A DNA stretch of 64,000 nucleotides, from NCBI RefSeq assembly GCF_016863275.1, contig NZ_BOOO01000027.1, positions 62,001 through 126,000 of the forward strand. Direction: 5' to 3'. Source of the DNA: Planotetraspora mira. GTDB taxonomy: Bacteria; Actinomycetota; Actinomycetes; Streptosporangiales; Streptosporangiaceae. The translations under genes were made by a program, and so were the position numbers. Positions within the stretch are counted from its first letter, which is position 1. Each line of letters opens with the position of its first letter. Positions 1-64,000 of the stretch are shown in pieces. The notes beneath the pieces were generated by a model that made no database searches, had not been told where the DNA came from, and saw nothing but the letters and a program-made list of their open reading frames with translations.

Positions 1-57
1 CGCCCGCCCGACCGCTGCGCGCCGACGCCCGCCGGGCATCGGCACGGGACGGCTCTG

Positions 58-882
58 TCAGCGGTCGAGCCGGGCGTAGCGCCGTACGGCGAGCGGGAAG
101 AAGATCGCGATCAGCGCCAGCGGCCAGACCACGGCCATCAGCGTCGCGTGCTCGGCGATCCACGACCCGCCGCCGGTGGGGTTGCCGAACAGTTCGCGGG
201 CGGCGGTGACCGTGGCGGCCAGCGGATTCCACTCCGCGACGGCCGCGAGCCAGCCGGGCATGGTGTCCGTCCACACGAACGCGTTGGACAGGAAGCCGAC
301 CGGCCACACCAGGATCTGGACGGCCACGACGGCGTCGGGGGAGCCGACGACCAGCCCGAGGTGGATGCCGACCCACAGGAACGCCAGGCGCAGCAGCAAC
401 AGGAGGCCGATCGCCGCGGCCGCCCTGCCCCAGCCGTCGTGCCACCGCCAGCCGACGGCGAGCCCGCACAGGATCAGCACGGCGAGGCCGAGCGCCGCGT
501 TGAGCATGTCGGCCACGCACCGGCCGACCACGACCGCGGACCGGGCCACCGGCATCGACCGGAACCTGTCGGTCACGCCCTTGGCCGCGTCGGCGGCGAC
601 CGCGGTGAAGGTCGCCTCGATGCCGAAGAGCATGCTGATGGCGAACATGCCGGGCATGAGGAACTCCCGGTAGTCACCGCCCCCGGGTACGGCCATGCCG
701 CCGCCGAACAGGTAGCCGAACATCAGCACGATCATGACGGGGAACAGCAGGCCGACGGCCACCTGACCGGGCTGGCGGGCCCAGTGCGCGAGGATGCGCA
801 GCGTCATGGTCCAGCCGTCGGCGACCGCCCACCGCAGCCGCGTGATCGGGCCGTACGGAACCTCCGCGGTGACCGTCGTCAT
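58..882 (-). CDS. ABC-2 type transporter permease (DrrB-like)
   Basis: Membrane half of a two-gene exporter of the daunorubicin-resistance (DrrAB) type; it would form the channel driven by the ATPase encoded just upstream. The 274-aa product has a short cytoplasmic N-terminus (residues 1-30) followed by about six hydrophobic segments, and a late segment with the WNPL motif typical of ABC-2 permeases just before the last helix pair. The ATG at 882 overlaps the ATPase stop by 4 nt (ATGA), so the two are translationally coupled. A much longer reading frame continues upstream but lies inside the ATPase gene and was not used. The substrate is unknown; drug or lipid export is typical for the family. 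Confidence is high for class, low for substrate. Confidence 0.93.
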
Positions 883-1841
883 GCGGCCACCTCCTTCCGC
901 GGGTCGCGGGCGTCTCCGGTCAGGTGGAGGAACACCTCGTCCAGGGTGGGCCTGCGGACGCCGATGTCCTCCACGGCCAGACCGGCGGCCTCCAGCAGGC
1001 GTGCGAGCTCGGCGAGGGCCGCCGCCTTCTCGCGTACGGGCGCACCGACGCGACGGGTGTCCGGATCGAGCGAGGGCTCCGCGCCGGTCGCCCGCTCGAC
1101 GAGGCCGGCCGCGGCGGGCAGGTCGGCGGCGTCGTGGAGGACCACCTCGACACGGTCGCCGCCCAGCGCCGACTTGAGCTCTCCCGGCGTCCCCTCGGCG
1201 ATGACCTTCCCCGTGTCCATGATGGAGATCCGGTCGGCGAGCTGGTCGGCCTCCTCCAGATACTGCGTGGTGAGCAGCGCCGTGCAGCCCGTGGCGACGA
1301 GCGCCCGCACGGCCTCCCACACCTCGTTGCGTCCCCGCGGGTCCAGGCCGGCCGTGGGCTCGTCGAGGAACAGCACCGGCGGGGAGAGGATCATGCTGAC
1401 CGCCAGGTCGAGGCGGCGGCGCATGCCACCGGAGAACTGCTTGACCGGCTTGCCGCCCGTCTCCGCGAGGTCGAACCGCTCGAGCAGCTCATCGGCGCGG
1501 GAGCGGGCCCTGGCGAGACCCAGATGTGAAAGCCGTCCGAACATGACCAGGTTCTGCCGCGCGCTCAAGACCTCGTCGACGGCGGCGTTCTGCCCGACCA
1601 GTCCCATGCGCGAGCGGACCTGTGCGGCCTGCCGTACGACGTCGTGACCCGCCACGGCGGCGCGGCCGCCGTCGGGCCGGAGCAGCGTGGTCAGCATGCG
1701 TACGACCGTCGTCTTGCCCGCGCCGTTGGGGCCGAGCAGCCCGCACACCGTGCCCTCGGGCACGGCCAGGTCGAAGCCGTCGACCGCCCAGGTGCCGCCG
1801 TAGCGCTTGCGCAGCCCTTCCGCGACCACTGCGAACGTCAT
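879..1841 (-). CDS. ABC transporter ATP-binding protein (DrrA-like)
   Basis: Cytoplasmic ATPase of the exporter whose permease follows. The 320-aa protein has Walker [10 protein letters not shown] (about residues 37-45), a Q-loop, signature SGGMR (137-141), Walker B VLFLDEP (156-162) and an H-loop region, then a C-terminal extension typical of DrrA proteins that ends in a [10 protein letters not shown]-like block. The ATG start is separated from the divergent TetR gene by about 78 bp containing a perfect dyad, so expression is likely repressed by that regulator. It overlaps the permease gene by 4 nt. Antibiotic or amphiphile efflux is inferred from family and from the TetR pairing; the substrate cannot be read from sequence. 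Confidence 0.94.
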
Positions 1842-1870
1842 TCACAGCCTCCGTCCACTCGATTCCGTAC

Positions 1871-1897
1871 GCTGTACCGTACAGCATACGGTACAGC
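1871..1897. promoter_or_regulatory. Perfect dyad operator between ABC exporter and TetR gene
   Basis: A perfect inverted repeat GCTGTACCGTA-N5-TACGGTACAGC (11-bp arms) lies centrally between the divergent ATPase gene (start 1841) and the TetR gene (start 1920). Size and position fit the operator of the TetR protein controlling both directions. The arms also contain the nested palindromes GTAC. Confidence 0.8.
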
Positions 1898-1919
1898 GGC
1901 GAGGATAGACTGCGCGGCG

Positions 1920-2711
1920 ATGACGGAGTACACGGGCAGGGGAGATCCGGCACGCAGCCTGGCCATCTTGTGGCGCACGGGCGAGCGGGCGAGCAGGAAG
2001 GGCAAGCCTGACCTGAGCGTGGACCTGATCGTGCGGGCGGCCATCGAGGTGGCCGACGCCGAGGGGATCGCCGCGCTGTCGATGCGCAAGGTGGCCGAGC
2101 GGCTCGGCGTCGGCACGATGTCGCTCTACACCTACGTGCCGGGCAAGGCCGAGCTGCTCGACGTCATGCTCGACACGGTGTGCGGCGAGGTGGCCATGCC
2201 CGAGGACGCCCCCGGGGGATGGCGCGGCAGGCTGGAGCTGATCGCCAGGGAGAATCTCGCCCTCTTCCAGCGGCACCCGTGGATGTTGCAGGTCTCGGCC
2301 AGCCGTCCGCCTCTGGGGCCGAACATCGTCGCCAAGTACGACTACGAACTGCGCGCGGTCGACGGCATCGGGCTTGACGACGTCGAGATGGACTCGGTGA
2401 TCACACTGGTCGACGGCTACGTCGCCGGTGCCGCGCGGGGCGCCGTGGAGGCGGCCCAGGCGGAGGGGAGCACCGGGATGACCGATGAGGAGTGGTGGTA
2501 CGCCCATTCCCCGTTCTTCGCGAAGGTCTTCGATCCGGCCCGCTACCCGATCGCGACCCGCGTCGGCGCGGCGGCGGGTGAGGCGCACAACGCGGCCTAC
2601 GACCCCCGGCACGCGTTCGAGTTCGGCCTGCAGCGGGTGCTCGACGGCATCGAGACGTTCATCGGGTCCCGCGCGGTGCGCCCGGCCGAGTCCGGGGATG
2701 CTGAACGGTAG
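1920..2711 (+). CDS. TetR/AcrR family repressor of the DrrAB-type exporter
   Basis: 263-aa regulator with an N-terminal helix-turn-helix (about residues 34-80, with the LSMRKVAERLGVGTMSLYTYV recognition region) preceded by an unusually long basic leader, and an all-helical C-terminal ligand domain of the TetR-C1 (Tn10-class) type. It is divergent from the ABC exporter with an 11-bp-arm dyad between them, the classic layout of a drug-sensing repressor. The ATG at 1920 was chosen because in-frame upstream sequence belongs to the divergent gene and the operator; no strong ribosome binding site is visible, so a leaderless or weakly translated message is possible. The inducer is unknown. Confidence 0.9.
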   Translation: MTEYTGRGDPARSLAILWRTGERASRKGKPDLSVDLIVRAAIEVADAEGIAALSMRKVAERLGVGTMSLYTYVPGKAELLDVMLDTVCGEVAMPEDAPGGWRGRLELIARENLALFQRHPWMLQVSASRPPLGPNIVAKYDYELRAVDGIGLDDVEMDSVITLVDGYVAGAARGAVEAAQAEGSTGMTDEEWWYAHSPFFAKVFDPARYPIATRVGAAAGEAHNAAYDPRHAFEFGLQRVLDGIETFIGSRAVRPAESGDAER

Positions 2712-2747
2712 GTCCGTCCGTCCGGGGCGGTGTCCGGGGGAGGCGGG

Positions 2748-3458
2748 ATGCGGGCTTCGGCGACCGCCGCGAATGCGGGATGGTGGACCCGGCTCGGGCC
2801 GCAGATCCTGGCGACCGCGCTGACGTTTGCGACGGGGGCCACCAACGCGATCAGCTTCTTCGGGCTGGGCGGCGTCTTCACCAGTGTCATGACCGGGAAC
2901 CTCGTCCTGCTCGGCCTCGCCGTGGGCCGTCCCGACGCGACGCTCGCCGCGCACGCGACGGGAGCGATCGCCGGGTTCGTCGCCGGTGTGCTCGCGGGTA
3001 GCCACGTGATCGGCCGGACCGGGCCGGGCCATCCCGGCTGGGGCGTCCGGGTGGCGGTCGTGCTGGGGGCCGAGTTCCTGATGCTGGCCGGGCTGCTGGG
3101 GGTGTGGGCGGCGGAGGGGGGTCACCCCACGGGTGGCATGCGTCTCACGCTGGCCGGCGTGGCCTCACTGGCCATGGGCGCGCAGAGCGCGGTGGTCAGG
3201 ACCTTCGGGATCCCCGGCCTGTCGACCACCTTCTTCACCGGGACGCTCACAGGCGTGGTGGCGGGCCTGGTCACCGAGGGAAGGGTGCAGTGGCACAACG
3301 TCGTGCTGCTCACATCGGTGGCGGTCGGGGCCGCGGCCGGCGGGTGGATGGTCGATCACGGGGGGCCTTATGGGCCCGTGGTCCCCGTCGCGCTCCTGGC
3401 GTTCGTGCTCGCCGGTCTGTGGCCGCTCGCCGTACGGCCGGGCCGTACGGCGGCGTGA
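2748..3458 (+). CDS. DUF1275 (YoaK) family membrane protein
   Basis: 236-aa integral membrane protein of the YoaK/DUF1275 family, with about six hydrophobic helices and the family feature FxTGNLVLLG near residue 50 in the form SVMTGNLVLLGLAVG. Function of the family is not established; members are predicted transporters. The ATG at 2748 sits 4 nt after GGGGGAGG and is preferred to an in-frame GTG at 2730. It lies 36 bp downstream of the TetR gene on the same strand, so it may be co-transcribed with it. It ends convergently with the oxidoreductase at 3489. Confidence 0.85.
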   Translation: MRASATAANAGWWTRLGPQILATALTFATGATNAISFFGLGGVFTSVMTGNLVLLGLAVGRPDATLAAHATGAIAGFVAGVLAGSHVIGRTGPGHPGWGVRVAVVLGAEFLMLAGLLGVWAAEGGHPTGGMRLTLAGVASLAMGAQSAVVRTFGIPGLSTTFFTGTLTGVVAGLVTEGRVQWHNVVLLTSVAVGAAAGGWMVDHGGPYGPVVPVALLAFVLAGLWPLAVRPGRTAA

Positions 3459-3482
3459 TCGAGTGGACTCCGGCCGTACGGC
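3429..3482. repeat. Three copies of the palindromic decamer GCCGTACGGC
   Basis: The self-complementary decamer GCCGTACGGC occurs at 3429, 3442 and 3473, across the 3' end of the DUF1275 gene and the 30-bp convergent gap. Pairs of copies can fold as hairpins, so a terminator role between the convergent genes is plausible, but there is no T-run. Confidence 0.4.
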
Positions 3483-3488
3483 GAGCGC

Positions 3489-4457
3489 TCAGATGAGCAG
3501 CAGCGACTTGCCGACCGTGTTGCGTTCGGCGAGCGAGAGGTGTGCGTCCGCGGCCCGGTCAAGCGGGTGGGTCGCGCCGATGAAGGGACGGATCCGCCCT
3601 TCCGCGGCCAGCGCGAGCGCCTCCGTGAGCAACTCCCGGACGGTGTCCTGAGCGGGCGGGCCCGCCATCAGAGGGTTGTTCACCCGCACCCGCCGCTGCT
3701 CGGCCGCCTTCGGGTCGATCTGGACGAAACCTCCGTTGGAGGTGCCGTAGGTGACGAACCGGCCGCCTTCGGCCACCGCCGTGAACGCCACCTCGCCGAG
3801 CTCCGCGCCCGCGCCGTCGAAGGCCAGGTCGACGCCCCTGCCGCCGGCCGCTTCGCGCACCCGGTGCGCCCACCCGTCCTCGGAGTAGTCGACCGTGACC
3901 TCGGCGCCGAACTCCCGGGCCAGCGCCAGCTTGCGCTCACCCCTGGCCGCGGCGACGACCCGGGCGCCGGCGTCGCGCGCCAGCTGCACCAGCAACGATC
4001 CCGCCCCTCCGGCCGCGGCGGTCACGAGCACCCACTCGCCCTTCTCGATCCCGGCCGCGCGGGCGAAACTCAACGCGGTGACGCCGTCGTGCAGCATCGC
4101 CGCCGCCTCGTTGGAGCCCAGGCCTGCGGGCACCTCCACCAGTCCGTCCACGTCGGCGGCGATCCGCTCGGCGTAGCCGGTGGACGCCCGGGTGGCGACG
4201 CGGCGCCCGATCCACCCGGGGTCCACGCCCTCTCCGAGGGACAGGACCTTCCCGGTTCCGCCACCGCCGGGCACGTACGGCAGCTGACGGGGGAAGAACT
4301 CCTGTCCCCAGCCGCTGCGCAGCAGCGTGTCGAGGTAGATGACGTCGGCGACGGTCAGCCCCACCACGACCTGTCCCGGACCGGCGACCGGATCGGGAAC
4401 CTCCTCCAGCGTCAGCACTTCCGGACCGCCGAACTCCCGCACCTGGATTGCCCGCAT
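3489..4457 (-). CDS. Zinc-type alcohol dehydrogenase-like quinone oxidoreductase
   Basis: 322-aa medium-chain dehydrogenase/reductase of the NADPH:quinone reductase (QOR) subgroup: N-terminal GroES-like domain (residues 1-125; starts MRAIQVREFGGPEVL) and a Rossmann domain with AAAGGAGSLLVQLA near 150. The catalytic and structural zinc cysteines of true alcohol dehydrogenases are absent, as expected for QOR. A promoter-like element at 4502-4525 matches closely the one between soxR and its divergent neighbour at 46 kb, so control by SoxR is likely; a QOR gene is a known SoxR target in Streptomyces. The role would be two-electron reduction of quinones or redox-active metabolites. Confidence 0.9.
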   Translation of the reverse strand: MRAIQVREFGGPEVLTLEEVPDPVAGPGQVVVGLTVADVIYLDTLLRSGWGQEFFPRQLPYVPGGGGTGKVLSLGEGVDPGWIGRRVATRASTGYAERIAADVDGLVEVPAGLGSNEAAAMLHDGVTALSFARAAGIEKGEWVLVTAAAGGAGSLLVQLARDAGARVVAAARGERKLALAREFGAEVTVDYSEDGWAHRVREAAGGRGVDLAFDGAGAELGEVAFTAVAEGGRFVTYGTSNGGFVQIDPKAAEQRRVRVNNPLMAGPPAQDTVRELLTEALALAAEGRIRPFIGATHPLDRAADAHLSLAERNTVGKSLLLI

Positions 4458-4501
4458 ATGTCCTCATCCCCGTCGTGATCGACCTTGTGCGGACAGTTTC
4501 A

Positions 4502-4525
4502 GACTTGAACTTAAGTTGAAGTCAA
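4502..4525 (-). promoter_or_regulatory. SoxR-type promoter element upstream of the quinone oxidoreductase
   Basis: Read on the minus strand the element is TTGACTT-N2-AC-N4-GTT-N-AAGTC, with a -35-like TTGACT at its start and an inner palindrome AACTTAAGTT. A 24-bp element with the same fixed positions lies at 46092-46115 between soxR and its divergent gene. The symmetrical element placed over the core promoter is the arrangement used by MerR-class activators. Confidence 0.65.
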
Positions 4526-4602
4526 GTCGGACCGCCGGGGAGCCGGTTCTTCCGGGTCCCGGCTCGGCGTCGCGGGCAGAGGCCCGGCCGTGGCGGCGTG
4601 AA

Positions 4603-5187
4603 TCATGCAGACTGCGCGTGGCGCTGCCGGTAGGCCGCCTTCTTGGCCCGGTTGCCGCAGGTGTTCATCGAGCACCAGCGGCGGTTCCCCGGCCGGGAGA
4701 CGTCGACGAACAGGCCCTCGCAGTCCGCGCCGGCGCAGCGGCGCAGGCGCGATCTCATCGGGCCGGTGAGGACGTCAACCGCGTCGCGTGCGACGAGAGC
4801 GAGAACGTGCCCCACCTGGGCACCCTCCTGGCGCCAGCCGAGCCCGCCGGTCCCGTCCAACTGGGGTGCGAGGGCCGGTCGCGCGGCCCAGTCGTTGAGG
4901 ATCTCCACGTCCTGCGGGCGGGGTGAGGCTCCGGTGCGAACCTGCTCGGCGGCACGGTCGATCGCCTCGCGCAGGCGGCGTGCTCCGGCGAGCGCGGCGG
5001 GGCCGGCCGGGGGAGTCTCGTCGAGCAGTCCGGCTTCCACACACCATCGCGCGAGATCGCCGGGGACCGCGAGCCGTTCAAGGGGGACGGGCGCGCCCCG
5101 GTCACCGAGAGTCGCGGTGAACGTGAAGCACAGCCGCCCGTTGCCGAACCTGAAGCCGCTGTCCCCGACGCCGTCCACACTCGCCAT
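4603..5187 (-). CDS. CGNR zinc-finger / ABATE-domain protein
   Basis: 194-aa protein with an N-terminal ABATE (stress-induced regulator) domain and a C-terminal CGNR zinc finger: CAGADCEGLFVDVSRPGNRR then WCSMNTCGNRAKKAAYRQR at about 148-190, where the four cysteines and the CGNR motif are intact. Such proteins are predicted DNA-binding regulators common in actinomycetes. It stands alone on the minus strand, divergent from the dehydrogenase at 5338. Its start ATG (5187) is preceded by a TATAGT-like -10 box and the GAACC/GGTTC and CACCATCGATGGTG palindromes in the shared intergenic region. Target genes are unknown. Confidence 0.88.
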   Translation of the reverse strand: MASVDGVGDSGFRFGNGRLCFTFTATLGDRGAPVPLERLAVPGDLARWCVEAGLLDETPPAGPAALAGARRLREAIDRAAEQVRTGASPRPQDVEILNDWAARPALAPQLDGTGGLGWRQEGAQVGHVLALVARDAVDVLTGPMRSRLRRCAGADCEGLFVDVSRPGNRRWCSMNTCGNRAKKAAYRQRHAQSA

Positions 5188-5206
5188 GGAACCACTATAA
5201 CCGGTT

Positions 5207-5220
5207 CACCATCGATGGTG
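5207..5220. promoter_or_regulatory. Perfect 14-bp palindrome CACCATCGATGGTG
   Basis: Lies between the divergent CGNR gene and the hydroxyacid dehydrogenase gene, next to a second dyad GAACC-N9-GGTTC at 5189-5207. Candidate binding site for a dimeric regulator, perhaps the CGNR protein itself; no direct support beyond symmetry and position. Confidence 0.45.
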
Positions 5221-5337
5221 GCCAGGTGCTAACGTGCACGTCCGGCGGGTGCTGGGTAGGACGAGCGCCAGACCCTGACGATGAGAGGCGTGTACGGCCT
5301 CCCCGTCTCACGCGCGGAAGATCGAGGGGATCCAGAG

Positions 5338-6231
5338 ATGACAGCGATGAACGTCGGCTTCGTGGGGCTCGGTGCCATGGGAAGGGGGATGGCTGCCAAC
5401 CTGGTTCGCGCGGGCCACGCCGTACAGGTCTGGAACCGGTCTCCTGGGCCGGTGGCCGAACTCGTCGCCCAGGGCGCCTCCGAGGCGGCCGGTCTGGAGG
5501 CCGTCTTCGCCAACGACGTCGTCATCTCCATCCTGTCCGACGACGCGGCCTTCGAGTCGGTCCTGCTGGATCCGCGTCTGCTCGAAGGAGCGGCGGCGAC
5601 CGTCCACGTCAACATGGCGACGATCTCGGTCGACCTGGCCGACCGCGCCGCCGCCCTCCACGCCGAGCACGGTCTCGGCTACCTCGCCGCGCCGGTGATG
5701 GGCCGCTCCGACGTGGCGGCCGCCGGGAAGCTCAACATCGTCGCGGCGGGCGACAGCGGTCTGCTCGACCATGTGGAGCCGCTGTTCGCGGCCATGGGGC
5801 AGCGCACATGGCGGATGGGCGACAGGCCTCACCAGGCCAACGTGGTCAAGATCGCGGGCAACTTCCTCATCGCCTGCGCGATCGAGTCCGTCGCCGAGGC
5901 CTGCGCCCTCGCGGAGGCGAGAGGGATCAACTCCACCGATCTCGTCGACCTGCTCACGAGCACGATCTTCCCGGGCGTGATCTACACCGGCTACGGATCC
6001 ATGGTCGCCGAGCGGCGCTACGAGCCCGCGGGCTTCCGCGTCGTGCTCGGGCTCAAGGACGTCTCCCTCGCGCTGTCCGCCGGAGCGGAGGCGAACGTGC
6101 CGCTGCCGTTCGGGAGCGTGCTGCGCGACTCCTTCGTCGACGCGATCGCGCACGGCGACGCGGACCTCGACTGGGCGGCCGTCGCCGAGGTCATCCGGCG
6201 CCGCGCGGGCCTGGCCGAGGCGGGCTCGTGA
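5338..6231 (+). CDS. NAD(P)-dependent beta-hydroxyacid dehydrogenase family protein
   Basis: 297-aa member of the 3-hydroxyisobutyrate dehydrogenase/6-phosphogluconate dehydrogenase superfamily. It begins MTAMNVGFVGLGAMGRGMA, the GLGAMG dinucleotide-binding motif, with the substrate-binding block APVMGRSDVAAAGKL near 120 (variant of the DAPVSGG signature) and the catalytic lysine region NVVKIAGNF near 170. The ATG at 5338 follows GAGGGGA; an earlier in-frame ATG at 5281 lacks a ribosome binding site. The APVMGR variant suggests an imine-reductase-like or glyoxylate-reductase-like member; substrate unknown. Confidence 0.87.
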   Translation: MTAMNVGFVGLGAMGRGMAANLVRAGHAVQVWNRSPGPVAELVAQGASEAAGLEAVFANDVVISILSDDAAFESVLLDPRLLEGAAATVHVNMATISVDLADRAAALHAEHGLGYLAAPVMGRSDVAAAGKLNIVAAGDSGLLDHVEPLFAAMGQRTWRMGDRPHQANVVKIAGNFLIACAIESVAEACALAEARGINSTDLVDLLTSTIFPGVIYTGYGSMVAERRYEPAGFRVVLGLKDVSLALSAGAEANVPLPFGSVLRDSFVDAIAHGDADLDWAAVAEVIRRRAGLAEAGS

Positions 6232-7009
6232 CGGCGGGACGCGGCATGAGCGGGTTGCCCAGCGAGGCGGAGACGACCTGGAAGCCGTGCCGGAGCATCT
6301 CCGCCTCGTAACGGCCCACGGCGTCGAGCAGGGGCACGCCCTTCGCCGCGACGCCGGCCAGCGCCTGCCGCAGGAGTTCGGCGTGGCGGAGGGTGGTGTT
6401 GGCGCCCTCGCCGCGACCGGGCGACATGGTGTGCACGGCGTCGCCGAGGAGCGTGACGTCGGTCGTGGGCCAGGGCGCGACGGGCCGCGCGTTGCGCAGG
6501 CCGACCGGGAAGGTGGCCGGGACGTCGGCCTCGTCGAGGATCCGCCGGGCCAGCGGGTGGAAGCCGGCGACCATCTCGTACGCCAGACGGTGCAGGCTCT
6601 CCCCGTCGCCCTGCCTGAACTGCTCGGTGCTGAGCTGTCGACGAGGACCTCGGGGACCCAGTCGAGCATGCCGGGCGTGATGGGCGTCCTGCCGTAGACG
6701 AAGTTCCCGATGTCGTCGACCTCGGCGCCGGGCAGCAATTGGCGGCGGACCGCCGAATTGGTTCCGTCGGCGCCGACGAGCAGGTCGCCGACGGCGAAGG
6801 TCCCGTCGGCGAAGTGCGCGCGCACCCGGCCGTCCCCGGCATGGTCGTACCGTACGAACGTCTTGCCGAAGTGGCGGACGTCGTCGAGGCCGGACAGCAG
6901 GATCTCGCGCAGCGTCAACCGGTTGACTCCGAAGAAGACGTCCTCGGGCAGCGCCGGGATGCTCCAGCGGATGCTGGAGAACCTGACGGGGACCGGGGCC
7001 GAAGCCCTG
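6191..7009 (-). pseudogene. FAD-dependent monooxygenase remnant (5'-truncated, frameshifted)
   Basis: Two minus-strand segments in different frames together match the middle and C-terminal parts of a PHBH-type aromatic monooxygenase. The upstream segment (about 7009-6640) carries the NRLTLREIL start of the FAD-domain core and the GADGTNSAVRRQLLPG motif; the downstream segment (about 6635-6191) carries LLGDAVHTMSPGRGEGANTTLRHAELL, with the conserved GDA(V/A)H and P-G-GANT features. The frame changes near 6630-6655. The N-terminal GxGxxG FAD-binding Rossmann segment (about 80-100 residues) is missing: the reading frame runs instead into the stop of the upstream membrane protein gene. Two independent lesions argue for a true pseudogene rather than a sequencing error. 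The 3' end overlaps the end of the convergent dehydrogenase gene by 41 bp. Confidence 0.8.
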
Positions 7010-7240
7010 TCATGACCGCTTGGGCGGCTCCGCGGCGATGACCACGAGCACGCCGAGGAAGGCCAGCGTCAGGTTGGCGAAGAGCGGGTACTCGGCCAGG
7101 AGGTTCACGCGGGGGACGACGACGCGGTTGAAGAGGTTCAGCACGATCCCGAAGAACGGCTGAACGAGTAGGTGGTCGATCGCGCCGCTGACACCCTGGA
7201 GGACCATGACGAACCCGGCGAACTGAACGACTTTTCGCAT
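7010..7240 (-). CDS. Small two-helix membrane protein
   Basis: 76-aa product with two clear hydrophobic helices (about residues 5-30 and 50-70) and a polar LLAEYP loop between, ending AAEPPKRS. No family is recognised with certainty; it resembles small DoxX-like or stress-membrane proteins. It starts at ATG 7240 and ends directly against the monooxygenase remnant, suggesting that a deletion joined the two. A longer reading frame upstream is not supported by coding character. Confidence 0.6.
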   Translation of the reverse strand: MRKVVQFAGFVMVLQGVSGAIDHLLVQPFFGIVLNLFNRVVVPRVNLLAEYPLFANLTLAFLGVLVVIAAEPPKRS

Positions 7241-7265
7241 GGTCGGAACGCTAGGGAACCGTCGC

Positions 7266-7302
7266 CGGGCCGCGGAACGGCCATGAGGCTTTCCGCGGCC
7301 CG
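7266..7302. other. 12-bp stem-loop between divergent genes
   Basis: Inverted repeat CGGGCCGCGGAA (7266-7277) and TTCCGCGGCCCG (7291-7302) with a 13-nt loop, between the small membrane protein gene and the histidine kinase gene. No T-run follows; it may be an operator or an mRNA leader structure. Confidence 0.4.
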
Positions 7303-7418
7303 TCCGGCGTATCCGTCTGGCGGGCCACCGCCGACCAAAGTAGCGTCTGCCCGGACTTCGGTACCGTCCGCCTTTTCCGCAGGGGACCGGACCCCGGCCG
7401 ATCGGTAGCCTCGAGGCG

Positions 7419-8681
7419 ATGGACACCTCCGCGGCCCGGCGCAGCACCCGGGACTGGATCGTGGACACCTGCCTGTTCCTGTTCGCGGCAGGCTTCGGAC
7501 TGCTCACGGGGACCGAGCGCGTTCGGATCGCCATGCCGGACCCCGCGTGGCTCTTCGACCTCGACCAGATCGTCGCCGCGGCGGGTTGCGCCGCGTTGTG
7601 GCTGCGCCGCCGCAGGCCGGTCGAGCTGTCCATGGTGCTGATCGCCCTGTCGACGTTCTCCGAGCTGGTCGCGGGCGCGATGCTGGTGGCTTTGTTCACG
7701 GTCGCGGTCCACCGGCCGCCGCGGACGACGGGGATCGTCTTCGGGCTGAGCCTGGTCGCCGGCGTCGTCTACGTCGAGCTGCGTCCTGAGCCGGACACAC
7801 CCGGGTTCCTGCTGTGGCTACTCGGCCTCACGATCCAGGGCGCCGCAGTGGGCTGGGGCATGTTCATCCATCACCGGCGGCAGCTGGTGGAGTCGTTGCG
7901 TGACCGGGCGGCCCGTGCGGAGACCGAGGCGCACCTCCGTGCGGAGCAGGCCCAGTCGCGCACGCGTGAGGCCATCGCCAGGGAGATGCACGACGTGCTC
8001 GGCCACCGGTTGTCCCTGCTCAGCGTGCACGCGGGCGCGCTCGAATACCGCCCCGACGCCCCGCCCGAGGACATCGCCCGCGCGGCCAAGGTCATCAGGG
8101 AGAGCGCCCATCAGGCGCTGCAGGACCTGCGCGAGGTCATCGGCGTCCTCCGCGCCCCGGTCGGCGAGCTGCCGCAGCCGACCTTCGCGGACATCCACCA
8201 ACTCGTCGCCGAGTCGGTCGAGGCGGGGATGCGGATCGACCTGTGTCAGGAGACTGACGGCCCGGTCCCCGACAGCATGGGCCGCACGGCCTACCGCGTG
8301 ATCCAGGAAGGCCTGACCAACGCCAGGAAGCACGCCGCAGGGGCCGATGTGCGGCTGCGGGCGGCGGGGGCCCCCGGACAGGGGCTGACCGTCGAGGTGG
8401 GCAACGCCGCACCCAACGCGACACCCAACGCGACACCCGACGCCGCACCCGGCATCATCCCGGGCGCCGATGTGGTCACGGCGCCCGGCGCCACCCCGGT
8501 GGCCGCACCTCCGGCCCTGCCCGGAGAGCGGCGGCAGGGTGAGCGGCACCATCAGTGGCGGCACGGCCAGGGACTTCTCGGGCTGGGCGAACGCGTCGCG
8601 CTCGCCGGCGGGCGGCTGGAGCACGGCCCGACCGAGGAGGGCGGCTGGCGGCTGTCGGCATGGTTACCCTGGCCGACATGA
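7419..8681 (+). CDS. Sensor histidine kinase (NarL-type two-component system)
   Basis: 420-aa kinase: four to five N-terminal hydrophobic segments (residues about 15-155) without a large extracellular domain, a HisKA_3 dimerisation domain with the phosphoacceptor in AREMHDVLGHRLSLLSVHAGALEY (His about residue 191), and a HATPase_c domain with N-box NARKHA and G-box GQGLLGLGERVALAGG. The ATPase domain is interrupted between N-box and G-box by an Ala/Pro/Asn-rich tract with a short tandem repeat (NATPNATPDAAPG, about 330-365). Its stop overlaps the response regulator start by 4 nt. It probably phosphorylates that partner; the signal is unknown. Confidence 0.92.
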   Translation: MDTSAARRSTRDWIVDTCLFLFAAGFGLLTGTERVRIAMPDPAWLFDLDQIVAAAGCAALWLRRRRPVELSMVLIALSTFSELVAGAMLVALFTVAVHRPPRTTGIVFGLSLVAGVVYVELRPEPDTPGFLLWLLGLTIQGAAVGWGMFIHHRRQLVESLRDRAARAETEAHLRAEQAQSRTREAIAREMHDVLGHRLSLLSVHAGALEYRPDAPPEDIARAAKVIRESAHQALQDLREVIGVLRAPVGELPQPTFADIHQLVAESVEAGMRIDLCQETDGPVPDSMGRTAYRVIQEGLTNARKHAAGADVRLRAAGAPGQGLTVEVGNAAPNATPNATPDAAPGIIPGADVVTAPGATPVAAPPALPGERRQGERHHQWRHGQGLLGLGERVALAGGRLEHGPTEEGGWRLSAWLPWPT

Positions 8682-9364
8682 CAGACCCTCTCCCCGTGGG
8701 CGTGCTCATCGTCGACGACGACCCCCTGGTGCGGGCCGGCCTGACGATGATGCTCGGCGGCGCGTCCGACATCCGCGTGGTCGCCGAAGCGGGCGACGGC
8801 ACCCAAGTGTTGCCCCTCGTCGACCTTCACGGCCCCGACGTGGTGCTGATGGACATCCGGATGCCCGCGATGGACGGGCTCTCCGCCACCGAGGCCCTGC
8901 GGGCGCGCCCGCACGCGCCCGAGGTCGTCGTCCTGACCACCTTCGACGCCGACGAGCACGTCCTTCGCGCCCTGCGCGCCGGGGCGGCCGGATTCCTCCT
9001 CAAGGACACCCCGCCCGACGAGATCGTGGCCGCGGTGCGCCAGGTCGCCAAGGGCCACCCCGTGCTCTCCCCGGCGGTGACCCGGCGCCTCATCGCCCGG
9101 GTCGCCGACTCCGGCCAGGACCGGCGGCGCGCCGACGCCGGGCGGCGCCTCGCGCGTCTCAACGACCGCGAACGCGAGGTGGCCGTCGCGGTCGGCGAAG
9201 GCAGATCCAACGCGCAGATCGCCGCCGTCCTCTATCTCGGCGTGCCCACGGTCAAGACACACGTGTCGAGCATCCTCACCAAGCTCGGGCTCAACAACCG
9301 CGTGCAGATCGCCCTGCTGGTCCACGACGCCGGCCTCCTCGACGAGCAGGACGCGGCCGGTTAA
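8678..9364 (+). CDS. LuxR/NarL-family response regulator
   Basis: 228-aa partner of the histidine kinase. Receiver domain (residues 1-120) with acidic pocket VDDD near 12-15, phosphoacceptor Asp in VVLMDIRMPAMDG (about 58) and the switch/lysine region FLLKDTPP (about 108). A C-terminal GerE-type helix-turn-helix (about 160-222) has the motif LNDREREVAVAVGEGRSNAQIAAVLYLG, where the usual LTxRE is LNDRE. It starts at ATG 8678 within the kinase stop (ATGA overlap); longer in-frame upstream sequence belongs to the kinase gene. Regulates unknown promoters, possibly the divergent membrane protein gene. Confidence 0.93.
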   Translation: MTDPLPVGVLIVDDDPLVRAGLTMMLGGASDIRVVAEAGDGTQVLPLVDLHGPDVVLMDIRMPAMDGLSATEALRARPHAPEVVVLTTFDADEHVLRALRAGAAGFLLKDTPPDEIVAAVRQVAKGHPVLSPAVTRRLIARVADSGQDRRRADAGRRLARLNDREREVAVAVGEGRSNAQIAAVLYLGVPTVKTHVSSILTKLGLNNRVQIALLVHDAGLLDEQDAAG

Positions 9365-9475
9365 TCGATCGACGTGGCGTGCCGCGGGCCGGTATTCTCC
9401 CTGGTCGTGCAGGAAATCGATGCGGAAATCAAGGCAGATGTCGACCAGAACCGCGGCAGGCCGCTTCCGGCGGAC

Positions 9476-10306
9476 ATGCCCATCCGCCGGCTCGGCATCG
9501 ACGACCTCCCCGACTGCATGCTGCTGGCGCAGGACCGCGAGTGGCTGAGCGAAGAGCACAGATGGCGCCTGCTGTTCGATGTGGGCGAGGTCTACGGCAT
9601 CGACGCCCCCGGCGGCGGGCTGGCCGGGGCGGTGGTGTCGAGCCGGTACGGCACGGGGATCGCCGCGATCGGCATGATGCTCGTCGCGCGCGAACACGAA
9701 CGCCGGGGCCTCGGCAGGCGGCTCATGACGCACGCACTCGACCGGAGCGGCACGGCAAGCGTCTGGCTGAGCGCCACCAACTACGGGCGCCCCCTCTACG
9801 AACGCCTGGGCTTTCGCACCATCGGCCATTGCAGCGCGTACACGGGGTCGTTCCGCTCCTTGCGCTCGGACCCGGCCCGGCCCGTGTCGCGCCCGATGGC
9901 CGCCGCCGACCTCCCCGCGGTGCTCGCTCTGGACGCCGAGGTGTGCGGCGTGCCGCGCACCGAACTCGTCACCCGGCTGCCCGCGTTCTGCACGTCGCTG
10001 CGAGTCGTGGAAGGGCCCTCGGGCATCACGGGGTACGGCGGTGCCTGGCGCAACGAGAGCGTCACCGCGCTCGGACCACTGATCGCCGGTGACGAGCCGA
10101 CGGCCTTGGCGCTGCTGTCCGACCTGGCGACGGAGGCCGAGGGCACGCTGCGCGTCGACGTGGAGCACCGATGGCCGGCCCTGATCGACTGGGCCGTGGA
10201 ACACGGCCTCAGCCGGGCGTTCACGACGGCCGTCATGATTCGCGGCGCGGACCTGCCCGGCGACCGGGACCGGTTGTTCCTCCCGGCGGCGCTCGCTCTC
10301 GGCTGA
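9476..10306 (+). CDS. GNAT-family N-acetyltransferase, double domain
   Basis: 276-aa protein with an N-terminal GNAT domain (residues 1-135) whose acetyl-CoA loop reads VAREHERRGLGRRLM and whose late strand motif is GRPLYERLGFRTIGH, followed by a second degenerate GNAT-like half (about 145-270) as in the Eis-like/YitF double-GNAT group. The acceptor is not predictable. The start was placed at ATG 9476 because homology to GNAT folds begins there (MPIRRLGIDDLPDC); in-frame GTG codons at 9374 and 9407 would add 23-34 residues without a convincing ribosome binding site. It follows the two-component genes by about 110 bp. Confidence 0.8.
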   Translation: MPIRRLGIDDLPDCMLLAQDREWLSEEHRWRLLFDVGEVYGIDAPGGGLAGAVVSSRYGTGIAAIGMMLVAREHERRGLGRRLMTHALDRSGTASVWLSATNYGRPLYERLGFRTIGHCSAYTGSFRSLRSDPARPVSRPMAAADLPAVLALDAEVCGVPRTELVTRLPAFCTSLRVVEGPSGITGYGGAWRNESVTALGPLIAGDEPTALALLSDLATEAEGTLRVDVEHRWPALIDWAVEHGLSRAFTTAVMIRGADLPGDRDRLFLPAALALG

Positions 10307-10391
10307 CCCGCGCCGAGTCGCGCCGACCCGTGCCACGCGGGCCGGCGGGCCCTGGAGGCCGAGCCGTACCGCGTGCCGTGCCGCGTCCGGT

Positions 10392-11480
10392 TCACGAGGC
10401 GAACCGGACCTCGCGGACATCGGCCTCAGGGGCCGCGAAGGCGGCGAGCGCCGCGCCCTCCTCGGCCAGCGCGCCGGCGTCCTCGTCCGACGGCTTTGCG
10501 AACGGGCGGATCGTCAGCGTCGCCGTCCCGCGCTGGACGGCGAGCGTCCACGTCCCGGCTGTGAATCCGTCGAGGAGGATGAGCCGGGGCATGGGCCCGT
10601 GGGCGTCGAAGTTCTGCTCCCGATAGGAATCGGTCACCACTCGCGACCTGTCGGCGTGGGAGAGCAGGAGATTGTCGAAGTCGTACAGGAAACGGACCGG
10701 CGCGGGGGTCTCCGGATCGGGCCGGGGAGCGTCCGGCAGGTCGAACAACTCGACCCCGTTCTCGTCCTTGAAGGTGACCAGGCGCGGCCGCAGCCGCTCC
10801 GCCATCTCGGACAACCTCGTCAGCCCCGACCAGGTCTGCATGTCACGCACGCTCGCCGGGCCGAACGCGCCCAGATAACGCAGGAGCATCTCCTCCACCG
10901 GGTAGTCGCCGCGAAGCGGCTCCCCGAGCCAGGCCTCGGCCGAGGCGTGCCTGGCTGAGCCGCTCGCGCCCCAGACCCCACGAGGGGGCACCTGGACCAG
11001 CGGCAACGCGGCGCGCACAGTCTGCGCGAGCGCCGCCTGGTCGTGGCCCGGCCATCGCTCACCGAGGACTCTGCCGAGCTCGCTGAAGGTCCGCGGCCTC
11101 TCCTCGACCGCCTGCCTGCCCGCCAGCGCGAGCTCGCCGGGGTCGATCCCGGCGACGCCCCTGCCGAAGACCGCTCGCGTGCTCCGCTCGATCACCGGCT
11201 GCAGCAGCGGGCGAATCCTGAGGGCGTCCCGCGCCGTGACCAGATGGATCGTCGAGCGCATGAGCGCCATGCGAACGGCCTGCCGCTCGGTGAGCAGGGC
11301 GGACACCTCCGCGGGGTCGAAGCCGGCCAGCCGGGTCCACAGGCCGGCGTACCAGGTGTGCGGGGTCTGGGCCTGGAGGCCCACCAGGTGCTCGATCGCC
11401 TCGTGGGCCGTCAGTCGGTGGCGGCGCAGCAGGAGTTGCCGCTCGAGGGTGGCGCGGTTGAGGGCGCGGCGGCTCAGCAT
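10392..11480 (-). CDS. Winged-helix DNA-binding protein (AlkZ/YcaQ-like, HTH_42)
   Basis: 362-aa member of the HTH_42 superfamily that includes the DNA glycosylases AlkZ and YcaQ. Near the N-terminus it has VGLQAQTPHTWYAGLWTRL, which fits the QxQ catalytic motif reported for the actinobacterial AlkZ-like branch (YcaQ has QxD); the C-terminal part ends in a beta-barrel-like FDNLLLSHADRSRVV ... LDGFTAGTW block typical of the family. A role in excision of alkylated or cross-linked bases is possible but many members are uncharacterised. It begins MLSRRALNRATLERQLLL at ATG 11480 and is divergent from a truncated YafY-type regulator, which may once have controlled it. Confidence 0.82.
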   Translation of the reverse strand: MLSRRALNRATLERQLLLRRHRLTAHEAIEHLVGLQAQTPHTWYAGLWTRLAGFDPAEVSALLTERQAVRMALMRSTIHLVTARDALRIRPLLQPVIERSTRAVFGRGVAGIDPGELALAGRQAVEERPRTFSELGRVLGERWPGHDQAALAQTVRAALPLVQVPPRGVWGASGSARHASAEAWLGEPLRGDYPVEEMLLRYLGAFGPASVRDMQTWSGLTRLSEMAERLRPRLVTFKDENGVELFDLPDAPRPDPETPAPVRFLYDFDNLLLSHADRSRVVTDSYREQNFDAHGPMPRLILLDGFTAGTWTLAVQRGTATLTIRPFAKPSDEDAGALAEEGAALAAFAAPEADVREVRFAS

Positions 11481-11571
11481 GTGGGACGGATTTCGTCGCT
11501 GTTCTCCATGCCTTGAACGGTAGAGGGCAGTTAGGAGCGTTTGATTCCTAATTGGTCGGCAGACTGGATCC

Positions 11572-11740
11572 ATGTTGGAAACCTCGGCGCGGTTGCTCCG
11601 CCTGCTGTCGCTGCTGCAGACACCGCGCGACTGGGCCGGGACGGAGCTCTCCGAGCGGCTGTCGGTGAGCACGCGGACCGTCCGCAACGACGTGGAGCGG
11701 CTACGCGCCCTCGGCTATCCCGTTCACACCCGCGACTCCT
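11572..11740 (+). pseudogene. Truncated YafY/WYL-type HTH regulator fragment
   Basis: From ATG 11572 the first 55 residues form a DeoR/HTH_11 domain, MLETSARLLRLLSLLQTPRDW followed by LSERLSVSTRTVRNDVERLRALGYPVHT, which is the N-terminus of a WYL-domain regulator of about 320 aa. After that point the frame runs into sequence that encodes, on the other strand, the C-terminus of the 828-aa membrane hydrolase, and stops at 11817. The WYL effector domain is therefore lost. The junction near 11740 looks like a deletion that joined two convergent genes. The fragment might still produce a small HTH peptide but is best treated as a remnant. Confidence 0.75.
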
Positions 11741-14210
11741 CAGACGGCGTCCGTCCGGCCGCGAGCAGCGCCGCCGCCTGGTCGACGGCCTTCCACAGCG
11801 CGGGGTCGTCCCAGTAGCCGGTGTGGCTGCCCACCCGGGGAGCCGGCTCGCCGTACCGGAACCTGCTGGTGGGCGGATCGGGTAGCTCGACGTCGGCGGC
11901 ACCGACCGCGACGGGTCCGCCCACGTAGTCGGTCAGGTAGTACAGGTTCTCCCACCGTTCCGTCCGCAGGCGGCTGAGCATGTCGTGGTTGAAGTAGGCG
12001 GGGAAGCCCCAGTTGTAGAGCTTGTGGACCGGAGAGCCGAATGTCACGAGCGACACCTGGTCGTCCGGGCTGCGGCGATCCGGCTGCGCGAGAGCGGCGG
12101 CCGCCAGCACCGATCCCTGGCTGTGCGCGGTGAGCAGTACCTGGCCGCCGTTGTCGTGCAACCACCAGATCCGGCGCTGAAGTTCTGGCACGGCGCGCTC
12201 GGCGTACGACGGCGGAGCGAACGGATGGTAGGAACGCGGCCAGAACGTGCCGACGTCCCACAGGACGCCGATCACCTTGCGCTTGGAGAGATCGCTCCAG
12301 CCGGATCGCAGCAGCACGATGAGGAACAGGGGGAGCGCCGCGGCGACCGTCGTGCCGAGGCCGATCATCCATGGGGGCGCCCCGCCGGCGACGCCGTCGT
12401 CCAGTTGCATGGACGCGACCAGGAACACCCCTCCGACGACGATGCCGGTGAAGAGCAGATCCAGGTCCAGGGGCGACCGCGCGATGCGCTGCCAGGCGGC
12501 CACCGTCCTGACCCAGGACCGGACGCCCAGCCAGTCGTGGACGGCCGGATCCTGCAGGGCGGGATCGGAGACGGTGGAGGCCACCCAGTCCGCGGGACAG
12601 TCGAGGGGCGGGGCGGCGTCCCGCTCCTGCGCGAGATAGGTCTGCCGGGTCCGCTCCGCGATCGGGCCGCTCGCGGCGCGCCAGATCAGGACGCCCTGCC
12701 AGAGCAGGAACAGCACCAGAATCGCCCCGGGAAGAAGGACCAGGTACGGCGCGAATGGCCGGATGACCTGGAACACGGCGATGACGGGCTCCTCGGGCGG
12801 AAGGAGGTAGTCCGTCTCCGAGTAGTGGATCGCGCCCACGGTGTCGGCGACTCTGATCAGCAACCCGAGCATGAAGACGTTGAGCACCCCCGCCGCGAGC
12901 GCCATCACGACGAACGGCGCCGCCCAGCGGAATCTGTCGTAGCTTCGGCGTGCCACCTGTCCCGCGAGGCCAAGCCCGACGGCGAGCACCAGCACGGCCG
13001 CCATGCGGACGCCGGTCAACTCCGCCACATCCGTGACCCAGAGCGCCAGCACCGTCGCCGCCACGATGGCGATCAACAGGAGCCATCCGCCCGTCCGCAG
13101 GTCCGTGCCGGCGAGCACCGCGAGGAGCACCAGTGTGAGAGTCGCGGCGACCACGCTGTTGGTGAGGTTCACAGCCTGCCCCATGCCAGGCAACTCGCCC
13201 TCCACGAAGGGCACCGCGGGCTGGACCCAGGCGAACACCGCTGACAGGACCAGTGCCGCCGCGGCGAGTCCGAGCATGGTGCCGGCCAGCTTCTCCGGCC
13301 ACCGCTTCGCCGTCTCGGCGACCAGCGCGACGGCCACGCCGGCCAGGACGACGCCGCTCAGCACCAGCGCGCTCATCGCGAGGGGTCGCTGTTCCACGTT
13401 CACGGTCGACCGTACGGTGTGGGCGATCAGTGCGGCCAGCATGGCGACCGCCGCCGCCAGATGCGCCGTGCCCAGCCGGGAGGTCGCGCGCCTGCCGTTC
13501 CAGAAATCCGGGTGTGCGAGTCCGGTGGTCAGCGCCGCCGCGCTGCGTGCGGGATCGGGCGCGGGAAGAGGGCCGCGGGCCGGTGGCCGCACCGTCTCAT
13601 ACCGCCCCAGCGTCCTGCGGGAGAGCAGGATCATGATCAAGATCGCCAGCAGGGGGACGGCCGCGGCGACCAGGATCCGCCGCCCGGGATGGTCCTGGAC
13701 GAACCCGAACTGGAGCCCGAACCCGTACAGCGGCCACGTTCCCACGCACTCGGCGCGACCGCCGCACTGGTATCCGAGGTAGTCGGCGGGGATCCAGGTG
13801 AGGAACAACACGGCGTTCAGCGTCACGGCGAGCGCCGCCCAGCGGACCGCCGCCCGGTAGAGCGCGAAGGTGCGTGGACGCTGCAGCAACCGGGACGGGA
13901 ACATCCATCCGGCGAGGTTCGCCAGCAGGAACGGCAGGAGCAGCAACCACAACACCCGGGTGCCGCTCCGCGAGGTCAGCCCGCCCCAGGAGTACGCCTC
14001 GATGTGGCGGCCCTCCCCGTCGGGCCTGCGGTAGAACCCCGCGATCGCGTCACCGCCGACCTGCTGGAGCGGATAATCGCCCAGCAGACTCTGCGGTGAC
14101 GTGCCGCCCACGCCGTGGAGGCGGATCTCGGTCACGCCGTCGGAGTGGGGCTCCGGCGGGACGAGTCCTGCCGCCGGGCCTGACACTGATTCCGTCTCGG
14201 ACACGGCCAT
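11724..14210 (-). CDS. Large multi-spanning membrane protein with C-terminal alpha/beta-hydrolase domain
   Basis: 828-aa protein. The N-terminus (about residues 25-75) reads VTEIRLHGVGGTSPQSLLG, resembling the first strand and oxyanion loop of an alpha/beta hydrolase (HGVGG). A long middle section (about 85-580) contains ten or more hydrophobic helices. The C-terminal region has a nucleophile elbow LTAHSQGSVLAAAAL and later LVTFGSPVHKLYNWGFPAYF, lipase-like features. So a split hydrolase appears to be interrupted by a membrane domain. No characterised homologue is recognised; lipid or ester turnover at the membrane is a guess. The ATG at 14210 has GGAGG 5 nt upstream. The stop lies inside the HTH fragment, so the extreme C-terminus may be non-native. 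Confidence 0.78.
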   Translation of the reverse strand: MAVSETESVSGPAAGLVPPEPHSDGVTEIRLHGVGGTSPQSLLGDYPLQQVGGDAIAGFYRRPDGEGRHIEAYSWGGLTSRSGTRVLWLLLLPFLLANLAGWMFPSRLLQRPRTFALYRAAVRWAALAVTLNAVLFLTWIPADYLGYQCGGRAECVGTWPLYGFGLQFGFVQDHPGRRILVAAAVPLLAILIMILLSRRTLGRYETVRPPARGPLPAPDPARSAAALTTGLAHPDFWNGRRATSRLGTAHLAAAVAMLAALIAHTVRSTVNVEQRPLAMSALVLSGVVLAGVAVALVAETAKRWPEKLAGTMLGLAAAALVLSAVFAWVQPAVPFVEGELPGMGQAVNLTNSVVAATLTLVLLAVLAGTDLRTGGWLLLIAIVAATVLALWVTDVAELTGVRMAAVLVLAVGLGLAGQVARRSYDRFRWAAPFVVMALAAGVLNVFMLGLLIRVADTVGAIHYSETDYLLPPEEPVIAVFQVIRPFAPYLVLLPGAILVLFLLWQGVLIWRAASGPIAERTRQTYLAQERDAAPPLDCPADWVASTVSDPALQDPAVHDWLGVRSWVRTVAAWQRIARSPLDLDLLFTGIVVGGVFLVASMQLDDGVAGGAPPWMIGLGTTVAAALPLFLIVLLRSGWSDLSKRKVIGVLWDVGTFWPRSYHPFAPPSYAERAVPELQRRIWWLHDNGGQVLLTAHSQGSVLAAAALAQPDRRSPDDQVSLVTFGSPVHKLYNWGFPAYFNHDMLSRLRTERWENLYYLTDYVGGPVAVGAADVELPDPPTSRFRYGEPAPRVGSHTGYWDDPALWKAVDQAAALLAAGRTPSEESRV

Positions 14211-14604
14211 CACGGCCTCCTGTTCGCCCGCCGATCGGCTGTGCCGTGATTGGACCACATGGAACGGTGCAACGCACGATATTCCTCGACATGATCTCCT
14301 GCGGTTCCCGAAGGCCGCCTCTATCACCTGAACGGCATGCCGTTGTGCTTCGTCCGCCGCCGAAACATCCGGAACCTACGGTGTCGGGACCGGGTCCTCC
14401 CGGACCGCATGACCGCTTGCTTCACGCCCTGGAAGGGAACCCGCGGGAGGACCTCGCCGACGGGGACGTGTCGCCGACGGCTCGCCTTCCCACGCCCGGC
14501 GATCGTGCCGCTCGGACAGTCGCGTCCTTTTCGTTTCTCACGGAAATCTTCAGGGATTCCATGAGAAACGAAAGAGCGCTCCTTGTATGAAATGGAGATC
14601 GATG
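14211..14604. other. Intergenic region of about 390 bp without a convincing gene
   Basis: Divergent region between the membrane hydrolase and the DinB-like gene. Short reading frames here have no ribosome binding site or family resemblance. The only clear structure is the 17-bp-arm inverted repeat at 14529-14573, listed separately. Confidence 0.6.
14529..14573. promoter_or_regulatory. Inverted repeat upstream of DinB-like gene
   Basis: Arms TTTCGTTTCTCACGGAA (14529-14545) and TTCCATGAGAAACGAAA (14557-14573) are complementary except for one position and are separated by 11 nt. The element ends about 30 bp before the DinB-like start codon and is markedly more A+T-rich than its surroundings. 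It may be an operator or a leader hairpin; no transposase or target-site duplication is seen. Confidence 0.55.
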
Positions 14605-15096
14605 ATGACCGATGAATCCCCGGCCGCCGCTGAGCGCAGGCCCGCGCTGGTGGTGACCGCGATGACCGACCACGTCCTCCGGCTGGCGGCCACGTGGACC
14701 GCGTGGGACGGCGTTCCCCTGCACACCGACGACGGGCGGACCTACACCCCGCACAAGGCGATCCGCCGAGTCTCCGATCACCTGGTCGACCACCTCGCCG
14801 AGATGGAGGCCCGGCTGGCCGGGCACGATGCCATACCCGATCACTGGCACGCGTCGGCGACCACGACCCCCGCCGACCTCGCCCCCTTCACCGAGCAGGA
14901 CCTGGATGAGGCCCGCAGCCGGATCACCCGCCTCGCCCAGATCTGGACCGACCGGCTGGACGCACTCACGCCCGAACAACTCGACCACTCGCCCGGCGAC
15001 GGCTGGACCTTCCGCCGGCTCGCCCTTCACCTGGGCGGATCGACCTACTACGCCGACGCCGTTGGAGCTCTGGTCCCGGCGGTGGCCGCCCGCTGA
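14605..15096 (+). CDS. DinB-like / maleylpyruvate isomerase-type fold protein
   Basis: 163-aa four-helix protein resembling the DinB/MDMPI superfamily: a histidine early in helix 2 (VSDHLVDHLAEMEARL), a central DEARSRITRLAQIWTDRLDALTPEQLDH segment typical of the DinB helix 3-4 linker, and a C-terminal histidine in RLALHLGGSTYYADA, so a metal site is plausible. Members include thiol-dependent (mycothiol, bacillithiol) transferases; the substrate here is unknown. ATG 14605 has GGAG 7 nt upstream; the adjacent ATG at 14602 is an alternative. It ends 3 bp from the convergent SDR gene. Confidence 0.72.
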   Translation: MTDESPAAAERRPALVVTAMTDHVLRLAATWTAWDGVPLHTDDGRTYTPHKAIRRVSDHLVDHLAEMEARLAGHDAIPDHWHASATTTPADLAPFTEQDLDEARSRITRLAQIWTDRLDALTPEQLDHSPGDGWTFRRLALHLGGSTYYADAVGALVPAVAAR

Positions 15097-15099
15097 CCG

Positions 15100-16566
15100 T
15101 CAGACGGGGTGCGGCAGTCGCGCCGCGGCCCTGGCCACGTTGCCCGGCATGCGGCCGAAGATCAGGCCGTGCAAGGGGGAGATGCCCCGCCAGTAGAGGT
15201 GGCCGAGCAGGCCGTGCGGGTGGAAGATCGCCCGCTGGTGGTAGACCGTCCGTCCGTCCTCCTCGTGGCAGGCGAGCTCCAGCCAGGCCAGGCCGGGCAG
15301 CCGCATCTCGGCGCGCAGCCGGAGCAGCGTCCCGGGGATGATCTCCTCCACCCGCCAGAAGTCGACCGCGTCCCCGACGCGCAGCCTGTGGGCGTCGCGG
15401 CGGCCCCGGCGCAGGCCGACCCCGCCCATGAGGCGGTCCAGCAGCCCGCGGATCCGCCAGGCGACGGGCAGGGAGTACCACCCGTTGTCGCCGCCGACAC
15501 CCTCGATGACCTGCCACAGCGCGCCAGGGGAGGCGTCGACGACCTTGCTGCGCTCATCGACGTAGAGGCTGCCGCCCGCCCAGTCGGGGTCCGTCGGAAG
15601 CGGGTCGCTCGGCGCGCCCGGCGTCGAGGCCGACGACCAGCGGGTGGAGACGTCGGCCTCCTTGATCCGCCGGAGGGCCAGATCCACGGCCTGACGGAAT
15701 CCGATCAGCCCTTCAGGCAGGTCGGGGACGTATCGGGTGATGTCGTGCTCGTGGCAGATCGCCTCGTTGCGGAGCGACTCCACGAGCGGCCGGGCGACTC
15801 CGGCGGGCACCGGAGTGACCAGCCCGACCCAGTAGCTCGACAACCGCGGGGTGAGCACCGGGACGGGAATGATCACTCGGGGAGGCAGGCCGGCGACGTC
15901 GGCGTATCCCTGCATCATGTCCGCGTAGGACAGGACGTCGGGGCCGCCGATGTCGAAGGCCCGGCTCACCTGGGCAGGCAGTGCCGCGCCGGCCACCAGG
16001 TAGCGCAGCACGTCCCTGATCGCGATCGGCTGCGTCAGCGTGCGCACCCAGCGGGGCGTGGTCATGATCGGCAGTCGCTCGGTGAGGTGGCGCAACATCT
16101 CGAACGACACCGACCCCGAGCCGATGATCACCGCGGCGCGGAACGCGATGGTCGGGACGCCCGAGGCGAGCAGGATCCGCTCGACCTCTCCTCGTGAGCG
16201 CATGTGGGGCGACGGCCTGGTGGCCGTGGTGAGGCCGCCGAGGTAGACGATCCGCCGGACGCCCGCCGCCTCTGCCGCGGCGGCGAAGACCTCGGCCGCC
16301 CGCCGGTCCCTCCTGGCGAAGTCGCGTCCCGATCCCATCGTGTGGATGAGGTAGTAGGCGACCTCGACGCCGTCGAGTGCGGCGCGGGTCTGCCGGGGCA
16401 TCAGCGCGTCCGCCTCGCGGACCTCCACCCGGTCGCGCCAGGTCTGGTCGCGCAGCCTGCCGGCGGCCCTGGCCATGCACCGCACCTCATAACCGGCGTC
16501 CAGTAGTTGCGGCACGAGCCTTCCGCCGATGTAGCCCGTGGCCCCCGTCACCAGACACCGGGTCAT
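15100..16566 (-). CDS. SDR-family NAD(P)-binding protein with C-terminal DUF2867 domain
   Basis: 488-aa two-domain protein. The N-terminal half (about 1-300) is an atypical short-chain dehydrogenase/NmrA-like Rossmann domain with VTGATGYIGGRL at residues 6-17 and the YLIHTMGSGRDFARRDR block typical of this subfamily. The C-terminal part (about 330-480) is a DUF2867/SRPBCC-like domain. The pair is common in actinomycetes and is annotated as an NAD(P)H-binding or epimerase-like protein, without proven function. ATG 16566 is preceded by GGGGG; an in-frame GTG three codons earlier is an alternative. Confidence 0.86.
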   Translation of the reverse strand: MTRCLVTGATGYIGGRLVPQLLDAGYEVRCMARAAGRLRDQTWRDRVEVREADALMPRQTRAALDGVEVAYYLIHTMGSGRDFARRDRRAAEVFAAAAEAAGVRRIVYLGGLTTATRPSPHMRSRGEVERILLASGVPTIAFRAAVIIGSGSVSFEMLRHLTERLPIMTTPRWVRTLTQPIAIRDVLRYLVAGAALPAQVSRAFDIGGPDVLSYADMMQGYADVAGLPPRVIIPVPVLTPRLSSYWVGLVTPVPAGVARPLVESLRNEAICHEHDITRYVPDLPEGLIGFRQAVDLALRRIKEADVSTRWSSASTPGAPSDPLPTDPDWAGGSLYVDERSKVVDASPGALWQVIEGVGGDNGWYSLPVAWRIRGLLDRLMGGVGLRRGRRDAHRLRVGDAVDFWRVEEIIPGTLLRLRAEMRLPGLAWLELACHEEDGRTVYHQRAIFHPHGLLGHLYWRGISPLHGLIFGRMPGNVARAAARLPHPV

Positions 16567-16776
16567 CGCCCCCACCCCCGAAGGGATGCATACCCGGTCA
16601 GAACAGGACTCTTCGCCGCAACGGGCATGCGCCGGTATGGGACCCGGTTCCGCGCATTTTCGCGAAAAGCGCTTTGCGTCAATCGCGGTCGCCCGAGGGT
16701 GACCGTGCGGCGGCGCGGATCGAGGGGTGTCCGCCGGTCGGAGTTCTCGGCTCGGCCGGCCCGGGATCCCTCTGGT

Positions 16777-17301
16777 TCAGGCGCCGGAAGGAGCGCCCGG
16801 AATGGCCGCGCCGTACGGCATGCCCGACGCCACGTACTCGTCGTAGAGGGGCCGCCACGGCTCGGCCGCCTCACTGTGCGGCCCGTCCACGGGTGCGCCG
16901 GACAGGTGCTTGCCGAGTTCGGCGAGGCAGACCGACCATCCGGCGGCGTTGCGCGCGGCGGTGTCCCGTGCCTCGAGGACGTTGATCAAGGTGAGCCGGC
17001 AGTGGTGCGCGTCGACCGGTTCGAGGTCGAAGCGCAGTTCGTCGCCGCCCCACGAGAAGGCCAGGCGCAGGGGCGGCTCGAACGCCAGGATCGTACCGGC
17101 CGTCGGCTCGGTGTTCGGATCGTCGGAGAAAGTGATCTTTCCTCCGGTGTGCGGCTCCAGTTCGACCCTGGAGGGGAACCAGTGGGCCAGTCCCTCCGGG
17201 GTCGCGACGGCCTGCCAGATCCGCTCGACCGGGTGCGCGTAGGTGCGCTCGAAGCGCACGGCGGGGCGGCCTTCGTGCTGGATGAACGTTCCGCGGTCCA
17301 T
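16777..17301 (-). CDS. SRPBCC (AHSA1-type) domain protein
   Basis: 174-aa protein of the START/Bet v1-like AHSA1 group: VRFERTYAHPVERIWQAVATPEGLAHWFPSR at 18-48 and the closing helix RNAAGWSVCLAELGKHLSG near 125-143. It is encoded immediately after an ArsR regulator with overlapping TGATG, the usual partner arrangement in which the ArsR protein and a SRPBCC protein form a small regulatory operon. Ligand and exact role are unknown. Confidence 0.88.
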   Translation of the reverse strand: MDRGTFIQHEGRPAVRFERTYAHPVERIWQAVATPEGLAHWFPSRVELEPHTGGKITFSDDPNTEPTAGTILAFEPPLRLAFSWGGDELRFDLEPVDAHHCRLTLINVLEARDTAARNAAGWSVCLAELGKHLSGAPVDGPHSEAAEPWRPLYDEYVASGMPYGAAIPGAPSGA

Positions 17302-17615
17302 CAGGGCTCCTTGGTGGTGTCGAGGTGATGTCCGAGGGCGTCGAGCCGGTCGTTCCACAACCGCCGGTACGGCGCGAGCCACGCGTCGAGCGCGGCGAGC
17401 GGAGCCGGGTCGATGGCGTAGACGCGACGTTGCGCGTCCTTGTGGACGCGCACGAAGCCCGAGTCACGCAGCACCCGCAGGTGCTTGGACGTGGTCGGCT
17501 GGGTCAGGTCGAGCTCATCGACCAGTTCGCCCACCGTGCGGGGACGCTCGCGCAGCAGATCGAGCATCGCGCGGCGGTTGGGGTCGATCAGCACGGACCA
17601 GATCGCGTCGGACAC
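17301..17615 (-). CDS. ArsR/SmtB-family transcriptional regulator
   Basis: 104-aa winged-helix regulator, starting V(GTG)SDAIWSVLIDPNRRAML, with recognition helix DLTQPTTSKHLRVLRDSGFV (about 42-61) and a wing VHKDAQRRVYAIDP. There are no metal-binding cysteines, so it belongs to the SdpR-like, non-metal ArsR group. GTG 17615 is the first usable start in frame; the upstream sequence contains a strong dyad at 17637-17660. It is cotranscribed with the SRPBCC gene. Likely autoregulated through the dyad. Confidence 0.86.
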   Translation of the reverse strand: MSDAIWSVLIDPNRRAMLDLLRERPRTVGELVDELDLTQPTTSKHLRVLRDSGFVRVHKDAQRRVYAIDPAPLAALDAWLAPYRRLWNDRLDALGHHLDTTKEP

Positions 17616-17636
17616 TCCCTTAACATGCCACAGCCG

Positions 17637-17660
17637 GAATATGCCTGGCAAGGCATATTC
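17637..17660. promoter_or_regulatory. Dyad operator upstream of arsR-type gene
   Basis: Perfect inverted repeat GAATATGCCT-N4-AGGCATATTC (10-bp arms, 4-nt spacer) 22 bp upstream of the ArsR gene and just after the fdhD stop. On the plus strand it is followed by TTTTTT, so it could also act as a hairpin terminator, but no plus-strand gene precedes it. Autoregulatory operator is the preferred reading. Confidence 0.7.
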
Positions 17661-17665
17661 TTTTT

Positions 17666-18499
17666 TCAGGCGGCCTTCCGCGTGATCCTGTGCTCCCCGG
17701 CGTAGACGTTCATGGAGGTGCCGCGGACGAAGCCCAGCAACGTCAGCCCCCGCTCCGCGGCGAGCTCGACGGCCAGCGACGAGGGAGCGGAGACGGCGGC
17801 GAGCGCCGGGATGCCGCCCATGACCGCCTTCTGCACCAGCTCGAACGAGGCGCGCCCCGACACCATCAGCACCGTGGAGGCCAGCGGGAGCCGGCCTCCG
17901 CGCAGCGCCCATCCCAGCAGTTTGTCGACGGCGTTGTGCCGCCCGACGTCCTCGCGCACGCACAACATCTCGCCCGAGGACGTGAACAGCCCCGCCGCGT
18001 GCAGACCGCCGGTCCGGTCGAACACCCGCTGGGCGGATCTGAGCCGGTCGGGCAGGGTCGAGATCAGCGCGGGCTCCAGCCGCACGGGATCGCCGGCGAC
18101 CTCCCACCGGGCCACGGTGTTGACCGCTTCGAGCGAGGCCTTGCCGCACACCCCGCAGGAGGAGGTGGTGTAGAAATTGCGCTCCAGGGAGATGGCCGGG
18201 GGTGCGACGCCGGGCGAGAGCCGTACATCGAGGACGTTGTAGGTGTTCTCGCCGTCCACCGTCGCCCCGGCGCAGTAGCGGATGGTGTCGACGTCCTCCG
18301 CGGAGCCGATGACCCCCTCGCTCACGAGGAATCCCGCGGCGAGGTCGAAGTCGTCGCCGGGAGTCCGCATCGTGATGGTGAGCGGACTCCCGTTCAGCCG
18401 GATCTCCAGCGGTTCCTCGGCCGCCAGCGCGTCGATCTTGCGCGTGGCGGCCGAGTCGCGCAGCCGCAGGATGCGGCGCTGGACGGTGACCCTACCCAT
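17666..18499 (-). CDS. fdhD: Formate dehydrogenase accessory sulfurtransferase FdhD
   Basis: 277-aa FdhD: it moves sulfur from a cysteine desulfurase to the molybdenum cofactor before insertion into formate dehydrogenase. The essential CxxC is present in [12 protein letters not shown] (Cys115, Cys118), with the family blocks [24 protein letters not shown] (36-60), [19 protein letters not shown] and [18 protein letters not shown]. No formate dehydrogenase subunit is in the window. Its presence next to a PanE-like reductase, a MoeA-like protein and a formyl-CoA transferase indicates that formate from oxalate breakdown is oxidised. A GntR-type site (18574-18590) lies about 75 bp upstream of the start. 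Confidence 0.95.
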
Positions 18500-18573
18500 G
18501 GCGCGAGACGCTCCGGACGGGGAGCCCGAGTCGGCGTCCCGCGCGTTCCTTCATGTGCCGTCCCTTCTCGGTC

Positions 18574-18590
18574 CTGTATGCGGTCTACGG
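18574..18590. promoter_or_regulatory. Candidate GntR regulon site upstream of fdhD
   Basis: CTGTATGCGGTCTACGG, a member of the set of six related sites with core GTATRC-N-GT found before the oxalate-locus genes. It overlaps the panE stop codon (18585) and precedes fdhD on the same strand. It is one of the two weaker matches. Confidence 0.5.
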
Positions 18591-19589
18591 CATTCCCGCT
18601 GATGCGACCGGAACAAGGCTCTGCCTCACCTGCTCGTCGAGCAGGTCGGTCACCGAGTGGATGGCCCGCAGGGTGGGGACCGAAGCGCCGGTGAGGTCGG
18701 CCAGTTCCACGACGGCGGCGAGGATCACGTCCAGCTCCAGTGGTTTCCCCTTCTCCAGATCCTGGAGCGTGGAGGTCTTGTGCTCACCCGCCTTCTCCGC
18801 GCCGGCGAGGCGGCGCTCGATCGAGATGTGCGGGTCGCAGCCGACGCGTCTGGCCACGTCGACGGTCTCGCGCATCATCGCGACGACGAGGTCGCGCGTC
18901 CCCTGGTGCCGGCAGATCCCGGCCATGGTGGCCCTGGTCAGGGCGCTGATCGGGTTGAAGGCGATGTTGCCCATCAGCTTCACCCAGATGTCGCGCCGCA
19001 GGTCGGACTCGACGGGGCACTTGAGCCCGCCGGCGACCATGGCCTCGCTGAGCGACAGGCACCGGGAGGACAACTCCCCGCTCGGCTCGCCGATGGAGAA
19101 GCGGGTGCCCTCCAGATGCCGGATCACGCCCGGCTCCTCGATCTCGGTGGCGGCGTAGACGACGCACCCGATGGCCCGCTCCAGGGGGAGCGCGGCCGTC
19201 ACGCTGCCGCCCGGGTCCACGCTCTCGATGCGGTAGCCCTCGTAGGGGCCGGGAAGCCGGTGGAAGTACCACCAGGGGATGCCGTTCTGCGCCGCGACGA
19301 TGCCCGTCTCCTCGTGGAGCAGCGGGCGGATCATGTGATCGGACGAGGCGTAGGAGTTGGCCTTGAGGCCGAGGAAGACGAAGTCGACCGGGCCGACCTC
19401 ACTCGGATCGTCGGTCGTGTGCGGGTGGGCGGTGAAGTCCCCTCGGGGGCTCAGCACGCGGACGCCTGACTCCCGCATGGCCGCAAGGTGGGCCCCGCGG
19501 GCGATGAGATGCACCTCGACGCCGGCGGTATGCAGGGCGGCCCCCACATACGCACCGATGGCGCCGGCGCCAAGAACAGCGACCTTCAC
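18585..19589 (-). CDS. ApbA/PanE-family reductase, probable oxalyl-CoA reductase (PanE2-like)
   Basis: 334-aa ketopantoate-reductase-fold enzyme: NADPH motif VAVLGAGAIGAYVG (residues 3-16), C-terminal domain with conserved lysine in DIWVKLMGNIAFNPISALTRAT. The family name is 2-dehydropantoate 2-reductase, but it is encoded among frc and glyoxylate genes, and in Methylobacterium extorquens the PanE2 member of this family reduces oxalyl-CoA to glyoxylate. The NGIPWWYF block is not seen in typical PanE. I therefore infer oxalyl-CoA reduction; pantothenate synthesis is the alternative. GTG 19589 (GGAG 5 nt upstream) is preferred to the ATG at 19619, which lacks a ribosome binding site. Confidence 0.75.
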   Translation of the reverse strand: MKVAVLGAGAIGAYVGAALHTAGVEVHLIARGAHLAAMRESGVRVLSPRGDFTAHPHTTDDPSEVGPVDFVFLGLKANSYASSDHMIRPLLHEETGIVAAQNGIPWWYFHRLPGPYEGYRIESVDPGGSVTAALPLERAIGCVVYAATEIEEPGVIRHLEGTRFSIGEPSGELSSRCLSLSEAMVAGGLKCPVESDLRRDIWVKLMGNIAFNPISALTRATMAGICRHQGTRDLVVAMMRETVDVARRVGCDPHISIERRLAGAEKAGEHKTSTLQDLEKGKPLELDVILAAVVELADLTGASVPTLRAIHSVTDLLDEQVRQSLVPVASAGMP

Positions 19590-19622
19590 AGTTGCTCCGT
19601 TCTCGCGTCGACTGTGCATTCG

Positions 19623-19635
19623 GTATACAGTATGG
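19623..19635. promoter_or_regulatory. GntR regulon site between panE-like and moeA-like genes
   Basis: GTATACAGTATGG within CGGTATACAGTATGG (19621-19635), containing the ATAC-N-GTAT dyad. It lies in the short region between the divergent reductase and MoeA-like genes, so one site can control both. Confidence 0.65.
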
Positions 19636-19660
19636 CAAAATTGAGGTCAAGGAGCCGCTG

Positions 19661-20902
19661 ATGACCGTCACCGACAGGGTTCGGTTAAGGGGATCGACCG
19701 CGGTCGTGGCGGATCCGCCGAGACGGGGCCGGCCCGGGGGCGCGGTCCCGTGGGACACCGCGCGGCGGATCGCGGCCCAGGCGGTGCGCCCGCTTCCCCC
19801 TTCCGACCTGCCCCTTCCGCGGACCGCCGGGTGCCGTCTGGCGGAGCCGTTGCGCGCCCTGGTCGACCTGCCCCGTGACGAGGTGTCCGCGATGGACGGC
19901 TACGCGGTGGCGGGCCCCCCGCCCTGGGGGGTCGTCGGCCGGGTGCTGGCGGGACGGGCCCGGCACGAGGGCGTCCTGCTTCCGGGCACGGCCGTCGAGA
20001 TCGCCACCGGCGCCCCCGTCCCCGAGGGCGCGGAGTCGGTGCTGCCGTACGAAGGGGCGGCCGTGCGGCGCGACCTGACCCTGATCGAGGTGTCGGGGGA
20101 GTCCCCGCCCGGCAGGCACATCCGCCGCCGCGGCGAGGAGTGCACCGAGGGCACCGCCGTCCTGGCCGCCGGGACGCCGGTGACGCCGGTGGTCCTCGGG
20201 CTCGCCGCCGCGCTCGGGCACGACACCCTGCGGGTCCGCCCGCGCCCCCATGTCACCGTGCTGGTCACGGGAGACGAGGTGGTGGGCTCCGGCCTGCCCG
20301 CGGAGGGGAGGGTCCGCGACGCGGTCGGGCCCTTCCTGCCGGGCCTGATCGGCTGGGCGGGAGGGACGGCGGGGGAGTCGAGGTGGGTGCCGGACGGCGA
20401 GGCCGCGCTGACCGCGGCCCTCGCCGCACACGGCGGGTTCGAGCACGTGACGGCCGTCTGCGGGGCGTCCTCCAAAGGCCGGGCGGATCACCTGCGGCCC
20501 GTGCTGGCGCGGCTCGGCGCCGACATCCTCGTGGACGGCGTGGCCGTACGGCCGGGCCATCCGCAGTTGCTCGCGCGCCTTCCAGGGGGCCGGCTCGTCG
20601 TGGGGCTGCCCGGCAATCCCTACGCCGCCCTGTCCGCGGCGCTCACCCTGCTCGTCCCGGCGATCCGCGGGCTGCTCGGCCTGCCGGAGGCCCGCGGCGA
20701 GCGCACCTCGCTGGCCGGGCCGGTGCCGGCGCACCCGTCGGACACCCGCCTGGTGGCGGTCCGCCGCTCGGCCCGGGGGGCGATCCCCGTCGGGCACGAC
20801 CGTCCCGGGTCGTTGTGGGGCGCGGCGCTGGCCGACGCGCTGGCCGTGGTTCCGCCCAGGTGGGAGGGCGGTCAGGTCGAGTTGCTCGCCCTTCCCGGCT
20901 GA
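19661..20902 (+). CDS. moeA: MoeA-like molybdopterin molybdotransferase (divergent)
   Basis: 413-aa protein with the MoeA domain order: domain with LVDLPRDEVSAMDGYAVAG (conserved SAMDGYA, about 70-90), domain with VEIATGAPVPEGAESVLPYE, domain III with VLVTGDEVVGSG, and GLPGNPYAALSAALTLL near the C-terminus. MoeA inserts molybdate into adenylylated molybdopterin, which fits the neighbouring fdhD. However, the usual GGVSVG(x)xD loop reads CGASSKGRADH and the PGKP motif reads PGHP, so activity may differ. ATG 19661 has AAGGAG 6 nt upstream. It is the first gene rightward of the divergent promoter carrying a GntR site. Confidence 0.82.
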   Translation: MTVTDRVRLRGSTAVVADPPRRGRPGGAVPWDTARRIAAQAVRPLPPSDLPLPRTAGCRLAEPLRALVDLPRDEVSAMDGYAVAGPPPWGVVGRVLAGRARHEGVLLPGTAVEIATGAPVPEGAESVLPYEGAAVRRDLTLIEVSGESPPGRHIRRRGEECTEGTAVLAAGTPVTPVVLGLAAALGHDTLRVRPRPHVTVLVTGDEVVGSGLPAEGRVRDAVGPFLPGLIGWAGGTAGESRWVPDGEAALTAALAAHGGFEHVTAVCGASSKGRADHLRPVLARLGADILVDGVAVRPGHPQLLARLPGGRLVVGLPGNPYAALSAALTLLVPAIRGLLGLPEARGERTSLAGPVPAHPSDTRLVAVRRSARGAIPVGHDRPGSLWGAALADALAVVPPRWEGGQVELLALPG

Positions 20903-20967
20903 GACGTCCTCCGGTCCCCCGGGCGAAAGGGTCTGGACATCGCCCGGACACCGGAGTACACCTGCAA

Positions 20968-20986
20968 CATACGGTATGCAGTATGG
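20968..20986. promoter_or_regulatory. GntR regulon site upstream of the TPP enzyme/frc operon
   Basis: CATACGGTATGCAGTATGG holds two overlapping half-site pairs (ATACGGTAT and GTATGCAGTAT). It ends 38 bp before the start of the TPP-dependent enzyme and is the best-matching site for operon control of 21025-29193. Confidence 0.7.
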
Positions 20987-21024
20987 AGTTAACGAGAATC
21001 GCGACAGCGAGAGGACGAACACAG

Positions 21025-22710
21025 ATGACAGCGGATGCCGTACCGGAAACGATCTCCGGCGGTCACCTGGTGGCCAAGGCGCTCAAGGCGGAGGGGATCG
21101 ATGTGATCTTCACGCTGTGCGGCGGCCACATCATCGACATCTACGACGGTTGCATTGACGAGGGCATCGAGGTCGTCGACGTCCGGCACGAGCAGGTCGC
21201 CGCGCATGCCGCCGACGGCTACGCGCGCATCACCGGAAAGCCCGGCTGCGCCGTCGTGACCGCGGGCCCCGGCACCACCGACGCCGTGACCGGCGTGGCC
21301 AACGCCTTCAGGGCCGAGAGCCCGATGTTGCTCATCGGCGGTCAGGGGGCGCTCAGCCAGCACAAGATGGGCTCGCTGCAGGACCTCCCGCATGTGGACA
21401 TGATGACGCCGATCACCAAGTTCGCCGCGACGGTGCCGTCGACGGAGCGGGTGGCCGACATCGTGTCGATGGCCTTCAGGGAGTGCTACAACGGCGCCCC
21501 CGGGCCGTCGTTCCTGGAGATCCCGCGCGACGTGCTCGACGCCAAGGTCCCGCTGGCCAAGGCGCGCATCCCGGAGGCGGGGCGCTACCGCGCCTCCACC
21601 CGCCAGGCCGGCGACCCGGCGGCGATCGAGCGCCTCGCCGACCTGATCGTCCACTCGGAGAAGCCGGCGATCCTGCTGGGCAGCCAGGTCTGGACCTGCC
21701 GGGCGACCAACGACGCCATCGACTTCGTCCGCGCGCTCAACGTCCCGGCGTACATGAACGGCTCGGGCCGCGGCACGCTGGCGCCCGGCGACCCGCACCA
21801 CTTCCAGCTGTCCCGGCGCTACGCCTTCAGCGAGGCCGACCTCATCATCATCGTCGGCACGCCGTTCGACTTCCGCATGGGGTACGGCAAGCGCCTTTCC
21901 CCGAGCGCGAAGGTGGTCCAGATCGACCTGGACTACCGCACCGTCGGCAAGAACCGCGACATCGACCTCGGCATCGTCGGCGACGCCGGGCTCGTGCTGT
22001 CGGCGGCCGCCGCCGCGGCCACCGGCCGTGAGGACAACGGCAGCGCTCGCAGAAAGAAGTGGATCGAGGAACTGCGCGAGGTCGAGACCAAGGCGTTCGA
22101 GAAGCGACTGCCCCGGCAGTTGTCCGGCTCGCAGCCGATCGACCCCTACCGGCTCGTCCACGAGATCAACGAGTTCCTCACCGAGGACACGATCTACATC
22201 GGCGACGGGGGCGACATCGTCACCTTCTCCGGCCAGGTCGTCCAGCCCAAGTCGCCGGGCCACTGGATGGACCCGGGCCCGCTCGGCACCCTCGGCGTCG
22301 GCGTCGCCTTCGCGATGGCGGCGAAGTTCGCCCAGCGGGACAAGGAGGTGCTGTGCCTGTTCGGCGACGGCGCCTTCAGCCTGACCGGGTGGGACTTCGA
22401 GACGATGGTCCGCTTCGACCTGCCGTTCATCGGGGTCATCGGCAACAACTCCTCGATGAACCAGATCCGCTACGGCCAGGCCGCCAAGTACGGCGAGGCC
22501 CGGGGCCGCGTCGGCAACACCCTGGGCGACGTCAGGTACGACGAGTTCGCCCGGATGCTCGGCGGGTACGGCGAGGAGGTCCGCGACCCGGCCGGCATCC
22601 GCCCGGCGCTGGAGCGGGCCCGCGAGTCGGGCAAGCCCTCGCTGATCAACGTATGGGTCGACCCGGAGGTCTACGCCCCCGGGACCATGAACCAGACCAT
22701 GTACAAGTAG
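21025..22710 (+). CDS. oxc: Thiamine-diphosphate-dependent enzyme, probable oxalyl-CoA decarboxylase or 2-hydroxyacyl-CoA lyase
   Basis: 561-aa ThDP enzyme with all three domains: catalytic Glu56 in VRHEQVAAHAADGYAR, central dinucleotide-type domain, and the ThDP/Mg motif GDGAFSLTGWDFETMVR ... NNSSMN near 450-480. It is the first gene of an operon in which frc follows after 9 bp, so oxalyl-CoA is the logical substrate (product formyl-CoA plus CO2). But the active-site loop reads HKMGSLQDLPHVD (Gln119), like 2-hydroxyacyl-CoA lyases, not the Tyr-Glu pair of Oxalobacter oxalyl-CoA decarboxylase, and the C-terminus (YAPGTMNQTMYK) lacks the Ser-x-Arg CoA contact. Function is inferred from context; the symbol is tentative. 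Confidence 0.7.
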   Translation: MTADAVPETISGGHLVAKALKAEGIDVIFTLCGGHIIDIYDGCIDEGIEVVDVRHEQVAAHAADGYARITGKPGCAVVTAGPGTTDAVTGVANAFRAESPMLLIGGQGALSQHKMGSLQDLPHVDMMTPITKFAATVPSTERVADIVSMAFRECYNGAPGPSFLEIPRDVLDAKVPLAKARIPEAGRYRASTRQAGDPAAIERLADLIVHSEKPAILLGSQVWTCRATNDAIDFVRALNVPAYMNGSGRGTLAPGDPHHFQLSRRYAFSEADLIIIVGTPFDFRMGYGKRLSPSAKVVQIDLDYRTVGKNRDIDLGIVGDAGLVLSAAAAAATGREDNGSARRKKWIEELREVETKAFEKRLPRQLSGSQPIDPYRLVHEINEFLTEDTIYIGDGGDIVTFSGQVVQPKSPGHWMDPGPLGTLGVGVAFAMAAKFAQRDKEVLCLFGDGAFSLTGWDFETMVRFDLPFIGVIGNNSSMNQIRYGQAAKYGEARGRVGNTLGDVRYDEFARMLGGYGEEVRDPAGIRPALERARESGKPSLINVWVDPEVYAPGTMNQTMYK

Positions 22711-22719
22711 GGGGCCTCG

Positions 22720-23946
22720 ATGAGCAGCGCACTCGAAGGTGTCCGCGTCCTCGACATGACCCACGTCCAGTCCGGCCCCTCCTGCACCCAGCTCCTCGGC
22801 TGGCTCGGGGCCGACGTCGTCAAGCTCGAGTCGCCCACGGGCGACATCACCCGGCAGCAACTACGGGACGTCCCGGGCGTGGACAGCCTCTACTTCACCA
22901 TGCTCAACTGCAACAAGAAGAGCATCACGCTCAACATGAAGAGCGAGCGGGGGAAAGAGATCTTCACGGAGCTCGTGCGCGACGCGGACATCCTCGTGGA
23001 GAACTTCGGTCCGGGTGCCGTCGACCGCATGGGCTTCACCTGGGAGCGGCTCCAGGAGCTCAATCCGCGGCTGATCTACGCCTCCATCAAGGGCTTCGGC
23101 CCCGGGCGGTACGCCGACTTCAAGGCCTACGAGGTGGTCGCCCAGGCGATGGGCGGCTCGATGAGCACCACCGGCTTCGAGGACGGCCCGCCGCTCGCGA
23201 CGGGCGCCCAGATCGGCGACTCGGGCACCGGGATCCACACGGTGGCCGGCATCCTCGCCGCCCTCTACCAGCGCACCCAGACGGGCCGCGGCCAGCGGGT
23301 CCAGGTCGCGATGCAGCACGCCGTGCTGAACCTGTGCCGGGTCAAGCTGCGCGACCAGCAGCGCCTCGCCCACGGGGGGCTCGCCGAGTATCCCAACCGG
23401 ACCTTCGGCGACGACGTCCCCCGCTCGGGCAACGCCTCAGGAGGCGGTCAGCCGGGATGGGCGGTCAAGTGCGCCCCCGGCGGGCCCAACGACTACATCT
23501 ACGTGATCGTGCAGCCTCCCGGCTGGGCCCCCCTGGCCCGGATCATCGGCCGCCCCGAGCTCGCCGACGACCCCGAGTGGTCCACGCCCGCGGCCCGTCT
23601 GCCCAAGCTGGACAAGATGTTCCAGCTGATCGAGGAGTGGACGAGTCTGCACGGCAAGTGGGCGGTGCTCGACGCGCTGAACGCCGAGAACATCCCCTGC
23701 GGCCCGATCCTGTCGACCAAGGAGCTCATCGAGGACGACTCGCTGAGGGCCGAGGGCATCATCGTCGACGTCGATCATCCCGAGCGCGGCGTCTTCTCGA
23801 CGGTGGGCAGCCCCCTGCACCTGTCGGACTCCCCGGTCGACGTGACCACCCCGCCGCTTCTCGGCGAGCACAACCAGGAGATCTACGCGAGCCTCGGCGT
23901 CACCGCCGAGGAGCTCGCCGAGCTGAAGTCGAACGGAGTCATCTGA
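22720..23946 (+). CDS. frc: Formyl-CoA:oxalate CoA-transferase (class III)
   Basis: 408-aa CaiB/BaiF enzyme that moves CoA from formyl-CoA to oxalate. It follows the Oxalobacter formigenes Frc sequence closely: [47 protein letters not shown], catalytic Asp167 in [20 protein letters not shown] and the mobile glycine loop [10 protein letters not shown] (239-247), [12 protein letters not shown]. It is about 20 residues shorter because the segment after LAEYP is reduced. It overlaps the next gene by 1 nt (TGATG) and follows the ThDP gene by 9 bp. This gene gives the strongest sequence evidence that the locus degrades oxalate. Confidence 0.9.
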
Positions 23947-26090
23947 TGCCGAACGTCACCCCCGACCCCCAGGCGGTGCGCGAGGTTCTGGACAAGGCGA
24001 GGGCCGAGGGCCGTACCGGCCTGACCGCCCCGGAGGGCAAGCGGATCTGCGACGCGTACGGCATCACCACCCCCGGCGAGGGCCTCGCGACCTCCGCGGA
24101 CGAGGCGGCGGCGCTCGCCGCCGAGATCGGCCTCCCCGTCGTGCTCAAGATCGTCTCCCCGGACATCCTGCACAAGACCGAGGCCGGCGGCGTGCTCGTC
24201 GGGCTCGCCACGCCCGAGGCGGTCCGCGAGGGCTACGCGCAGATCATGGCCGCCGCCGGCGCCTACAACGCCGACGCGGCGATCGACGGCGTCCAGGTGC
24301 AGCAGATGGTCGGCGGCGGCCACGAGGTGATCATCGGTGCGGTCACCGACCCCACTTTCGGCAAGGTCGTCGCCTTCGGCCTCGGCGGCGTGCTCGTCGA
24401 GGTCATCAAGGACGTGACCTTCCGTCTCGCCCCGCTCTCCGGGGATGAGGCCACCAGGATGCTCGACGACATCAAGGCGGCCGAGGTCCTGAAGGGCGCC
24501 CGCGGAGCCGCTCCCGCCGACCGGGCCGCGCTCGCGGCGATGATCGAGCGGGTCGGCGCCCTCGTCAGCGACTTCCCCGAGATCACCGAGGTGGACCTCA
24601 ACCCCGTCTTCGCGACCGCCGAGGGCGCCATCGCCGCCGACGTGCGCATCCTGCTGGCCGCCGGGCCGGTCGTCGAGCCCGTACGGCTCCCGCGCGACCA
24701 GATCCTCGCCTCCATGAACCGGATCTTCAAGCCCCGGTCGGTGGCCGTGATCGGCGCGTCGGGGGAGACCGGGAAGATCGGCAACTCGGTCATGCGGAAC
24801 CTCATCAACGGCGGCTACCAGGGCCACATCTACCCGATCAACCCGAAGGCGCCGGAGATCCTCGGCCTGCCCGCCTACCCCAGCATCGCCGACGTCCCCG
24901 GCGACGTCGACGTCGCCGTGTTCGCCATCCCGGCGAAGTTCGTGGCCGCCGCCCTGGAGGAGGCCGGCCGCAAGGGCGTCGCCGGGGCGATCATGATCCC
25001 CTCGGGCTTCGCCGAGACCGGCAACGTCGAGGGCCAGCAGGAGATCGTCGAGATCGCCCGCAGGCACGGCGTCCGCATGCTCGGGCCCAACATCTACGGC
25101 TACTACTACACGCCGGAGAACCTCTGCGCGACGTTCTGCACGCCGTACGACGTGAAGGGCAGCGTCGCCCTGACCTCGCAGAGCGGCGGCATCGGCATGG
25201 CCATCCTGGGCTTCAGCCGCACCACCAAGATGGGCGTCTCCGCGATCGTCGGCGTCGGCAACAAGGCGGACGTCGACGAGGACGACCTGCTCACCTTCTT
25301 CGAGCAGGACGACAACACCCGCTGTGTCGCCATGCACCTGGAGGACCTCAAGGACGGGCGCGGCTTCTTCGACGCCGTCCAGCGGGTGGTGAAGACCAAA
25401 CCGGTGATCGTGCTGAAGGCCGGCCGCACCGCCATGGGGGCGAGAGCGGCCGGGTCGCACACGGGCGCGCTGGCCGGCGACGACAAGGTCTACGACGACA
25501 TCCTCCGCCAGGCCGGCGTCGTCCGGGCGCCCGGGCTGAACGACATGCTCGAGTACGCCCGCTCGTTGCCGCTGATGCCCACTCCGCAGGGCGAGAACGT
25601 CGTCATCATCACCGGAGCCGGCGGCTCGGGCGTGCTGCTCTCCGACGCCTGCGTGGACAACGGCCTCACGCTCATGGAGATCCCCCCGGATCTCGACGAG
25701 GCCTTCCGCGCCTACATCCCCCCCTTCGGGGCGGCGGGAAACCCGATCGACATCACCGGAGGTGAGCCACCAAGCACCTACGAGAACACCGTGAGACTCG
25801 GCCTGTCCGATCCGCGGATCCACGCACTGGTCCTCGGCTACTGGCACACCATCGTGACCCCCCCAATGGTCTTCGCCGAGCTCATCGCCCGCGTGGTGGC
25901 GGACGAGCGCGCGAAGGGCAACACGAAGCCGGTGGTCGCGTCGCTCGCGGGCGACACGGAAGTAGAGGAGGCATGCGAGTACCTGTTCGACCACGGCGTG
26001 GTGGCTTATCCATACACGACCGAGAAGCCGGTGGCCGTGCTCGGCGCGAAATATCGCTGGGCCAGGGCCGCGGGACTGCTGAGCGGCTGA
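23946..26090 (+). CDS. Fused ADP-forming acyl-CoA synthetase (acetate-CoA ligase type)
   Basis: 714-aa nucleoside-diphosphate-forming ligase with beta and alpha parts fused. N-terminal ATP-grasp (about 1-225; VVLKIVSPDILHKTEAGGV and GVQVQQMVGGGHEVIIGAVTDPTFG) is followed by the CoA-binding Rossmann domain (FKPRSVAVIGASGETGKIGNSV, about 260) and the ligase domain with the phosphohistidine segment AGSHTGALAGDD (about 500). In this operon it probably charges oxalate with CoA or recovers energy from an acyl-CoA; the acid is not certain. Translation is coupled to frc by a 1-nt overlap. This beta-alpha domain order is the less usual one for archaeal-type ACD enzymes, which are alpha-beta. Confidence 0.85.
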   Translation: MPNVTPDPQAVREVLDKARAEGRTGLTAPEGKRICDAYGITTPGEGLATSADEAAALAAEIGLPVVLKIVSPDILHKTEAGGVLVGLATPEAVREGYAQIMAAAGAYNADAAIDGVQVQQMVGGGHEVIIGAVTDPTFGKVVAFGLGGVLVEVIKDVTFRLAPLSGDEATRMLDDIKAAEVLKGARGAAPADRAALAAMIERVGALVSDFPEITEVDLNPVFATAEGAIAADVRILLAAGPVVEPVRLPRDQILASMNRIFKPRSVAVIGASGETGKIGNSVMRNLINGGYQGHIYPINPKAPEILGLPAYPSIADVPGDVDVAVFAIPAKFVAAALEEAGRKGVAGAIMIPSGFAETGNVEGQQEIVEIARRHGVRMLGPNIYGYYYTPENLCATFCTPYDVKGSVALTSQSGGIGMAILGFSRTTKMGVSAIVGVGNKADVDEDDLLTFFEQDDNTRCVAMHLEDLKDGRGFFDAVQRVVKTKPVIVLKAGRTAMGARAAGSHTGALAGDDKVYDDILRQAGVVRAPGLNDMLEYARSLPLMPTPQGENVVIITGAGGSGVLLSDACVDNGLTLMEIPPDLDEAFRAYIPPFGAAGNPIDITGGEPPSTYENTVRLGLSDPRIHALVLGYWHTIVTPPMVFAELIARVVADERAKGNTKPVVASLAGDTEVEEACEYLFDHGVVAYPYTTEKPVAVLGAKYRWARAAGLLSG

Positions 26091-26165
26091 GCCGGCCGCT
26101 TTCGGGGCGAGTGAGGGGGCGTTCAAGGCTGCCCTAGAAGTGATCAACTCCCCAGGAGGATTTAG

Positions 26166-27671
26166 GTGGAGACATCCAAAACACCGGCGACGTCGGGAGC
26201 CGGCCAGACCGGCGTCTCGCCGGTGCAGGACGAACGAGTATGGAAAGCGGGCCGGCTCGAGCCGATGCCCATCCGGTCATTACCCGACGCGCCTCCCTCG
26301 GTGCACATCCTCGGCCCGACCGTGTTCCTGGTCGCGCTGGGCGTGGGCATGGGCGAGTCCTACATGTGGCCCCGGCTGGTTCTACTCTTCGGGCCCGAGA
26401 TCCGTTGGCTCTTCCTCATCGGCGTCACCCTCCAGGCCGTGGTCATGCTGGAGATGGCCCGATACGCGATGGCCACGGGGGAGAGCATCTTCTTCGGCGC
26501 GGCCCGCGTCTTCAAGCCGCTCATGTGGTTCTTCTTCACGGTGGCGATCCTGGTCTACATCTGGCCGGGGCACCTGTCAGCGGGTGCCGCGGCCTTCGAG
26601 AAGATCACCGGAATACCCTGGGTGGTCACGGCCTGCGTCGGGCTCGTCCTGGTCGGCATCGTGTTCAGCCTGGCCAAGGTGATCTACAACCTGCTCGAGA
26701 ACGTGTTGTCGATCCTCATCGGCGTGCTGGTCATCGGAACCGCGATCATCGCGGCGATGGTGGGCAGTTGGTCGGACCTGTCCAGCACGATCACCGGCAT
26801 GTTCGCCTTCGGCTACATTCCGGATGAGGCGCTGTCCCCGACGTGGTTCCCCGTCATCGTCGGCTCGATCGCCTTCGCCGGTCCCTCGGGGATGCAGCAG
26901 ATGTGGTACACCCTGCACCTGCGCGACTCCGGGGCCGGCATGGGCGCCCACATCCCGAAGATCCGCGGGTTGCGGCACGCCGGTGAAGAGGAGGCCATGC
27001 CCTCGCGTGGCTTCATGTTCGACACCGACAACCCCGAGGAGATGCGCAAGTGGAAGGGCTGGCGGCGCTGGGTCACCTTCGACGCCTTCCTGCTCTTCTG
27101 GGGCATCACGATGCTGGTGACGGTCTCGTTCACCGTGCTCGCCCAGGCGGCGTCACGGCAGAACTCGAACGTCAAGGAGCTGATCCTCGCCGGTGACAGG
27201 GAGGCGTCGCTCAACGCGATGTCCGACTCCTTCGCCTCCGCCGGCAGCTCGGTGCTCGGTGCGGTCTTCCTCGGCTTCATCGCGCTGATCGGTCTCAACG
27301 CCACGCTGGGCCTGTTCGACTCCTTCTCCCGGGGGCAGGCGGACATGAGCTACCACTTCGTGCCCGGCGCCAAGAAGTTCGGCATCTCCAAGCTCTACGC
27401 CGGCTTCCTGTGGGGCGTGATCGTCTTCGGCATCCTCATCCTGCTGTTCGGGCCCGCGGACGGCCCCGGAGCGATCCTCGACACGCTCGCGTTCCTGTCG
27501 ACGTTCGCCATGGGCGCCTACTGCGTCACCCTCCTGCTGGTGAACAACCGGATGTTGCCCAAACCGATCCGGCCCAAGCTGTACACGAACCTGATCATCG
27601 GGTTCGGCGCGGTGTTCTACCTCGGGATGTTGTTCTACAGCCTCTTCAAGTACGGCGTGGTGCTCGACTGA
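26166..27671 (+). CDS. Nramp-superfamily transporter lacking metal-site motifs
   Basis: 501-aa protein with about eleven helices of the Nramp (LeuT-fold) family, with the GTG start after AGGAGG at 26154. Helix 1 has GPTVFLVALGVGMGESYMWP where metal transporters have DPGN, and helix 6 has GSIAFAGPSGMQQMWY where they have MPH. The canonical Mn/Fe ligands Asp, Asn and Met are thus missing. A charged cytoplasmic insert follows helix 6. Since it lies in the frc operon, transport of oxalate or another organic acid is more likely than of a divalent metal; this is inference. It overlaps the next gene by 1 nt. Confidence 0.8.
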   Translation: METSKTPATSGAGQTGVSPVQDERVWKAGRLEPMPIRSLPDAPPSVHILGPTVFLVALGVGMGESYMWPRLVLLFGPEIRWLFLIGVTLQAVVMLEMARYAMATGESIFFGAARVFKPLMWFFFTVAILVYIWPGHLSAGAAAFEKITGIPWVVTACVGLVLVGIVFSLAKVIYNLLENVLSILIGVLVIGTAIIAAMVGSWSDLSSTITGMFAFGYIPDEALSPTWFPVIVGSIAFAGPSGMQQMWYTLHLRDSGAGMGAHIPKIRGLRHAGEEEAMPSRGFMFDTDNPEEMRKWKGWRRWVTFDAFLLFWGITMLVTVSFTVLAQAASRQNSNVKELILAGDREASLNAMSDSFASAGSSVLGAVFLGFIALIGLNATLGLFDSFSRGQADMSYHFVPGAKKFGISKLYAGFLWGVIVFGILILLFGPADGPGAILDTLAFLSTFAMGAYCVTLLLVNNRMLPKPIRPKLYTNLIIGFGAVFYLGMLFYSLFKYGVVLD

Positions 27672-28210
27672 TGGATCGCGCCCGATCACAAGCAGAGGTC
27701 GCCCTGCCCGGACTGCTCATCGGGCTCGTCGCGGGCGCCATGGCCGGCGGGCTGACCCTGGTCGCGGGAAACTCCGCGACCTGGGCGCTGGTCTCCGCGC
27801 TGTCACTGGCCGTTCCTCTCGGCCTGCTCGGAGCGGGGTACGGCATGCTGCTCGGCCGGAACCTGTTCCAGCCCGGCGTGTTCGCCCCGGCCGGGGTCTA
27901 CTGGCTGGTCGGCTTCCCACTCGGCCGGCTCGTCCAGGAGACGGTTACGAGCCAGGTCGTCTTCGGCCGGGTCGCGCTGTCGGACGACCTGCCGGCCTTC
28001 CTGGCCTTCCAGGCGGTCGTCAGCCTCGGCTTCGCGATCGGCTTCGTCTGGCTGCACGAGCGCCTGGCGCCGTACTGGCTCATGCGTGTCGCGGATCGCA
28101 ATCCGATGGCGCACGAGCTGCTCGGCCGCTACGTCGCTCACGCTGAGACCCTCTGGCGGGCGCGGGAGCAGAGGCGGGCGTTCAGGCGCCGTGAGAAAGG
28201 AGCACGATGA
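27671..28210 (+). CDS. Small membrane protein of the oxalate operon
   Basis: 179-aa protein with about four hydrophobic segments in residues 10-135 and a basic, cytoplasmic C-terminal helix ending RRAFRRREKGAR. I do not recognise the family. It is locked in the operon by a 1-nt overlap with the Nramp-like gene and a 4-nt overlap (ATGA) with terC, so it is probably an accessory subunit of one of these transport proteins. Confidence 0.7.
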   Translation: MDRARSQAEVALPGLLIGLVAGAMAGGLTLVAGNSATWALVSALSLAVPLGLLGAGYGMLLGRNLFQPGVFAPAGVYWLVGFPLGRLVQETVTSQVVFGRVALSDDLPAFLAFQAVVSLGFAIGFVWLHERLAPYWLMRVADRNPMAHELLGRYVAHAETLWRAREQRRAFRRREKGAR

Positions 28211-29193
28211 ACCTGCCCGTGTGGGTGTGGCTGGTCACGGTCGGCGGCTTCCTGTCCATGTTCGCCATCGACTTCTACCTCATCTCACGCAATCCGCGGC
28301 AGCCGTCGTTCCGTGAGTGTGTCTGGTGGGTGTCCTTCTACGTCCTGCTCGCGGTGATCTTCGGCCTGGGCATGGTGTTCGTCGCCGGCCCGACACACGG
28401 CGGCGAGTTCTTCGCCGGCTGGATCACGGAGTACTCCCTCAGCGTCGACAACCTGTTCGTCTTCCTGATCATCATGAGCCGCTTCTCCGTACCCCACAGG
28501 TATCGGCAGAAGGTGCTCATGACGGGAATCGTGCTGGCACTCGGCATGAGGGGCGCCTTCATCGCGGTGGGCGCGGAGGCGATCACACGGTTCGACTGGC
28601 TCTTCTACATCTTCGGAGCCTTCCTCGCCTACACCGCGTACAAGCTGATCACTGAGAAGGAAGAGGAGGCCGACTTCTCGGAGAACCTCGCCCTCCGCAC
28701 GGTCAAGCGGCTCGTGCCGTCCACCGACACCTACCACGGTGCCGCGATGACGACGCGGATCGACGGGCGCAGGCTCGTCACCCCGATGCTGATCGTGATG
28801 GTGGCGATCGGGACCTCCGATCTCCTGTTCGCCCTGGACTCCATCCCGGCCATCTTCGGCCTGACGAAGGAGCCCTACATCGTGTTCACGGCCAACGTCT
28901 TCGCCCTGATGGGCCTGCGCCAGCTGTTCTTCCTCGTGGGAGGACTGCTGGAGCGTCTGGTCTACCTCAACAAGGGCCTGGCGGTGGTCCTCGCCTTCAT
29001 CGGCGTGAAACTCGTGATGGAGGCCCTCCACCACGACGGCGTCTCCTGGGCGCCCGAGGTGCCCATCGTGGCGTCCCTCGGCGTCATCATCGGCACGCTG
29101 GCCCTCACCACGGTCGCCAGCCTGCTGAAGTCGCGCATCGATCGCAGGAAGGACGTCGACGTGGAACGGGATCAGGTGTCCGTGGACACCTGA
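28207..29193 (+). CDS. TerC-family integral membrane protein
   Basis: 328-aa TerC/Alx family protein with about nine helices and both conserved acidic motifs: ITEYSLSVDNLFVFLIIM near 75-92 and SDLLFALDSIPAIFGLTK near 198-216, which form the metal path. TerC proteins export manganese or calcium during protein secretion or metal stress. It is the last gene of the 21025-29193 operon; a link between metal export and oxalate (a metal chelator, and a product that carries Ca or Mn) is plausible but unproven. A stem-loop terminator follows. Confidence 0.9.
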   Translation: MNLPVWVWLVTVGGFLSMFAIDFYLISRNPRQPSFRECVWWVSFYVLLAVIFGLGMVFVAGPTHGGEFFAGWITEYSLSVDNLFVFLIIMSRFSVPHRYRQKVLMTGIVLALGMRGAFIAVGAEAITRFDWLFYIFGAFLAYTAYKLITEKEEEADFSENLALRTVKRLVPSTDTYHGAAMTTRIDGRRLVTPMLIVMVAIGTSDLLFALDSIPAIFGLTKEPYIVFTANVFALMGLRQLFFLVGGLLERLVYLNKGLAVVLAFIGVKLVMEALHHDGVSWAPEVPIVASLGVIIGTLALTTVASLLKSRIDRRKDVDVERDQVSVDT

Positions 29194-29210
29194 TCGACGC
29201 AACCGCGGCC

Positions 29211-29248
29211 ATGGGCGGGAGGCCTCCACTCCGGAGCCTCCTGCCCAT
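29211..29248. terminator. Stem-loop terminator after terC
   Basis: Arms ATGGGCGGGAGGC (29211-29223) and GCCTCCTGCCCAT (29236-29248) pair with one G-T wobble around a 12-nt loop. It sits between terC and the convergent 59-codon gene and can serve both. Confidence 0.7.
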
Positions 29249-29251
29249 TGG

Positions 29252-29431
29252 TCATGGGGAGACGTCGATCCTGTGGTCGCCGGCCCAGTCCTCGAGGTAG
29301 CGCTCCACGCCGTCGGCCGAGCCGTGCTTGCGCATGGCGGCCGCAAGCCCGACGCCGATCATCCGGCCGTCCGCCGGATGTCCCGCCGGCTCTTGGAGGA
29401 GTGCGCGGAATCTGTCCAGAAGCGTTTTCAT
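29252..29431 (-). CDS. Small hypothetical protein, 59 aa
   Basis: A 59-codon frame starting at ATG 29431 with AAGGAAGGAAG 6 nt upstream. The product begins MKTLLDRFRALLQEPAG and contains RMIGVGLAAAMRKHGSADGVERYL, then ends acidic (DWAGDHRIDVSP). Codon positions are GC-biased as in real genes here, and a terminator directly follows the stop. It looks like a soluble helical peptide; no family or function is recognised. Confidence 0.6.
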   Translation of the reverse strand: MKTLLDRFRALLQEPAGHPADGRMIGVGLAAAMRKHGSADGVERYLEDWAGDHRIDVSP

Positions 29432-29841
29432 CGAATTCTTCCTTCCTTGATCTCTCCGTGCCCGGTCTGATGTCCGAGACGTGTTCCCACTCTCGATCCC
29501 TGCGGCTCAGGCCTGGTCGAACGCTCTGCGTCCGCGGCCGCCGGGGCTTCGGCGGGCCACAATTTCGGTGCCATTGAAATTCTCTACCCGAGGTGTTTCA
29601 ACCAAACGGAGCCTTCGTGAATTCCATGTCAATTCCGAGAATCCGATACGCCATCCCAGGAGGCAGATCTGGGATGCCAATTCTGCGGGCACGCCTGGGT
29701 CGTCCGCCGGGCGGAGCCGGCCACGAAAGCGGGGGCCTTATTCGCCTGTTCGCCCGCGGCGCGCATCAATGACCCGCCTGACGTGTTTCCGGGGAAACGC
29801 GTCAGGTATGAATGTCTTTCAGTAAGCCCTTTTCCGGTCTT
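29432..29841. other. Intergenic region of about 410 bp, noncoding
   Basis: Between the 59-aa gene and the end of the GntR gene. It is less G+C-rich than its surroundings and has no frame with coding character. It holds a CATCCCAG/CTGGGATG stem-loop (29652-29676) and the GntR terminator hairpin (29777-29806). A small RNA cannot be excluded. Confidence 0.5.
29777..29806 (-). terminator. Hairpin terminator downstream of GntR gene
   Basis: CCTGACGTGTTT (29777-29788) and AAACGCGTCAGG (29795-29806) pair with one G-T wobble around CCGGGG, 36 bp past the GntR stop codon. Confidence 0.6.
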
Positions 29842-30579
29842 TCACTTGGGAGAACGCGGCCGGCGGCGCCGCGTGGGCTCCGGCGCCGACTCGATCGGCT
29901 CGGCCTCGCGCTGCTCCAGGTAGGAGTCGCGCGTGTGCTCGGTGTGCTTGCGCATGATCTCGGCCGCGCGGTCCTCGTCGGCCGCGGCGATGGCGTCGAC
30001 CAACTCGGCGTGCTCGCTCCAGGAGTCCCTGCCCCGCTTGCGCGCCACAGGCGTGTGGTACCACCGGACCCGCCGGGACACCAGGGAGGCCAGCTCAGCC
30101 AGCACCTTGTTGCCGGAGAGCTCGGTGATCGCGGCGTGCAACTCGGAGTTGATCGCGACCGACGTGTCGACGTCGTCGGCGTCCACCGCGGCGAGACCGC
30201 GGACGCACAGCGCACGAAGGCGCTGGACGCCGTCGGGGGTCGAATGACGGGCGGCCAGCTTGGCCGACTCGGTCTCCAGCAGCGTGCGCACGGCGAGGAG
30301 CTGATCCGCCTCCTCCACGGTCGGCGCGTGGACGAACGCGCCGTGACCGGGGTGGAGATCGACCCAGCCCTCTCCGCTGAGCAGCTGCAGGGCCTCTCTG
30401 ATCGGCTGCCGGGAAACGCCGAGAAGGCCGGCGAGTTCGCTTTCCGCCAGGTGTTGCCCGGGCTTGAGATGGCCGGTGAGGATGAGTTCGAGGAGCGCCT
30501 CGAATACGCTCTCCCGCAGCGGTACGGGCCGCGCGATCTTGGGAGCGGCTCCCTGGTTCGCCAATTCCGTCCGCAACAT
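29842..30579 (-). CDS. GntR-family regulator (FCD domain), probable oxalate regulon controller
   Basis: 245-aa FadR-subfamily regulator: winged helix with PLRESVFEALLELILTGHLKPGQHLAESELAGLLGVSRQPIREALQLLSGEGWV (about 22-76), then an FCD ligand domain with metal-type histidines (ELHAAITELSG; SEHAELVDAIAA), and a basic tail. It lies in the middle of the oxalate locus, and six similar sites occur before locus genes, including one 65 bp upstream of this gene, so autoregulation is likely. The inducer may be oxalate, oxalyl-CoA or glyoxylate. ATG 30579 is chosen because GGAG lies 8 nt upstream; ATG 30585 is only 2 nt away from it. Confidence 0.88.
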   Translation of the reverse strand: MLRTELANQGAAPKIARPVPLRESVFEALLELILTGHLKPGQHLAESELAGLLGVSRQPIREALQLLSGEGWVDLHPGHGAFVHAPTVEEADQLLAVRTLLETESAKLAARHSTPDGVQRLRALCVRGLAAVDADDVDTSVAINSELHAAITELSGNKVLAELASLVSRRVRWYHTPVARKRGRDSWSEHAELVDAIAAADEDRAAEIMRKHTEHTRDSYLEQREAEPIESAPEPTRRRRPRSPK

Positions 30580-30644
30580 GTCCATCACTCCAGAATGACG
30601 CGACAGGAGTGGCCGAATGCCATATATATCCCGTCACTGTTTCT

Positions 30645-30670
30645 CGTAGACCGCCTACAGCATACAGTTG
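30645..30670. promoter_or_regulatory. Candidate GntR site upstream of its own gene
   Basis: CGTAGACCGC-CTACAG-CATACAGTTG; read on the minus strand it contains CTGTATGCTGTAGGCGG, related to the other five sites and especially to the fdhD site. The spacing to the start codon (about 65 bp) fits an autoregulatory operator. Match is weaker than the four core sites. Confidence 0.5.
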
Positions 30671-30698
30671 AACGCTTGCCGCCCGTCTGTGAAGCCAA

Positions 30699-32000
30699 TC
30701 ACATGCCCGCCGGCAGTGTCGCCGGACATCCAGGACGGCGCAGACGATGACTCACCACCAGCGACAGCACCGCGGCCATCGTCATTCCCACGAAGACCGT
30801 CGCCTGGCTCCCGGACGTGAGCGCCGCATAGGCGAGGCCGACGCCGACGACCCCCGCCACGGCCTTGGTGCTGTAGACCACCCCATGGATCTCGGCCGTT
30901 CGCTCCTGACCGAAGAACTCCCGGACGAGGCTCGCGATGAGCGGGTAGAACGCGCCGCCGCCCAGCCCCGCGAAGACCGCCGCCACGAAGATCAGGGCGG
31001 CGGAGCCCGAGGTCGCCCCCGCGGCGAACAGCGGTTGTCCCACGGCCAGCAGGGCCAGCACGGCGCTGAGCACGCGCCTGCGGCCGAACCGCTCGGAGGC
31101 GAGCATCGCGCAGGCCCGGCCGGCCCCGTTCAGGGCGATGAGAAGGGTGAGGGCGAGCCACGACGCCGGCGCCTCCAGCGTGGCCAGGACGACGACGTCG
31201 AAGATGGACACCGCACCGGCCAGGACGAGGATCGCCACCAGGCTGGACAGGGCCCCCGTCCGCAGCGCCTGGCCCGTGGAGAACTCCCGCAGCGCCGGGG
31301 GAGTCCTGCGCAGCGCCAGGCTGTCGAGCGCGTGATCACGCGGATCGACGTGGGAGGGCCACCAGCGCGGAGGCGGGAGCCGTACGAACCGGGCGGCGAG
31401 GCCGATGGCGGCGACCGCCACGACGGCCGAGACGCCGAACGCGACACCGAGATGATCGGGACCGGCGCCGGCGACCACGGCGAGGGGCGCGGCGCCGTAG
31501 GCGAACGCGCCGGTCGCGAAGGCCACCTGAGTGCCCGGGCGCTCCGGGAACCACCGGGCGACGACCTCGGTGCACACGCCGTAGACCAGCCCGGCGCCCG
31601 CCCCGCCGAGCAGGGCGTACCCGGCCAGGATCATCGCGGCGCCGTCGGCGAGGGCCAGGGTGAGCAGGGCCGTGCCGGTCAGCACGGCGCCCGCGCCGAG
31701 GGCGGCGCGCACACCGAGTCGGCCGCCGCGCACCAGATACGCCGTGGGATAGGCGACGACGGCCTGGCAGACGATCCAGACGGCCAGCGGCCCGAGGACT
31801 CCGGCGACGGACCGGTCTCCGGGGCCGAGCAGTCCCGGCACGGCCGCCGCGTAGCCGTACTGCAGGGGGGCGATCGCGATCATGGCGGCCCACGGCAGCC
31901 AGAGCATCCATGACCTCGGTCGACTGATCAGGTCGTGCGGCGATTCGCCGACGAGATAGGCGCGGCCCTGCCAGTCTCGGACGACGTTTGGCTTCTCCAT
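30699..32000 (-). CDS. MFS transporter, probable oxalate/formate antiporter-like carrier
   Basis: 433-aa major facilitator with about twelve helices. It starts MEKPNVVRDWQGRAYLVGESPHDL, a cytoplasmic leader, and shows OxlT-type features such as PLQYGYAAAVPGLL in helix 1 and GAGAGLVYGVCTEVVARWFPERPG between helices 4 and 5 (the WFPxRxG motif of the oxalate/formate antiporter family). Exchange of oxalate for formate would fit the enzymes nearby. The ATG at 32000 lies inside a GntR-type operator and lacks a ribosome binding site, so the mRNA may be leaderless; an in-frame ATG at 32060 is the alternative. Confidence 0.82.
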   Translation of the reverse strand: MEKPNVVRDWQGRAYLVGESPHDLISRPRSWMLWLPWAAMIAIAPLQYGYAAAVPGLLGPGDRSVAGVLGPLAVWIVCQAVVAYPTAYLVRGGRLGVRAALGAGAVLTGTALLTLALADGAAMILAGYALLGGAGAGLVYGVCTEVVARWFPERPGTQVAFATGAFAYGAAPLAVVAGAGPDHLGVAFGVSAVVAVAAIGLAARFVRLPPPRWWPSHVDPRDHALDSLALRRTPPALREFSTGQALRTGALSSLVAILVLAGAVSIFDVVVLATLEAPASWLALTLLIALNGAGRACAMLASERFGRRRVLSAVLALLAVGQPLFAAGATSGSAALIFVAAVFAGLGGGAFYPLIASLVREFFGQERTAEIHGVVYSTKAVAGVVGVGLAYAALTSGSQATVFVGMTMAAVLSLVVSHRLRRPGCPATLPAGM

Positions 32001-32009
32001 ACTGTATGG
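31997..32009. promoter_or_regulatory. GntR regulon operator at the MFS gene start
   Basis: CCATACTGTATGG, a perfect dyad (6-bp arms around one base), overlapping the MFS ATG. It is the most symmetrical of the six sites and probably defines the half-site CCATAC. Confidence 0.7.
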
Positions 32010-32056
32010 AATATCCCGGAACTGAGCGGCTGTCGAGACCCTGGACCAAGTCGATT

Positions 32057-32073
32057 CCATACGGTATACAGTC
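32057..32073. promoter_or_regulatory. GntR regulon operator upstream of the sucC-like operon
   Basis: CCATACGGTATACAGTC, 28 bp before the sucC-like start; the ATAC-N-GTAT dyad is intact and extends into a second GTATAC half. With the site at 31997 it brackets the divergent promoter region. Confidence 0.7.
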
Positions 32074-32100
32074 TACGAGCCCTCTTGAAGGAGACCCCCC

Positions 32101-33264
32101 ATGGACCTGTACGAGTACCAGGCCAAGGAGCTGTTCGCCCGGCACGGGATATCGGTTCCGCCGGGCCAGGTCGCGGCCACCCCCCAGGAGGCCCGCACGA
32201 TCGCGACGGAGCTGAAGGCCCCGGTGGTCATCAAGGCCCAGGTGAAGACAGGCGGCCGGGGGAAGGCGGGCGGAGTGCGGCTCGCGCCCGGTCCCTCGGC
32301 CGCCGAAGACGAGGCACGGCGGATCCTCGGGATGGACATCAAGGGACACACCGCCCACACCGTGCTCGTCGAGAAGGCCACGGGCGGCTTCGAGGAGTAC
32401 TACGCGGCCTATCTCGTCGACCGGGCCGAGCGCACGCTGCTGGCCATGGTGTCCAGCGAGGGCGGGATGGACATCGAAGAGGTGGCGGCGACCAAGCCCG
32501 AGGCGCTGGTCCGGATCCCGATCGACGCCGCGTCCGGTGTCGACCTCGAGACCGCCCGCCTGCTGGCCTCTCGCGCAGGCCTGCCCGAGGACGTCCAGGA
32601 CGCGGTGGCCGCCACGCTCGTCCGCCTGTGGGAGGTCCTGGTCGAGGAGGACGCGCTGATGGTCGAGGTGAACCCGCTCGCCTGCACCTCGGACCGCAGG
32701 GTCCTCGCGCTCGACGGGAAGATCACCCTCGACGACAACGCCGCGTTCCGCCACGACCTCGCGGCCTTCGCCGACGGCTCCGACGACGGCGGCCTCGAGG
32801 CGAGGGCGCGTGCCAAGCACCTCAACTACGTGAAGCTCGAGGGCCAGGTCGGCGTCATCGGCAACGGAGCCGGGCTCGTCATGAGCACGCTCGACGTCGT
32901 GGCCTACGCGGGCGAGCGGTTCGACGGCGTACGGCCGGCCAACTTCCTCGACATCGGAGGCGGGGCTTCGGCCCAGGTGATGGCCGACGGGCTGGAGATC
33001 ATCCTGTCCGACCCCGACGTCCGGGCGGTGCTGGTCAACGTCTTCGGTGGGATCACGGCGTGCGACGCGGTCGCCAACGGCATCGTCACCGCTCTCGAGG
33101 TCCTCGGAGAGCAGGGCGCGCGGTGCCCGATCGTGGTCCGGCTGGACGGCAACAACGCCGAGCTGGGCCGCGAGATCCTCAGCGACGCGGGACATCCGAT
33201 GGTCCGCGTGGTCACCACCATGGACGGCGCCGCCGAGCTCGTCGCGGAGCTGGCCGCCGTGTGA
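32101..33264 (+). CDS. sucC: Succinyl-CoA ligase beta-type subunit (SucC-like)
   Basis: 387-aa ATP-grasp subunit of an acyl-CoA ligase: starts [17 protein letters not shown], nucleotide loop [12 protein letters not shown] (about 43-54), Mg ligands in [10 protein letters not shown] near 195, and C-terminal flavodoxin-like domain [14 protein letters not shown] and [10 protein letters not shown]. Because it heads a glyoxylate operon and has a GntR site, it is likely a paralogue specialised for oxalate, malate or another dicarboxylate rather than the TCA-cycle enzyme. AAGGAG lies 11 nt upstream of ATG. It pairs with the next gene. Confidence 0.85.
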
Positions 33265-33343
33265 GCTCCGCCAGGAGCGCCGAAGTGAACGCCGGCAGCG
33301 ACGCCCGTACGACCGACGTGCGCCGCGGAGAGGAGCAGCGACG

Positions 33344-34228
33344 ATGGCGATCTTCTTGACCAAGGACAGCAAGGTGCTCATCCAGGGCATGACCGGCGCG
33401 GAGGGCACCCGCCACACCGCCCGGATGCTCGCGGCGGGGACCGACATCGTGGCCGGGGTGACTCCCGGCAAGGGCGGGCAGGCGGTGGACTTCGCTGAGC
33501 GCCGGGTGCCCGTCTTCGGCTCGGTGGCCGAGGCGATGGCCGAGACCGGCGCCGACGTTTCCGTGGTCTTCGTGCCCCCGAGATTCGCCAGAGGCGCGGT
33601 CGAGGAGGCCGTCGACGCCGAGATCCCGCTCTGCGTGGTGATCACCGAGGGCGTTCCCGTCCACGACACGCTGCGCTTTTGGGCACGTGCCCAGGCCACG
33701 GGGAGGACCAGGATCATCGGGCCCAACTGCCCCGGCCTGATCAGCCCCGGGCAGGCCAGCGCCGGCATCATCCCGGCCGACATCACCTCCGCCGGCCGTA
33801 TCGGCCTGGTGTCGAAGTCGGGCACGCTGACCTACCAGCTCATGTACGAGCTGCGGGACATCGGTTTCTCGACGGCGGTGGGCATCGGCGGTGACCCGGT
33901 CATCGGGACGACGCACATCGATGCGCTGCAGGCGTTCCAGGACGACCCGGGCACCGACGCGATCGTGATGATCGGTGAGATCGGCGGCGACGCCGAGGAG
34001 CGGGCGGCGGCCTACATCGAGCAGCACGTGACCAAGCCGGTCGTGGCCTATGTGGCGGGGTTCACCGCGCCCGAGGGCAAGACCATGGGTCACGCGGGCG
34101 CGATCGTGTCCGGTTCGGCCGGTACGGCCCAGGCCAAGAAGGAAGCGCTGGAGAAGGTCGGCGTCCGCGTCGGCAAGACCCCCAGCGAGACCGCCCGCCT
34201 CATGAGAGACACCGTCCAGACCCGCTGA
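33344..34228 (+). CDS. sucD: Succinyl-CoA ligase alpha-type subunit (SucD-like)
   Basis: 294-aa partner of the SucC-like subunit. CoA-binding Rossmann start [37 protein letters not shown], and the phosphohistidine in [15 protein letters not shown] (His about 248). AGGAG precedes ATG 33344; an 80-bp gap to sucC is without structure. The complex should form an acyl-CoA (oxalyl-CoA or malyl-CoA are candidates) with NTP cleavage, feeding the reductive branch to glyoxylate. Confidence 0.85.
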
Positions 34229-34290
34229 GAAACCGCGTCTTCCGCGGATCGGCCCATCGCGCCGGGCTCCGGCCCATGGCGACCACCGTC

Positions 34291-34323
34291 GGAGGCATCG
34301 TGACGTTCCTGGAGGCATCGTGA
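34291..34323 (+). promoter_or_regulatory. Duplicated ribosome binding site and start before hyi
   Basis: The stretch GGAGGCATCGTGA occurs twice in tandem (34291 and 34311). The first copy opens a 7-codon frame (GTG ACG TTC CTG GAG GCA TCG TGA) whose stop overlaps the hyi GTG start, an arrangement that could couple or dampen hyi translation. Confidence 0.5.
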
Positions 34324-35105
34324 AGTTCGACGTCAACCTCTCCATCCTCTTCACCGAGCTGCCGCTGCTGGAACGTCCGGCCGCGGCGGCCAAGGCGGGG
34401 TTCGACGCGGTGGAGCTGTGGTGGCCTTTCAGCGGTCCGGTTCCCGAGCAGCGTGAACTCGACCGGCTCCAGCGGGCGATCGAGGACGCCGGCGTCCGTC
34501 TCGCCGGGCTGAACTTCGACGCCGGCGACATGGCCGCGGGCGACCGGGGCCTGCTGTCCCGGCCGGACGGGTCGGCGCGGTTCCGCGCGAACATCGACGT
34601 CGCGGTCGGCCTGGCCGGCGCACTGGGCTGCCGGGTGCTCAACGCGCTCTACGGCAACCGCGTACCCGGCGAGCCCGCGCAGGCGCAACGCGACCTGGCC
34701 CTGTCCAACCTCTCCCTCGCGGCGCAGGCCGCTGCGGGGATCGGCGCCACGGTGGTCGTCGAAGCGATCAACTCCCACGAGAACCCGCACTATCCGATCT
34801 GGTCGTCCGCCGGGGCGTTCGAGGTGATCGACGAGGTGGGCGCCCCGAACCTCGCCTTCCTGGCCGACCTCTACCACCTGCACCGGATGGGCGAGGACGT
34901 GATCGCCCTCATCGACACGCACTCCGCCAGGTTCGGTCACGTCCAGATCGCCGACGACCCCGGACGGGGCCAGCCGGGGACCGGGGCCATGCCGTACAAG
35001 CAGATCTTCGAGCGCCTGGAGGCCGTGGGATACCGCGGCCACGTCGGTCTCGAGTACCGGCCCGTCGGCGCGAGCGCCGAGAGCTTCGCATGGAGGAACG
35101 GATGA
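34320..35105 (+). CDS. hyi: Hydroxypyruvate isomerase
   Basis: 261-aa xylose-isomerase-like TIM barrel that interconverts hydroxypyruvate and tartronate semialdehyde. Starts V(GTG)KFDVNLSILFTELPLLERPAAAAKAGFDAVELWWPF, with the metal/active-site glutamates in VVVEAINSHENPHYPI (about 147) and HVGLEYRP near the C-terminus. GTG 34320 has GGAGG 4 nt upstream. Its stop overlaps the next start (ATGA). It belongs to the glyoxylate-to-glycerate module. Confidence 0.88.
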   Translation: MKFDVNLSILFTELPLLERPAAAAKAGFDAVELWWPFSGPVPEQRELDRLQRAIEDAGVRLAGLNFDAGDMAAGDRGLLSRPDGSARFRANIDVAVGLAGALGCRVLNALYGNRVPGEPAQAQRDLALSNLSLAAQAAAGIGATVVVEAINSHENPHYPIWSSAGAFEVIDEVGAPNLAFLADLYHLHRMGEDVIALIDTHSARFGHVQIADDPGRGQPGTGAMPYKQIFERLEAVGYRGHVGLEYRPVGASAESFAWRNG

Positions 35106-35971
35106 ACATCGCATTCGTCGGGCTCGGGATCATGGGCAGCCCGATGGCGGCCCATCTGGTGCGGGCCGGCTACACGGTCGTCGGCTACGACGTCAGCGCC
35201 GAACGGCTCGCCGCCCTGGCCGCGATCGGCGGCAAAACCGCCGCGAGCGTCGCCGAGGCGGTGGCCGGCGCCGATGTGGCCATCACCATGCTGCCCGACT
35301 CCCCCCAGGTGGAGGAGGTCGCCTTCGGCGAGGACGGCCTGCTCGCGCATGCCAAGCCCGGGTTGTTGTACATCGACGCGAGCACCATCAAGCCGGAGAC
35401 CTCACGCAAGGTCGCGCAGGAGGCCGCGGACAGGGGTGTCAGCGTGCTCGACGCGCCCGTGAGCGGCGGGGAGCGCGGTGCCGTGGACGGCACATTGTCG
35501 ATCATGGTGGGCGGCCGGGCCGAGGACTTCCAGGCGGCCCGCGAGATCCTCGGTCACCTCGGCACGACCATCGTGCACGTCGGGCCGCACGGCGCCGGCC
35601 AGACGGTCAAGGCCGCCAACCAACTGGTGGTCGGCGGGATCTACGGCCTGGTGGCCGAGGCGATCGTCCTGCTGGAGGCCTCGGGGGTCGATCCCGGCCC
35701 CGGCATGGACGTGCTCGCCGGGGGGCTGGCCGGCTCCCGCATCCTCGATCTCAAGCGCCAATCCATGATCAAGCGCGAGTTCGCGCCCGGCTTCCGGATC
35801 GACCTCCACCACAAGGACATGGGCATCGCGGTCGCGGCCGCCCGTGAGGCGGGGGTGTCCCTGCCGCTCACCGGCCTGGTCGCCCAGCTTGTCGCCGCGG
35901 CGAAGGCGCAGGGCCACGGGTCGCTCGACCATTCCGCACTGCTCAAGGTGATCGAAAGGATCAACTCGTGA
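35102..35971 (+). CDS. glxR: 2-hydroxy-3-oxopropionate (tartronate semialdehyde) reductase
   Basis: 289-aa beta-hydroxyacid dehydrogenase reducing tartronate semialdehyde to D-glycerate. GLGIMGSPMAAHLVRAG at residues 7-23 binds NAD(P)H; DAPVSGGERGAVDGTLSIMVGG near 118-139 is the substrate signature; the catalytic lysine is in GAGQTVKAANQLVVGG near 168. ATG 35102 follows GGAGG and overlaps hyi by 4 nt. Position between hyi and gcl identifies the role within a family that also contains hydroxyisobutyrate dehydrogenases. Confidence 0.9.
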   Translation: MNIAFVGLGIMGSPMAAHLVRAGYTVVGYDVSAERLAALAAIGGKTAASVAEAVAGADVAITMLPDSPQVEEVAFGEDGLLAHAKPGLLYIDASTIKPETSRKVAQEAADRGVSVLDAPVSGGERGAVDGTLSIMVGGRAEDFQAAREILGHLGTTIVHVGPHGAGQTVKAANQLVVGGIYGLVAEAIVLLEASGVDPGPGMDVLAGGLAGSRILDLKRQSMIKREFAPGFRIDLHHKDMGIAVAAAREAGVSLPLTGLVAQLVAAAKAQGHGSLDHSALLKVIERINS

Positions 35972-36047
35972 ACGAGCGAAGCGCGACAACCGACACGCGC
36001 CGCACGACTTCGCGCACGCTCCCGCGCATATTCTCGGGGGAGGCCAG

Positions 36048-37772
36048 GTGAAGCGGATCCCCTGCATGGAGGCGGCGGTCGCCGTCATGGAGTCCGAGGG
36101 CGTCGACACCGTCTTCGGCATCCCCGGCGCGGCCATCCTGCCGCTCTACGCCGCGCTGCAGCACAGCTCCATCCGGCACATCACGGTCCGGCACGAGGAG
36201 GGCGGCACCCACGCGGCCGACGGCTGGTCCCGCGTGACCGGCAACGTCGGCGTCTGCATCGGCACGTCGGGACCGGCCGGCACGAACATGATCACCGGGC
36301 TGTACACCGCGCTGGCGGACTCGATCCCCATGATCTGCATCACCGGTCAGGCGATGCGGAGCAAGCTGCACCAGGAGTCGTTCCAGGCCGTCGACATCGT
36401 GGAGATCGCCAAGCCGGTGACCAAGTGGGCGGTGCAGCTCAAGGAGCCCGCACAGGCCCCCTGGGTGTTCCGCGAGGCCTTCCGCATCGCCCGCTCCGGC
36501 CGTCCGGGGCCTGTCCTCATCGACCTGCCGATCGACGTGCAACGCGGGACCTGCCTCTACGACCCCGAGCTCGACGGCCCGTTCCCGGTCGACGTGCCCG
36601 AGCCGCGGGCGGAGGCCGTCCGGGCGGCCGTCGACCTGCTGATGGAGGCGCAGCGGCCGTTGATCCTCGCCGGTGGCGGCGTCGTCATCGGGGACGCGTC
36701 GGCCGAGTTGCGCGCCCTCGCCGAGCACCTGCAGGTGCCGGTCCAGGTCACCCTCATGGGCAAGGGCGCCTTCCCCGAGGACCATCCCCTCTTCGCGGGC
36801 ATGGCCGGAATCCAGACCCAGACCCGCTGGGGGAACGCGGCGTTCCTGGAGAGCGACCTGGTCCTGGCGGTCGGCGCGCGCTTCGGCGACCGGCACACCG
36901 GAGACCTGGACGTCTACAGGAAGGGCCGCACCTTCATCCACGCCGACATCGAGCCCACCCAGATCGGGAAGGTCTTCGAGCCCCACCTGGGGCTGGTCGG
37001 CCACGCGCGGCCGACGCTGGCCGCCCTCAGCGAGGAGGCCCGGCGCCACACCCCGCAGAGGAAGCCGGGACGCTGGGTGAAGAAGGTCGAGAAGCTGCGC
37101 ACGGCGCTGCCGCGACGGGACGACTTCGACGACGTGCCGATCAAGCCGCCCCGAGTCTTCAAGGAGATCAACGAGTTCTTCGGCCAGGACACGACCTTCG
37201 TCACCGCGATCGGCCTCTACCAGATCTGGTCGGGGCAGTTCCAGAAGACCTACCTTCCCCGGCGCTACCTCGTGTGCGGGCAGGCGGGACCGCTGGGCTG
37301 GGAGGTGCCGGCCGCGATGGGCGTCAAGTGCGCCTATCCGAACCGGCAGGTCGTGGCCGTCGTCGGCGACTACTCCTTCCAGTTCCTGATGGAGGAGGTC
37401 GCGGTCGCCGCGCAGTACCGCATCCCGTTCGTGATCGTGATGATCAACAACGAGTACCTCGGGCTGATCCGGCAGGCCGAACTGCCGTACGACATGAACT
37501 ACGCCGTGGACCTCCACTACGGCGAAGGCGGGATCGACCATGTGAAGGTCATGGAGGCCTTCGGCTGTCCCGCGCGCAGGGTCGAGGTGCCCGGCGACAT
37601 CCGCGACGCCCTCGCCTGGGCCACCGCCGAGGCGGAGCACGCACAACTGCCCGTGCTGGTCGAGGTGATGGTCGAACGCGAGGCCAACGCCGCCATGGGG
37701 CCGTCCCTCGACGCGATCAAGGAGTTCGAACCGCTCCCGGAACTCGCCCTCGCCATCGACTGGTCCGACTGA
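36048..37772 (+). CDS. gcl: Glyoxylate carboligase (tartronate semialdehyde synthase)
   Basis: 574-aa ThDP/FAD enzyme that joins two glyoxylates to tartronate semialdehyde plus CO2. Strongly Gcl-like blocks: VFGIPGAAILPLYAAL, GVCIGTSGPAGTNMITGLYTA, HQESFQAVDIVEIAKPVTK, NCGQAGPLGW-type CGQAGPLGWEVPAA, and the ThDP site VGDYSFQFLMEE with NNEYLGLIRQ. A notable difference from the E. coli enzyme is Glu50 (VRHEEGG) where E. coli Gcl has Val51. GTG 36048 follows GGGGGAGG. It is 76 bp after glxR and 11 bp before the ALDH-like gene. Confidence 0.92.
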   Translation: MKRIPCMEAAVAVMESEGVDTVFGIPGAAILPLYAALQHSSIRHITVRHEEGGTHAADGWSRVTGNVGVCIGTSGPAGTNMITGLYTALADSIPMICITGQAMRSKLHQESFQAVDIVEIAKPVTKWAVQLKEPAQAPWVFREAFRIARSGRPGPVLIDLPIDVQRGTCLYDPELDGPFPVDVPEPRAEAVRAAVDLLMEAQRPLILAGGGVVIGDASAELRALAEHLQVPVQVTLMGKGAFPEDHPLFAGMAGIQTQTRWGNAAFLESDLVLAVGARFGDRHTGDLDVYRKGRTFIHADIEPTQIGKVFEPHLGLVGHARPTLAALSEEARRHTPQRKPGRWVKKVEKLRTALPRRDDFDDVPIKPPRVFKEINEFFGQDTTFVTAIGLYQIWSGQFQKTYLPRRYLVCGQAGPLGWEVPAAMGVKCAYPNRQVVAVVGDYSFQFLMEEVAVAAQYRIPFVIVMINNEYLGLIRQAELPYDMNYAVDLHYGEGGIDHVKVMEAFGCPARRVEVPGDIRDALAWATAEAEHAQLPVLVEVMVEREANAAMGPSLDAIKEFEPLPELALAIDWSD

Positions 37773-37783
37773 GGAGAACGCGC

Positions 37784-39322
37784 ATGCCACTCCTGCTCAA
37801 GCCCGGCACCACCTGGACCGACGCCTACAGCCGATGCCGTACGGCGGCGCCGGAAGCCTTCCACGACGACAGGGTGCTCAACCACTGGGCCGGGATGTGG
37901 CAGCGTGACGGCCGCCCGGCGCCGGCGGCGTCGCCCGTCGACGGGACCACCATCGCGGGCCCCCCGCGCCTCGACCGGTCCACCGCGTCGAGGGCGGTGC
38001 GCGCGAGCCTCGACGAGCACCAGCAGTGGCGGCACGTGCCGCTCGCCGAGCGCAAAGCTCGTGTGGCGGCCACGCTGGACGCGATGACCGCGCACCGGGA
38101 GCTGCTGGCCCTGCTGCTGGTGTGGGAGATCGGCAAGCCCTGGAAGCTCGCCCTCGCCGACGTGGACCGGTGCATCGAAGGGGTGCGCTGGTACGTCGAC
38201 GAGGTCGACTCCATGGTGGAGGGGCGCGCCCCGCTGCAGGGGCCGGTCAGCAACATCGCGAGCTGGAACTATCCGCTGAGCGTGCTCATGCACGCGATGC
38301 TGGTGCAGACCCTCGCGGGCAACGCCGCGATCGCGAAGACGCCCACGGACGGCGGGCTCGCGTGCCTCACCCTCGCGTGCGCACTGGCCGTGAGCGAGGG
38401 GTTGCCGATCACCCTGGTGAGCGGCGGAGGCGCCGAGCTGTCCCCGGCACTGGTCCGCAGCCGGGAACTCGGGTGCGTCTCGTTCGTCGGGGGGCGCGAC
38501 GCGGGGGCCAAGGTCGCGACGTCGCTCGCCGACCTCGGCAGGAGGCACATCCTGGAACAGGAGGGCCTCAACTGCTGGGGGGTCTGGGAGTACAGCGACT
38601 GGGACCGGCTGGCGGGCCAGATCCGCAAGACCTTCGACTACGGCAAGCAGCGGTGCACCGCCTACCCGCGGTTCATCGTCCAGCGCGCGTTGTTCCACGA
38701 CTTCCTGGCGGCCTACCTCCCGGCTGTCCGATCGGTCCGCTTCGGGCATCCGCTCGCGGTGGAGTCGCCCGACGACCCGCTGCCGGAGCTCGACTTCGGC
38801 CCGCTCATCAACAACACCAAGGTGAAGGACCTGGCCGACCAGGTCGACGAGGCGATCACGAAGGGCGGGGTGCCGCTCTACCGGGGTTCGCTGGCCGACG
38901 GCCGGTTCCTTCCCGGCCAGGACACCTCCGCGTACCTGGCGCCTGTGGCGATCCTGGCACCGCCCGGCTCGTCGCCCCTGCGTCACGCGGAGCCGTTCGG
39001 GCCGGTCGACACCATCGTGGTGGTCGACACCGAGGCGGAGTTGCTGGCCGCGATGAACGCCAGCAACGGCGCGCTGGTGGCGACCATCTCCTGTGACGAG
39101 GAGGAGACCGCCATGCGGCTGGCCTCCGAGGTGCGCGCCTTCAAGGTGGGGGTCAACGCGCCTCGCTCGCGAGGAGACCGGGAGGAGTTGTTCGGCGGTC
39201 TCGGCGCCTCGTGGCGCGGAGCGTTCGTCGGAGGGGAGTTGCTGGTCAGGGCCGTCACGCTCGGGCCGGAGGGCGAACGCCTGCCCGGCAACTTCCCCGG
39301 CTACACCGGCCTGCCCCACTAG
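37784..39322 (+). CDS. Aldehyde dehydrogenase-superfamily protein of the glyoxylate operon
   Basis: 512-aa ALDH-fold protein. Rossmann signature SNIASWNYPLSVLMHAML near 164; the catalytic-base segment reads HILEQEGLNCWGVW (LELGG in typical ALDH) and the nucleophile is in FDYGKQRCTAYPRF (Cys about 288). The N-terminal 50 residues and the C-terminus (GERLPGNFPGYTGLPH) are unlike classical members. With gcl 11 bp upstream, candidates are glyoxylate to oxalate or oxalyl-CoA interconversion, or tartronate/malonate semialdehyde oxidation; the exact reaction is unresolved. ATG 37784 follows GAGGAG. Confidence 0.75.
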   Translation: MPLLLKPGTTWTDAYSRCRTAAPEAFHDDRVLNHWAGMWQRDGRPAPAASPVDGTTIAGPPRLDRSTASRAVRASLDEHQQWRHVPLAERKARVAATLDAMTAHRELLALLLVWEIGKPWKLALADVDRCIEGVRWYVDEVDSMVEGRAPLQGPVSNIASWNYPLSVLMHAMLVQTLAGNAAIAKTPTDGGLACLTLACALAVSEGLPITLVSGGGAELSPALVRSRELGCVSFVGGRDAGAKVATSLADLGRRHILEQEGLNCWGVWEYSDWDRLAGQIRKTFDYGKQRCTAYPRFIVQRALFHDFLAAYLPAVRSVRFGHPLAVESPDDPLPELDFGPLINNTKVKDLADQVDEAITKGGVPLYRGSLADGRFLPGQDTSAYLAPVAILAPPGSSPLRHAEPFGPVDTIVVVDTEAELLAAMNASNGALVATISCDEEETAMRLASEVRAFKVGVNAPRSRGDREELFGGLGASWRGAFVGGELLVRAVTLGPEGERLPGNFPGYTGLPH

Positions 39323-39437
39323 GGAGCGCACGCCTCGCGTCAAAAGGTGTTCCCGGGCCGGGGTTCTGGTGCGCACGCACCGGGACCCGGCGGGATGATG
39401 GACGGCGTCATCACCGCCGAGCCGCAAGAAGGGGACC

Positions 39438-40670
39438 ATGAAGGGCCACGTCGTCATCGCGCCGGACAAGTTCAGGGGGTCGCTGACCGCGCCCCAGGTG
39501 GTCGCCCATGTGGCGGCGGGGCTGGGGAGGGTGCCGGTGGTGGGGCTGCCGGTGGCCGACGGCGGCGAAGGAACGGTGGACGCCGTGGTGGCCTCCGGCT
39601 TCACCCGGGTCGAGGTCGAGGTGACCGGCCCGACGGGGGAGCCGGTCCCCGCTTCGTACGCCGTGCGCGACGAGCCTCATGACGCGGCGGACGAAAGCAC
39701 GGCGTCCCCCCGGCCTGGCGGCAGGGTGGCGGTGATCGAGCTCGCGGAGGCGTCAGGGCTGCGGAGGCTGCCCGGTGCGCCCGCCCCGCTCACCGCGACC
39801 AGTTACGGGACCGGGGAGCTCATCGCCCATGCCGTACGGCACGGCGCGACGAGGATCGTCCTCGGGCTGGGCGGCAGCGCCTGCACCGACGGGGGAGCGG
39901 GCATGGTGCAGGCGCTGGGCGCGCGGCTGCTGGACGAGGACGGCGAGGAGTTGCCCTTCGGCGGCGCCGCGCTGCGGCGTCTCGACAGGATCGATGTGTC
40001 GGCGCTCGCTCAGCCGGCCCCGGGCGACCCAGCGGGGGGAGGAACCGGCGTCGGCGGGGTGGAGTTCGTCGTCGCGAGCGATGTGGACAATCCGCTGCTC
40101 GGGCCGTACGGCGCGGCCGCCGTCTACGGCCCGCAGAAGGGGGCCTCGCCGCAGGATGTGGCGGTCCTGGAGAAGGGGCTGGCCAGGCTGGCCGCGGTCG
40201 CGGTGCACACGCACGGTCTCACGGGATCGATCGAGCACGACGGCGTTGTGCGGAGCATGGGGGTGGCCGGCCGCCCAGGAGCCGGGGCGGCAGGGGGAGT
40301 GGGTTTCGCCGCGCTCGCCTTCCTGGGGGCGGAGATCCGCCCCGGGATCGGATACCTCCTCGAGTTGCTGGAGTTCGACCGGCAGGTCGAAGGCGCACGC
40401 CTGGTCGTCACGGGAGAGGGATCGATCGACGAACAGTCGTTGCGCGGCAAGACCCCCGTGGGCGTCGCGGCGGCGGCCGCCAAGCACGGGGTGCCGGTCG
40501 TGGCCGTGTGCGGACGGCGGTCCATCGGCGACGCCGAGCTTCAGGCGGTGGGGATCGAGGCGGTCTACGCCCTGACCGACATCGAGTCCGACGTCCGGCG
40601 CTGCATCGCCGAGGCGGGACCGCTGCTCGAACGCGTCGCCCACACCATCGCCGCCACCCATTTGCCGTGA
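39438..40670 (+). CDS. glxK: Glycerate 2-kinase (GlxK/GarK family)
   Basis: 410-aa kinase that phosphorylates glycerate, the exit of the glyoxylate module to glycolysis. Starts MKGHVVIAPDKFRGSLTAPQVV (APDSFKGSLSA in E. coli), with LPVADGGEGTVDA (about 36-48), VLGLGGSACTDGGAGM (about 140) and LVVTGEGSIDEQSLRGKTPVGVA near 330. ATG 39438 has AAGGGG upstream. A 115-bp gap separates it from the ALDH-like gene. Its TGA stop is formed by the first bases of the repeat array, so the array begins exactly at the gene end. About 30 residues longer than E. coli enzymes because of Gly/Pro-rich inserts. Confidence 0.92.
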   Translation: MKGHVVIAPDKFRGSLTAPQVVAHVAAGLGRVPVVGLPVADGGEGTVDAVVASGFTRVEVEVTGPTGEPVPASYAVRDEPHDAADESTASPRPGGRVAVIELAEASGLRRLPGAPAPLTATSYGTGELIAHAVRHGATRIVLGLGGSACTDGGAGMVQALGARLLDEDGEELPFGGAALRRLDRIDVSALAQPAPGDPAGGGTGVGGVEFVVASDVDNPLLGPYGAAAVYGPQKGASPQDVAVLEKGLARLAAVAVHTHGLTGSIEHDGVVRSMGVAGRPGAGAAGGVGFAALAFLGAEIRPGIGYLLELLEFDRQVEGARLVVTGEGSIDEQSLRGKTPVGVAAAAAKHGVPVVAVCGRRSIGDAELQAVGIEAVYALTDIESDVRRCIAEAGPLLERVAHTIAATHLP

Positions 40671-41135
40671 TCATGCACAGGTTCGTGATCAAGTGCTCCC
40701 ACCTGCGCCTTCACCCGGCGTGATCATGCACAGATTCGGTGCAGGCCCTGCCTGCCTGGCCATTCTCGCGTCGTGATCATGCGCAAGCTCGCCGAGAGGT
40801 GGGCGGACCAGGGGAAACACCCTGCGTGATCATGCAGATGGTCTTCGAGGGGCGTTCCTGGACGGAGTGCTGGCCTTGGGGGCGTTTGGCGGTTGCGTGG
40901 CGATGGGGTGAATGCATGATCGCGTGGCCCTCAAGTGCAGGTCGGCAGGGGTGAATGCGAATCTGCGCATGATCACGGAGTGGGAACGTCCAGGCAGACA
41001 GGGCCTTCACCGAACCTGTGCATGATCACGCCGGGTGAAGGCGCAGTTCAGTGGGGCTTTCGCCGAACCTGTGCATGATCACCAACTAGGGAGGGGCAGG
41101 TTGGTGGCCATGATCACGAACCTGTGCATGATCAC
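40667..41135. repeat. Mirror-symmetric array of 53-bp-spaced GTGATCATGCACAGGTTCG repeats
   Basis: Noncoding element of 469 bp. The 19-mer GTGATCATGCACAGGTTCG and variants start at 40667, 40720, 40773 and 40826 (plus strand), exactly 53 bp apart. Its reverse complement occurs at 40958-40976, 41011-41029, 41064-41082 and 41117-41135, plus a decayed copy ending at 40923, again exactly 53 bp apart. Start and end coordinates of matching copies all sum to 81802, so the array is symmetric about 40901. The two outermost 25 bp (40667-40691 and 41111-41135) are perfect inverted repeats. Between repeats are 34-bp segments, some shared between arms (CTGCGCCTTCACCCGGC). 53 is not a multiple of 3 and the short frames inside have no start signals, so it is not coding. 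Confidence 0.92.
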
Positions 41136-41227
41136 GCGTCATCATGTGTTGGCTTGCCGGTATGGCAACAAACTTTGCCAGCTGCCGCCTCAGTCGCCGA
41201 CCATTTCGGCGAATGGAGGTACAACCC

Positions 41228-42259
41228 ATGACCGCAGAAGAAGTACAGCGTTATGACGTCGTGGTCGTCGGCGGGGGAGCGGCCGGCCTCAGCGGGGCCC
41301 TCACCCTGGCACGGGCACGTCGTTCTGTGCTGGTGATCGACGGCGGACGGCCGCGCAACGCCCCGGCCGCGCAGGTGCACACCTACCTGGCCCGTGAGGG
41401 GACGCCGCCCTCGGAGTTGCTGGCCACGGGCCGCGCCGAGGTGGCCGGTTACGGCGGGGAGGTCGTGAAGGGCCACGTCGTGGCGGCCGAGCGCCAGGAC
41501 GCCGGAGGCTTCCTGGTCGTGCTCGAAGGCGGGTCGACGGTGGCCGCGGACCGGTTGCTGGTGACCACCGGTCTGGTCGACGAGCTGCCTCAGGTGCCCG
41601 GGCTGGCGGAGCGGTGGGGACGCGACGTGCTGCACTGCCCGTACTGCCATGGTTGGGAGGTGCGCGACGAACCGATCGGCGTCATCGCCACCGGCCCGAT
41701 GGCGGTCCACCAGGCGCTCCTGTGGCGGCAGTGGAGCAAGGACGTGATCCTCTTCCTCCACACGGCGCCCGCGCCCACCGACGACGAGCGGGAACGACTG
41801 GCCGCCCGCGACGTCGCCGTGGTGGAAGGACAGGTGACCGGACTCGAGGTCGAGGATGACAGACTCACCGGCGTACGGCTGGCAGGCGGCCGGGTGGTCT
41901 CCCGCAGGGCTCTCGCGACGACTCCGCGGTTCACCGCACGGGCCGAGTTGCTCACCGGTCTCGGCCTCGAGACGACAGACCAGGAGATGGGCGGCCACGT
42001 GATCGGCAGTTACATCGCCGCCGACCCGTCAGGAGCCACCGGCGTGCCCGGTGTGTGGGTGGCCGGCAACGTGGCCAACCTGATGGATCAGGTCATCGGC
42101 TCAGCCGCCGCGGGTGTGCGCGCCGGTGCGGCGATCAACGCCGACCTGATCGCCGAGGAGACGCGCCGCGCGGTGGCCGCCCGCCGGGCTCCGTTCTCCG
42201 CGGCGATGGAACGCGAGGTCTGCGAGGCCGTGCTCGGCGATCGCCGGCACGGCCTCTGA
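41228..42259 (+). CDS. NAD(P)/FAD-dependent oxidoreductase (thioredoxin reductase-like)
   Basis: 343-aa flavoprotein of the TrxB family: FAD motif VVVGGGAAGLSGALTLARA (residues 12-30), redox pair in LHCPYCHGWEVRD (CPYC, about 138-141), and C-terminal VWVAGNVANLMDQVIGSAAAGVRAGAAINADL. The NADPH motif region reads IGVIATGPMAVHQAL, which lacks a clear GxGxxA, so the electron donor is uncertain. GGAGG lies 8 nt before ATG 41228. The 90-bp leader after the repeat array contains TTGCC-N5-GGCAA (41154-41168). It ends convergently 70 bp from a TetR gene. Confidence 0.88.
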   Translation: MTAEEVQRYDVVVVGGGAAGLSGALTLARARRSVLVIDGGRPRNAPAAQVHTYLAREGTPPSELLATGRAEVAGYGGEVVKGHVVAAERQDAGGFLVVLEGGSTVAADRLLVTTGLVDELPQVPGLAERWGRDVLHCPYCHGWEVRDEPIGVIATGPMAVHQALLWRQWSKDVILFLHTAPAPTDDERERLAARDVAVVEGQVTGLEVEDDRLTGVRLAGGRVVSRRALATTPRFTARAELLTGLGLETTDQEMGGHVIGSYIAADPSGATGVPGVWVAGNVANLMDQVIGSAAAGVRAGAAINADLIAEETRRAVAARRAPFSAAMEREVCEAVLGDRRHGL

Positions 42260-42329
42260 CAGGGCGGGCCTGCCGCCCGACCCCACACCGGCGGCGACGC
42301 CGGGAATGCCGAGCTTCGTGGCGGTCGCC

Positions 42330-42893
42330 TCAACGAGAATCGGACAGCGCGGCAAATCCCCTGATGCCGGCGATGATCAATTCGAGGCCGTCGCCGAATG
42401 CGCGGTCGCGACGTTCTCTCGTCCGGGCGCCGGTGACGGCCTCGCGGGCCTGTTCCTCGATCGTGTAGCCGTTGACGTAGGCCAGGACGGTGTCCATGGC
42501 GACGACGGCCGTGTCCGCGGGGACGCCCGCGGCGGCCAGGGTGGCGACGAGCCCGTGGAAAGTGGCGACGGCCTCGCCACCCGGGTGGTGAAAGGTGGAC
42601 ATGAGGCGCGCGCCGTCGCGGTGGGCCAGCATGACCTCGCGCAGGCCGGTCGCGACCCCGCGCAGCCGCTCGTCCCAGGGGCTGTCGGGGGACGGGCCGG
42701 CGTCGGCCGGTGCCGTGGCCAGGTGCGCGACCATGGCGTCCAGCAGGGCCTGCTTGCTGGCGTAGTGCCGATACAGGGCGCCTGCCCGCACTCCCAGCCG
42801 GCTCGCCAGAAGCCGCATGGTCAGCCCGTCCAGGCCGACCTCGTCGAGCAACTCGATCGCCGCCTGAAGCACCTGGGCGCGCCGCTCTCCCAC
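42330..42893 (-). CDS. TetR/AcrR-family regulator
   Basis: 187-aa repressor: HTH at about 5-50 (VLQAAIELLDEVGLDGLTMRLLASRLGVRAGALYRHYASKQALL region) and a TetR_C-type helical ligand domain ending AFGDGLELIIAGIRGF. GTG 42893 is chosen because AGGAGG lies 5 nt upstream; a longer frame to 42941 would start at TTG inside the operator. It is divergent from an alpha/beta hydrolase gene, and the shared region has CGTGAAC-type repeats, so it likely controls that gene and itself. Confidence 0.88.
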   Translation of the reverse strand: MGERRAQVLQAAIELLDEVGLDGLTMRLLASRLGVRAGALYRHYASKQALLDAMVAHLATAPADAGPSPDSPWDERLRGVATGLREVMLAHRDGARLMSTFHHPGGEAVATFHGLVATLAAAGVPADTAVVAMDTVLAYVNGYTIEEQAREAVTGARTRERRDRAFGDGLELIIAGIRGFAALSDSR

Positions 42894-42932
42894 TGGGTCC
42901 TCCTGATCGGGTTGACAGTTCGGCTCCTCGTA

Positions 42933-42964
42933 CGTGAACAATGTACACGTGAACGTTGTTCACG
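42933..42964. promoter_or_regulatory. Operator-like repeats between TetR and hydrolase genes
   Basis: Dyad CGTGAACAA-N14-TTGTTCACG, with a third, direct CGTGAAC copy inside at 42948. It lies between divergent starts at 42893 and 43029, next to a TTGACA -35-like box (42912-42917). Confidence 0.65.
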
Positions 42965-43028
42965 TGGGCGGTCGAGGGTGGTGACCCTGGGGTCACCGCG
43001 CATCGATCACATCGACGGAGGGATTGCG

Positions 43029-43871
43029 GTGCACGGATACACCAAAGGCCAGGTTCGTTCGGGCGACGGGACGGCGATCGGGTACCGGCGAGTCGGCCGC
43101 GGCCCCGGACTGATCCTCATGCACGGCGGGATGCTGGCCGCGCAGCACCTCATGAAGCTCGCCGGCGCCCTGTCGGACGATTTCACCGTCCACGTGCCCG
43201 ACCGGCGTGGACGCGGGCTCAGCGGACCCCACGGGGACGACTTCGGCGTCACGCGGGAGGTCGAAGACCTCCAGGCGCTGGTCGCGGAGACCGAGGCCAC
43301 GCGGGTCTTCGGCCTGAGCTCAGGTGCGCTCGTCGCGCTGCGCACGGCCCTCGTCATGCCCGAGATCGACCGGCTCGCCCTGTACGAGCCCCCGTTGTCT
43401 CTGGCGGGTTCGGTGCCGATGGACTGGGTGCCGCGCTACGACCGGGAGGTCGCCGCGGGCAAGATCGGCTCAGCCCTGGTCACGGTGATGAAGGGCCTGG
43501 GCGCAGAACCGGTGTTCGTGCGCGTCCCGCGATTCGTCCTCGTGCCGCTCATGGCGTTCGGCTCGGGCCTGCGGCGCGACCTTCCGGAAGACGACGTGCC
43601 CGTCGCCGAACTCGTCCCCACGCAGCACTACGACATGCACATCATCAGGGAAGTGGCCGACACCCTCGAGGATTACGCCACGCTCAGGGCGAGCGTGCTG
43701 CTCCTCGGCGGGACGAGGAGTCCCGCCTACTTCGACGCCGCGCTGCAGAGACTCGCCGCCGTGGTGCCGCATGCGCGGAGCATCACTCTGCCGGGCGTCG
43801 GGCACTCGGCGCCGGACGACGACCCCCTCGTGGTGGCCCAGGCTCTGCGTGACTTCTTCGGCGCGCGATGA
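43029..43871 (+). CDS. Alpha/beta-hydrolase fold protein
   Basis: 280-aa hydrolase: oxyanion HGG in LILMHGGMLAAQHL (about 33-46), VPDRRGRGLSGPHG, nucleophile elbow FGLSSGALVALR (Ser about 101-102; GLSSG), acid near DDYATL/LLGGTRSP and a final histidine in LPGVGHSAPDDD (about 260). GTG 43029 follows GGAGGG by 7 nt. It is divergent from the TetR gene that probably regulates it. Esterase or epoxide-hydrolase-like; substrate unknown. Confidence 0.87.
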   Translation: MHGYTKGQVRSGDGTAIGYRRVGRGPGLILMHGGMLAAQHLMKLAGALSDDFTVHVPDRRGRGLSGPHGDDFGVTREVEDLQALVAETEATRVFGLSSGALVALRTALVMPEIDRLALYEPPLSLAGSVPMDWVPRYDREVAAGKIGSALVTVMKGLGAEPVFVRVPRFVLVPLMAFGSGLRRDLPEDDVPVAELVPTQHYDMHIIREVADTLEDYATLRASVLLLGGTRSPAYFDAALQRLAAVVPHARSITLPGVGHSAPDDDPLVVAQALRDFFGAR

Positions 43872-43948
43872 CGGGCGCCTTGCCGTGGTTCGTCAGCGCG
43901 GCCTTCGCGTCGGCGTCGGCGACGGTGTCGTTCCACAGCCGGTTCCCA

Positions 43949-43978
43949 ATTGCAAAGAACTTGCAATAGCCCTAATAT
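43949..43978 (+). promoter_or_regulatory. Nur box and promoter of the nickel transporter gene
   Basis: TTGCAA-AGAAC-TTGCAA at 43950-43966 matches the Nur (nickel-responsive Fur homologue) operator known from Streptomyces, TTGCAA-N5-TTGCAA. A -10-like TAATAT lies at 43973-43978, 17 nt after the first TTGCAA, so the box covers the -35 region. Nickel-bound Nur would repress the downstream transporter. Confidence 0.8.
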
Positions 43979-44003
43979 CCGGAATGTCCGGAGGGGGGCT
44001 CCT

Positions 44004-45119
44004 ATGGGAAGTACGGCGGCCACAATAAGGCGCCGAATGTCGGGGATGTCGCGCGAGGAGTGGATTCGCATAGCGGGAATGGCGGCCTTCGTCATCGCCC
44101 TGCACATCGCCGGCTGGTTCTCCCTCCTCGCGCTGGTCGTCCCGCAGCACTACCAGCTCGGTGCGTCCGGCGCCTTCACCGTGGGCCTGGGCCTCACCGC
44201 GTACACGCTGGGCATGCGGCACGCCTTCGACGCCGACCACATCGCCGCCATCGACAACACGACCAGGAAGCTGATGGCCGACGGGCAGCGCCCCCTTTCC
44301 GTGGGGTTCTGGTTCTCCCTCGGCCACTCCTCGATCGTGTTCGGCCTGTGCCTGCTCCTGAGCCTCGGCGTGCGGACCCTGGCCGGCCAGGTCGAGAGCG
44401 AGTCCTCCACCCTGCAGAACGTGACCGGGCTCATCGGCACGCTCGTGTCGGGCGTCTTCCTCGTGATCATCGCGCTGATCAACACGGTGGTCCTGTGGGG
44501 GATCCTCAAGGTGTTCCGTCAGATGCGCAGGGGCGCCTTCGACGAAGCAGCCCTGGAGGAGCAGCTCAACAAGCGCGGGTTCATGAACCGGATCCTGTCC
44601 GGCGCCACCAAGGCGGTGCGCAAGCCCTGGCACATGTATCCGATCGGCCTGCTGTTCGGGCTGGGATTCGACACGGCCACCGAGGTGTCCCTGCTGGTCC
44701 TCGCCGGCGGCGCGGCCGTGTTCAACCTGCCCTGGTACGCCGTGCTGACGCTGCCCGTGTTGTTCGCCGCCGGGATGAGCCTGCTCGACTCCATCGACGG
44801 CTGCTTCATGAACTTCGCGTACGGCTGGGCCTTCTCCAAGCCGGTCCGCAAGGTCTACTACAACATCACGATCACGGCGCTGTCGGTCGCGGTCGCGGTC
44901 ATCATCGGAGCGGTCGAACTACTCGGGCTGCTGGCGGACAAGCTCGGGATCGAGACCGGCCCGCTGGCCGCGATCGCCGGTCTCGACCTGAACTACGTGG
45001 GTTACGGGATCGTCGCGCTGTTCGTGCTCACCTGGGTCGTCGCGCTGGCCGTCTGGCGTTTCGGTCGGATCGAGCAGCGATGGTCGGCCTCGGTGCGGCC
45101 GGCCGACGCCGACGCGTGA
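44004..45119 (+). CDS. Nickel/cobalt permease, NiCoT family (HoxN/NixA type)
   Basis: 371-aa single-component transporter with eight helices. Signature RHAFDADHIAAIDNTTRK (about 71-88; the HX4DH metal motif), LGFDTATEVSLL (second signature), and GMSLLDSIDGCFMNFAYGWAF are intact. ATG 44004 is preceded by GGAGGGGGG. A Nur box over its promoter supports nickel as the substrate. It may supply urease, hydrogenase or Ni-superoxide dismutase, none of which is in this window. Confidence 0.93.
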   Translation: MGSTAATIRRRMSGMSREEWIRIAGMAAFVIALHIAGWFSLLALVVPQHYQLGASGAFTVGLGLTAYTLGMRHAFDADHIAAIDNTTRKLMADGQRPLSVGFWFSLGHSSIVFGLCLLLSLGVRTLAGQVESESSTLQNVTGLIGTLVSGVFLVIIALINTVVLWGILKVFRQMRRGAFDEAALEEQLNKRGFMNRILSGATKAVRKPWHMYPIGLLFGLGFDTATEVSLLVLAGGAAVFNLPWYAVLTLPVLFAAGMSLLDSIDGCFMNFAYGWAFSKPVRKVYYNITITALSVAVAVIIGAVELLGLLADKLGIETGPLAAIAGLDLNYVGYGIVALFVLTWVVALAVWRFGRIEQRWSASVRPADADA

Positions 45120-45161
45120 CCCCGGCGCGCTCACTCCTGAGCGCGGACGCGCCGGGTGCGG

Positions 45162-46010
45162 TCACACGGGGGAGAAGTCGCCGGCGTGCTCGCGCGCCCA
45201 TTCGCGGAACGTCCGCGCCGGGGTGCCCGTGACCTCCTCCACCGTGTGCGTCACCCGCTCCGGCTCGGCGACGAGCGAGGCCCAGTACCCCAGCGCGCCG
45301 TCGACGAAGGCGGGGTCGCCCCACGAGGTCAGCAGTTGCTCCCGCGCCTGCTCAGGGGGCAACTCCTCCCAGCGCACGGACCGGCCGATCTCCTCGCCGA
45401 TGATGCGCACCTGATCGGCCTGAGTGACCGACTCCGGTCCCGTGAGGACGTATTTCGCGCCCGCGTGGCCGTCCTCGAGGAGGGCTCGCGCCGCCACGGC
45501 CGCGATGTCCCGCTCGTGGATCAGCGACCGGGGCGCCGCGCCGTACGGCCATCGCACGACGCCCTCGGCGCGGATCTGGTCCGCCCACCCGAGGGTGTTG
45601 GCCGCGAGGCCGCCCACGCGGAGGAAGGTCCAGTCGAGCGTCGACCGCTCGATGAGGTGCTCGACCTCGCCCCAGATCCCGTTCTCCTCGGGTTCCAGGT
45701 CGTCGCGCACCGACATCGCGGAGAAGTAGACGACATGGCGGGCGTGCCCGGCGAGTGCGTCCACCACCGCGGGCGCCGCCTCGGCGGTCAGGAACGGCCA
45801 GAGCAGGAAGACCGACGTCACCCCGTCCAGCGCGGCGTCGAGCGTGCCCGGATCGGTGAGGTCGCCCTGGACGGCGCGCACTCCGGCGGGGAGACCTCCG
45901 GCCGTCGGCCTGCGGGCAAGGGCCCGTACGCCGGCTCCGGCGTCCCGCAGATGGGAGACGACGTGCCTCCCCACGTTGCCGGTGGCGCCGATCACCAGGA
46001 AATCAGGCAT
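45162..46010 (-). CDS. NmrA-like NAD(P)H-binding oxidoreductase
   Basis: 282-aa atypical SDR: FLVIGATGNVGRHVVSHL at residues 4-21, VVYFSAMSV near 101 and a GDL motif at 59. It is similar to QorB/NmrA quinone-reductase-like proteins. It is divergent from soxR with one SoxR-type element between them, and an NmrA-like gene is a known SoxR target in Streptomyces coelicolor, so detoxification of redox-active compounds is likely. ATG 46010 has GAGGGG upstream. Confidence 0.88.
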   Translation of the reverse strand: MPDFLVIGATGNVGRHVVSHLRDAGAGVRALARRPTAGGLPAGVRAVQGDLTDPGTLDAALDGVTSVFLLWPFLTAEAAPAVVDALAGHARHVVYFSAMSVRDDLEPEENGIWGEVEHLIERSTLDWTFLRVGGLAANTLGWADQIRAEGVVRWPYGAAPRSLIHERDIAAVAARALLEDGHAGAKYVLTGPESVTQADQVRIIGEEIGRSVRWEELPPEQAREQLLTSWGDPAFVDGALGYWASLVAEPERVTHTVEEVTGTPARTFREWAREHAGDFSPV

Positions 46011-46091
46011 GGGAATCCCCTCATATGTCGAGACCGCCGGCCGCATCGGCCGGCGGGAGGAACCCGCGCGGGAACCTCAGGGAAAGGCTCG

Positions 46092-46115
46092 GACTTAAAC
46101 AATGGTGTAAGTCAA
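46092..46115. promoter_or_regulatory. SoxR-type promoter element between soxR and the NmrA-like gene
   Basis: Minus strand TTGACTT-N2-AC-N4-GTT-N-AAGTC; the GACTTA/TAAGTC arms are symmetric. It shares all fixed positions with the element at 4502-4525. It lies 81 bp before the NmrA-like ATG and 15 bp before the soxR GTG. Confidence 0.7.
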
Positions 46116-46129
46116 GCTAGGGTGATCGC

Positions 46130-46606
46130 GTGACGTCGTTACCGAGGGAGGCCGGCGAGCTGACGATCGGCGAGCTGGCAGGACGCAGCGGTGTGCCGGC
46201 GACGACGCTGCGGTTCTACGAGCGGCAGGGCCTGCTCCAAAGCCGCCGCACCCCAGGGAACCAGCGCAGGTACGGCAGGGCGGCACTGGGGAGGATCGCG
46301 TTCATCCGCGCCTCGCAGAGCGCCGGCGTGCCGCTGGCGATGATCGGGGAAGTCCTCGCGTTCCTTCCCGAAGGCGCCGCTCCGACCAAGGGGTTCTGGA
46401 TCAGGGCCGCCCAGTGCTGGAGCACACACCTCGACGAGCGCATATCGCGGTTGGAGCGCGCCCGCGAGGCGTTCGGCGGCTGCGCGAACTGCGGCTGTCT
46501 GGCGTTCGACCGGTGCGCCCTGGTGAACCCGGGCGCGGACGCGGCCGATCGGGCCGTCGACGACGCGGGGGACCGGGATCAGCCCTCCGCCTACTCCCGG
46601 ATGTGA
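46130..46606 (+). CDS. soxR: Redox-sensitive MerR-family activator SoxR
   Basis: 158-aa MerR-family protein: HTH ELTIGELAGRSGVPATTLRFYERQGLL (residues 10-36), dimerisation helix, and the [2Fe-2S] cysteine cluster CANCGCLAFDRC with CX2CXCX5C spacing (Cys118, 121, 123, 129), the same spacing as E. coli SoxR. GTG start at 46130. In actinomycetes SoxR responds directly to redox-active antibiotics and quinones rather than superoxide. Its 3' end overlaps the convergent MarR gene by 16 bp. Likely targets in the window are the divergent NmrA-like gene and the QOR gene at 3489-4457. Confidence 0.93.
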   Translation: MTSLPREAGELTIGELAGRSGVPATTLRFYERQGLLQSRRTPGNQRRYGRAALGRIAFIRASQSAGVPLAMIGEVLAFLPEGAAPTKGFWIRAAQCWSTHLDERISRLERAREAFGGCANCGCLAFDRCALVNPGADAADRAVDDAGDRDQPSAYSRM

Positions 46607-47040
46607 CTCAGGGCCCGGATGAACGCGTCGAGGTCGGCCGGGTCGACGTGGTCTATGACGTGACGGCGAACGCTCGCGAGATGGCTCGGGTAGGCGTCCT
46701 CAAGACGGCGGAACCCGGCCTCGGTGAGCACCGCGAACGATCCTCTGCCGTCCTCGGCGCACTTGCGGCGCTCGACGAATCCGTGGGCGGCGAGCCGGTC
46801 GACGATGCGCGTCATCCCGGCGGGGGTGAAGCTGCGTACCGACGCCAGCTCGCTCATTCGGAGCTGCCGGTCGGGCGCCTCGGACAATTGCACCAGCACG
46901 CCGTACTCGCTCACGCTCATGCCATGGCTGGCCATGAGGTCGGCGTCCAGGGCGCGCGGAAGGACGACCATCGCTTGAGCCAGCGCCCGCCAGGCGGCCT
47001 CTTCCTGAGCTGACAGGGGCTGGGGGTGTGTGGCTGCCAT
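46591..47040 (-). CDS. MarR-family transcriptional regulator
   Basis: 149-aa winged-helix regulator with recognition region RMSELASVRSFTPAGMTRIVDRLAAHGFVERR (about 62-93) and wing AEDGRGSFAVLTEAG. ATG 47040. It is divergent from an NADPH-dependent FMN reductase gene with TAGTT-type repeats between, so it likely represses that gene and itself in response to phenolic or quinone stress. It holds no cysteine pair typical of redox MarR proteins other than one near residue 94. Confidence 0.9.
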   Translation of the reverse strand: MAATHPQPLSAQEEAAWRALAQAMVVLPRALDADLMASHGMSVSEYGVLVQLSEAPDRQLRMSELASVRSFTPAGMTRIVDRLAAHGFVERRKCAEDGRGSFAVLTEAGFRRLEDAYPSHLASVRRHVIDHVDPADLDAFIRALSHIRE

Positions 47041-47084
47041 GGCCCCAGTCTACTTCTTTGACTAAGCAACGACCGTGCTACCTT

Positions 47085-47106
47085 TTAGTTAGTTCAGCAA
47101 CTAGTT
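47085..47106. promoter_or_regulatory. MarR operator-like repeats
   Basis: TTAGTTAGTT-CAGC-AACTAGTT, an imperfect dyad with AGTT/AACT half-sites, between the divergent MarR and FMN reductase genes. A TTGACT box (47058-47063) precedes it on the plus strand. Confidence 0.6.
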
Positions 47107-47183
47107 GGGGCGCGCCGCCTTGACCTGCCCATTCGTCCCCCCGAACGGGCGAGCGCCCCGGCCTGAAAGAGAGTGCATCTTCC

Positions 47184-47750
47184 GTGACCAAGATCGCGAT
47201 CATCATCGGCAGCACCCGCCCCGGCCGCAACGGCGAGGCTGTGGCCAAGTGGGTCCACGAGCACGCCAGCAAGCGCACCGACGCCCAGTTCGAGCTGGTC
47301 GACCTGAAGGACTACAACCTGCCCCACCTCGACGAGGCCATCCCCCCGTCGATGGGCCAGTACTCCCAGCCGCACACCCACGAGTGGGCCGCGAAGATCG
47401 CGTCCTACGACGGCTACATCTTCGTGACGCCGGAGTACAACCACTCCACGTCCGGCGCCCTGAAGAACGCCATTGACTTCCTGTACGGCGAGTGGAACAA
47501 CAAGGCGGCCGGCTTCGTCAGCTACGGCTCCGTCGGCGGCACCCGGGCAGTGGAGCACCTTCGCCTGATCATGGCCGAGCTGCAGATCGCGGACGTGCGC
47601 GCGCAGGTGGCGCTGTCGCTGGCCACGGACTTCGAGAACTACCACATCTTCACCCCGGCGGCCTACCACGAGGACAACCTCACCACCCTGTTCGACCAGC
47701 TGGTCGCCTGGAGCCGCGCCCTGGAGCCGCTCCGCGCGCCGGCCGTCTGA
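47184..47750 (+). CDS. NADPH-dependent FMN reductase / NAD(P)H quinone reductase
   Basis: 188-aa flavodoxin-fold reductase: FMN phosphate loop IIGSTRPGRNGEAVAKW (residues 8-24), VTPEYNHSTSGALKNAIDFLY (about 76-96; the TPEYN and ALKNAID motifs) and VSYGSVGGTRAVEHLR. GTG start at 47184. Probably under the divergent MarR protein. Role: two-electron reduction of quinones or supply of reduced FMN. Confidence 0.93.
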   Translation: MTKIAIIIGSTRPGRNGEAVAKWVHEHASKRTDAQFELVDLKDYNLPHLDEAIPPSMGQYSQPHTHEWAAKIASYDGYIFVTPEYNHSTSGALKNAIDFLYGEWNNKAAGFVSYGSVGGTRAVEHLRLIMAELQIADVRAQVALSLATDFENYHIFTPAAYHEDNLTTLFDQLVAWSRALEPLRAPAV

Positions 47751-47820
47751 GGTTCCCGGACAACGGCGCGCCGTACCGTGGTGACGCCGTCGGGCGCGCC
47801 GTACCGCGGCGTCGCCGGGT

Positions 47821-47863
47821 GAAGCCGTTCCCCGTGGTGAAACACACCGCGGGGGGCGGCTTC
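47821..47863. terminator. Stem-loop between FMN reductase and DUF4180 genes
   Basis: GAAGCCG and CGGCTTC (47821-47827, 47857-47863) enclose CCCCGTGGTG and CACCGCGGGG (47830-47839, 47845-47854) with a 5-nt loop. A strong bidirectional hairpin in the gap between convergent genes. Confidence 0.65.
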
Positions 47864-47914
47864 ATCGTTCGGGCCGCGGACGGAGAATGGGAGCCGGGCG
47901 CCCTCCCCGCCGCC

Positions 47915-48298
47915 TCACCCGCCGGCGGAGCCGGCGCCTGCCAGCCGGTTGGCGAGGGACTCGGCGTCGGGGACGAACCACGTCTGCGCGCCCCTGTTGC
48001 TCTCGTACACGAAGTCGCGCAGAGCGGGGCTCGCGGTCGTGTGCCGCGACACGTCACCGAGTACGGCCAGGCCCAGCCGGTAGTTGACGAACTTCTGGAT
48101 GATCTCGCCGGCGACGCGCGTGCGAAGCCGGAAGAACTCCTCGGAGAAACGGCTCGCGGGCACGGCGACCCACTCGGCGCCGGCGCCGAACGCCTCGCCG
48201 ATGAGGTCCAGCGCGTCACGCTCGCCACGCAGAACCGGCCCGTCAGGCTCGCAGACGAGCACGGGGACACCACTGATGTGCCGGAGCGAGTCAGACAT
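47915..48298 (-). CDS. DUF4180 domain protein
   Basis: 127-aa single-domain protein: ISGVPVLVCEPDGPVLRGERDALDLIGEAFGAGAEWVAVPASRFSEEFFRL covers the DUF4180 core, with a C-terminal block ALRDFVYESNRGAQTWFVPDAESL. Function of the family is unknown; it often lies beside regulators or hydrolases. Here it is the last gene of a three-gene minus-strand operon and overlaps the hydrolase by 8 bp. Confidence 0.87.
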   Translation of the reverse strand: MSDSLRHISGVPVLVCEPDGPVLRGERDALDLIGEAFGAGAEWVAVPASRFSEEFFRLRTRVAGEIIQKFVNYRLGLAVLGDVSRHTTASPALRDFVYESNRGAQTWFVPDAESLANRLAGAGSAGG

Positions 48299-49148
48299 GG
48301 TGCCGGGTCCCCTCCGTCGCCCGCAGGAACTCGAGGATCCGCGTGGCCTGTCCCCGCAGGAGGTGCCCGGCCTCCGGCAGCAGGTCGACCGTCGCCTGCG
48401 GCACGTTCCGCGCCATACGCCGGCGGGTGCCGTACGAGTCGAGCATGGTGTCCCTGCCGCCGACGATCACCAGGACGGGCTTGGTCAGGCGCCGCAGCAG
48501 GTCGTCGCCGAACACGGGGGCGATGAGCATGACGAAGTCGGCGAGGGCCCGTGCGCCCTCAGGCTCCTGGTGGGGCTCCGCGGGCGGCCGGGCTCCGAGG
48601 GCGAACCGCATCAGCGCCCGCCGTCCGCGTCGCCCGAACGGCGCCAGCAGCAGTGCCGCGACCAGCACGCCGTACTTCTGCCTGCCGATGCCGCCGGGGC
48701 ACAGCAGGACCAGGCGGTCGATCCGCTCCGGACGCCGGGTCGCGTAGTCGACGGCCAGCCATCCGCCGAGCGAGACTCCCGCGACCGACGCGTGCTCGAC
48801 GTGGAGCGCGTCCAGCACGTCGTCGAGCCACGACGCGTAGGCGTCCGACCCGAGGGCGGGTCGCGACGGCGCGCTGAGACCCGGCTCGCCGATCATGTCG
48901 ATCGCGTGGACGCGGAAGCGCGCGGACCAGACGGCGGCGTCGGCCGCCCACATCGCGGTGTTCGCCTTCGACCCGTGCAGCAGCACCAGAGGCGGGGCGT
49001 CCCGTGGTCCGCAGGACACGACGAACGTCTCGCCCTCACGGGTCGGGACGCGCAGGTGCTCGCTGGGCACCGGCCAGTGCTCCAGGAACTCGCGGTAGCG
49101 CCGCTCCACTTCCCGCGCGCCCTCCGCCGAGGTGTACAGGGAGTTCAT
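48291..49148 (-). CDS. Alpha/beta hydrolase
   Basis: 285-aa hydrolase with oxyanion LLHGSKANTAMW (about 55-66), nucleophile elbow AGVSLGGWLAVDYA (Ser about 123), acid in VIVGGRDTMLDS (about 231) and a final histidine in LPEAGHLLRGQ (about 262). It overlaps the upstream HTH gene by 4 nt (ATGA) and the downstream DUF4180 gene by 8 nt, so all three are co-expressed. The substrate is unknown. Confidence 0.9.
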   Translation of the reverse strand: MNSLYTSAEGAREVERRYREFLEHWPVPSEHLRVPTREGETFVVSCGPRDAPPLVLLHGSKANTAMWAADAAVWSARFRVHAIDMIGEPGLSAPSRPALGSDAYASWLDDVLDALHVEHASVAGVSLGGWLAVDYATRRPERIDRLVLLCPGGIGRQKYGVLVAALLLAPFGRRGRRALMRFALGARPPAEPHQEPEGARALADFVMLIAPVFGDDLLRRLTKPVLVIVGGRDTMLDSYGTRRRMARNVPQATVDLLPEAGHLLRGQATRILEFLRATEGTRHHV

Positions 49149-49579
49149 GGCCGCTCTCCCACGATGACATCGATGATTTTGAGCAGGTCCGCCGTGGTGT
49201 CCAGCCCGCCCAGGAGGATGATCTTCAATCCGGCCCTCTCCTCGTCATAGACGATCTCGACGTGCACTCGTTCGCCGTCGCGGGGATGGGCGACGGATGC
49301 CGTGACCAAGGTGCTCAGGCGGTTCATCGTGGCCCTGTCCACGGCGTCGATCTGCACGACGCTGGTCACCTCGGTGCGCCGGTGACGCGGCGCGTCCTCC
49401 CGTGCGGGCTTGGGCACCGGATGTCCGGTGAACGCCTCCAGGTCCTCGCGGGCGATCCGGTACTGCCTGCCGATGCGGACCGCCTTCAAGCGCCCGTCGC
49501 GGACGTAGCCGCGAACGGTCTTCACGTGGAGGCCCAGAAGATCGGCCACCTGGTCCACCGAATAGAGCTGGTCGGGCAC
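49145..49579 (-). CDS. Excisionase-type helix-turn-helix regulator
   Basis: 144-aa protein with an N-terminal HTH_17 (excisionase/MerR-like) domain, LYSVDQVADLLGLHVKTVRGYVRDGRLKAVRIGRQYRIAREDLEAFTG (5-52), and a C-terminal domain of about 75 residues (SVVQIDAVDRATMNRLSTLV ... GLKIILLGGLDTTADLLKIIDVIV) that looks like a small sensory or dimerisation domain. Despite the excisionase-type fold there is no integrase nearby; it is the first gene of the HTH-hydrolase-DUF4180 operon and probably its regulator. Confidence 0.82.
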   Translation of the reverse strand: MPDQLYSVDQVADLLGLHVKTVRGYVRDGRLKAVRIGRQYRIAREDLEAFTGHPVPKPAREDAPRHRRTEVTSVVQIDAVDRATMNRLSTLVTASVAHPRDGERVHVEIVYDEERAGLKIILLGGLDTTADLLKIIDVIVGERP

Positions 49580-49587
49580 CGTTACAT

Positions 49588-49649
49588 CCCCTTATCCCTT
49601 AACTTCCTCAACAGGATTGCATATAAGGGAAGGTTAGGGAAGTTGAGGG
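49588..49649. promoter_or_regulatory. CCCTTA/TAAGGG repeats upstream of the HTH operon
   Basis: CCCTTAT-CCCTTAACTTCC (49588-49606) faces ATAAGGG-AAGGTTAGGGAAG (49623-49643) as an imperfect interrupted inverted repeat, starting 8 bp upstream of the HTH gene start. The A+T-rich GCATATAA between could be a -10 box. Likely autoregulatory site. Confidence 0.55.
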
Positions 49650-49855
49650 CACATCGTATGCTCGGAACCACCATCGGGGCCGGTGATTCCACGACGGATC
49701 ATCCGTAATTCGGTTGACTCTTCCCGTGCCGGAGGCTCCAGACTTGGCTCGGCCGGCCGGCCCGGGCCCACGACAGGTGCCGGCCACTGCCCATTCACCC
49801 CTTCGCCCGTCGGCACGGCCGACGGCATGAGGGCTCTCAGAACGGAGAGGAACCA

Positions 49856-50821
49856 GTGATCATCGAAGCGCACGGGTTGCGCAAGACGTTCACCGCCAAA
49901 CGGGGTCGCGGCAAGACCGAGCAGGTCGAGGCGGTCAGGGGCGTCGACCTGGAGGTCGAGGCAGGGCAGATCTTCGCCGTGCTCGGTCCAAACGGCGCGG
50001 GCAAGACCACCACGATCAGGATGCTCGCCACACTCATCCCGCCCACCGCGGGGACCGCCACCGTCGCGGGCCACGACGTGGCCAAGGAGCCCGGCAAGGT
50101 GCGGGAGAACATCGGCTACGTCGGCCAGGCCGGCGGCGTGGACGAGAACGCCCCGGGACGGGACGGACTCGTCCTCGCCGCGCGGCTCGGAGGCATGTCC
50201 CGGAAGCAGGCGGAGTCCCGCAGTGAGGAACTGCTCACCTCCTTCAGCCTGACCGAGTTCGCCGACCGGCCGATCAAGACGCTCTCCGGCGGACAGAAGC
50301 GTCGCTTCGCCCTCGCCATCGGGCTCGTGAACCGGCCGCCGCTGTTCTTCCTCGACGAGCCGACCACCGGTCTCGACCCGCAGAACCGCGCCAACCTCTG
50401 GGACGAGGTCCGCGCCCTGCGCAAGCAGGGAACCAGCGTGTTGCTGACCACGCACTACCTGGAGGAGGCCGACGCGCTCTGCGACCGGCTGGTCATCATC
50501 GACCACGGCCTGGTCGTCGCCGAGGGCAGGCCCGACGACCTGAAGAAGGAGATCGCGGGCGACGTCGTCACGCTCAGGCTGGGAGACGCCGCGAACGAGC
50601 CGGCCCAGGCGCTCCTGTCCGCCGAGCCGTACGTGAGGGAGGTGCGCACCGAGGACGAGACGTTGCGCGTCTACGTCGACGACGGTGAGCACAACCTGCC
50701 GCACCTGCTGCGCGCCCTGGAGGCCGGCGGGCTCGGCATCCAGTCCATCTCCCTCGACCGGGCGACGCTCGACGACGTCTTCCTCCGTCACACCGGCCGA
50801 TCCCTCCGCGACGCCGACTGA
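49856..50821 (+). CDS. ABC transporter ATP-binding protein (DrrA-like)
   Basis: 321-aa ATPase: Walker [14 protein letters not shown] (about 43-55), signature TLSGGQKRRFALA (about 143), Walker B LFFLDEPTTGLDP (about 163), H-loop TTHYLEEAD, and a DrrA-type C-terminal extension ending LDDVFLRHTGRS. GTG 49856 follows GGAGAGG. The permease starts 36 bp downstream and a divergent-end TetR gene lies beyond it. The second exporter of this type in the window; substrate unknown. Confidence 0.94.
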   Translation: MIIEAHGLRKTFTAKRGRGKTEQVEAVRGVDLEVEAGQIFAVLGPNGAGKTTTIRMLATLIPPTAGTATVAGHDVAKEPGKVRENIGYVGQAGGVDENAPGRDGLVLAARLGGMSRKQAESRSEELLTSFSLTEFADRPIKTLSGGQKRRFALAIGLVNRPPLFFLDEPTTGLDPQNRANLWDEVRALRKQGTSVLLTTHYLEEADALCDRLVIIDHGLVVAEGRPDDLKKEIAGDVVTLRLGDAANEPAQALLSAEPYVREVRTEDETLRVYVDDGEHNLPHLLRALEAGGLGIQSISLDRATLDDVFLRHTGRSLRDAD

Positions 50822-50857
50822 GACTTCAGGACTCGGCCAAGAACCGATAGGACCCCC

Positions 50858-51607
50858 ATGTTCCGACACACGATGTTGTTCCTCGGCTACGAGCTCAAGC
50901 TCACCCTGCGCAATCCGGTGTGGCCGCTGTTCGGCATCCTCCAGCCGATCCTCTACCTGTTGCTGTTCGCGCCGCTCGTGGCCAACACGACCGTCGGCGG
51001 CACGATGGGCGACACGCTCCGGCTGTTCACGCCGGGTGTGCTGATGATGATCGCCCTGTTCGGATCGTTGTTCGTGGGCTTCGGCATGATCAACGAGATT
51101 CGCAACGGCTACCTCGAACGGCTGGCGGTCAGCCCCGCCTGGCGACCGGCGATCGTGCTCGGCCGCACCATGCGCGACATGCTCGTGCTGGTCGTCCAGG
51201 CGCTTCTCGTGATCGGCCTGGCCTTTCTGATGGGCATGCGGGCCAGCGCTCCTGGCGTGCTCGTCATGCTCGTGCTCATGGCGGCCACCGGCCTGCTCGC
51301 CTCCGGGCTCTCCTACGGCCTGGCGCTCGCGCTGCGGGACGAAAACGGGATGAGCCAGATCATGCAGTTCTTCGCGCTGCCGCTGATCCTGCTCACCGGC
51401 ATCATGTTGCCGATGTCGCTGGCTCCGCATTGGATGCAGACGGTCGCCCACTTCAACCCGCTCTACCACGCGGTCGAGGCGGGCCGTTCGCTGTTCGACG
51501 GCGACTTCACCGACGGCTCGATCCCGCTCGCCTTCGGCCTCACGCTGGCCCTCGGCGCTCTGACGCTGACCTGGTCGGTCTCGTCGATGAAGAAACTGGC
51601 GGGCTAG
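50858..51607 (+). CDS. ABC-2 type transporter permease
   Basis: 249-aa membrane subunit of the exporter: six hydrophobic segments, the ABC-2 features NGYLERLAVSPAWRPAIVLGR (about 86-106) and HFNPLYHAVEAGRSLFDGDF near 200. It follows the ATPase by 36 bp. Its TAG stop and the TAG stop of the convergent TetR gene lie within one palindrome GGGCTAGCTAGCCC (51601-51614). Confidence 0.93.
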   Translation: MFRHTMLFLGYELKLTLRNPVWPLFGILQPILYLLLFAPLVANTTVGGTMGDTLRLFTPGVLMMIALFGSLFVGFGMINEIRNGYLERLAVSPAWRPAIVLGRTMRDMLVLVVQALLVIGLAFLMGMRASAPGVLVMLVLMAATGLLASGLSYGLALALRDENGMSQIMQFFALPLILLTGIMLPMSLAPHWMQTVAHFNPLYHAVEAGRSLFDGDFTDGSIPLAFGLTLALGALTLTWSVSSMKKLAG

Positions 51608-52678
51608 CTAGCCCCGCGTGATCGACGCCGCCGCGTGGCCCGCGCCGAAGCCCTCGGCGCGGGCGACGATCCGGCCCGCCTCGACGCGGACGGCGGTCTC
51701 GGTCCCGTCGCTGATCGCGGGGACGCCCGCCGCCTCGGCGAGGGCGCCCGTCTCGTCGCACACGACCTGCACGCGAGGCCACGCCGCCATCGGGAACGCC
51801 TGGTGCAGGCACACGCGGAAGTCGGCGATGGCGAGCCGGGCCAGCTGCCCCAGCTCGCCGGGCGAGCCCGTCACGAGGACGGCGGTGACGTCCGCCCCCG
51901 CCGGCGCGGCGCGGACCGCATCCTCGACGGCCGAGAGCCGGTGCAGGCCGAGGACCGTCACCACGCCGTCTCCGGTGAGGCGGGCGGGTTCGTCCCTGAC
52001 CATGTCGGACGCGGGGGGCGGCGACCACGCCTCGTCCGTTTCCCGGGTGGGCGGGACCATGGCCGGGGGCGGCCACCGGTCGCCCAGGTCGAGGTCGGCG
52101 AGTTGCTCGCAGGCACGCACGACGTTGAAGGGCTCCACGAAACCGGGCGCGGCGGCGGCCATCTGGCTCGCGCCGTGCAGGGTCGTGAGCGCGACCTCCG
52201 CGGTGCGCACCAGACGGCCGCCGGGCGTCCTCGGGCCCAGCCGTTCGAGGGCGAGGCCGAGCAGGATCGCGTCGAGCATCATGAGCTGCGCGAACGGACG
52301 CCGGACGCGTTCGTCGGCGAGGACCTCGGGCATGAGGTCCCTGCCGAGCCCGGCCATGCCGTGCTCGGCGTCCGTGGCGAGGGGGAGCCGGGTCACCCAG
52401 GCGCGGGCGAACGCGCCGAGCGCCTGCCTGGCCGTGCGGCCGGGCTCGGGATGTGACGGCTCGGGCGTACGTTCGGCCAGGTCGGCCAGCACGGCGAAGT
52501 AGAGGGCCCGCTTGCCGGGGAAGTTGGAGTACACCGCGCCGCGGGTGAGCTCGGCCCGTTCGGCGATGCGGTCGATCTTGGCGTCGCGGAAACCCCGCTC
52601 GGTGAACTCGGCCCTCGCGGCGGCCAGCACCTTGGCGCGGTTGCGCTCCTGCGTCTCCGCCCTGGTGAGCCGGCTCAT
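51608..52678 (-). CDS. TetR-family regulator with C-terminal redoxin-like domain
   Basis: 356-aa protein, about 150 residues longer than a usual TetR. HTH at about 8-55 (AAARAEFTERGFRDAKIDRIAERAELTRGAVYSNFPGKRAL), a helical ligand domain to about 215, then a linker and an extra alpha/beta domain (about 235-356; VVTVLGLHRLSAVEDAVR ... ADFRVCLHQAFPMAAWPRVQVVCDETGALAEAAGV) that resembles a thioredoxin/AhpC fold without a CxxC pair. It is convergent with the exporter and divergent from the P450 gene with which it shares dyads; it may regulate either. Start ATG 52678. Confidence 0.82.
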   Translation of the reverse strand: MSRLTRAETQERNRAKVLAAARAEFTERGFRDAKIDRIAERAELTRGAVYSNFPGKRALYFAVLADLAERTPEPSHPEPGRTARQALGAFARAWVTRLPLATDAEHGMAGLGRDLMPEVLADERVRRPFAQLMMLDAILLGLALERLGPRTPGGRLVRTAEVALTTLHGASQMAAAAPGFVEPFNVVRACEQLADLDLGDRWPPPAMVPPTRETDEAWSPPPASDMVRDEPARLTGDGVVTVLGLHRLSAVEDAVRAAPAGADVTAVLVTGSPGELGQLARLAIADFRVCLHQAFPMAAWPRVQVVCDETGALAEAAGVPAISDGTETAVRVEAGRIVARAEGFGAGHAAASITRG

Positions 52679-52729
52679 GATCCCCCTCGTCGCGGCGTTG
52701 CCGTTCGTTCCGGAGCAAGATACCGTGGC

Positions 52730-52778
52730 CATTCACATGATGAGATCATCTGATCACACCATTCGAATGCTGGAGTGT
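52730..52778. promoter_or_regulatory. Dyads between TetR-fusion and P450 genes
   Basis: GATGA-N2-TCATC (52739-52750) is nested next to TGATCA (52751-52756), and CATTC/GAATG arms flank the region. Located between the divergent starts at 52678 and 52781; a likely TetR operator. Confidence 0.5.
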
Positions 52779-52780
52779 CC

Positions 52781-53992
52781 ATGGCCGGTGTCAGTCAGAC
52801 AGTGAGCGGTGTCCCCGAGATCGATCTGTCGGACGTCGAGGTGATGCGCGATCCCTTCACCGCGTACGGGAACGCCAGGGAGCGCTCGCCGATCGCGCGT
52901 CTGTCGGCCCCCGGATTCGGCGGGATGTGGGCCGTGACGCGGCACGAGGAGGCCCGTGCGCTGCTGGCCGACCCCCGGTTCGAGCTGAACGCGAGCAGTT
53001 TCATCCGTCCCGACGTGCCCGGCGACTGCCTGCCGTACATGCGGTCGATGGCGGAGATGAACGCGGAGGAGCATCTGCGGCTGCGCAGGCTGGTCGCCCC
53101 CGCGTTCACGGCACGCCGCGCCGCGGAGTTCCGGCCGCGGATCGAGCCGATCGTCGACACAGTGCTCGACGACCTGCCCCACCTCGCCGAGGACGGTGTG
53201 GTGGACCTGCTGCGGCACTTCGCGCGGTCGTTGCCGATGGACGTCATCTGCGAACTGGTCGGCATACCCGGGCCCGACCGCCACCGCTGGCGCGAGTACG
53301 GCGCCACGATCGTGGCGGCCTCAGGCCAGAGCTTCGCCTCGGCCGTACCGGGCATCATCGAGGGCGCCAAGGCGGCGATCGCACGCCGGCGCGAGGAACC
53401 CGCCGACGACCTGCTGTCGGACCTCATCCGTGCTCAAGCCGAGGACGGGGACCGTCTCAGCGAGACCGAGTTGGTGACGCTCGTCTGGAATCTGGTCCTG
53501 GCCGGTCAGACCCCGACCAACCTCATCGCCAACGCCGTGCACGCCCTGCTGCGCCACCCCGTTCAGCTCGCCGCGCTGCGCGAGGATCCCGCGCTCATGC
53601 CGCGCGCGGTCGAGGAGCTCATGCGCTGGTGCGGTCCCACGTTGCTGGCGATTCCGCGCTTCGCGCGGGAGGACGTCGAGTTATACGGCACACGGATCCA
53701 GAAGGGTGATGCCGTGACCGCGGCGGTCGCCTCCGCCAACCGCGATCCGCGCGCGTTCACCGACCCCGACCGGCTCGACGTCGGCCGGGCGGCGGGATCG
53801 GCGGGCCATCTGGGCTTCTCACACGGCCCGCACTTCTGCCTCGGAGCGTCCCTGGCCCGGGTGCAGACCGAGGTCGCGCTCACGTCGCTGCTGCGCCGCT
53901 TCCCCGCTCTGGCACCGGTCGGCGCCGCCGATGACGTGCGCGCCCTCGACCCGGGGACGTGGCGGCTGACGTCGCTCCCCGTCACCCTCTGA
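52781..53992 (+). CDS. Cytochrome P450
   Basis: 403-aa bacterial class I P450. Heme-binding loop HLGFSHGPHFCLGASLAR with ligand Cys353, ExxR in EELMR (residues 279-282), and K-helix/meander features are present. The I-helix, normally AG(H/Q)ET(T), reads LAGQTPTN (241-246), so the conserved acid and first threonine of the proton-relay pair are replaced. ATG 52781 follows TGGAG by 5 nt. No ferredoxin or reductase gene is adjacent. Divergent from the TetR-fusion gene; substrate unknown. Confidence 0.92.
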   Translation: MAGVSQTVSGVPEIDLSDVEVMRDPFTAYGNARERSPIARLSAPGFGGMWAVTRHEEARALLADPRFELNASSFIRPDVPGDCLPYMRSMAEMNAEEHLRLRRLVAPAFTARRAAEFRPRIEPIVDTVLDDLPHLAEDGVVDLLRHFARSLPMDVICELVGIPGPDRHRWREYGATIVAASGQSFASAVPGIIEGAKAAIARRREEPADDLLSDLIRAQAEDGDRLSETELVTLVWNLVLAGQTPTNLIANAVHALLRHPVQLAALREDPALMPRAVEELMRWCGPTLLAIPRFAREDVELYGTRIQKGDAVTAAVASANRDPRAFTDPDRLDVGRAAGSAGHLGFSHGPHFCLGASLARVQTEVALTSLLRRFPALAPVGAADDVRALDPGTWRLTSLPVTL

Positions 53993-54024
53993 CCCCGCAC
54001 GATCGCTGAGGAGGCGTTCCCCGA

Positions 54025-55299
<1,275 letters not shown>

Positions 55300-55323
55300 C
55301 GATGCCCAAGCTGAAAGGCGAAA

Positions 55324-55377
55324 AGCGGCCGGGCCGCATGCGGAGGCGTGATCACCTCCGCATGCGGCCCGGCCGCT
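55324..55377. terminator. Strong bidirectional terminator hairpin
   Basis: A perfect 23-bp inverted repeat (arms 55324-55346 and 55355-55377, core GCGGCCGGGCCGCATGCGGA) with an 8-nt loop, between convergent clpX-like and mmsB-like genes. Preceded by GAAAA on the clpX side. One of the most stable hairpins in the window. Confidence 0.85.
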
Positions 55378-55390
55378 GACGTATCCGGGG

Positions 55391-56650
55391 TCAGCGCGAG
55401 GCTGACGCGGCCCGGCGCTTGGTCCACACGTCGAAGGCGACCGCGGCCAGCAGGACGGCGCCCTTCACGAGCATGACCCGCTCGCTCGGTGAGCCGATGA
55501 GGGACATGCCGTTGTTGATGACGCCCATGATCAGGCCACCGGTGACCGCTCCGACCACCTTGCCGACGCCTCCCTGGACGGCCGCGCCGCCGATGAACGC
55601 CGCCGCGATCGCGTCGAGCTCGAAGGAGTTGCCCGCGGTGGGGCCCGCCTGGTTGAGGCGGCCGGCGAAGATGATGCCGGCGATCGCGGACAGGACCCCC
55701 ATGTTGACGAAGATCCAGAAGATGACCGACTTGACCTTGATGCCGGACAGGAGCGCGGCCTGCAGGTTGCCGCCGATGGCGTAGATCCGCCGGCCGAAGA
55801 CGGCCCGGTTGGTCACCAGCGAGTAGCCCAGCACGAGCGCCGCCAGGAGGACGAGCACCCAGGGCAGGTTCTTGAACCGGGCGAGCTGCACGATCACGAA
55901 GAGGATGACCGCGGCGGCCAGGACGATCTTGAGCAGGAACACCGGGAGCGAGTCGACGGCCTGGCGATACCCCAGGCGAGCCGCGCGGGTGCGCCACTGG
56001 GCGATCGCCATGCCCGCGACCGCCACGATGCCGAGCAGGATGCTGAACAGGTCGGCGCCGCCCAGGGGGCCGAGGCCGATGTTGCCGAAGTACCCGTCGG
56101 TGAAGCCGTTCGAGAGTGTGCGAACGGCGTCGGGGAACGGGCCGATGCCCTGGTTGCCCAGGACGGTCAGGGTGAGCGCGCGGAACAGCAGCATGCCGGC
56201 GAGCGTGACGATGAAGGCCGGGATGCCGAAGTAGGCGATCCAGTAGCCCTGCCAGGCGCCGATCAGCGCACCCGCGATCAGCGTGATCAGCAGGGCGAGT
56301 GGCCAGGGCACTCCATAGTTGACCATCAACACGGCGGCGATGGCGCCGGTGACCGCGACGACCGAGCCGACCGACAGGTCGATGTGCCCGGCGATGATGA
56401 TCAGGATCATCCCGATCGACAGGATCAGGATGTAGGAGTTCTGAACGATGATGTTCGAGATGTTCTGCGGCTGGAGCAGCGCCCCGTCGGTGAGAATCGT
56501 GAACAGCACCACGATCAGCGCGAAGGCGATGTAGATGCCGCTCTGCCGTACGTTGATCGACAGGCCGGAGGACCTGCCGGGCGTGCCCGGTGCGGGCGTG
56601 TCCTTCGCGCCGGGCGCGAGGGCCGCGTCAGAGGGGGAGGTGCTGCTCAT
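55391..56650 (-). CDS. mmsB: Multiple-sugar ABC transporter permease (MmsB/XylH type)
   Basis: 419-aa permease of the ribose/xylose class with about ten to twelve helices after a 35-residue soluble leader. GHIDLSVGSVVAVTGAIAAVLM near 90 is the family signature, and TNRAVFGRRIYAIGGNLQAALLSGIKVK is the coupling-helix region. It is encoded 5 bp after mmsA on the minus strand. With chvE and the ara genes nearby the likely substrate is L-arabinose (or related pentoses/galactose). Confidence 0.93.
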   Translation of the reverse strand: MSSTSPSDAALAPGAKDTPAPGTPGRSSGLSINVRQSGIYIAFALIVVLFTILTDGALLQPQNISNIIVQNSYILILSIGMILIIIAGHIDLSVGSVVAVTGAIAAVLMVNYGVPWPLALLITLIAGALIGAWQGYWIAYFGIPAFIVTLAGMLLFRALTLTVLGNQGIGPFPDAVRTLSNGFTDGYFGNIGLGPLGGADLFSILLGIVAVAGMAIAQWRTRAARLGYRQAVDSLPVFLLKIVLAAAVILFVIVQLARFKNLPWVLVLLAALVLGYSLVTNRAVFGRRIYAIGGNLQAALLSGIKVKSVIFWIFVNMGVLSAIAGIIFAGRLNQAGPTAGNSFELDAIAAAFIGGAAVQGGVGKVVGAVTGGLIMGVINNGMSLIGSPSERVMLVKGAVLLAAVAFDVWTKRRAASASR

Positions 56651-56655
56651 CGGAT

Positions 56656-58185
56656 CTAGTCCAGTCCCTTCGTCATGTACTGCATGATCCGTTCCTGCGT
56701 CGCGTCGCTGCGCTGGACTTCACCGGTGATCCGGCCGGCCGACAGCGCGTAGATCCGGTCGCACAGACCCAGCAGCTCCGGCAGTTCAGACGAAATGACG
56801 AGGATGGCCTTGCCGGAGTCGGCGAGGCGATTGATGATCGTGTAGATCTCGTACTTGGCGCCGACGTCGATGCCCCGGGTCGGCTCGTCCAGGATGAGGA
56901 CGTCCGCGTCAGTGAAGATCCACTTTGCCAGGACGACCTTCTGCTGGTTTCCGCCGCTGAGCTTGCCGGTGACGCTCGAGACGCTGGGCGCCTTGATGTT
57001 CATGCTGGCGCGGTACTCGTCGGCGACGCGGTATTCCTCGTTGTCGTTGACCCAGCCCCGGCGGGCGAGCTTCGACAGCGCGGCCGCGGAGACGTTGCGC
57101 TTGATGTCCTCGATCAGGTTGAGGCCGTACCGCTTGCGGTCCTCGGTGGCGTAGGCGATGCCGTTGCTGATCGCCTCGCGCACGGTGCGCGCCTCGATCG
57201 GCCGCCCTTCCTTGAAGAGGCGGCCCGAGATGTTGGTGCCGTAGGTGCGGCCGAAGACGCTCATCGCGAGTTCGGTGCGGCCGGCGCCCATGAGGCCGGC
57301 GAGGCCGACGATCTCGCCCTTGCGCAGGGTGAGGTTGACGTCGCTGACGACCTCCCTGCCGCGCTGGGTCGGGCTGTAGACCGTCCAGTTCTCGATGCGC
57401 AGCGCCTCTTCGCCGATCTGCGGCTCGTGCGGAGGGAAGCGGTTCTCCAGGGCGCGGCCGACCATCCCGGAGATGATGCGGTCCTCGCTGACCTCGTCGG
57501 TCGCCATGTCGAGCGACTCGATCGACCGGCCGTCCCGCAGGATGGTGATCGAGTCGGCGATCGCCATGACCTCGTTGAGCTTGTGCGAGATGATCACGCA
57601 GGTGATCCCCTCGTCACGCAGCCCGCGCAGCAGGTCGAGCAGGTGCTCGGAGTCCTCGTCGTTCAGCGCGGCCGTGGGCTCGTCCAGGATGAGCAGCCGC
57701 ACCTTCTTGGCCAGCGCCTTGGCGATCTCCACGAGCTGCTGCTTGCCGACTCCGATGTCGGAGATCGTGGTCACCGGGTTCTCGTGCAGGCCGACCCGGC
57801 TCAGCAGCTCGGTGGCCTCGGCGTTGGTGCGGTTCCAGTCGATCAGGCCACGCGTGGCCTGCTCGTTACCCAGGAAGATGTTCTCCGCGATCGACAATTG
57901 CGGGCAAAGCGCCAGCTCCTGGTGGATGATGACGATCCCGCGGTGCTCGCTGTCCCGGATGTCGGCGAACCGGCAGGGCTCTCCGTCGAAGGAGATCTCG
58001 CCCTCGTAGGACCCGTGGGGGTAGACCCCGGACAGGACCTTCATGAGGGTCGACTTGCCGGCGCCGTTCTCCCCGCAGATCGCGTGGATCTCACCCCGCC
58101 GCACGGACAGGTTCACGTCCTGGAGCGCCTTGACTCCGGGGAACGTCTTGGTGATCCCGCGCATCCGCAGGATGTCATCGGTCAT
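56656..58185 (-). CDS. mmsA: Multiple-sugar ABC transporter ATP-binding protein (MmsA/XylG type)
   Basis: 509-aa double ATPase: first Walker [10 protein letters not shown] (about 38-46), [12 protein letters not shown], signature-like [15 protein letters not shown], Walker [13 protein letters not shown]; second half with degenerate Walker [11 protein letters not shown], signature [15 protein letters not shown] and [17 protein letters not shown]. This asymmetric pattern is standard for sugar ABC ATPases. It lies between chvE (73 bp upstream) and mmsB (5 bp downstream). Confidence 0.95.
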
Positions 58186-58217
58186 TCTCGCTCATGGCCT
58201 CTCGGTGAGCTGTGGAG

Positions 58218-58249
58218 GAGGTGCGGCCCTTTCTTCAGGGCCGCACCTC
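58218..58249 (-). terminator. Attenuating hairpin between chvE and mmsA
   Basis: GAGGTGCGGCCCT-N6-AGGGCCGCACCTC, a perfect 13-bp stem in the 73-bp gap between chvE stop and mmsA start. There is no T-run on the minus strand; such a structure typically gives excess binding protein by partial termination or mRNA stabilisation. Confidence 0.7.
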
Positions 58250-58258
58250 ATACGGGGG

Positions 58259-59392
58259 TCAGCCGCCGAGCTGGGCCTGGGTGTAGTAACCGGTGTCGAC
58301 GACTTCCTTCTGGTAGTTCGTCTTGTTCACGATCACCGGCTCCAGCAGGTACGACGGGACGACCTTGTTGCCGTTGTCGTAGTCCTTGGTGTTGTTGACT
58401 TCGGGCTTACCACCCTTGAGTACGCTATCCGCCATCTTGACCGTAACGTCCGCCAGCTGGCGGGTGTCCTTGTAAATGGTGGAGTACTGCTCACCTGCGA
58501 TGATCGACTTGACCGAGGCGAGCTCGGCGTCCTGGCCGGTGACGATCGGGTAGGGCTGGTCGGCCGTTCCGTAACCGTTGCTCTTCAGGGCCGACAGGAT
58601 GCCGATCGACAGGCCGTCGTAGGGGGACAGGACACCGTCGACCTTGGCGCCGCCGCTGCTGTAGGTCTTGGTGAGCAGGTCCTCCATGCGCTTTTGCGCC
58701 GTGGCGGGGTCCCACCGGAGGATGGCGACGGTCTTGAAGTCCGTCTGGCCGCTCTTCACGACGAGCGTCTTGCTGTCGATCAGGGGCTGGAGCACCGACA
58801 TGGCGCCGTTGAAGAAGAACGTCGCGTTGTTGTCGTCGGGCGAGCCGCCGAACAGCTCGATGTTGAAGGGCCCCTTCGCGGAGCCGTCCGTGCCGTCCTC
58901 GTTCTTCAGCTTCAGGCCGACCAGGAGCGAGGTGGCCTGCTGGACGCCGACCTTGAAGTTGTCGAACGTCGCGTAGTAGTCGACGTTCGGGCTGTTGCGG
59001 ATCAACCGGTCGTAGGCGATGACCGGGATCTTCTTGTCCGCGGCCTCCTGGAGCTGCGTGGTGATCGCGGTGCCGTCGATCGAGGCGATGATCAGAAGCT
59101 TGGCGCCCTTGGTGATCTGGTTCTCGATCTGGTTGACCTGAGTCGGGATGTCGTTCTCCGCGTACTGCAGGTCGACCTTGTAGCCGAGCTTCTCCAGCCC
59201 CGCCTTGACGTTGTCGCCGTCGTGGATCCACCGCTCGGAAGACTTGGTCGGCATCGTGACGCCGACGAGGGCCCCGGCGGTGTTGCCGGACGTGGCCTCG
59301 GTGTCGGCCGTCTTCTCGCTCGAGCCGCACGCCGTGGCGAGCACAGCAAGGGCCACGGCGGGGACCACCGCCGCCAATCGTCGAAATCTCAT
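58259..59392 (-). CDS. chvE: Sugar-binding lipoprotein (ChvE type)
   Basis: 377-aa periplasmic-type binding protein anchored as lipoprotein: signal [20 protein letters not shown] followed by the lipobox ATAC (Cys about 22). Core of the ribose-binding fold: [51 protein letters not shown] and [15 protein letters not shown] (SPYDG as in ChvE). Its promoter carries an operator of the arabinose LacI regulator. First gene of the transport operon chvE-mmsA-mmsB. Confidence 0.92.
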
Positions 59393-59506
59393 TTTTTCTC
59401 CTTGCGCATGGGGGTGGCCTGATGCGGCACGAGGAGACGGCCGGGCCCGGTAGGAGGTCGCGAAGGCAGAGCTCCGCCCCGGTCAGTCGTCTGACCCTGA
59501 GTTCGG

Positions 59507-59536
59507 TAGTGTTATCGCTAACATTCTCACTGTCAA
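59507..59536 (-). promoter_or_regulatory. chvE promoter with LacI-type operator
   Basis: On the minus strand TTGACA (59531-59536) lies 17 nt before AACACT/TAACAC. The operator TGTTATCGCTAACA (59510-59523), near-palindromic, fills the space between -35 and -10, so binding would block polymerase. Confidence 0.75.
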
Positions 59537-59632
59537 TAGACGCCGATAACGTCGCCGTAACAAGGGGGTAATCACCCGTGTACGGGGTGCCGTTACTGGA
59601 ACGTTATAAAAAGTCTTCTTGACGCTGGTGGT

Positions 59633-59646
59633 TGTTAACGCTCACA
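59633..59646. promoter_or_regulatory. LacI-type operator upstream of the regulator gene
   Basis: TGTTAACGCTCACA, related to TGTTATCGCTAACA at 59510 and to TGTTATCGCTCACT (reverse strand) at 60776-60789. A TTGACG box at 59619-59624 precedes it; autoregulation is likely. Confidence 0.7.
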
Positions 59647-59678
59647 GTCGTTCTCTGGGAAGAAGGAGAGGAGTGCGC

Positions 59679-60704
59679 GTGGGATCGAGCACGGGGGGCC
59701 GCCCGCCGGTGATGGCCGATGTGGCCAAGGCGGCGGGTGTGTCGCACCAGACCGTCTCTCGGGTGCTGAACGACCACCCGAACGTTCGGGCGGAGACCCG
59801 CACCCGTGTTCTGGAGGCGATCGACCGGCTCGGCTACCGCCGCAACATGGTCGCCCGAGCCCTGGTGACCCGGCACTCCCGCACCCTGGGCGTGGTGAGC
59901 TTCGACACCATCCTGTACGGCCCGGCCAGCACCGTCTACGGCATCGAGCAGGCCGCGAGGGACGCGGGATACTTCGTCAGCATCGTCAGCCTGCGCACGA
60001 TCGACCGGGCCGGGATGCGCGACGCCGTCAACTATCTGATCGAGCAGGGCGTCGACGGCATCGTCGTGGTCGCGCCGCAGAGGTCGGCGGCCAGCGCGCT
60101 CGAGGACCTGTCGCCCGGCATCCCGATCGTGGCGGTGGAGGGCGGGCATACCGGCCGGGTGCCGGTCGTCTGCGTCGACCAGGCGGAAGGCGCCAGGCTC
60201 GCCACGGCCCACCTGCTCGAACTCGGGCACGAGACCGTCTGGCACATCGGAGGCCCGCAGGACTGGCTGGAGGCCGAGGGGCGGATCGAGGGCTGGCGAG
60301 ACGTCCTGACCGCCGCCGGCAGGAAGATCCCCGACGTCCTCCCCGGAGACTGGAGCCCGCGCTCGGGTTACACGGCGGGCAAGCACCTGGCCGGGATGGC
60401 CGATCAGATCAGCGCCGTGTTCGTCGCCAACGACCAGATGGCGCTCGGCGTCCTTCGCGCCTTCACCGAGGAAGGCGTGCGGGTGCCCGACCAGATCAGC
60501 ATCGTGGGCTTCGACGACATCCCGGAGTCGGAGTTCTTCTCACCGCCGCTCACCACCGTCAGGCAGGACTTCGGGGCCGTGGGCCGGCACAGCATCGACG
60601 TGCTCCTCGGGCAGATCGAGGAGGGCGCGGCGGAGGTGCTGGAACGTTTCGTCGTGCCGCCCGACCTCGTCGTCCGGGGGAGCAGCGCTCCGCCGGGCGC
60701 ATGA
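59679..60704 (+). CDS. LacI-family regulator of the arabinose locus
   Basis: 341-aa repressor: HTH PPVMADVAKAAGVSHQTVSRVLNDHPNVRAETRTRVLEAIDRLGYRRN (about 9-56) with the hinge MVARALVT, and a periplasmic-binding-protein-like ligand domain ending SIVGFDDIPESEFFSPPLTTVRQDF. GTG 59679 has AAGGAGAGG about 8 nt upstream; earlier in-frame codons are poorly placed. It is divergent from the transport operon and 72 bp upstream of araB. The ligand is probably L-arabinose or an intermediate. Confidence 0.91.
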   Translation: MGSSTGGRPPVMADVAKAAGVSHQTVSRVLNDHPNVRAETRTRVLEAIDRLGYRRNMVARALVTRHSRTLGVVSFDTILYGPASTVYGIEQAARDAGYFVSIVSLRTIDRAGMRDAVNYLIEQGVDGIVVVAPQRSAASALEDLSPGIPIVAVEGGHTGRVPVVCVDQAEGARLATAHLLELGHETVWHIGGPQDWLEAEGRIEGWRDVLTAAGRKIPDVLPGDWSPRSGYTAGKHLAGMADQISAVFVANDQMALGVLRAFTEEGVRVPDQISIVGFDDIPESEFFSPPLTTVRQDFGAVGRHSIDVLLGQIEEGAAEVLERFVVPPDLVVRGSSAPPGA

Positions 60705-60775
60705 CCCCCCGTCCGGCTACCTGGCGCCGCTCCCGGAGCAGCGCCGGCCGTACCCCCGTCCCCCGTTGGAGTTGA

Positions 60776-60789
60776 AGTGAGCGATAACA
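60776..60789. promoter_or_regulatory. LacI-type operator over the araB start codon
   Basis: AGTGAGCGATAACA (reverse complement TGTTATCGCTCACT) includes the araB GTG start codon. It is the third copy of the arabinose operator; so close to the start it could act as a roadblock. Confidence 0.65.
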
Positions 60790-62426
60790 ACGACCGCTAC
60801 GTGATCGGTGTCGACTTCGGCACCTTGTCCGGACGCGCCGTCGTCGTTCGGGTGAGCGACGGCGCCGAACTGGGCAGCGCCGTCCACGAATACACGCATG
60901 GAGTGATCGAGGACAGACTGCCGGGGACCGCGATCCGGCTCGGACCCGACTGGGCGCTCCAGTCGCCCGAGGACTGGCGCGACGTCCTTCGTGTGGCGGT
61001 GCCGAAGGCGCTGGCCGTCGCGGGGGTCCCCGCCTCCGACGTGATCGGCATCGGCACCGACTTCACCGCCTGCACGATGTTGCCGACCACCGCCGACGGC
61101 GTCCCTCTCAGTGAGCTGCACCCCGGCCGCCCCCACGCGTGGCCGAAGCTCTGGAAGCACCACGCCGCCCAGCCGCAGGCCGACCGCATCAACGCCGTCG
61201 CCGCCGAGCGGGGCGAGACGTGGTTGCCGCGTTACGGCGGGAAGATCTCGTCGGAGTGGGAGTTCGCCAAGGCGCTGCAGGTGCTCGAGGAGGACCCGGA
61301 GACCTACCGCGCCGCGGCCCGCTGGATCGAGGCCGCCGACTGGATCGTCTGGCAGCTCACCGGAGTGGAGTCCCGCAACGTCTGCACCGCCGGATACAAG
61401 GGAATCCACCAGGACGGCCGCTACCCCAGTGACGACTTCCTGAGCGCGCTGAACCCCGACTTCGCCGGCTTCCCCGCCACGCTCGGACAGGACCTCGCCC
61501 CCCTCGGCGGACTCGCCGGCCGGCTGAGCGCGGAGGCGGCCCTGTGGACCAAGCTGCCCGAGGGCATCGCGGTCTCCGTCGGCAACGTCGACGCGCACGT
61601 CACCGCCGCGGCCGCGGACGCCGTACGGCCCGGCCAGATGGTCGCGATCATGGGCACCTCGACGTGTCACATCATGCCCTCGGACGAACTCGCCGAGGTG
61701 CCGGGAATGTGCGGCGTGGTGCGCGACGGGATCGTGCCCGGCCTGTGGGGATACGAGGCCGGCCAGTCGGCCGTCGGCGACATCTTCGCCTGGTTCGTCG
61801 AGACGTCGGTGCCCGGCTTCTACGCCGAGCGCGCCGCCGAGGCGGGGATGACCGTCCACGAATACCTGACCTCGCTCGCCGAGCGGCAGGCGGTCGGCGC
61901 GCACGGGCTCGTCGCGCTCGACTGGCAGGGCGGGAACCGCTCGGTGCTCGTGGACCACAACCTGTCCGGCGTCATCGTCGGCCAGACCCTCGCCACCAGG
62001 CCGGAGGACGTCTACCGCGCGCTGATCGAGTCGACCGCGTTCGGCGCCCGTGTGATCGTGGAGACCTTCGAGGCGGCAGGAGTGCCGGTCGGGGAGTTCG
62101 TCGTCGCGGGCGGGCTGCTGAAGAACTCCTTCCTCATGCAGGTCTACAGCGACGTGCTCCGCCGTCCGCTGTCGGCCATCGGGTCGGAGCAGGGGCCCGC
62201 CCTGGGCTCGGCCATCCACGCGGCGGTGGCGGCGGGCGCGTACGCCGACATCACCGAGGCCGCCGCGGCGATGGGCAAGCGCACGCAGAACGCCTACGTC
62301 CCCGACTCCACCCGGGCCGACGCCTACGACCGGCTGTACGCCGAGTACCGCCGGCTGCACGACCACTTCGCGGACGGCGGGCTGCTGCACCGCCTCCGCG
62401 CGATCAGAAACGAGGCCACGGCATGA
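60777..62426 (+). CDS. araB: Ribulokinase
   Basis: 549-aa FGGY-family kinase that phosphorylates L-ribulose to L-ribulose 5-phosphate. YVIGVDFGTLSGRAVVVRV (8-26), IGIGTDFTACTMLPTTADGVPL (about 92), YGGKISSEWEFAKALQV, MGTSTCHIM near 290 and the ATP motif VVAGGLLKNSFLMQVYSDVL near 445 are all AraB features. GTG 60777 with GGAG 8 nt upstream; the stop overlaps araD start by 4 nt. First gene of araBDA. Confidence 0.95.
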   Translation: MSDNNDRYVIGVDFGTLSGRAVVVRVSDGAELGSAVHEYTHGVIEDRLPGTAIRLGPDWALQSPEDWRDVLRVAVPKALAVAGVPASDVIGIGTDFTACTMLPTTADGVPLSELHPGRPHAWPKLWKHHAAQPQADRINAVAAERGETWLPRYGGKISSEWEFAKALQVLEEDPETYRAAARWIEAADWIVWQLTGVESRNVCTAGYKGIHQDGRYPSDDFLSALNPDFAGFPATLGQDLAPLGGLAGRLSAEAALWTKLPEGIAVSVGNVDAHVTAAAADAVRPGQMVAIMGTSTCHIMPSDELAEVPGMCGVVRDGIVPGLWGYEAGQSAVGDIFAWFVETSVPGFYAERAAEAGMTVHEYLTSLAERQAVGAHGLVALDWQGGNRSVLVDHNLSGVIVGQTLATRPEDVYRALIESTAFGARVIVETFEAAGVPVGEFVVAGGLLKNSFLMQVYSDVLRRPLSAIGSEQGPALGSAIHAAVAAGAYADITEAAAAMGKRTQNAYVPDSTRADAYDRLYAEYRRLHDHFADGGLLHRLRAIRNEATA

Positions 62427-63082
62427 TCGAGCAGCTCCGGGAGGCCGTCTGCGGTCTGCACGCCGAGCTGGTGCGCTACAACCTCGTCGCATGGACGGCG
62501 GGCAACGTCTCCGGCCGCGTGCCGGGTGAGGACCTGTTCGTCATCAAGCCGAGCGGCGTCTCCTACGACGACCTCACCCCGGCGTCGATGGTCGTCTGCG
62601 ACCTGGAGGGCAACGTCGTGGAGGGCGCGCACGCCCCGTCGAGCGACACCGCCGCGCACGCGTACGTGTACCGCCACATGCCGGAGGTCGGTGGAGTGGT
62701 GCACACCCACTCCACCTACGCGTCGGCCTGGGCCGCACGGGGAGAGTCGATCCCCTGCGTCCTGACCGCCATGGCCGACGAGTTCGGCGGCGAGATCCCC
62801 ATCGGGCCGTTCGCGCTCATCGGCGGGGACGACATCGGCAAGGGGATCGTGAAGGTGCTCTCCGGCCACCGCTCGCCCGCCGTGCTCATGCAGAACCACG
62901 GGGTCTTCACCATCGGCGCCTCGGCGAAGGCGGCGGTCAAGGCCGCCGTGATGTGCGAGGACGTGGCCAGGACCGTGCACGTGTCCAGGCAGCTCGGTGA
63001 GCCTCTGCCGATCAAGCAGGACGACGTCGATCGTCTGTACGACCGCTATCAGAACGTCTACGGGCAGAGGAGCTCGCGTTGA
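62423..63082 (+). CDS. araD: L-ribulose-5-phosphate 4-epimerase
   Basis: 219-aa class II aldolase-fold epimerase converting L-ribulose 5-phosphate to D-xylulose 5-phosphate. [14 protein letters not shown] (about 23-36), the phosphate site [11 protein letters not shown], zinc histidines in [16 protein letters not shown] (about 92-107), and [10 protein letters not shown] near 155. ATG 62423 overlaps the araB stop (ATGA), and its own stop overlaps the araA start (TTGA). Confidence 0.95.
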
Positions 63083-64000
63083 AGATCTGGTTTCTGACCG
63101 GCAGCCAGGGCTTGTACGGTGAGGACACGCTTCGCCAGGTCGCCGAGCAGTCCCGGCGGATCGCCGAGGAGCTGAACGACGCGCTGCCCGTCGAGGTGGT
63201 CTGGATGCCCGTGCTCACCAGCGCGGGCGCGATCCGCAGGCTCTGCCTCGAGGCCAACTCCGACGACGAGGTCATCGGCCTGGTCGCCTGGATGCACACG
63301 TTCTCGCCCGCCAAGATGTGGATCGCCGGGCTCGACGCGCTGCGCAAGCCTCTGGTGCACCTGCACACCCAGGCCAACCGCGAGCTGCCGTGGAGCTCCA
63401 TCGACATGGACTTCATGAACCTGAACCAGGCCGCGCACGGCGACCGGGAGTTCGGCTACATGCAGACCAGGCTGGGCGTGGCACGCAAGACCATCGCCGG
63501 CCACGTCAGCGACCCGTCGGTGGCGGCGCGGATCGGCACCTGGGCGCGGGCGGCGGCGGGCCGGGCCGAGGTGGCCTCCCTGAAGCTGGCCAGGTTCGGC
63601 GACAACATGCGCGACGTCGCCGTCACCGAAGGCGACAAGGTCGAAGCCCAGATCACGTTCGGCGTCTCGGTCAACACCTACGGCGTCAACGAGCTCGTCG
63701 AGGCCGTCGACGCCACGGCGGACGCGGACGTGACGGCGCTGGTCAAGGAGTACGAGGAGCTCTACAAGGTCGCGCCGGAGCTGCGCGCCGGGGGAGACAG
63801 GCACGACTCCCTGCGCTACGCCGCCCGCATCGAGCTGGGACTGCGCGGCTTCCTGGACGCCGGCGGATTCAAGGCGTTCACCACGAACTTCGAGGACCTG
63901 GGCGGGCTGCGGCAGCTTCCGGGCCTGGCCGTACAGCGCCTGATGGCCGACGGCTACGGCTTCGGCGGCGAGGGCGACTGGAAGACCTCGGTGCTGCTGC
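63079..64000 (+). CDS. araA: L-arabinose isomerase, N-terminal part (runs off the window)
   Basis: The first 307 codons of araA, which converts L-arabinose to L-ribulose. [23 protein letters not shown] (3-25), [14 protein letters not shown] (about 74-87), [31 protein letters not shown] and [18 protein letters not shown] are typical; the catalytic Glu-rich region begins near the end and the C-terminus lies beyond 64000. The start is a rare TTG (63079) overlapping the araD stop, with GAGGAG 7 nt upstream. Confidence 0.95.

Follow-up and report, generated by a model that had tools for sequence, protein, structure and literature searches.

REP, BIME and REPIN elements are dispersed, intergenic repeats that often lie at gene ends and often occur as inverted pairs. 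The DNA uptake sequences of Neisseria and Pasteurellaceae are short conserved words that also form inverted pairs at gene ends, in lineage dialects that change in concert, but they do not stand in phased arrays. The arrays described here share the short word, the gene-end pairs and the dialects with these uptake sequences; they are phased, and no role in uptake is known for them. A further point of comparison is Gbn (SCO1839) of Streptomyces coelicolor, which, according to PMC9239103, binds GATC followed by (A/T)T at thousands of sites and can bind one fragment with several molecules at once. It is reported from over 90% of the species in most genera surveyed. The arrays have in common with Gbn sites the GATC(A/T)T core and the large number of sites, multiple molecules per fragment being a feature of Gbn. 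Unlike the arrays, the Gbn sites are described in the relevant passages of PMC9239103 neither as 53-bp phased or mirror arrays nor as placed at gene ends, and its main text makes no mention of intergenic, tandem or convergent sites, of any name beginning Streptosporang-, or of Nonomuraea, Microbispora or Planotetraspora.

The array in the window and its 53-bp unit

The window, that is, the whole stretch of DNA analysed, comprises 64,000 nucleotides of Planotetraspora mira (genome G000; other G numbers denote compared genomes). It holds an array of two opposed arms between a glycerate kinase gene and a flavoprotein gene, with the following features:

39438..40670, plus strand: glycerate kinase gene (glxK), the upstream neighbour
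40667..40835, plus strand: left arm, with full 53-bp units at 40667-40719, 40720-40772 and 40773-40825, followed by a terminal anchor at 40826-40835
40668..40670, plus strand: TGA within the first anchor, the glycerate kinase stop codon
40703..40792, plus strand: left partner of a 90-nt inverted repeat common to both arms with a one-unit shift; the other partner is 40957-41046
40836..40913, no strand: interior of 78 bp from innermost anchor to innermost anchor, where the family profile predicts no conserved motif (flat after the last anchor)
40914..41135, minus strand: right arm, with full 53-bp units at 41083-41135, 41030-41082, 40977-41029 and 40924-40976, followed by a terminal anchor of weaker sequence at 40914-40923
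41228..42259, plus strand: gene of a thioredoxin-reductase-like flavoprotein, the downstream neighbour (trxB of the earlier note), start picked by eye

An earlier note on this DNA had reported plus-strand copies of a 19-mer at 40667, 40720, 40773 and 40826 and minus-strand copies ending at 40976, 41029, 41082 and 41135. All were recovered with a 53-bp step, together with the decayed fifth minus-strand copy, which ends at 40923 and has the weaker sequence GCGATCATGCATT. Seven matches to the 19-mer (up to three mismatches) fell in the 64-kb window, versus 0.02 expected from shuffles. The perfect inverted repeat at the outer ends, claimed as 25 bp, extends over 26 nt, and the segment said to be shared by the arms in shifted register proved to be a 90-nt inverted repeat with 87% complementarity. 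The constant coordinate sum of mirrored copies (81802) is not additional evidence of symmetry, since the same 53-bp step in two arms always yields a constant sum. The centre had been put at 40901; because the arms are unequal (four versus five anchors), the midpoint of the innermost anchors lies near 40875 instead. The array does begin at the glxK stop codon, as had been noted. A search of window positions 40000-42000 for Rfam RNA families yielded 0 matches at E values of 1 or lower, and the product of the downstream gene scored 74.9 bits, where the curated TrxR cut-off is 343.

A family profile was derived from 97 sequences (one from Microbispora, the others from Planotetraspora or G000) that yielded 172 arms. 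Spacings were exactly 53 bp in 435 of 472 cases, 52 bp in 27 and 54 bp in 10; 53 bp corresponds to about five helical turns. Each unit consists of GTGATC(A/T)TGC, then TTCG, then YGACCTG. The anchor GTGATCATGC was 99-100% conserved at every position of the 172-arm profile, partly by choice because the scan tolerated up to two mismatches per anchor; yet 586 of 644 anchors were perfect, with one mismatch in 43 and two in 15. On its 3' side the profile runs through mostly A, a variable stretch, TTCG, a weak middle, YGACCTGS and weak pyrimidines plus C to the next anchor. Strong conservation is limited to about 10-19 positions. The profile is flat from the second base after the last anchor, and the sequence 5' of the first anchor is C-rich and G-poor. 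Arms have two to five anchors, rarely six or seven. One count gave 40 single arms and 66 convergent pairs, with interiors spanning 673-2947 bp in eight of the pairs; another gave 82 arrays, 47 with two opposed arms and 35 single arms.

The motif CAGGTT (unit positions 11-16) resembles the reverse complement of YGACCTG, and one protein may read both. RNA covariation within units was rejected: strong covariation was confined to positions at most two apart, and the few weak distant signals (e.g., 41-50) showed no pairing pattern. Helical phasing of the two innermost anchors was also dropped. Four periods were tried, of which 5.25, 11 and 53 gave weak signals (uncorrected p 0.002, 0.026 and 0.003, respectively) and 10.5 was not significant (p 0.10), and phasing between these anchors is therefore left out of the argument.

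Distribution, gene context and conservation of the arrays

In the whole G000 genome, the 19-mer had 726 matches with up to three mismatches, and a reversed control had 0. A stricter unit pattern (anchor, YGACCTG in place and next anchor, with up to three mismatches) was applied to 341 genomes of the family. It detected 700 full 53-bp units in G000, 723, 190, 624 and 708 in the four congeners (G001, G002, G003 and G004, respectively), 508 in G105, which is classed in a separate genus, 71 in G242 and 315 in G243. Arrays were present in 5 of 15 Microbispora-genus genomes (units: G111 68, G115 75, G117 51, G120 185, G121 12). One or two units each were found in G126, G128, G130 and G134, the G134 match, at three mismatches, being likely due to chance. 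The other genomes among the 341 had no units, and the reversed control was 0 everywhere. In a class-wide sample of 394 genomes, G432, from outside the family, alone had matches: two, both with three mismatches and a poor middle motif. By our estimate, G000 probably holds more than a hundred arrays. The earlier note had considered that related genomes might show scattered copies without the 53-bp spacing; instead, all five genus genomes searched had this spacing, and inverted symmetry recurred within the stretches read from genus genomes. In G121 (L325, L069), the array anchors are decayed, a natural case of lost maintenance.

Gene context was assigned with a simple custom gene finder, in which starts are uncertain and stops exact. 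Of 82 arrays, 81 were intergenic and one overlapped a predicted gene. Convergent arrays lay between convergent genes in 23 of 47 cases, versus 91 of 541 background gaps, and between divergent genes in 5 of 47, versus 181 of 541; arrays of either kind lay between divergent genes in 10 of 82 cases. The p values for gene context are optimistic because some of the 82 arrays are orthologues in several species, and two or more loci entered the count twice. Among 252 arms, 179 faced the 3' end of the upstream gene. The anchor TGA was the stop codon in 45 of these 179, and the remaining ones mostly began 7-50 nt past the stop, none at -3 to +6. Single arms between tandem genes had no clear orientation preference (10 versus 6, p 0.45). 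Stop-codon overlap was commoner on one contig strand (31/91 versus 14/88, p 0.006), an asymmetry that may be chance since contig strands are arbitrary.

In three genera, an arm separates xdhC from a deaminase gene within what appears to be an operon. At four loci (L225 254-422, L164 7256-7318, L268 3378-3493, L247 3195-3257), the last anchor reaches the beginning of the 8-oxoguanine deaminase gene. In three of these four, the anchor codes for R-D-H-A or R-D-L-A close to the N-terminus of the protein; in L268, it lies just upstream of the predicted start. Elsewhere, two facing single arms flank one or two ordinary genes (L247, L268, L107, L120, L134), like an array opened around them. No autonomous element was seen in the long interiors examined, which held ordinary host genes only, judged by eye.

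Array positions were frequently conserved between species. Within a selection of collinear stretches from G000 and G003, seven of the nine G000 arrays with both flanks tested had an array at the same G003 junction; of the remaining two, 83647 (C1 stretch) was nearby but shifted in G003, and 45118 was without counterpart. Across a set of loci compared between genera, junctions common to Planotetraspora and Microbispora-genus genomes or G242 included rel/DUF349, xdhC/8-oxoguanine deaminase, sucD (named from its sequence), glycerate kinase and others, the arm at the glycerate kinase junction being oppositely oriented in G117 and G120. The anchor word differs by genus, GATCAT in Planotetraspora and mostly GATCTT in Microbispora-genus genomes and the G242 group, and sites at equivalent places therefore show this same difference. 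Many old sites may have changed in concert, or sites may have been made anew at favoured positions.

Sequence divergence was measured in 11 aligned array pairs from four species pairs, with no anchor required in the second species. Differences affected 0.8-1.5% of anchor positions versus 17-35% of spacer positions. Between G000 and G004, they amounted to 2/260 in anchors, 121/600 in spacers and 165/1841 in flanks (one non-homologous flank included), and between G000 and G003 to 6/403, 314/890 and 412/3541, respectively; two further species pairs, with one array each, had 1/90 and 1/80 in anchors and 36/209 and 62/177 in spacers. Anchors are therefore kept more tightly than flanks, while spacers drift.

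At the glxK-trxB junction (window 40667-42259; L204, L205, L206), which the earlier note had proposed to compare among related strains for presence or absence, gene content differs between species. An efflux and regulator block occupies the junction in G004 and an ABC-transporter block in G003 and G002 (both named by eye). The glxK stop is at the same codon in G002 and G003, both without an array there, and homology in the glxK region breaks exactly at the array edges or the glxK stop. Clean empty sites were few in the junctions compared: the trxB side in G002 holds a collapsed remnant, and other candidates are messy. No target-site duplication was seen in these junctions.

At the rel/DUF349 junction, 25 genomes were searched and 17 had a readable stop-to-stop gap (21 of 28 loci, four genomes twice); the other seven loci, including those of G000 and G003, were read on one side only. 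The gap was filled by an array in G105, G001, G002 (irregular), G004, G111, G115, G117, G120, G242 and G243, by a decayed array in G121 and by a minimal array in G130. Five genomes were array-free here (G064, G119, G126, G110, G123), and significant hairpins were found in three of the five: G064 (z -3.7), G119 (z -2.7, folded over the first 103 of 233 nt) and G126 (z -7.4). The G110 hairpin was not significant (z -1.4), and the G123 sequence is much like that of G110. At the marP junction, compared in 20 genomes, single arms occur in Planotetraspora and G105 and an array in G242; the other genomes of the 20 had no array and no uniform hairpin.

Candidate function of the arrays and rival readings

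Starting from the anatomy, phase, position, conservation and distribution of the arrays and from the alternation of array and hairpin at one junction, all observed here, we tentatively propose that the arrays are host-maintained, protein-bound boundaries or terminators at gene ends; from sequence, we infer the protein binding, the identity of the protein, the effect on transcription and the direction of evolution. Each 53-bp unit would probably be the site of a sequence-specific DNA-binding assembly. A Gbn-like nucleoid protein that binds GATCWT may recognise the near-invariant anchor GTGATC(A/T)TGC. The TTCG and YGACCTG block, about three turns on and on the same face, may be read by this protein as well or by a partner. 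Since arms mostly begin at or just past the stop codon and point inward, RNA polymerase exiting a gene would meet a phased row of proteins, and between convergent genes two such rows would meet. The effect would likely be termination or insulation of transcription at gene ends, by roadblock. A multi-site protein-binding array was among the candidates of the earlier note; anchor conservation, fixed phase and the GATCWT match speak for it, although the binding itself is putative.

The anchor contains GATCWT, with A or T at the variable base according to genus. The match to Gbn is a lead only, because it was found after the motif was seen. In 404 kb of G000, 132 of 713 GATCWT hexamers fell within the 1.6% that is array, in stretches chosen partly for holding arrays. 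Among 18 small basic proteins of the examined loci, no convincing gbn orthologue was found. Given how widespread Gbn is in most genera studied, it cannot alone explain the patchy arrays in Microbispora, and a second factor would be needed.

Palindromes elsewhere in the family suggest an origin for the arrays. The inverted pair GTGATCNTGC-N2-30-GCANGATCAC was present in 67 of 341 family genomes and was frequent in the array-free genomes G078 (59), G028 (54) and G079 (19), as well as in G130 (20). The 26 palindrome loci examined, two of which overlap, were hairpins carrying the same anchor as the arrays; in many, no more than about 30 nt separated the hairpin from a stop codon, and a few were inside predicted genes. 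TTCG or a similar sequence often followed the palindrome anchor in G074, G075, G076 and G078, as in arrays, but not in G028. In G028 (L307-L311), a different long half-site, GTGATCATGCAGTTTTGAGCACA, builds many similar palindromes, possibly a separate active family. These loci suggest palindromes at gene ends as the source of the arrays: array-free genera still have hairpins with this anchor, and such hairpins would probably have gained units outside both arms. Third units counted from the inside had a similarity of 0.54 between arms, 23% of 35 being at 0.7 or above, and innermost units of the two arms were no more alike (0.36) than units of different arrays (0.35); it therefore seems that new units are copied from one arm to the other on the outer side. 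At the marP junction, G002 carries an exact duplication of a unit. Short repeats containing GTGA, about 17 bp long in G003, lie just beyond the outermost anchor at this junction (L355, L353) and are perhaps the raw material of unit growth.

Several points count against a gene-end boundary: the arm inside an apparent operon, where a strong terminator would be odd, the 10 of 82 arrays between divergent genes, the lack of a clear orientation preference in single arms, the non-uniform hairpins at marP and the strong RNA folding of convergent arrays. The last of these favours a giant RNA hairpin terminator, in which pairing of the two arms in the RNA would halt RNA polymerase or shield the 3' end, as a protein-independent descendant of the hairpins found elsewhere. 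Convergent arrays folded with a mean z of -11.3, 29 of 30 being below -3 (15 shuffles each), and the window array reached z -15.3; array-free genera have hairpins with this anchor, many just past stop codons, and arrays at the rel junction stand where some other genomes have hairpins. However, single arms are common (35/82) and fold modestly (mean z -1.7, 35% below -2, n=40), innermost mirror units are no more alike than background, and pairing does not call for a near-invariant 10-mer throughout the genome. Matched outer flanks, examined as a sign of a hairpin, were rejected because the match within an array was minimal (0.42 versus 0.41, n=73), which also speaks against pairing arms. The long structured RNA listed in the earlier note agrees with the strong folding of convergent arrays, but not with the mirror spacers, whose likeness hardly exceeds background except in outer units, nor with the single arms.

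A second rival is a dispersed repeat of the REP or MITE type, selfish and non-autonomous, which would be tolerated at gene ends only and spread in trans by some enzyme. The hundreds of copies, their patchiness among Microbispora-genus genomes and their intergenic preference are consistent with it, as are the gene-content breakpoints exactly at array edges at the glxK junction, the arms that flank single genes and the greater likeness of outer than inner units of two arms. A search of 20 genomes for PF01797 (Y1, RAYT) found it in 11, among them 5 of the 12 array-bearing genomes tested (G001, G111, G117, G242, G243), but it was absent from the other seven (G000, G002, G003, G004, G105, G115, G120), and RAYT was therefore judged unlikely as a driver. 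In array-free genomes, there were 10 matches in G110, 5 in G123, 1 each in G112 and G119, and 0 in G116. Further evidence against a selfish repeat is that junctions are kept between species and some across genera, that anchors are kept while spacers have diverged, unlike dead copies, that two query arrays matched other arrays at only about 67-86% over short stretches, and that no transposase was seen in the interiors examined. The non-autonomous mobile element of the earlier note is unsupported in its simple form, with many positions conserved between species and some between genera, no transposase seen in the long interiors examined and no target duplication in the junctions compared.

A chromosome-organising array (a nucleoid domain anchor or segregation site, with gene-end placement merely harmless) is quite improbable: many sites on many contigs, a nucleoid-protein-like motif, conserved positions and the one-face phasing implied by the 53-bp step agree with it, but neighbours can be as close as about 5 kb (those at 7.3 and 12.8 kb in the C1 stretch), and such a role needs no abutment to stop codons.

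Because convergent arrays fold strongly and single arms modestly, and given the operon arm, the breaks at the glxK edges and the Y1 transposase in 5 of 12 genomes, we hold the protein-bound gene-end boundary or terminator at slightly below an even chance, and consider the RNA terminator and the selfish repeat each unlikely. A wider claim, that the arrays form a chromosome-wide class of phased nucleoprotein boundaries that replaced hairpin terminators, are under strong purifying selection, grow at the outside and have a recognition word (GATCAT/GATCTT) that changed together with the binding protein, is possible but doubtful.

Comparison with known systems

If the protein-bound boundary reading is true, the arrays would offer a natural system of hundreds of sites for studying how DNA-bound proteins stop or insulate transcription, and how an entire set of sites changes its sequence together with a single binding protein. 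As one genus includes lineages with intact, decayed (G121) and absent arrays, the question can be tested directly. Should the arrays be selfish, repeats that persist with conserved positions, retained anchors and drifting spacers would still be unusual.

The arrays resemble REP, BIME and REPIN elements in being dispersed, intergenic, located at gene ends and arranged in inverted pairs, and differ from them in the many direct units per arm at a 53-bp phase, the strongly diverged spacers, the long-lived positions and the lack of a consistent link to Y1 transposases. The palindromic hairpin unit that characterises REP and REPIN elements is not what the arrays have, as indicated by the absence of pairing covariation and the modest folding of single arms. 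Terminal inverted repeats, as in MITEs, are present in convergent arrays and lacking in single arms. CRISPR arrays do not match, given the few conserved positions, the second motif within the spacer and the two-armed form of 47 of 82 arrays. Intrinsic terminators share the position past the stop codon and alternate with arrays at one junction; in contrast to them, single arms have no strong hairpin, and a particular sequence is conserved beyond pairing. In literature searches, including one for papers containing the string GTGATCATGC, such arrays were not described among the matches listed. To our knowledge, bacteria are not known to mark gene ends by phased rows of protein sites. Dispersed gene-end repeats were already known; as far as tested, a phased, mirrored design in which diverged units are under selection is a new form of them.
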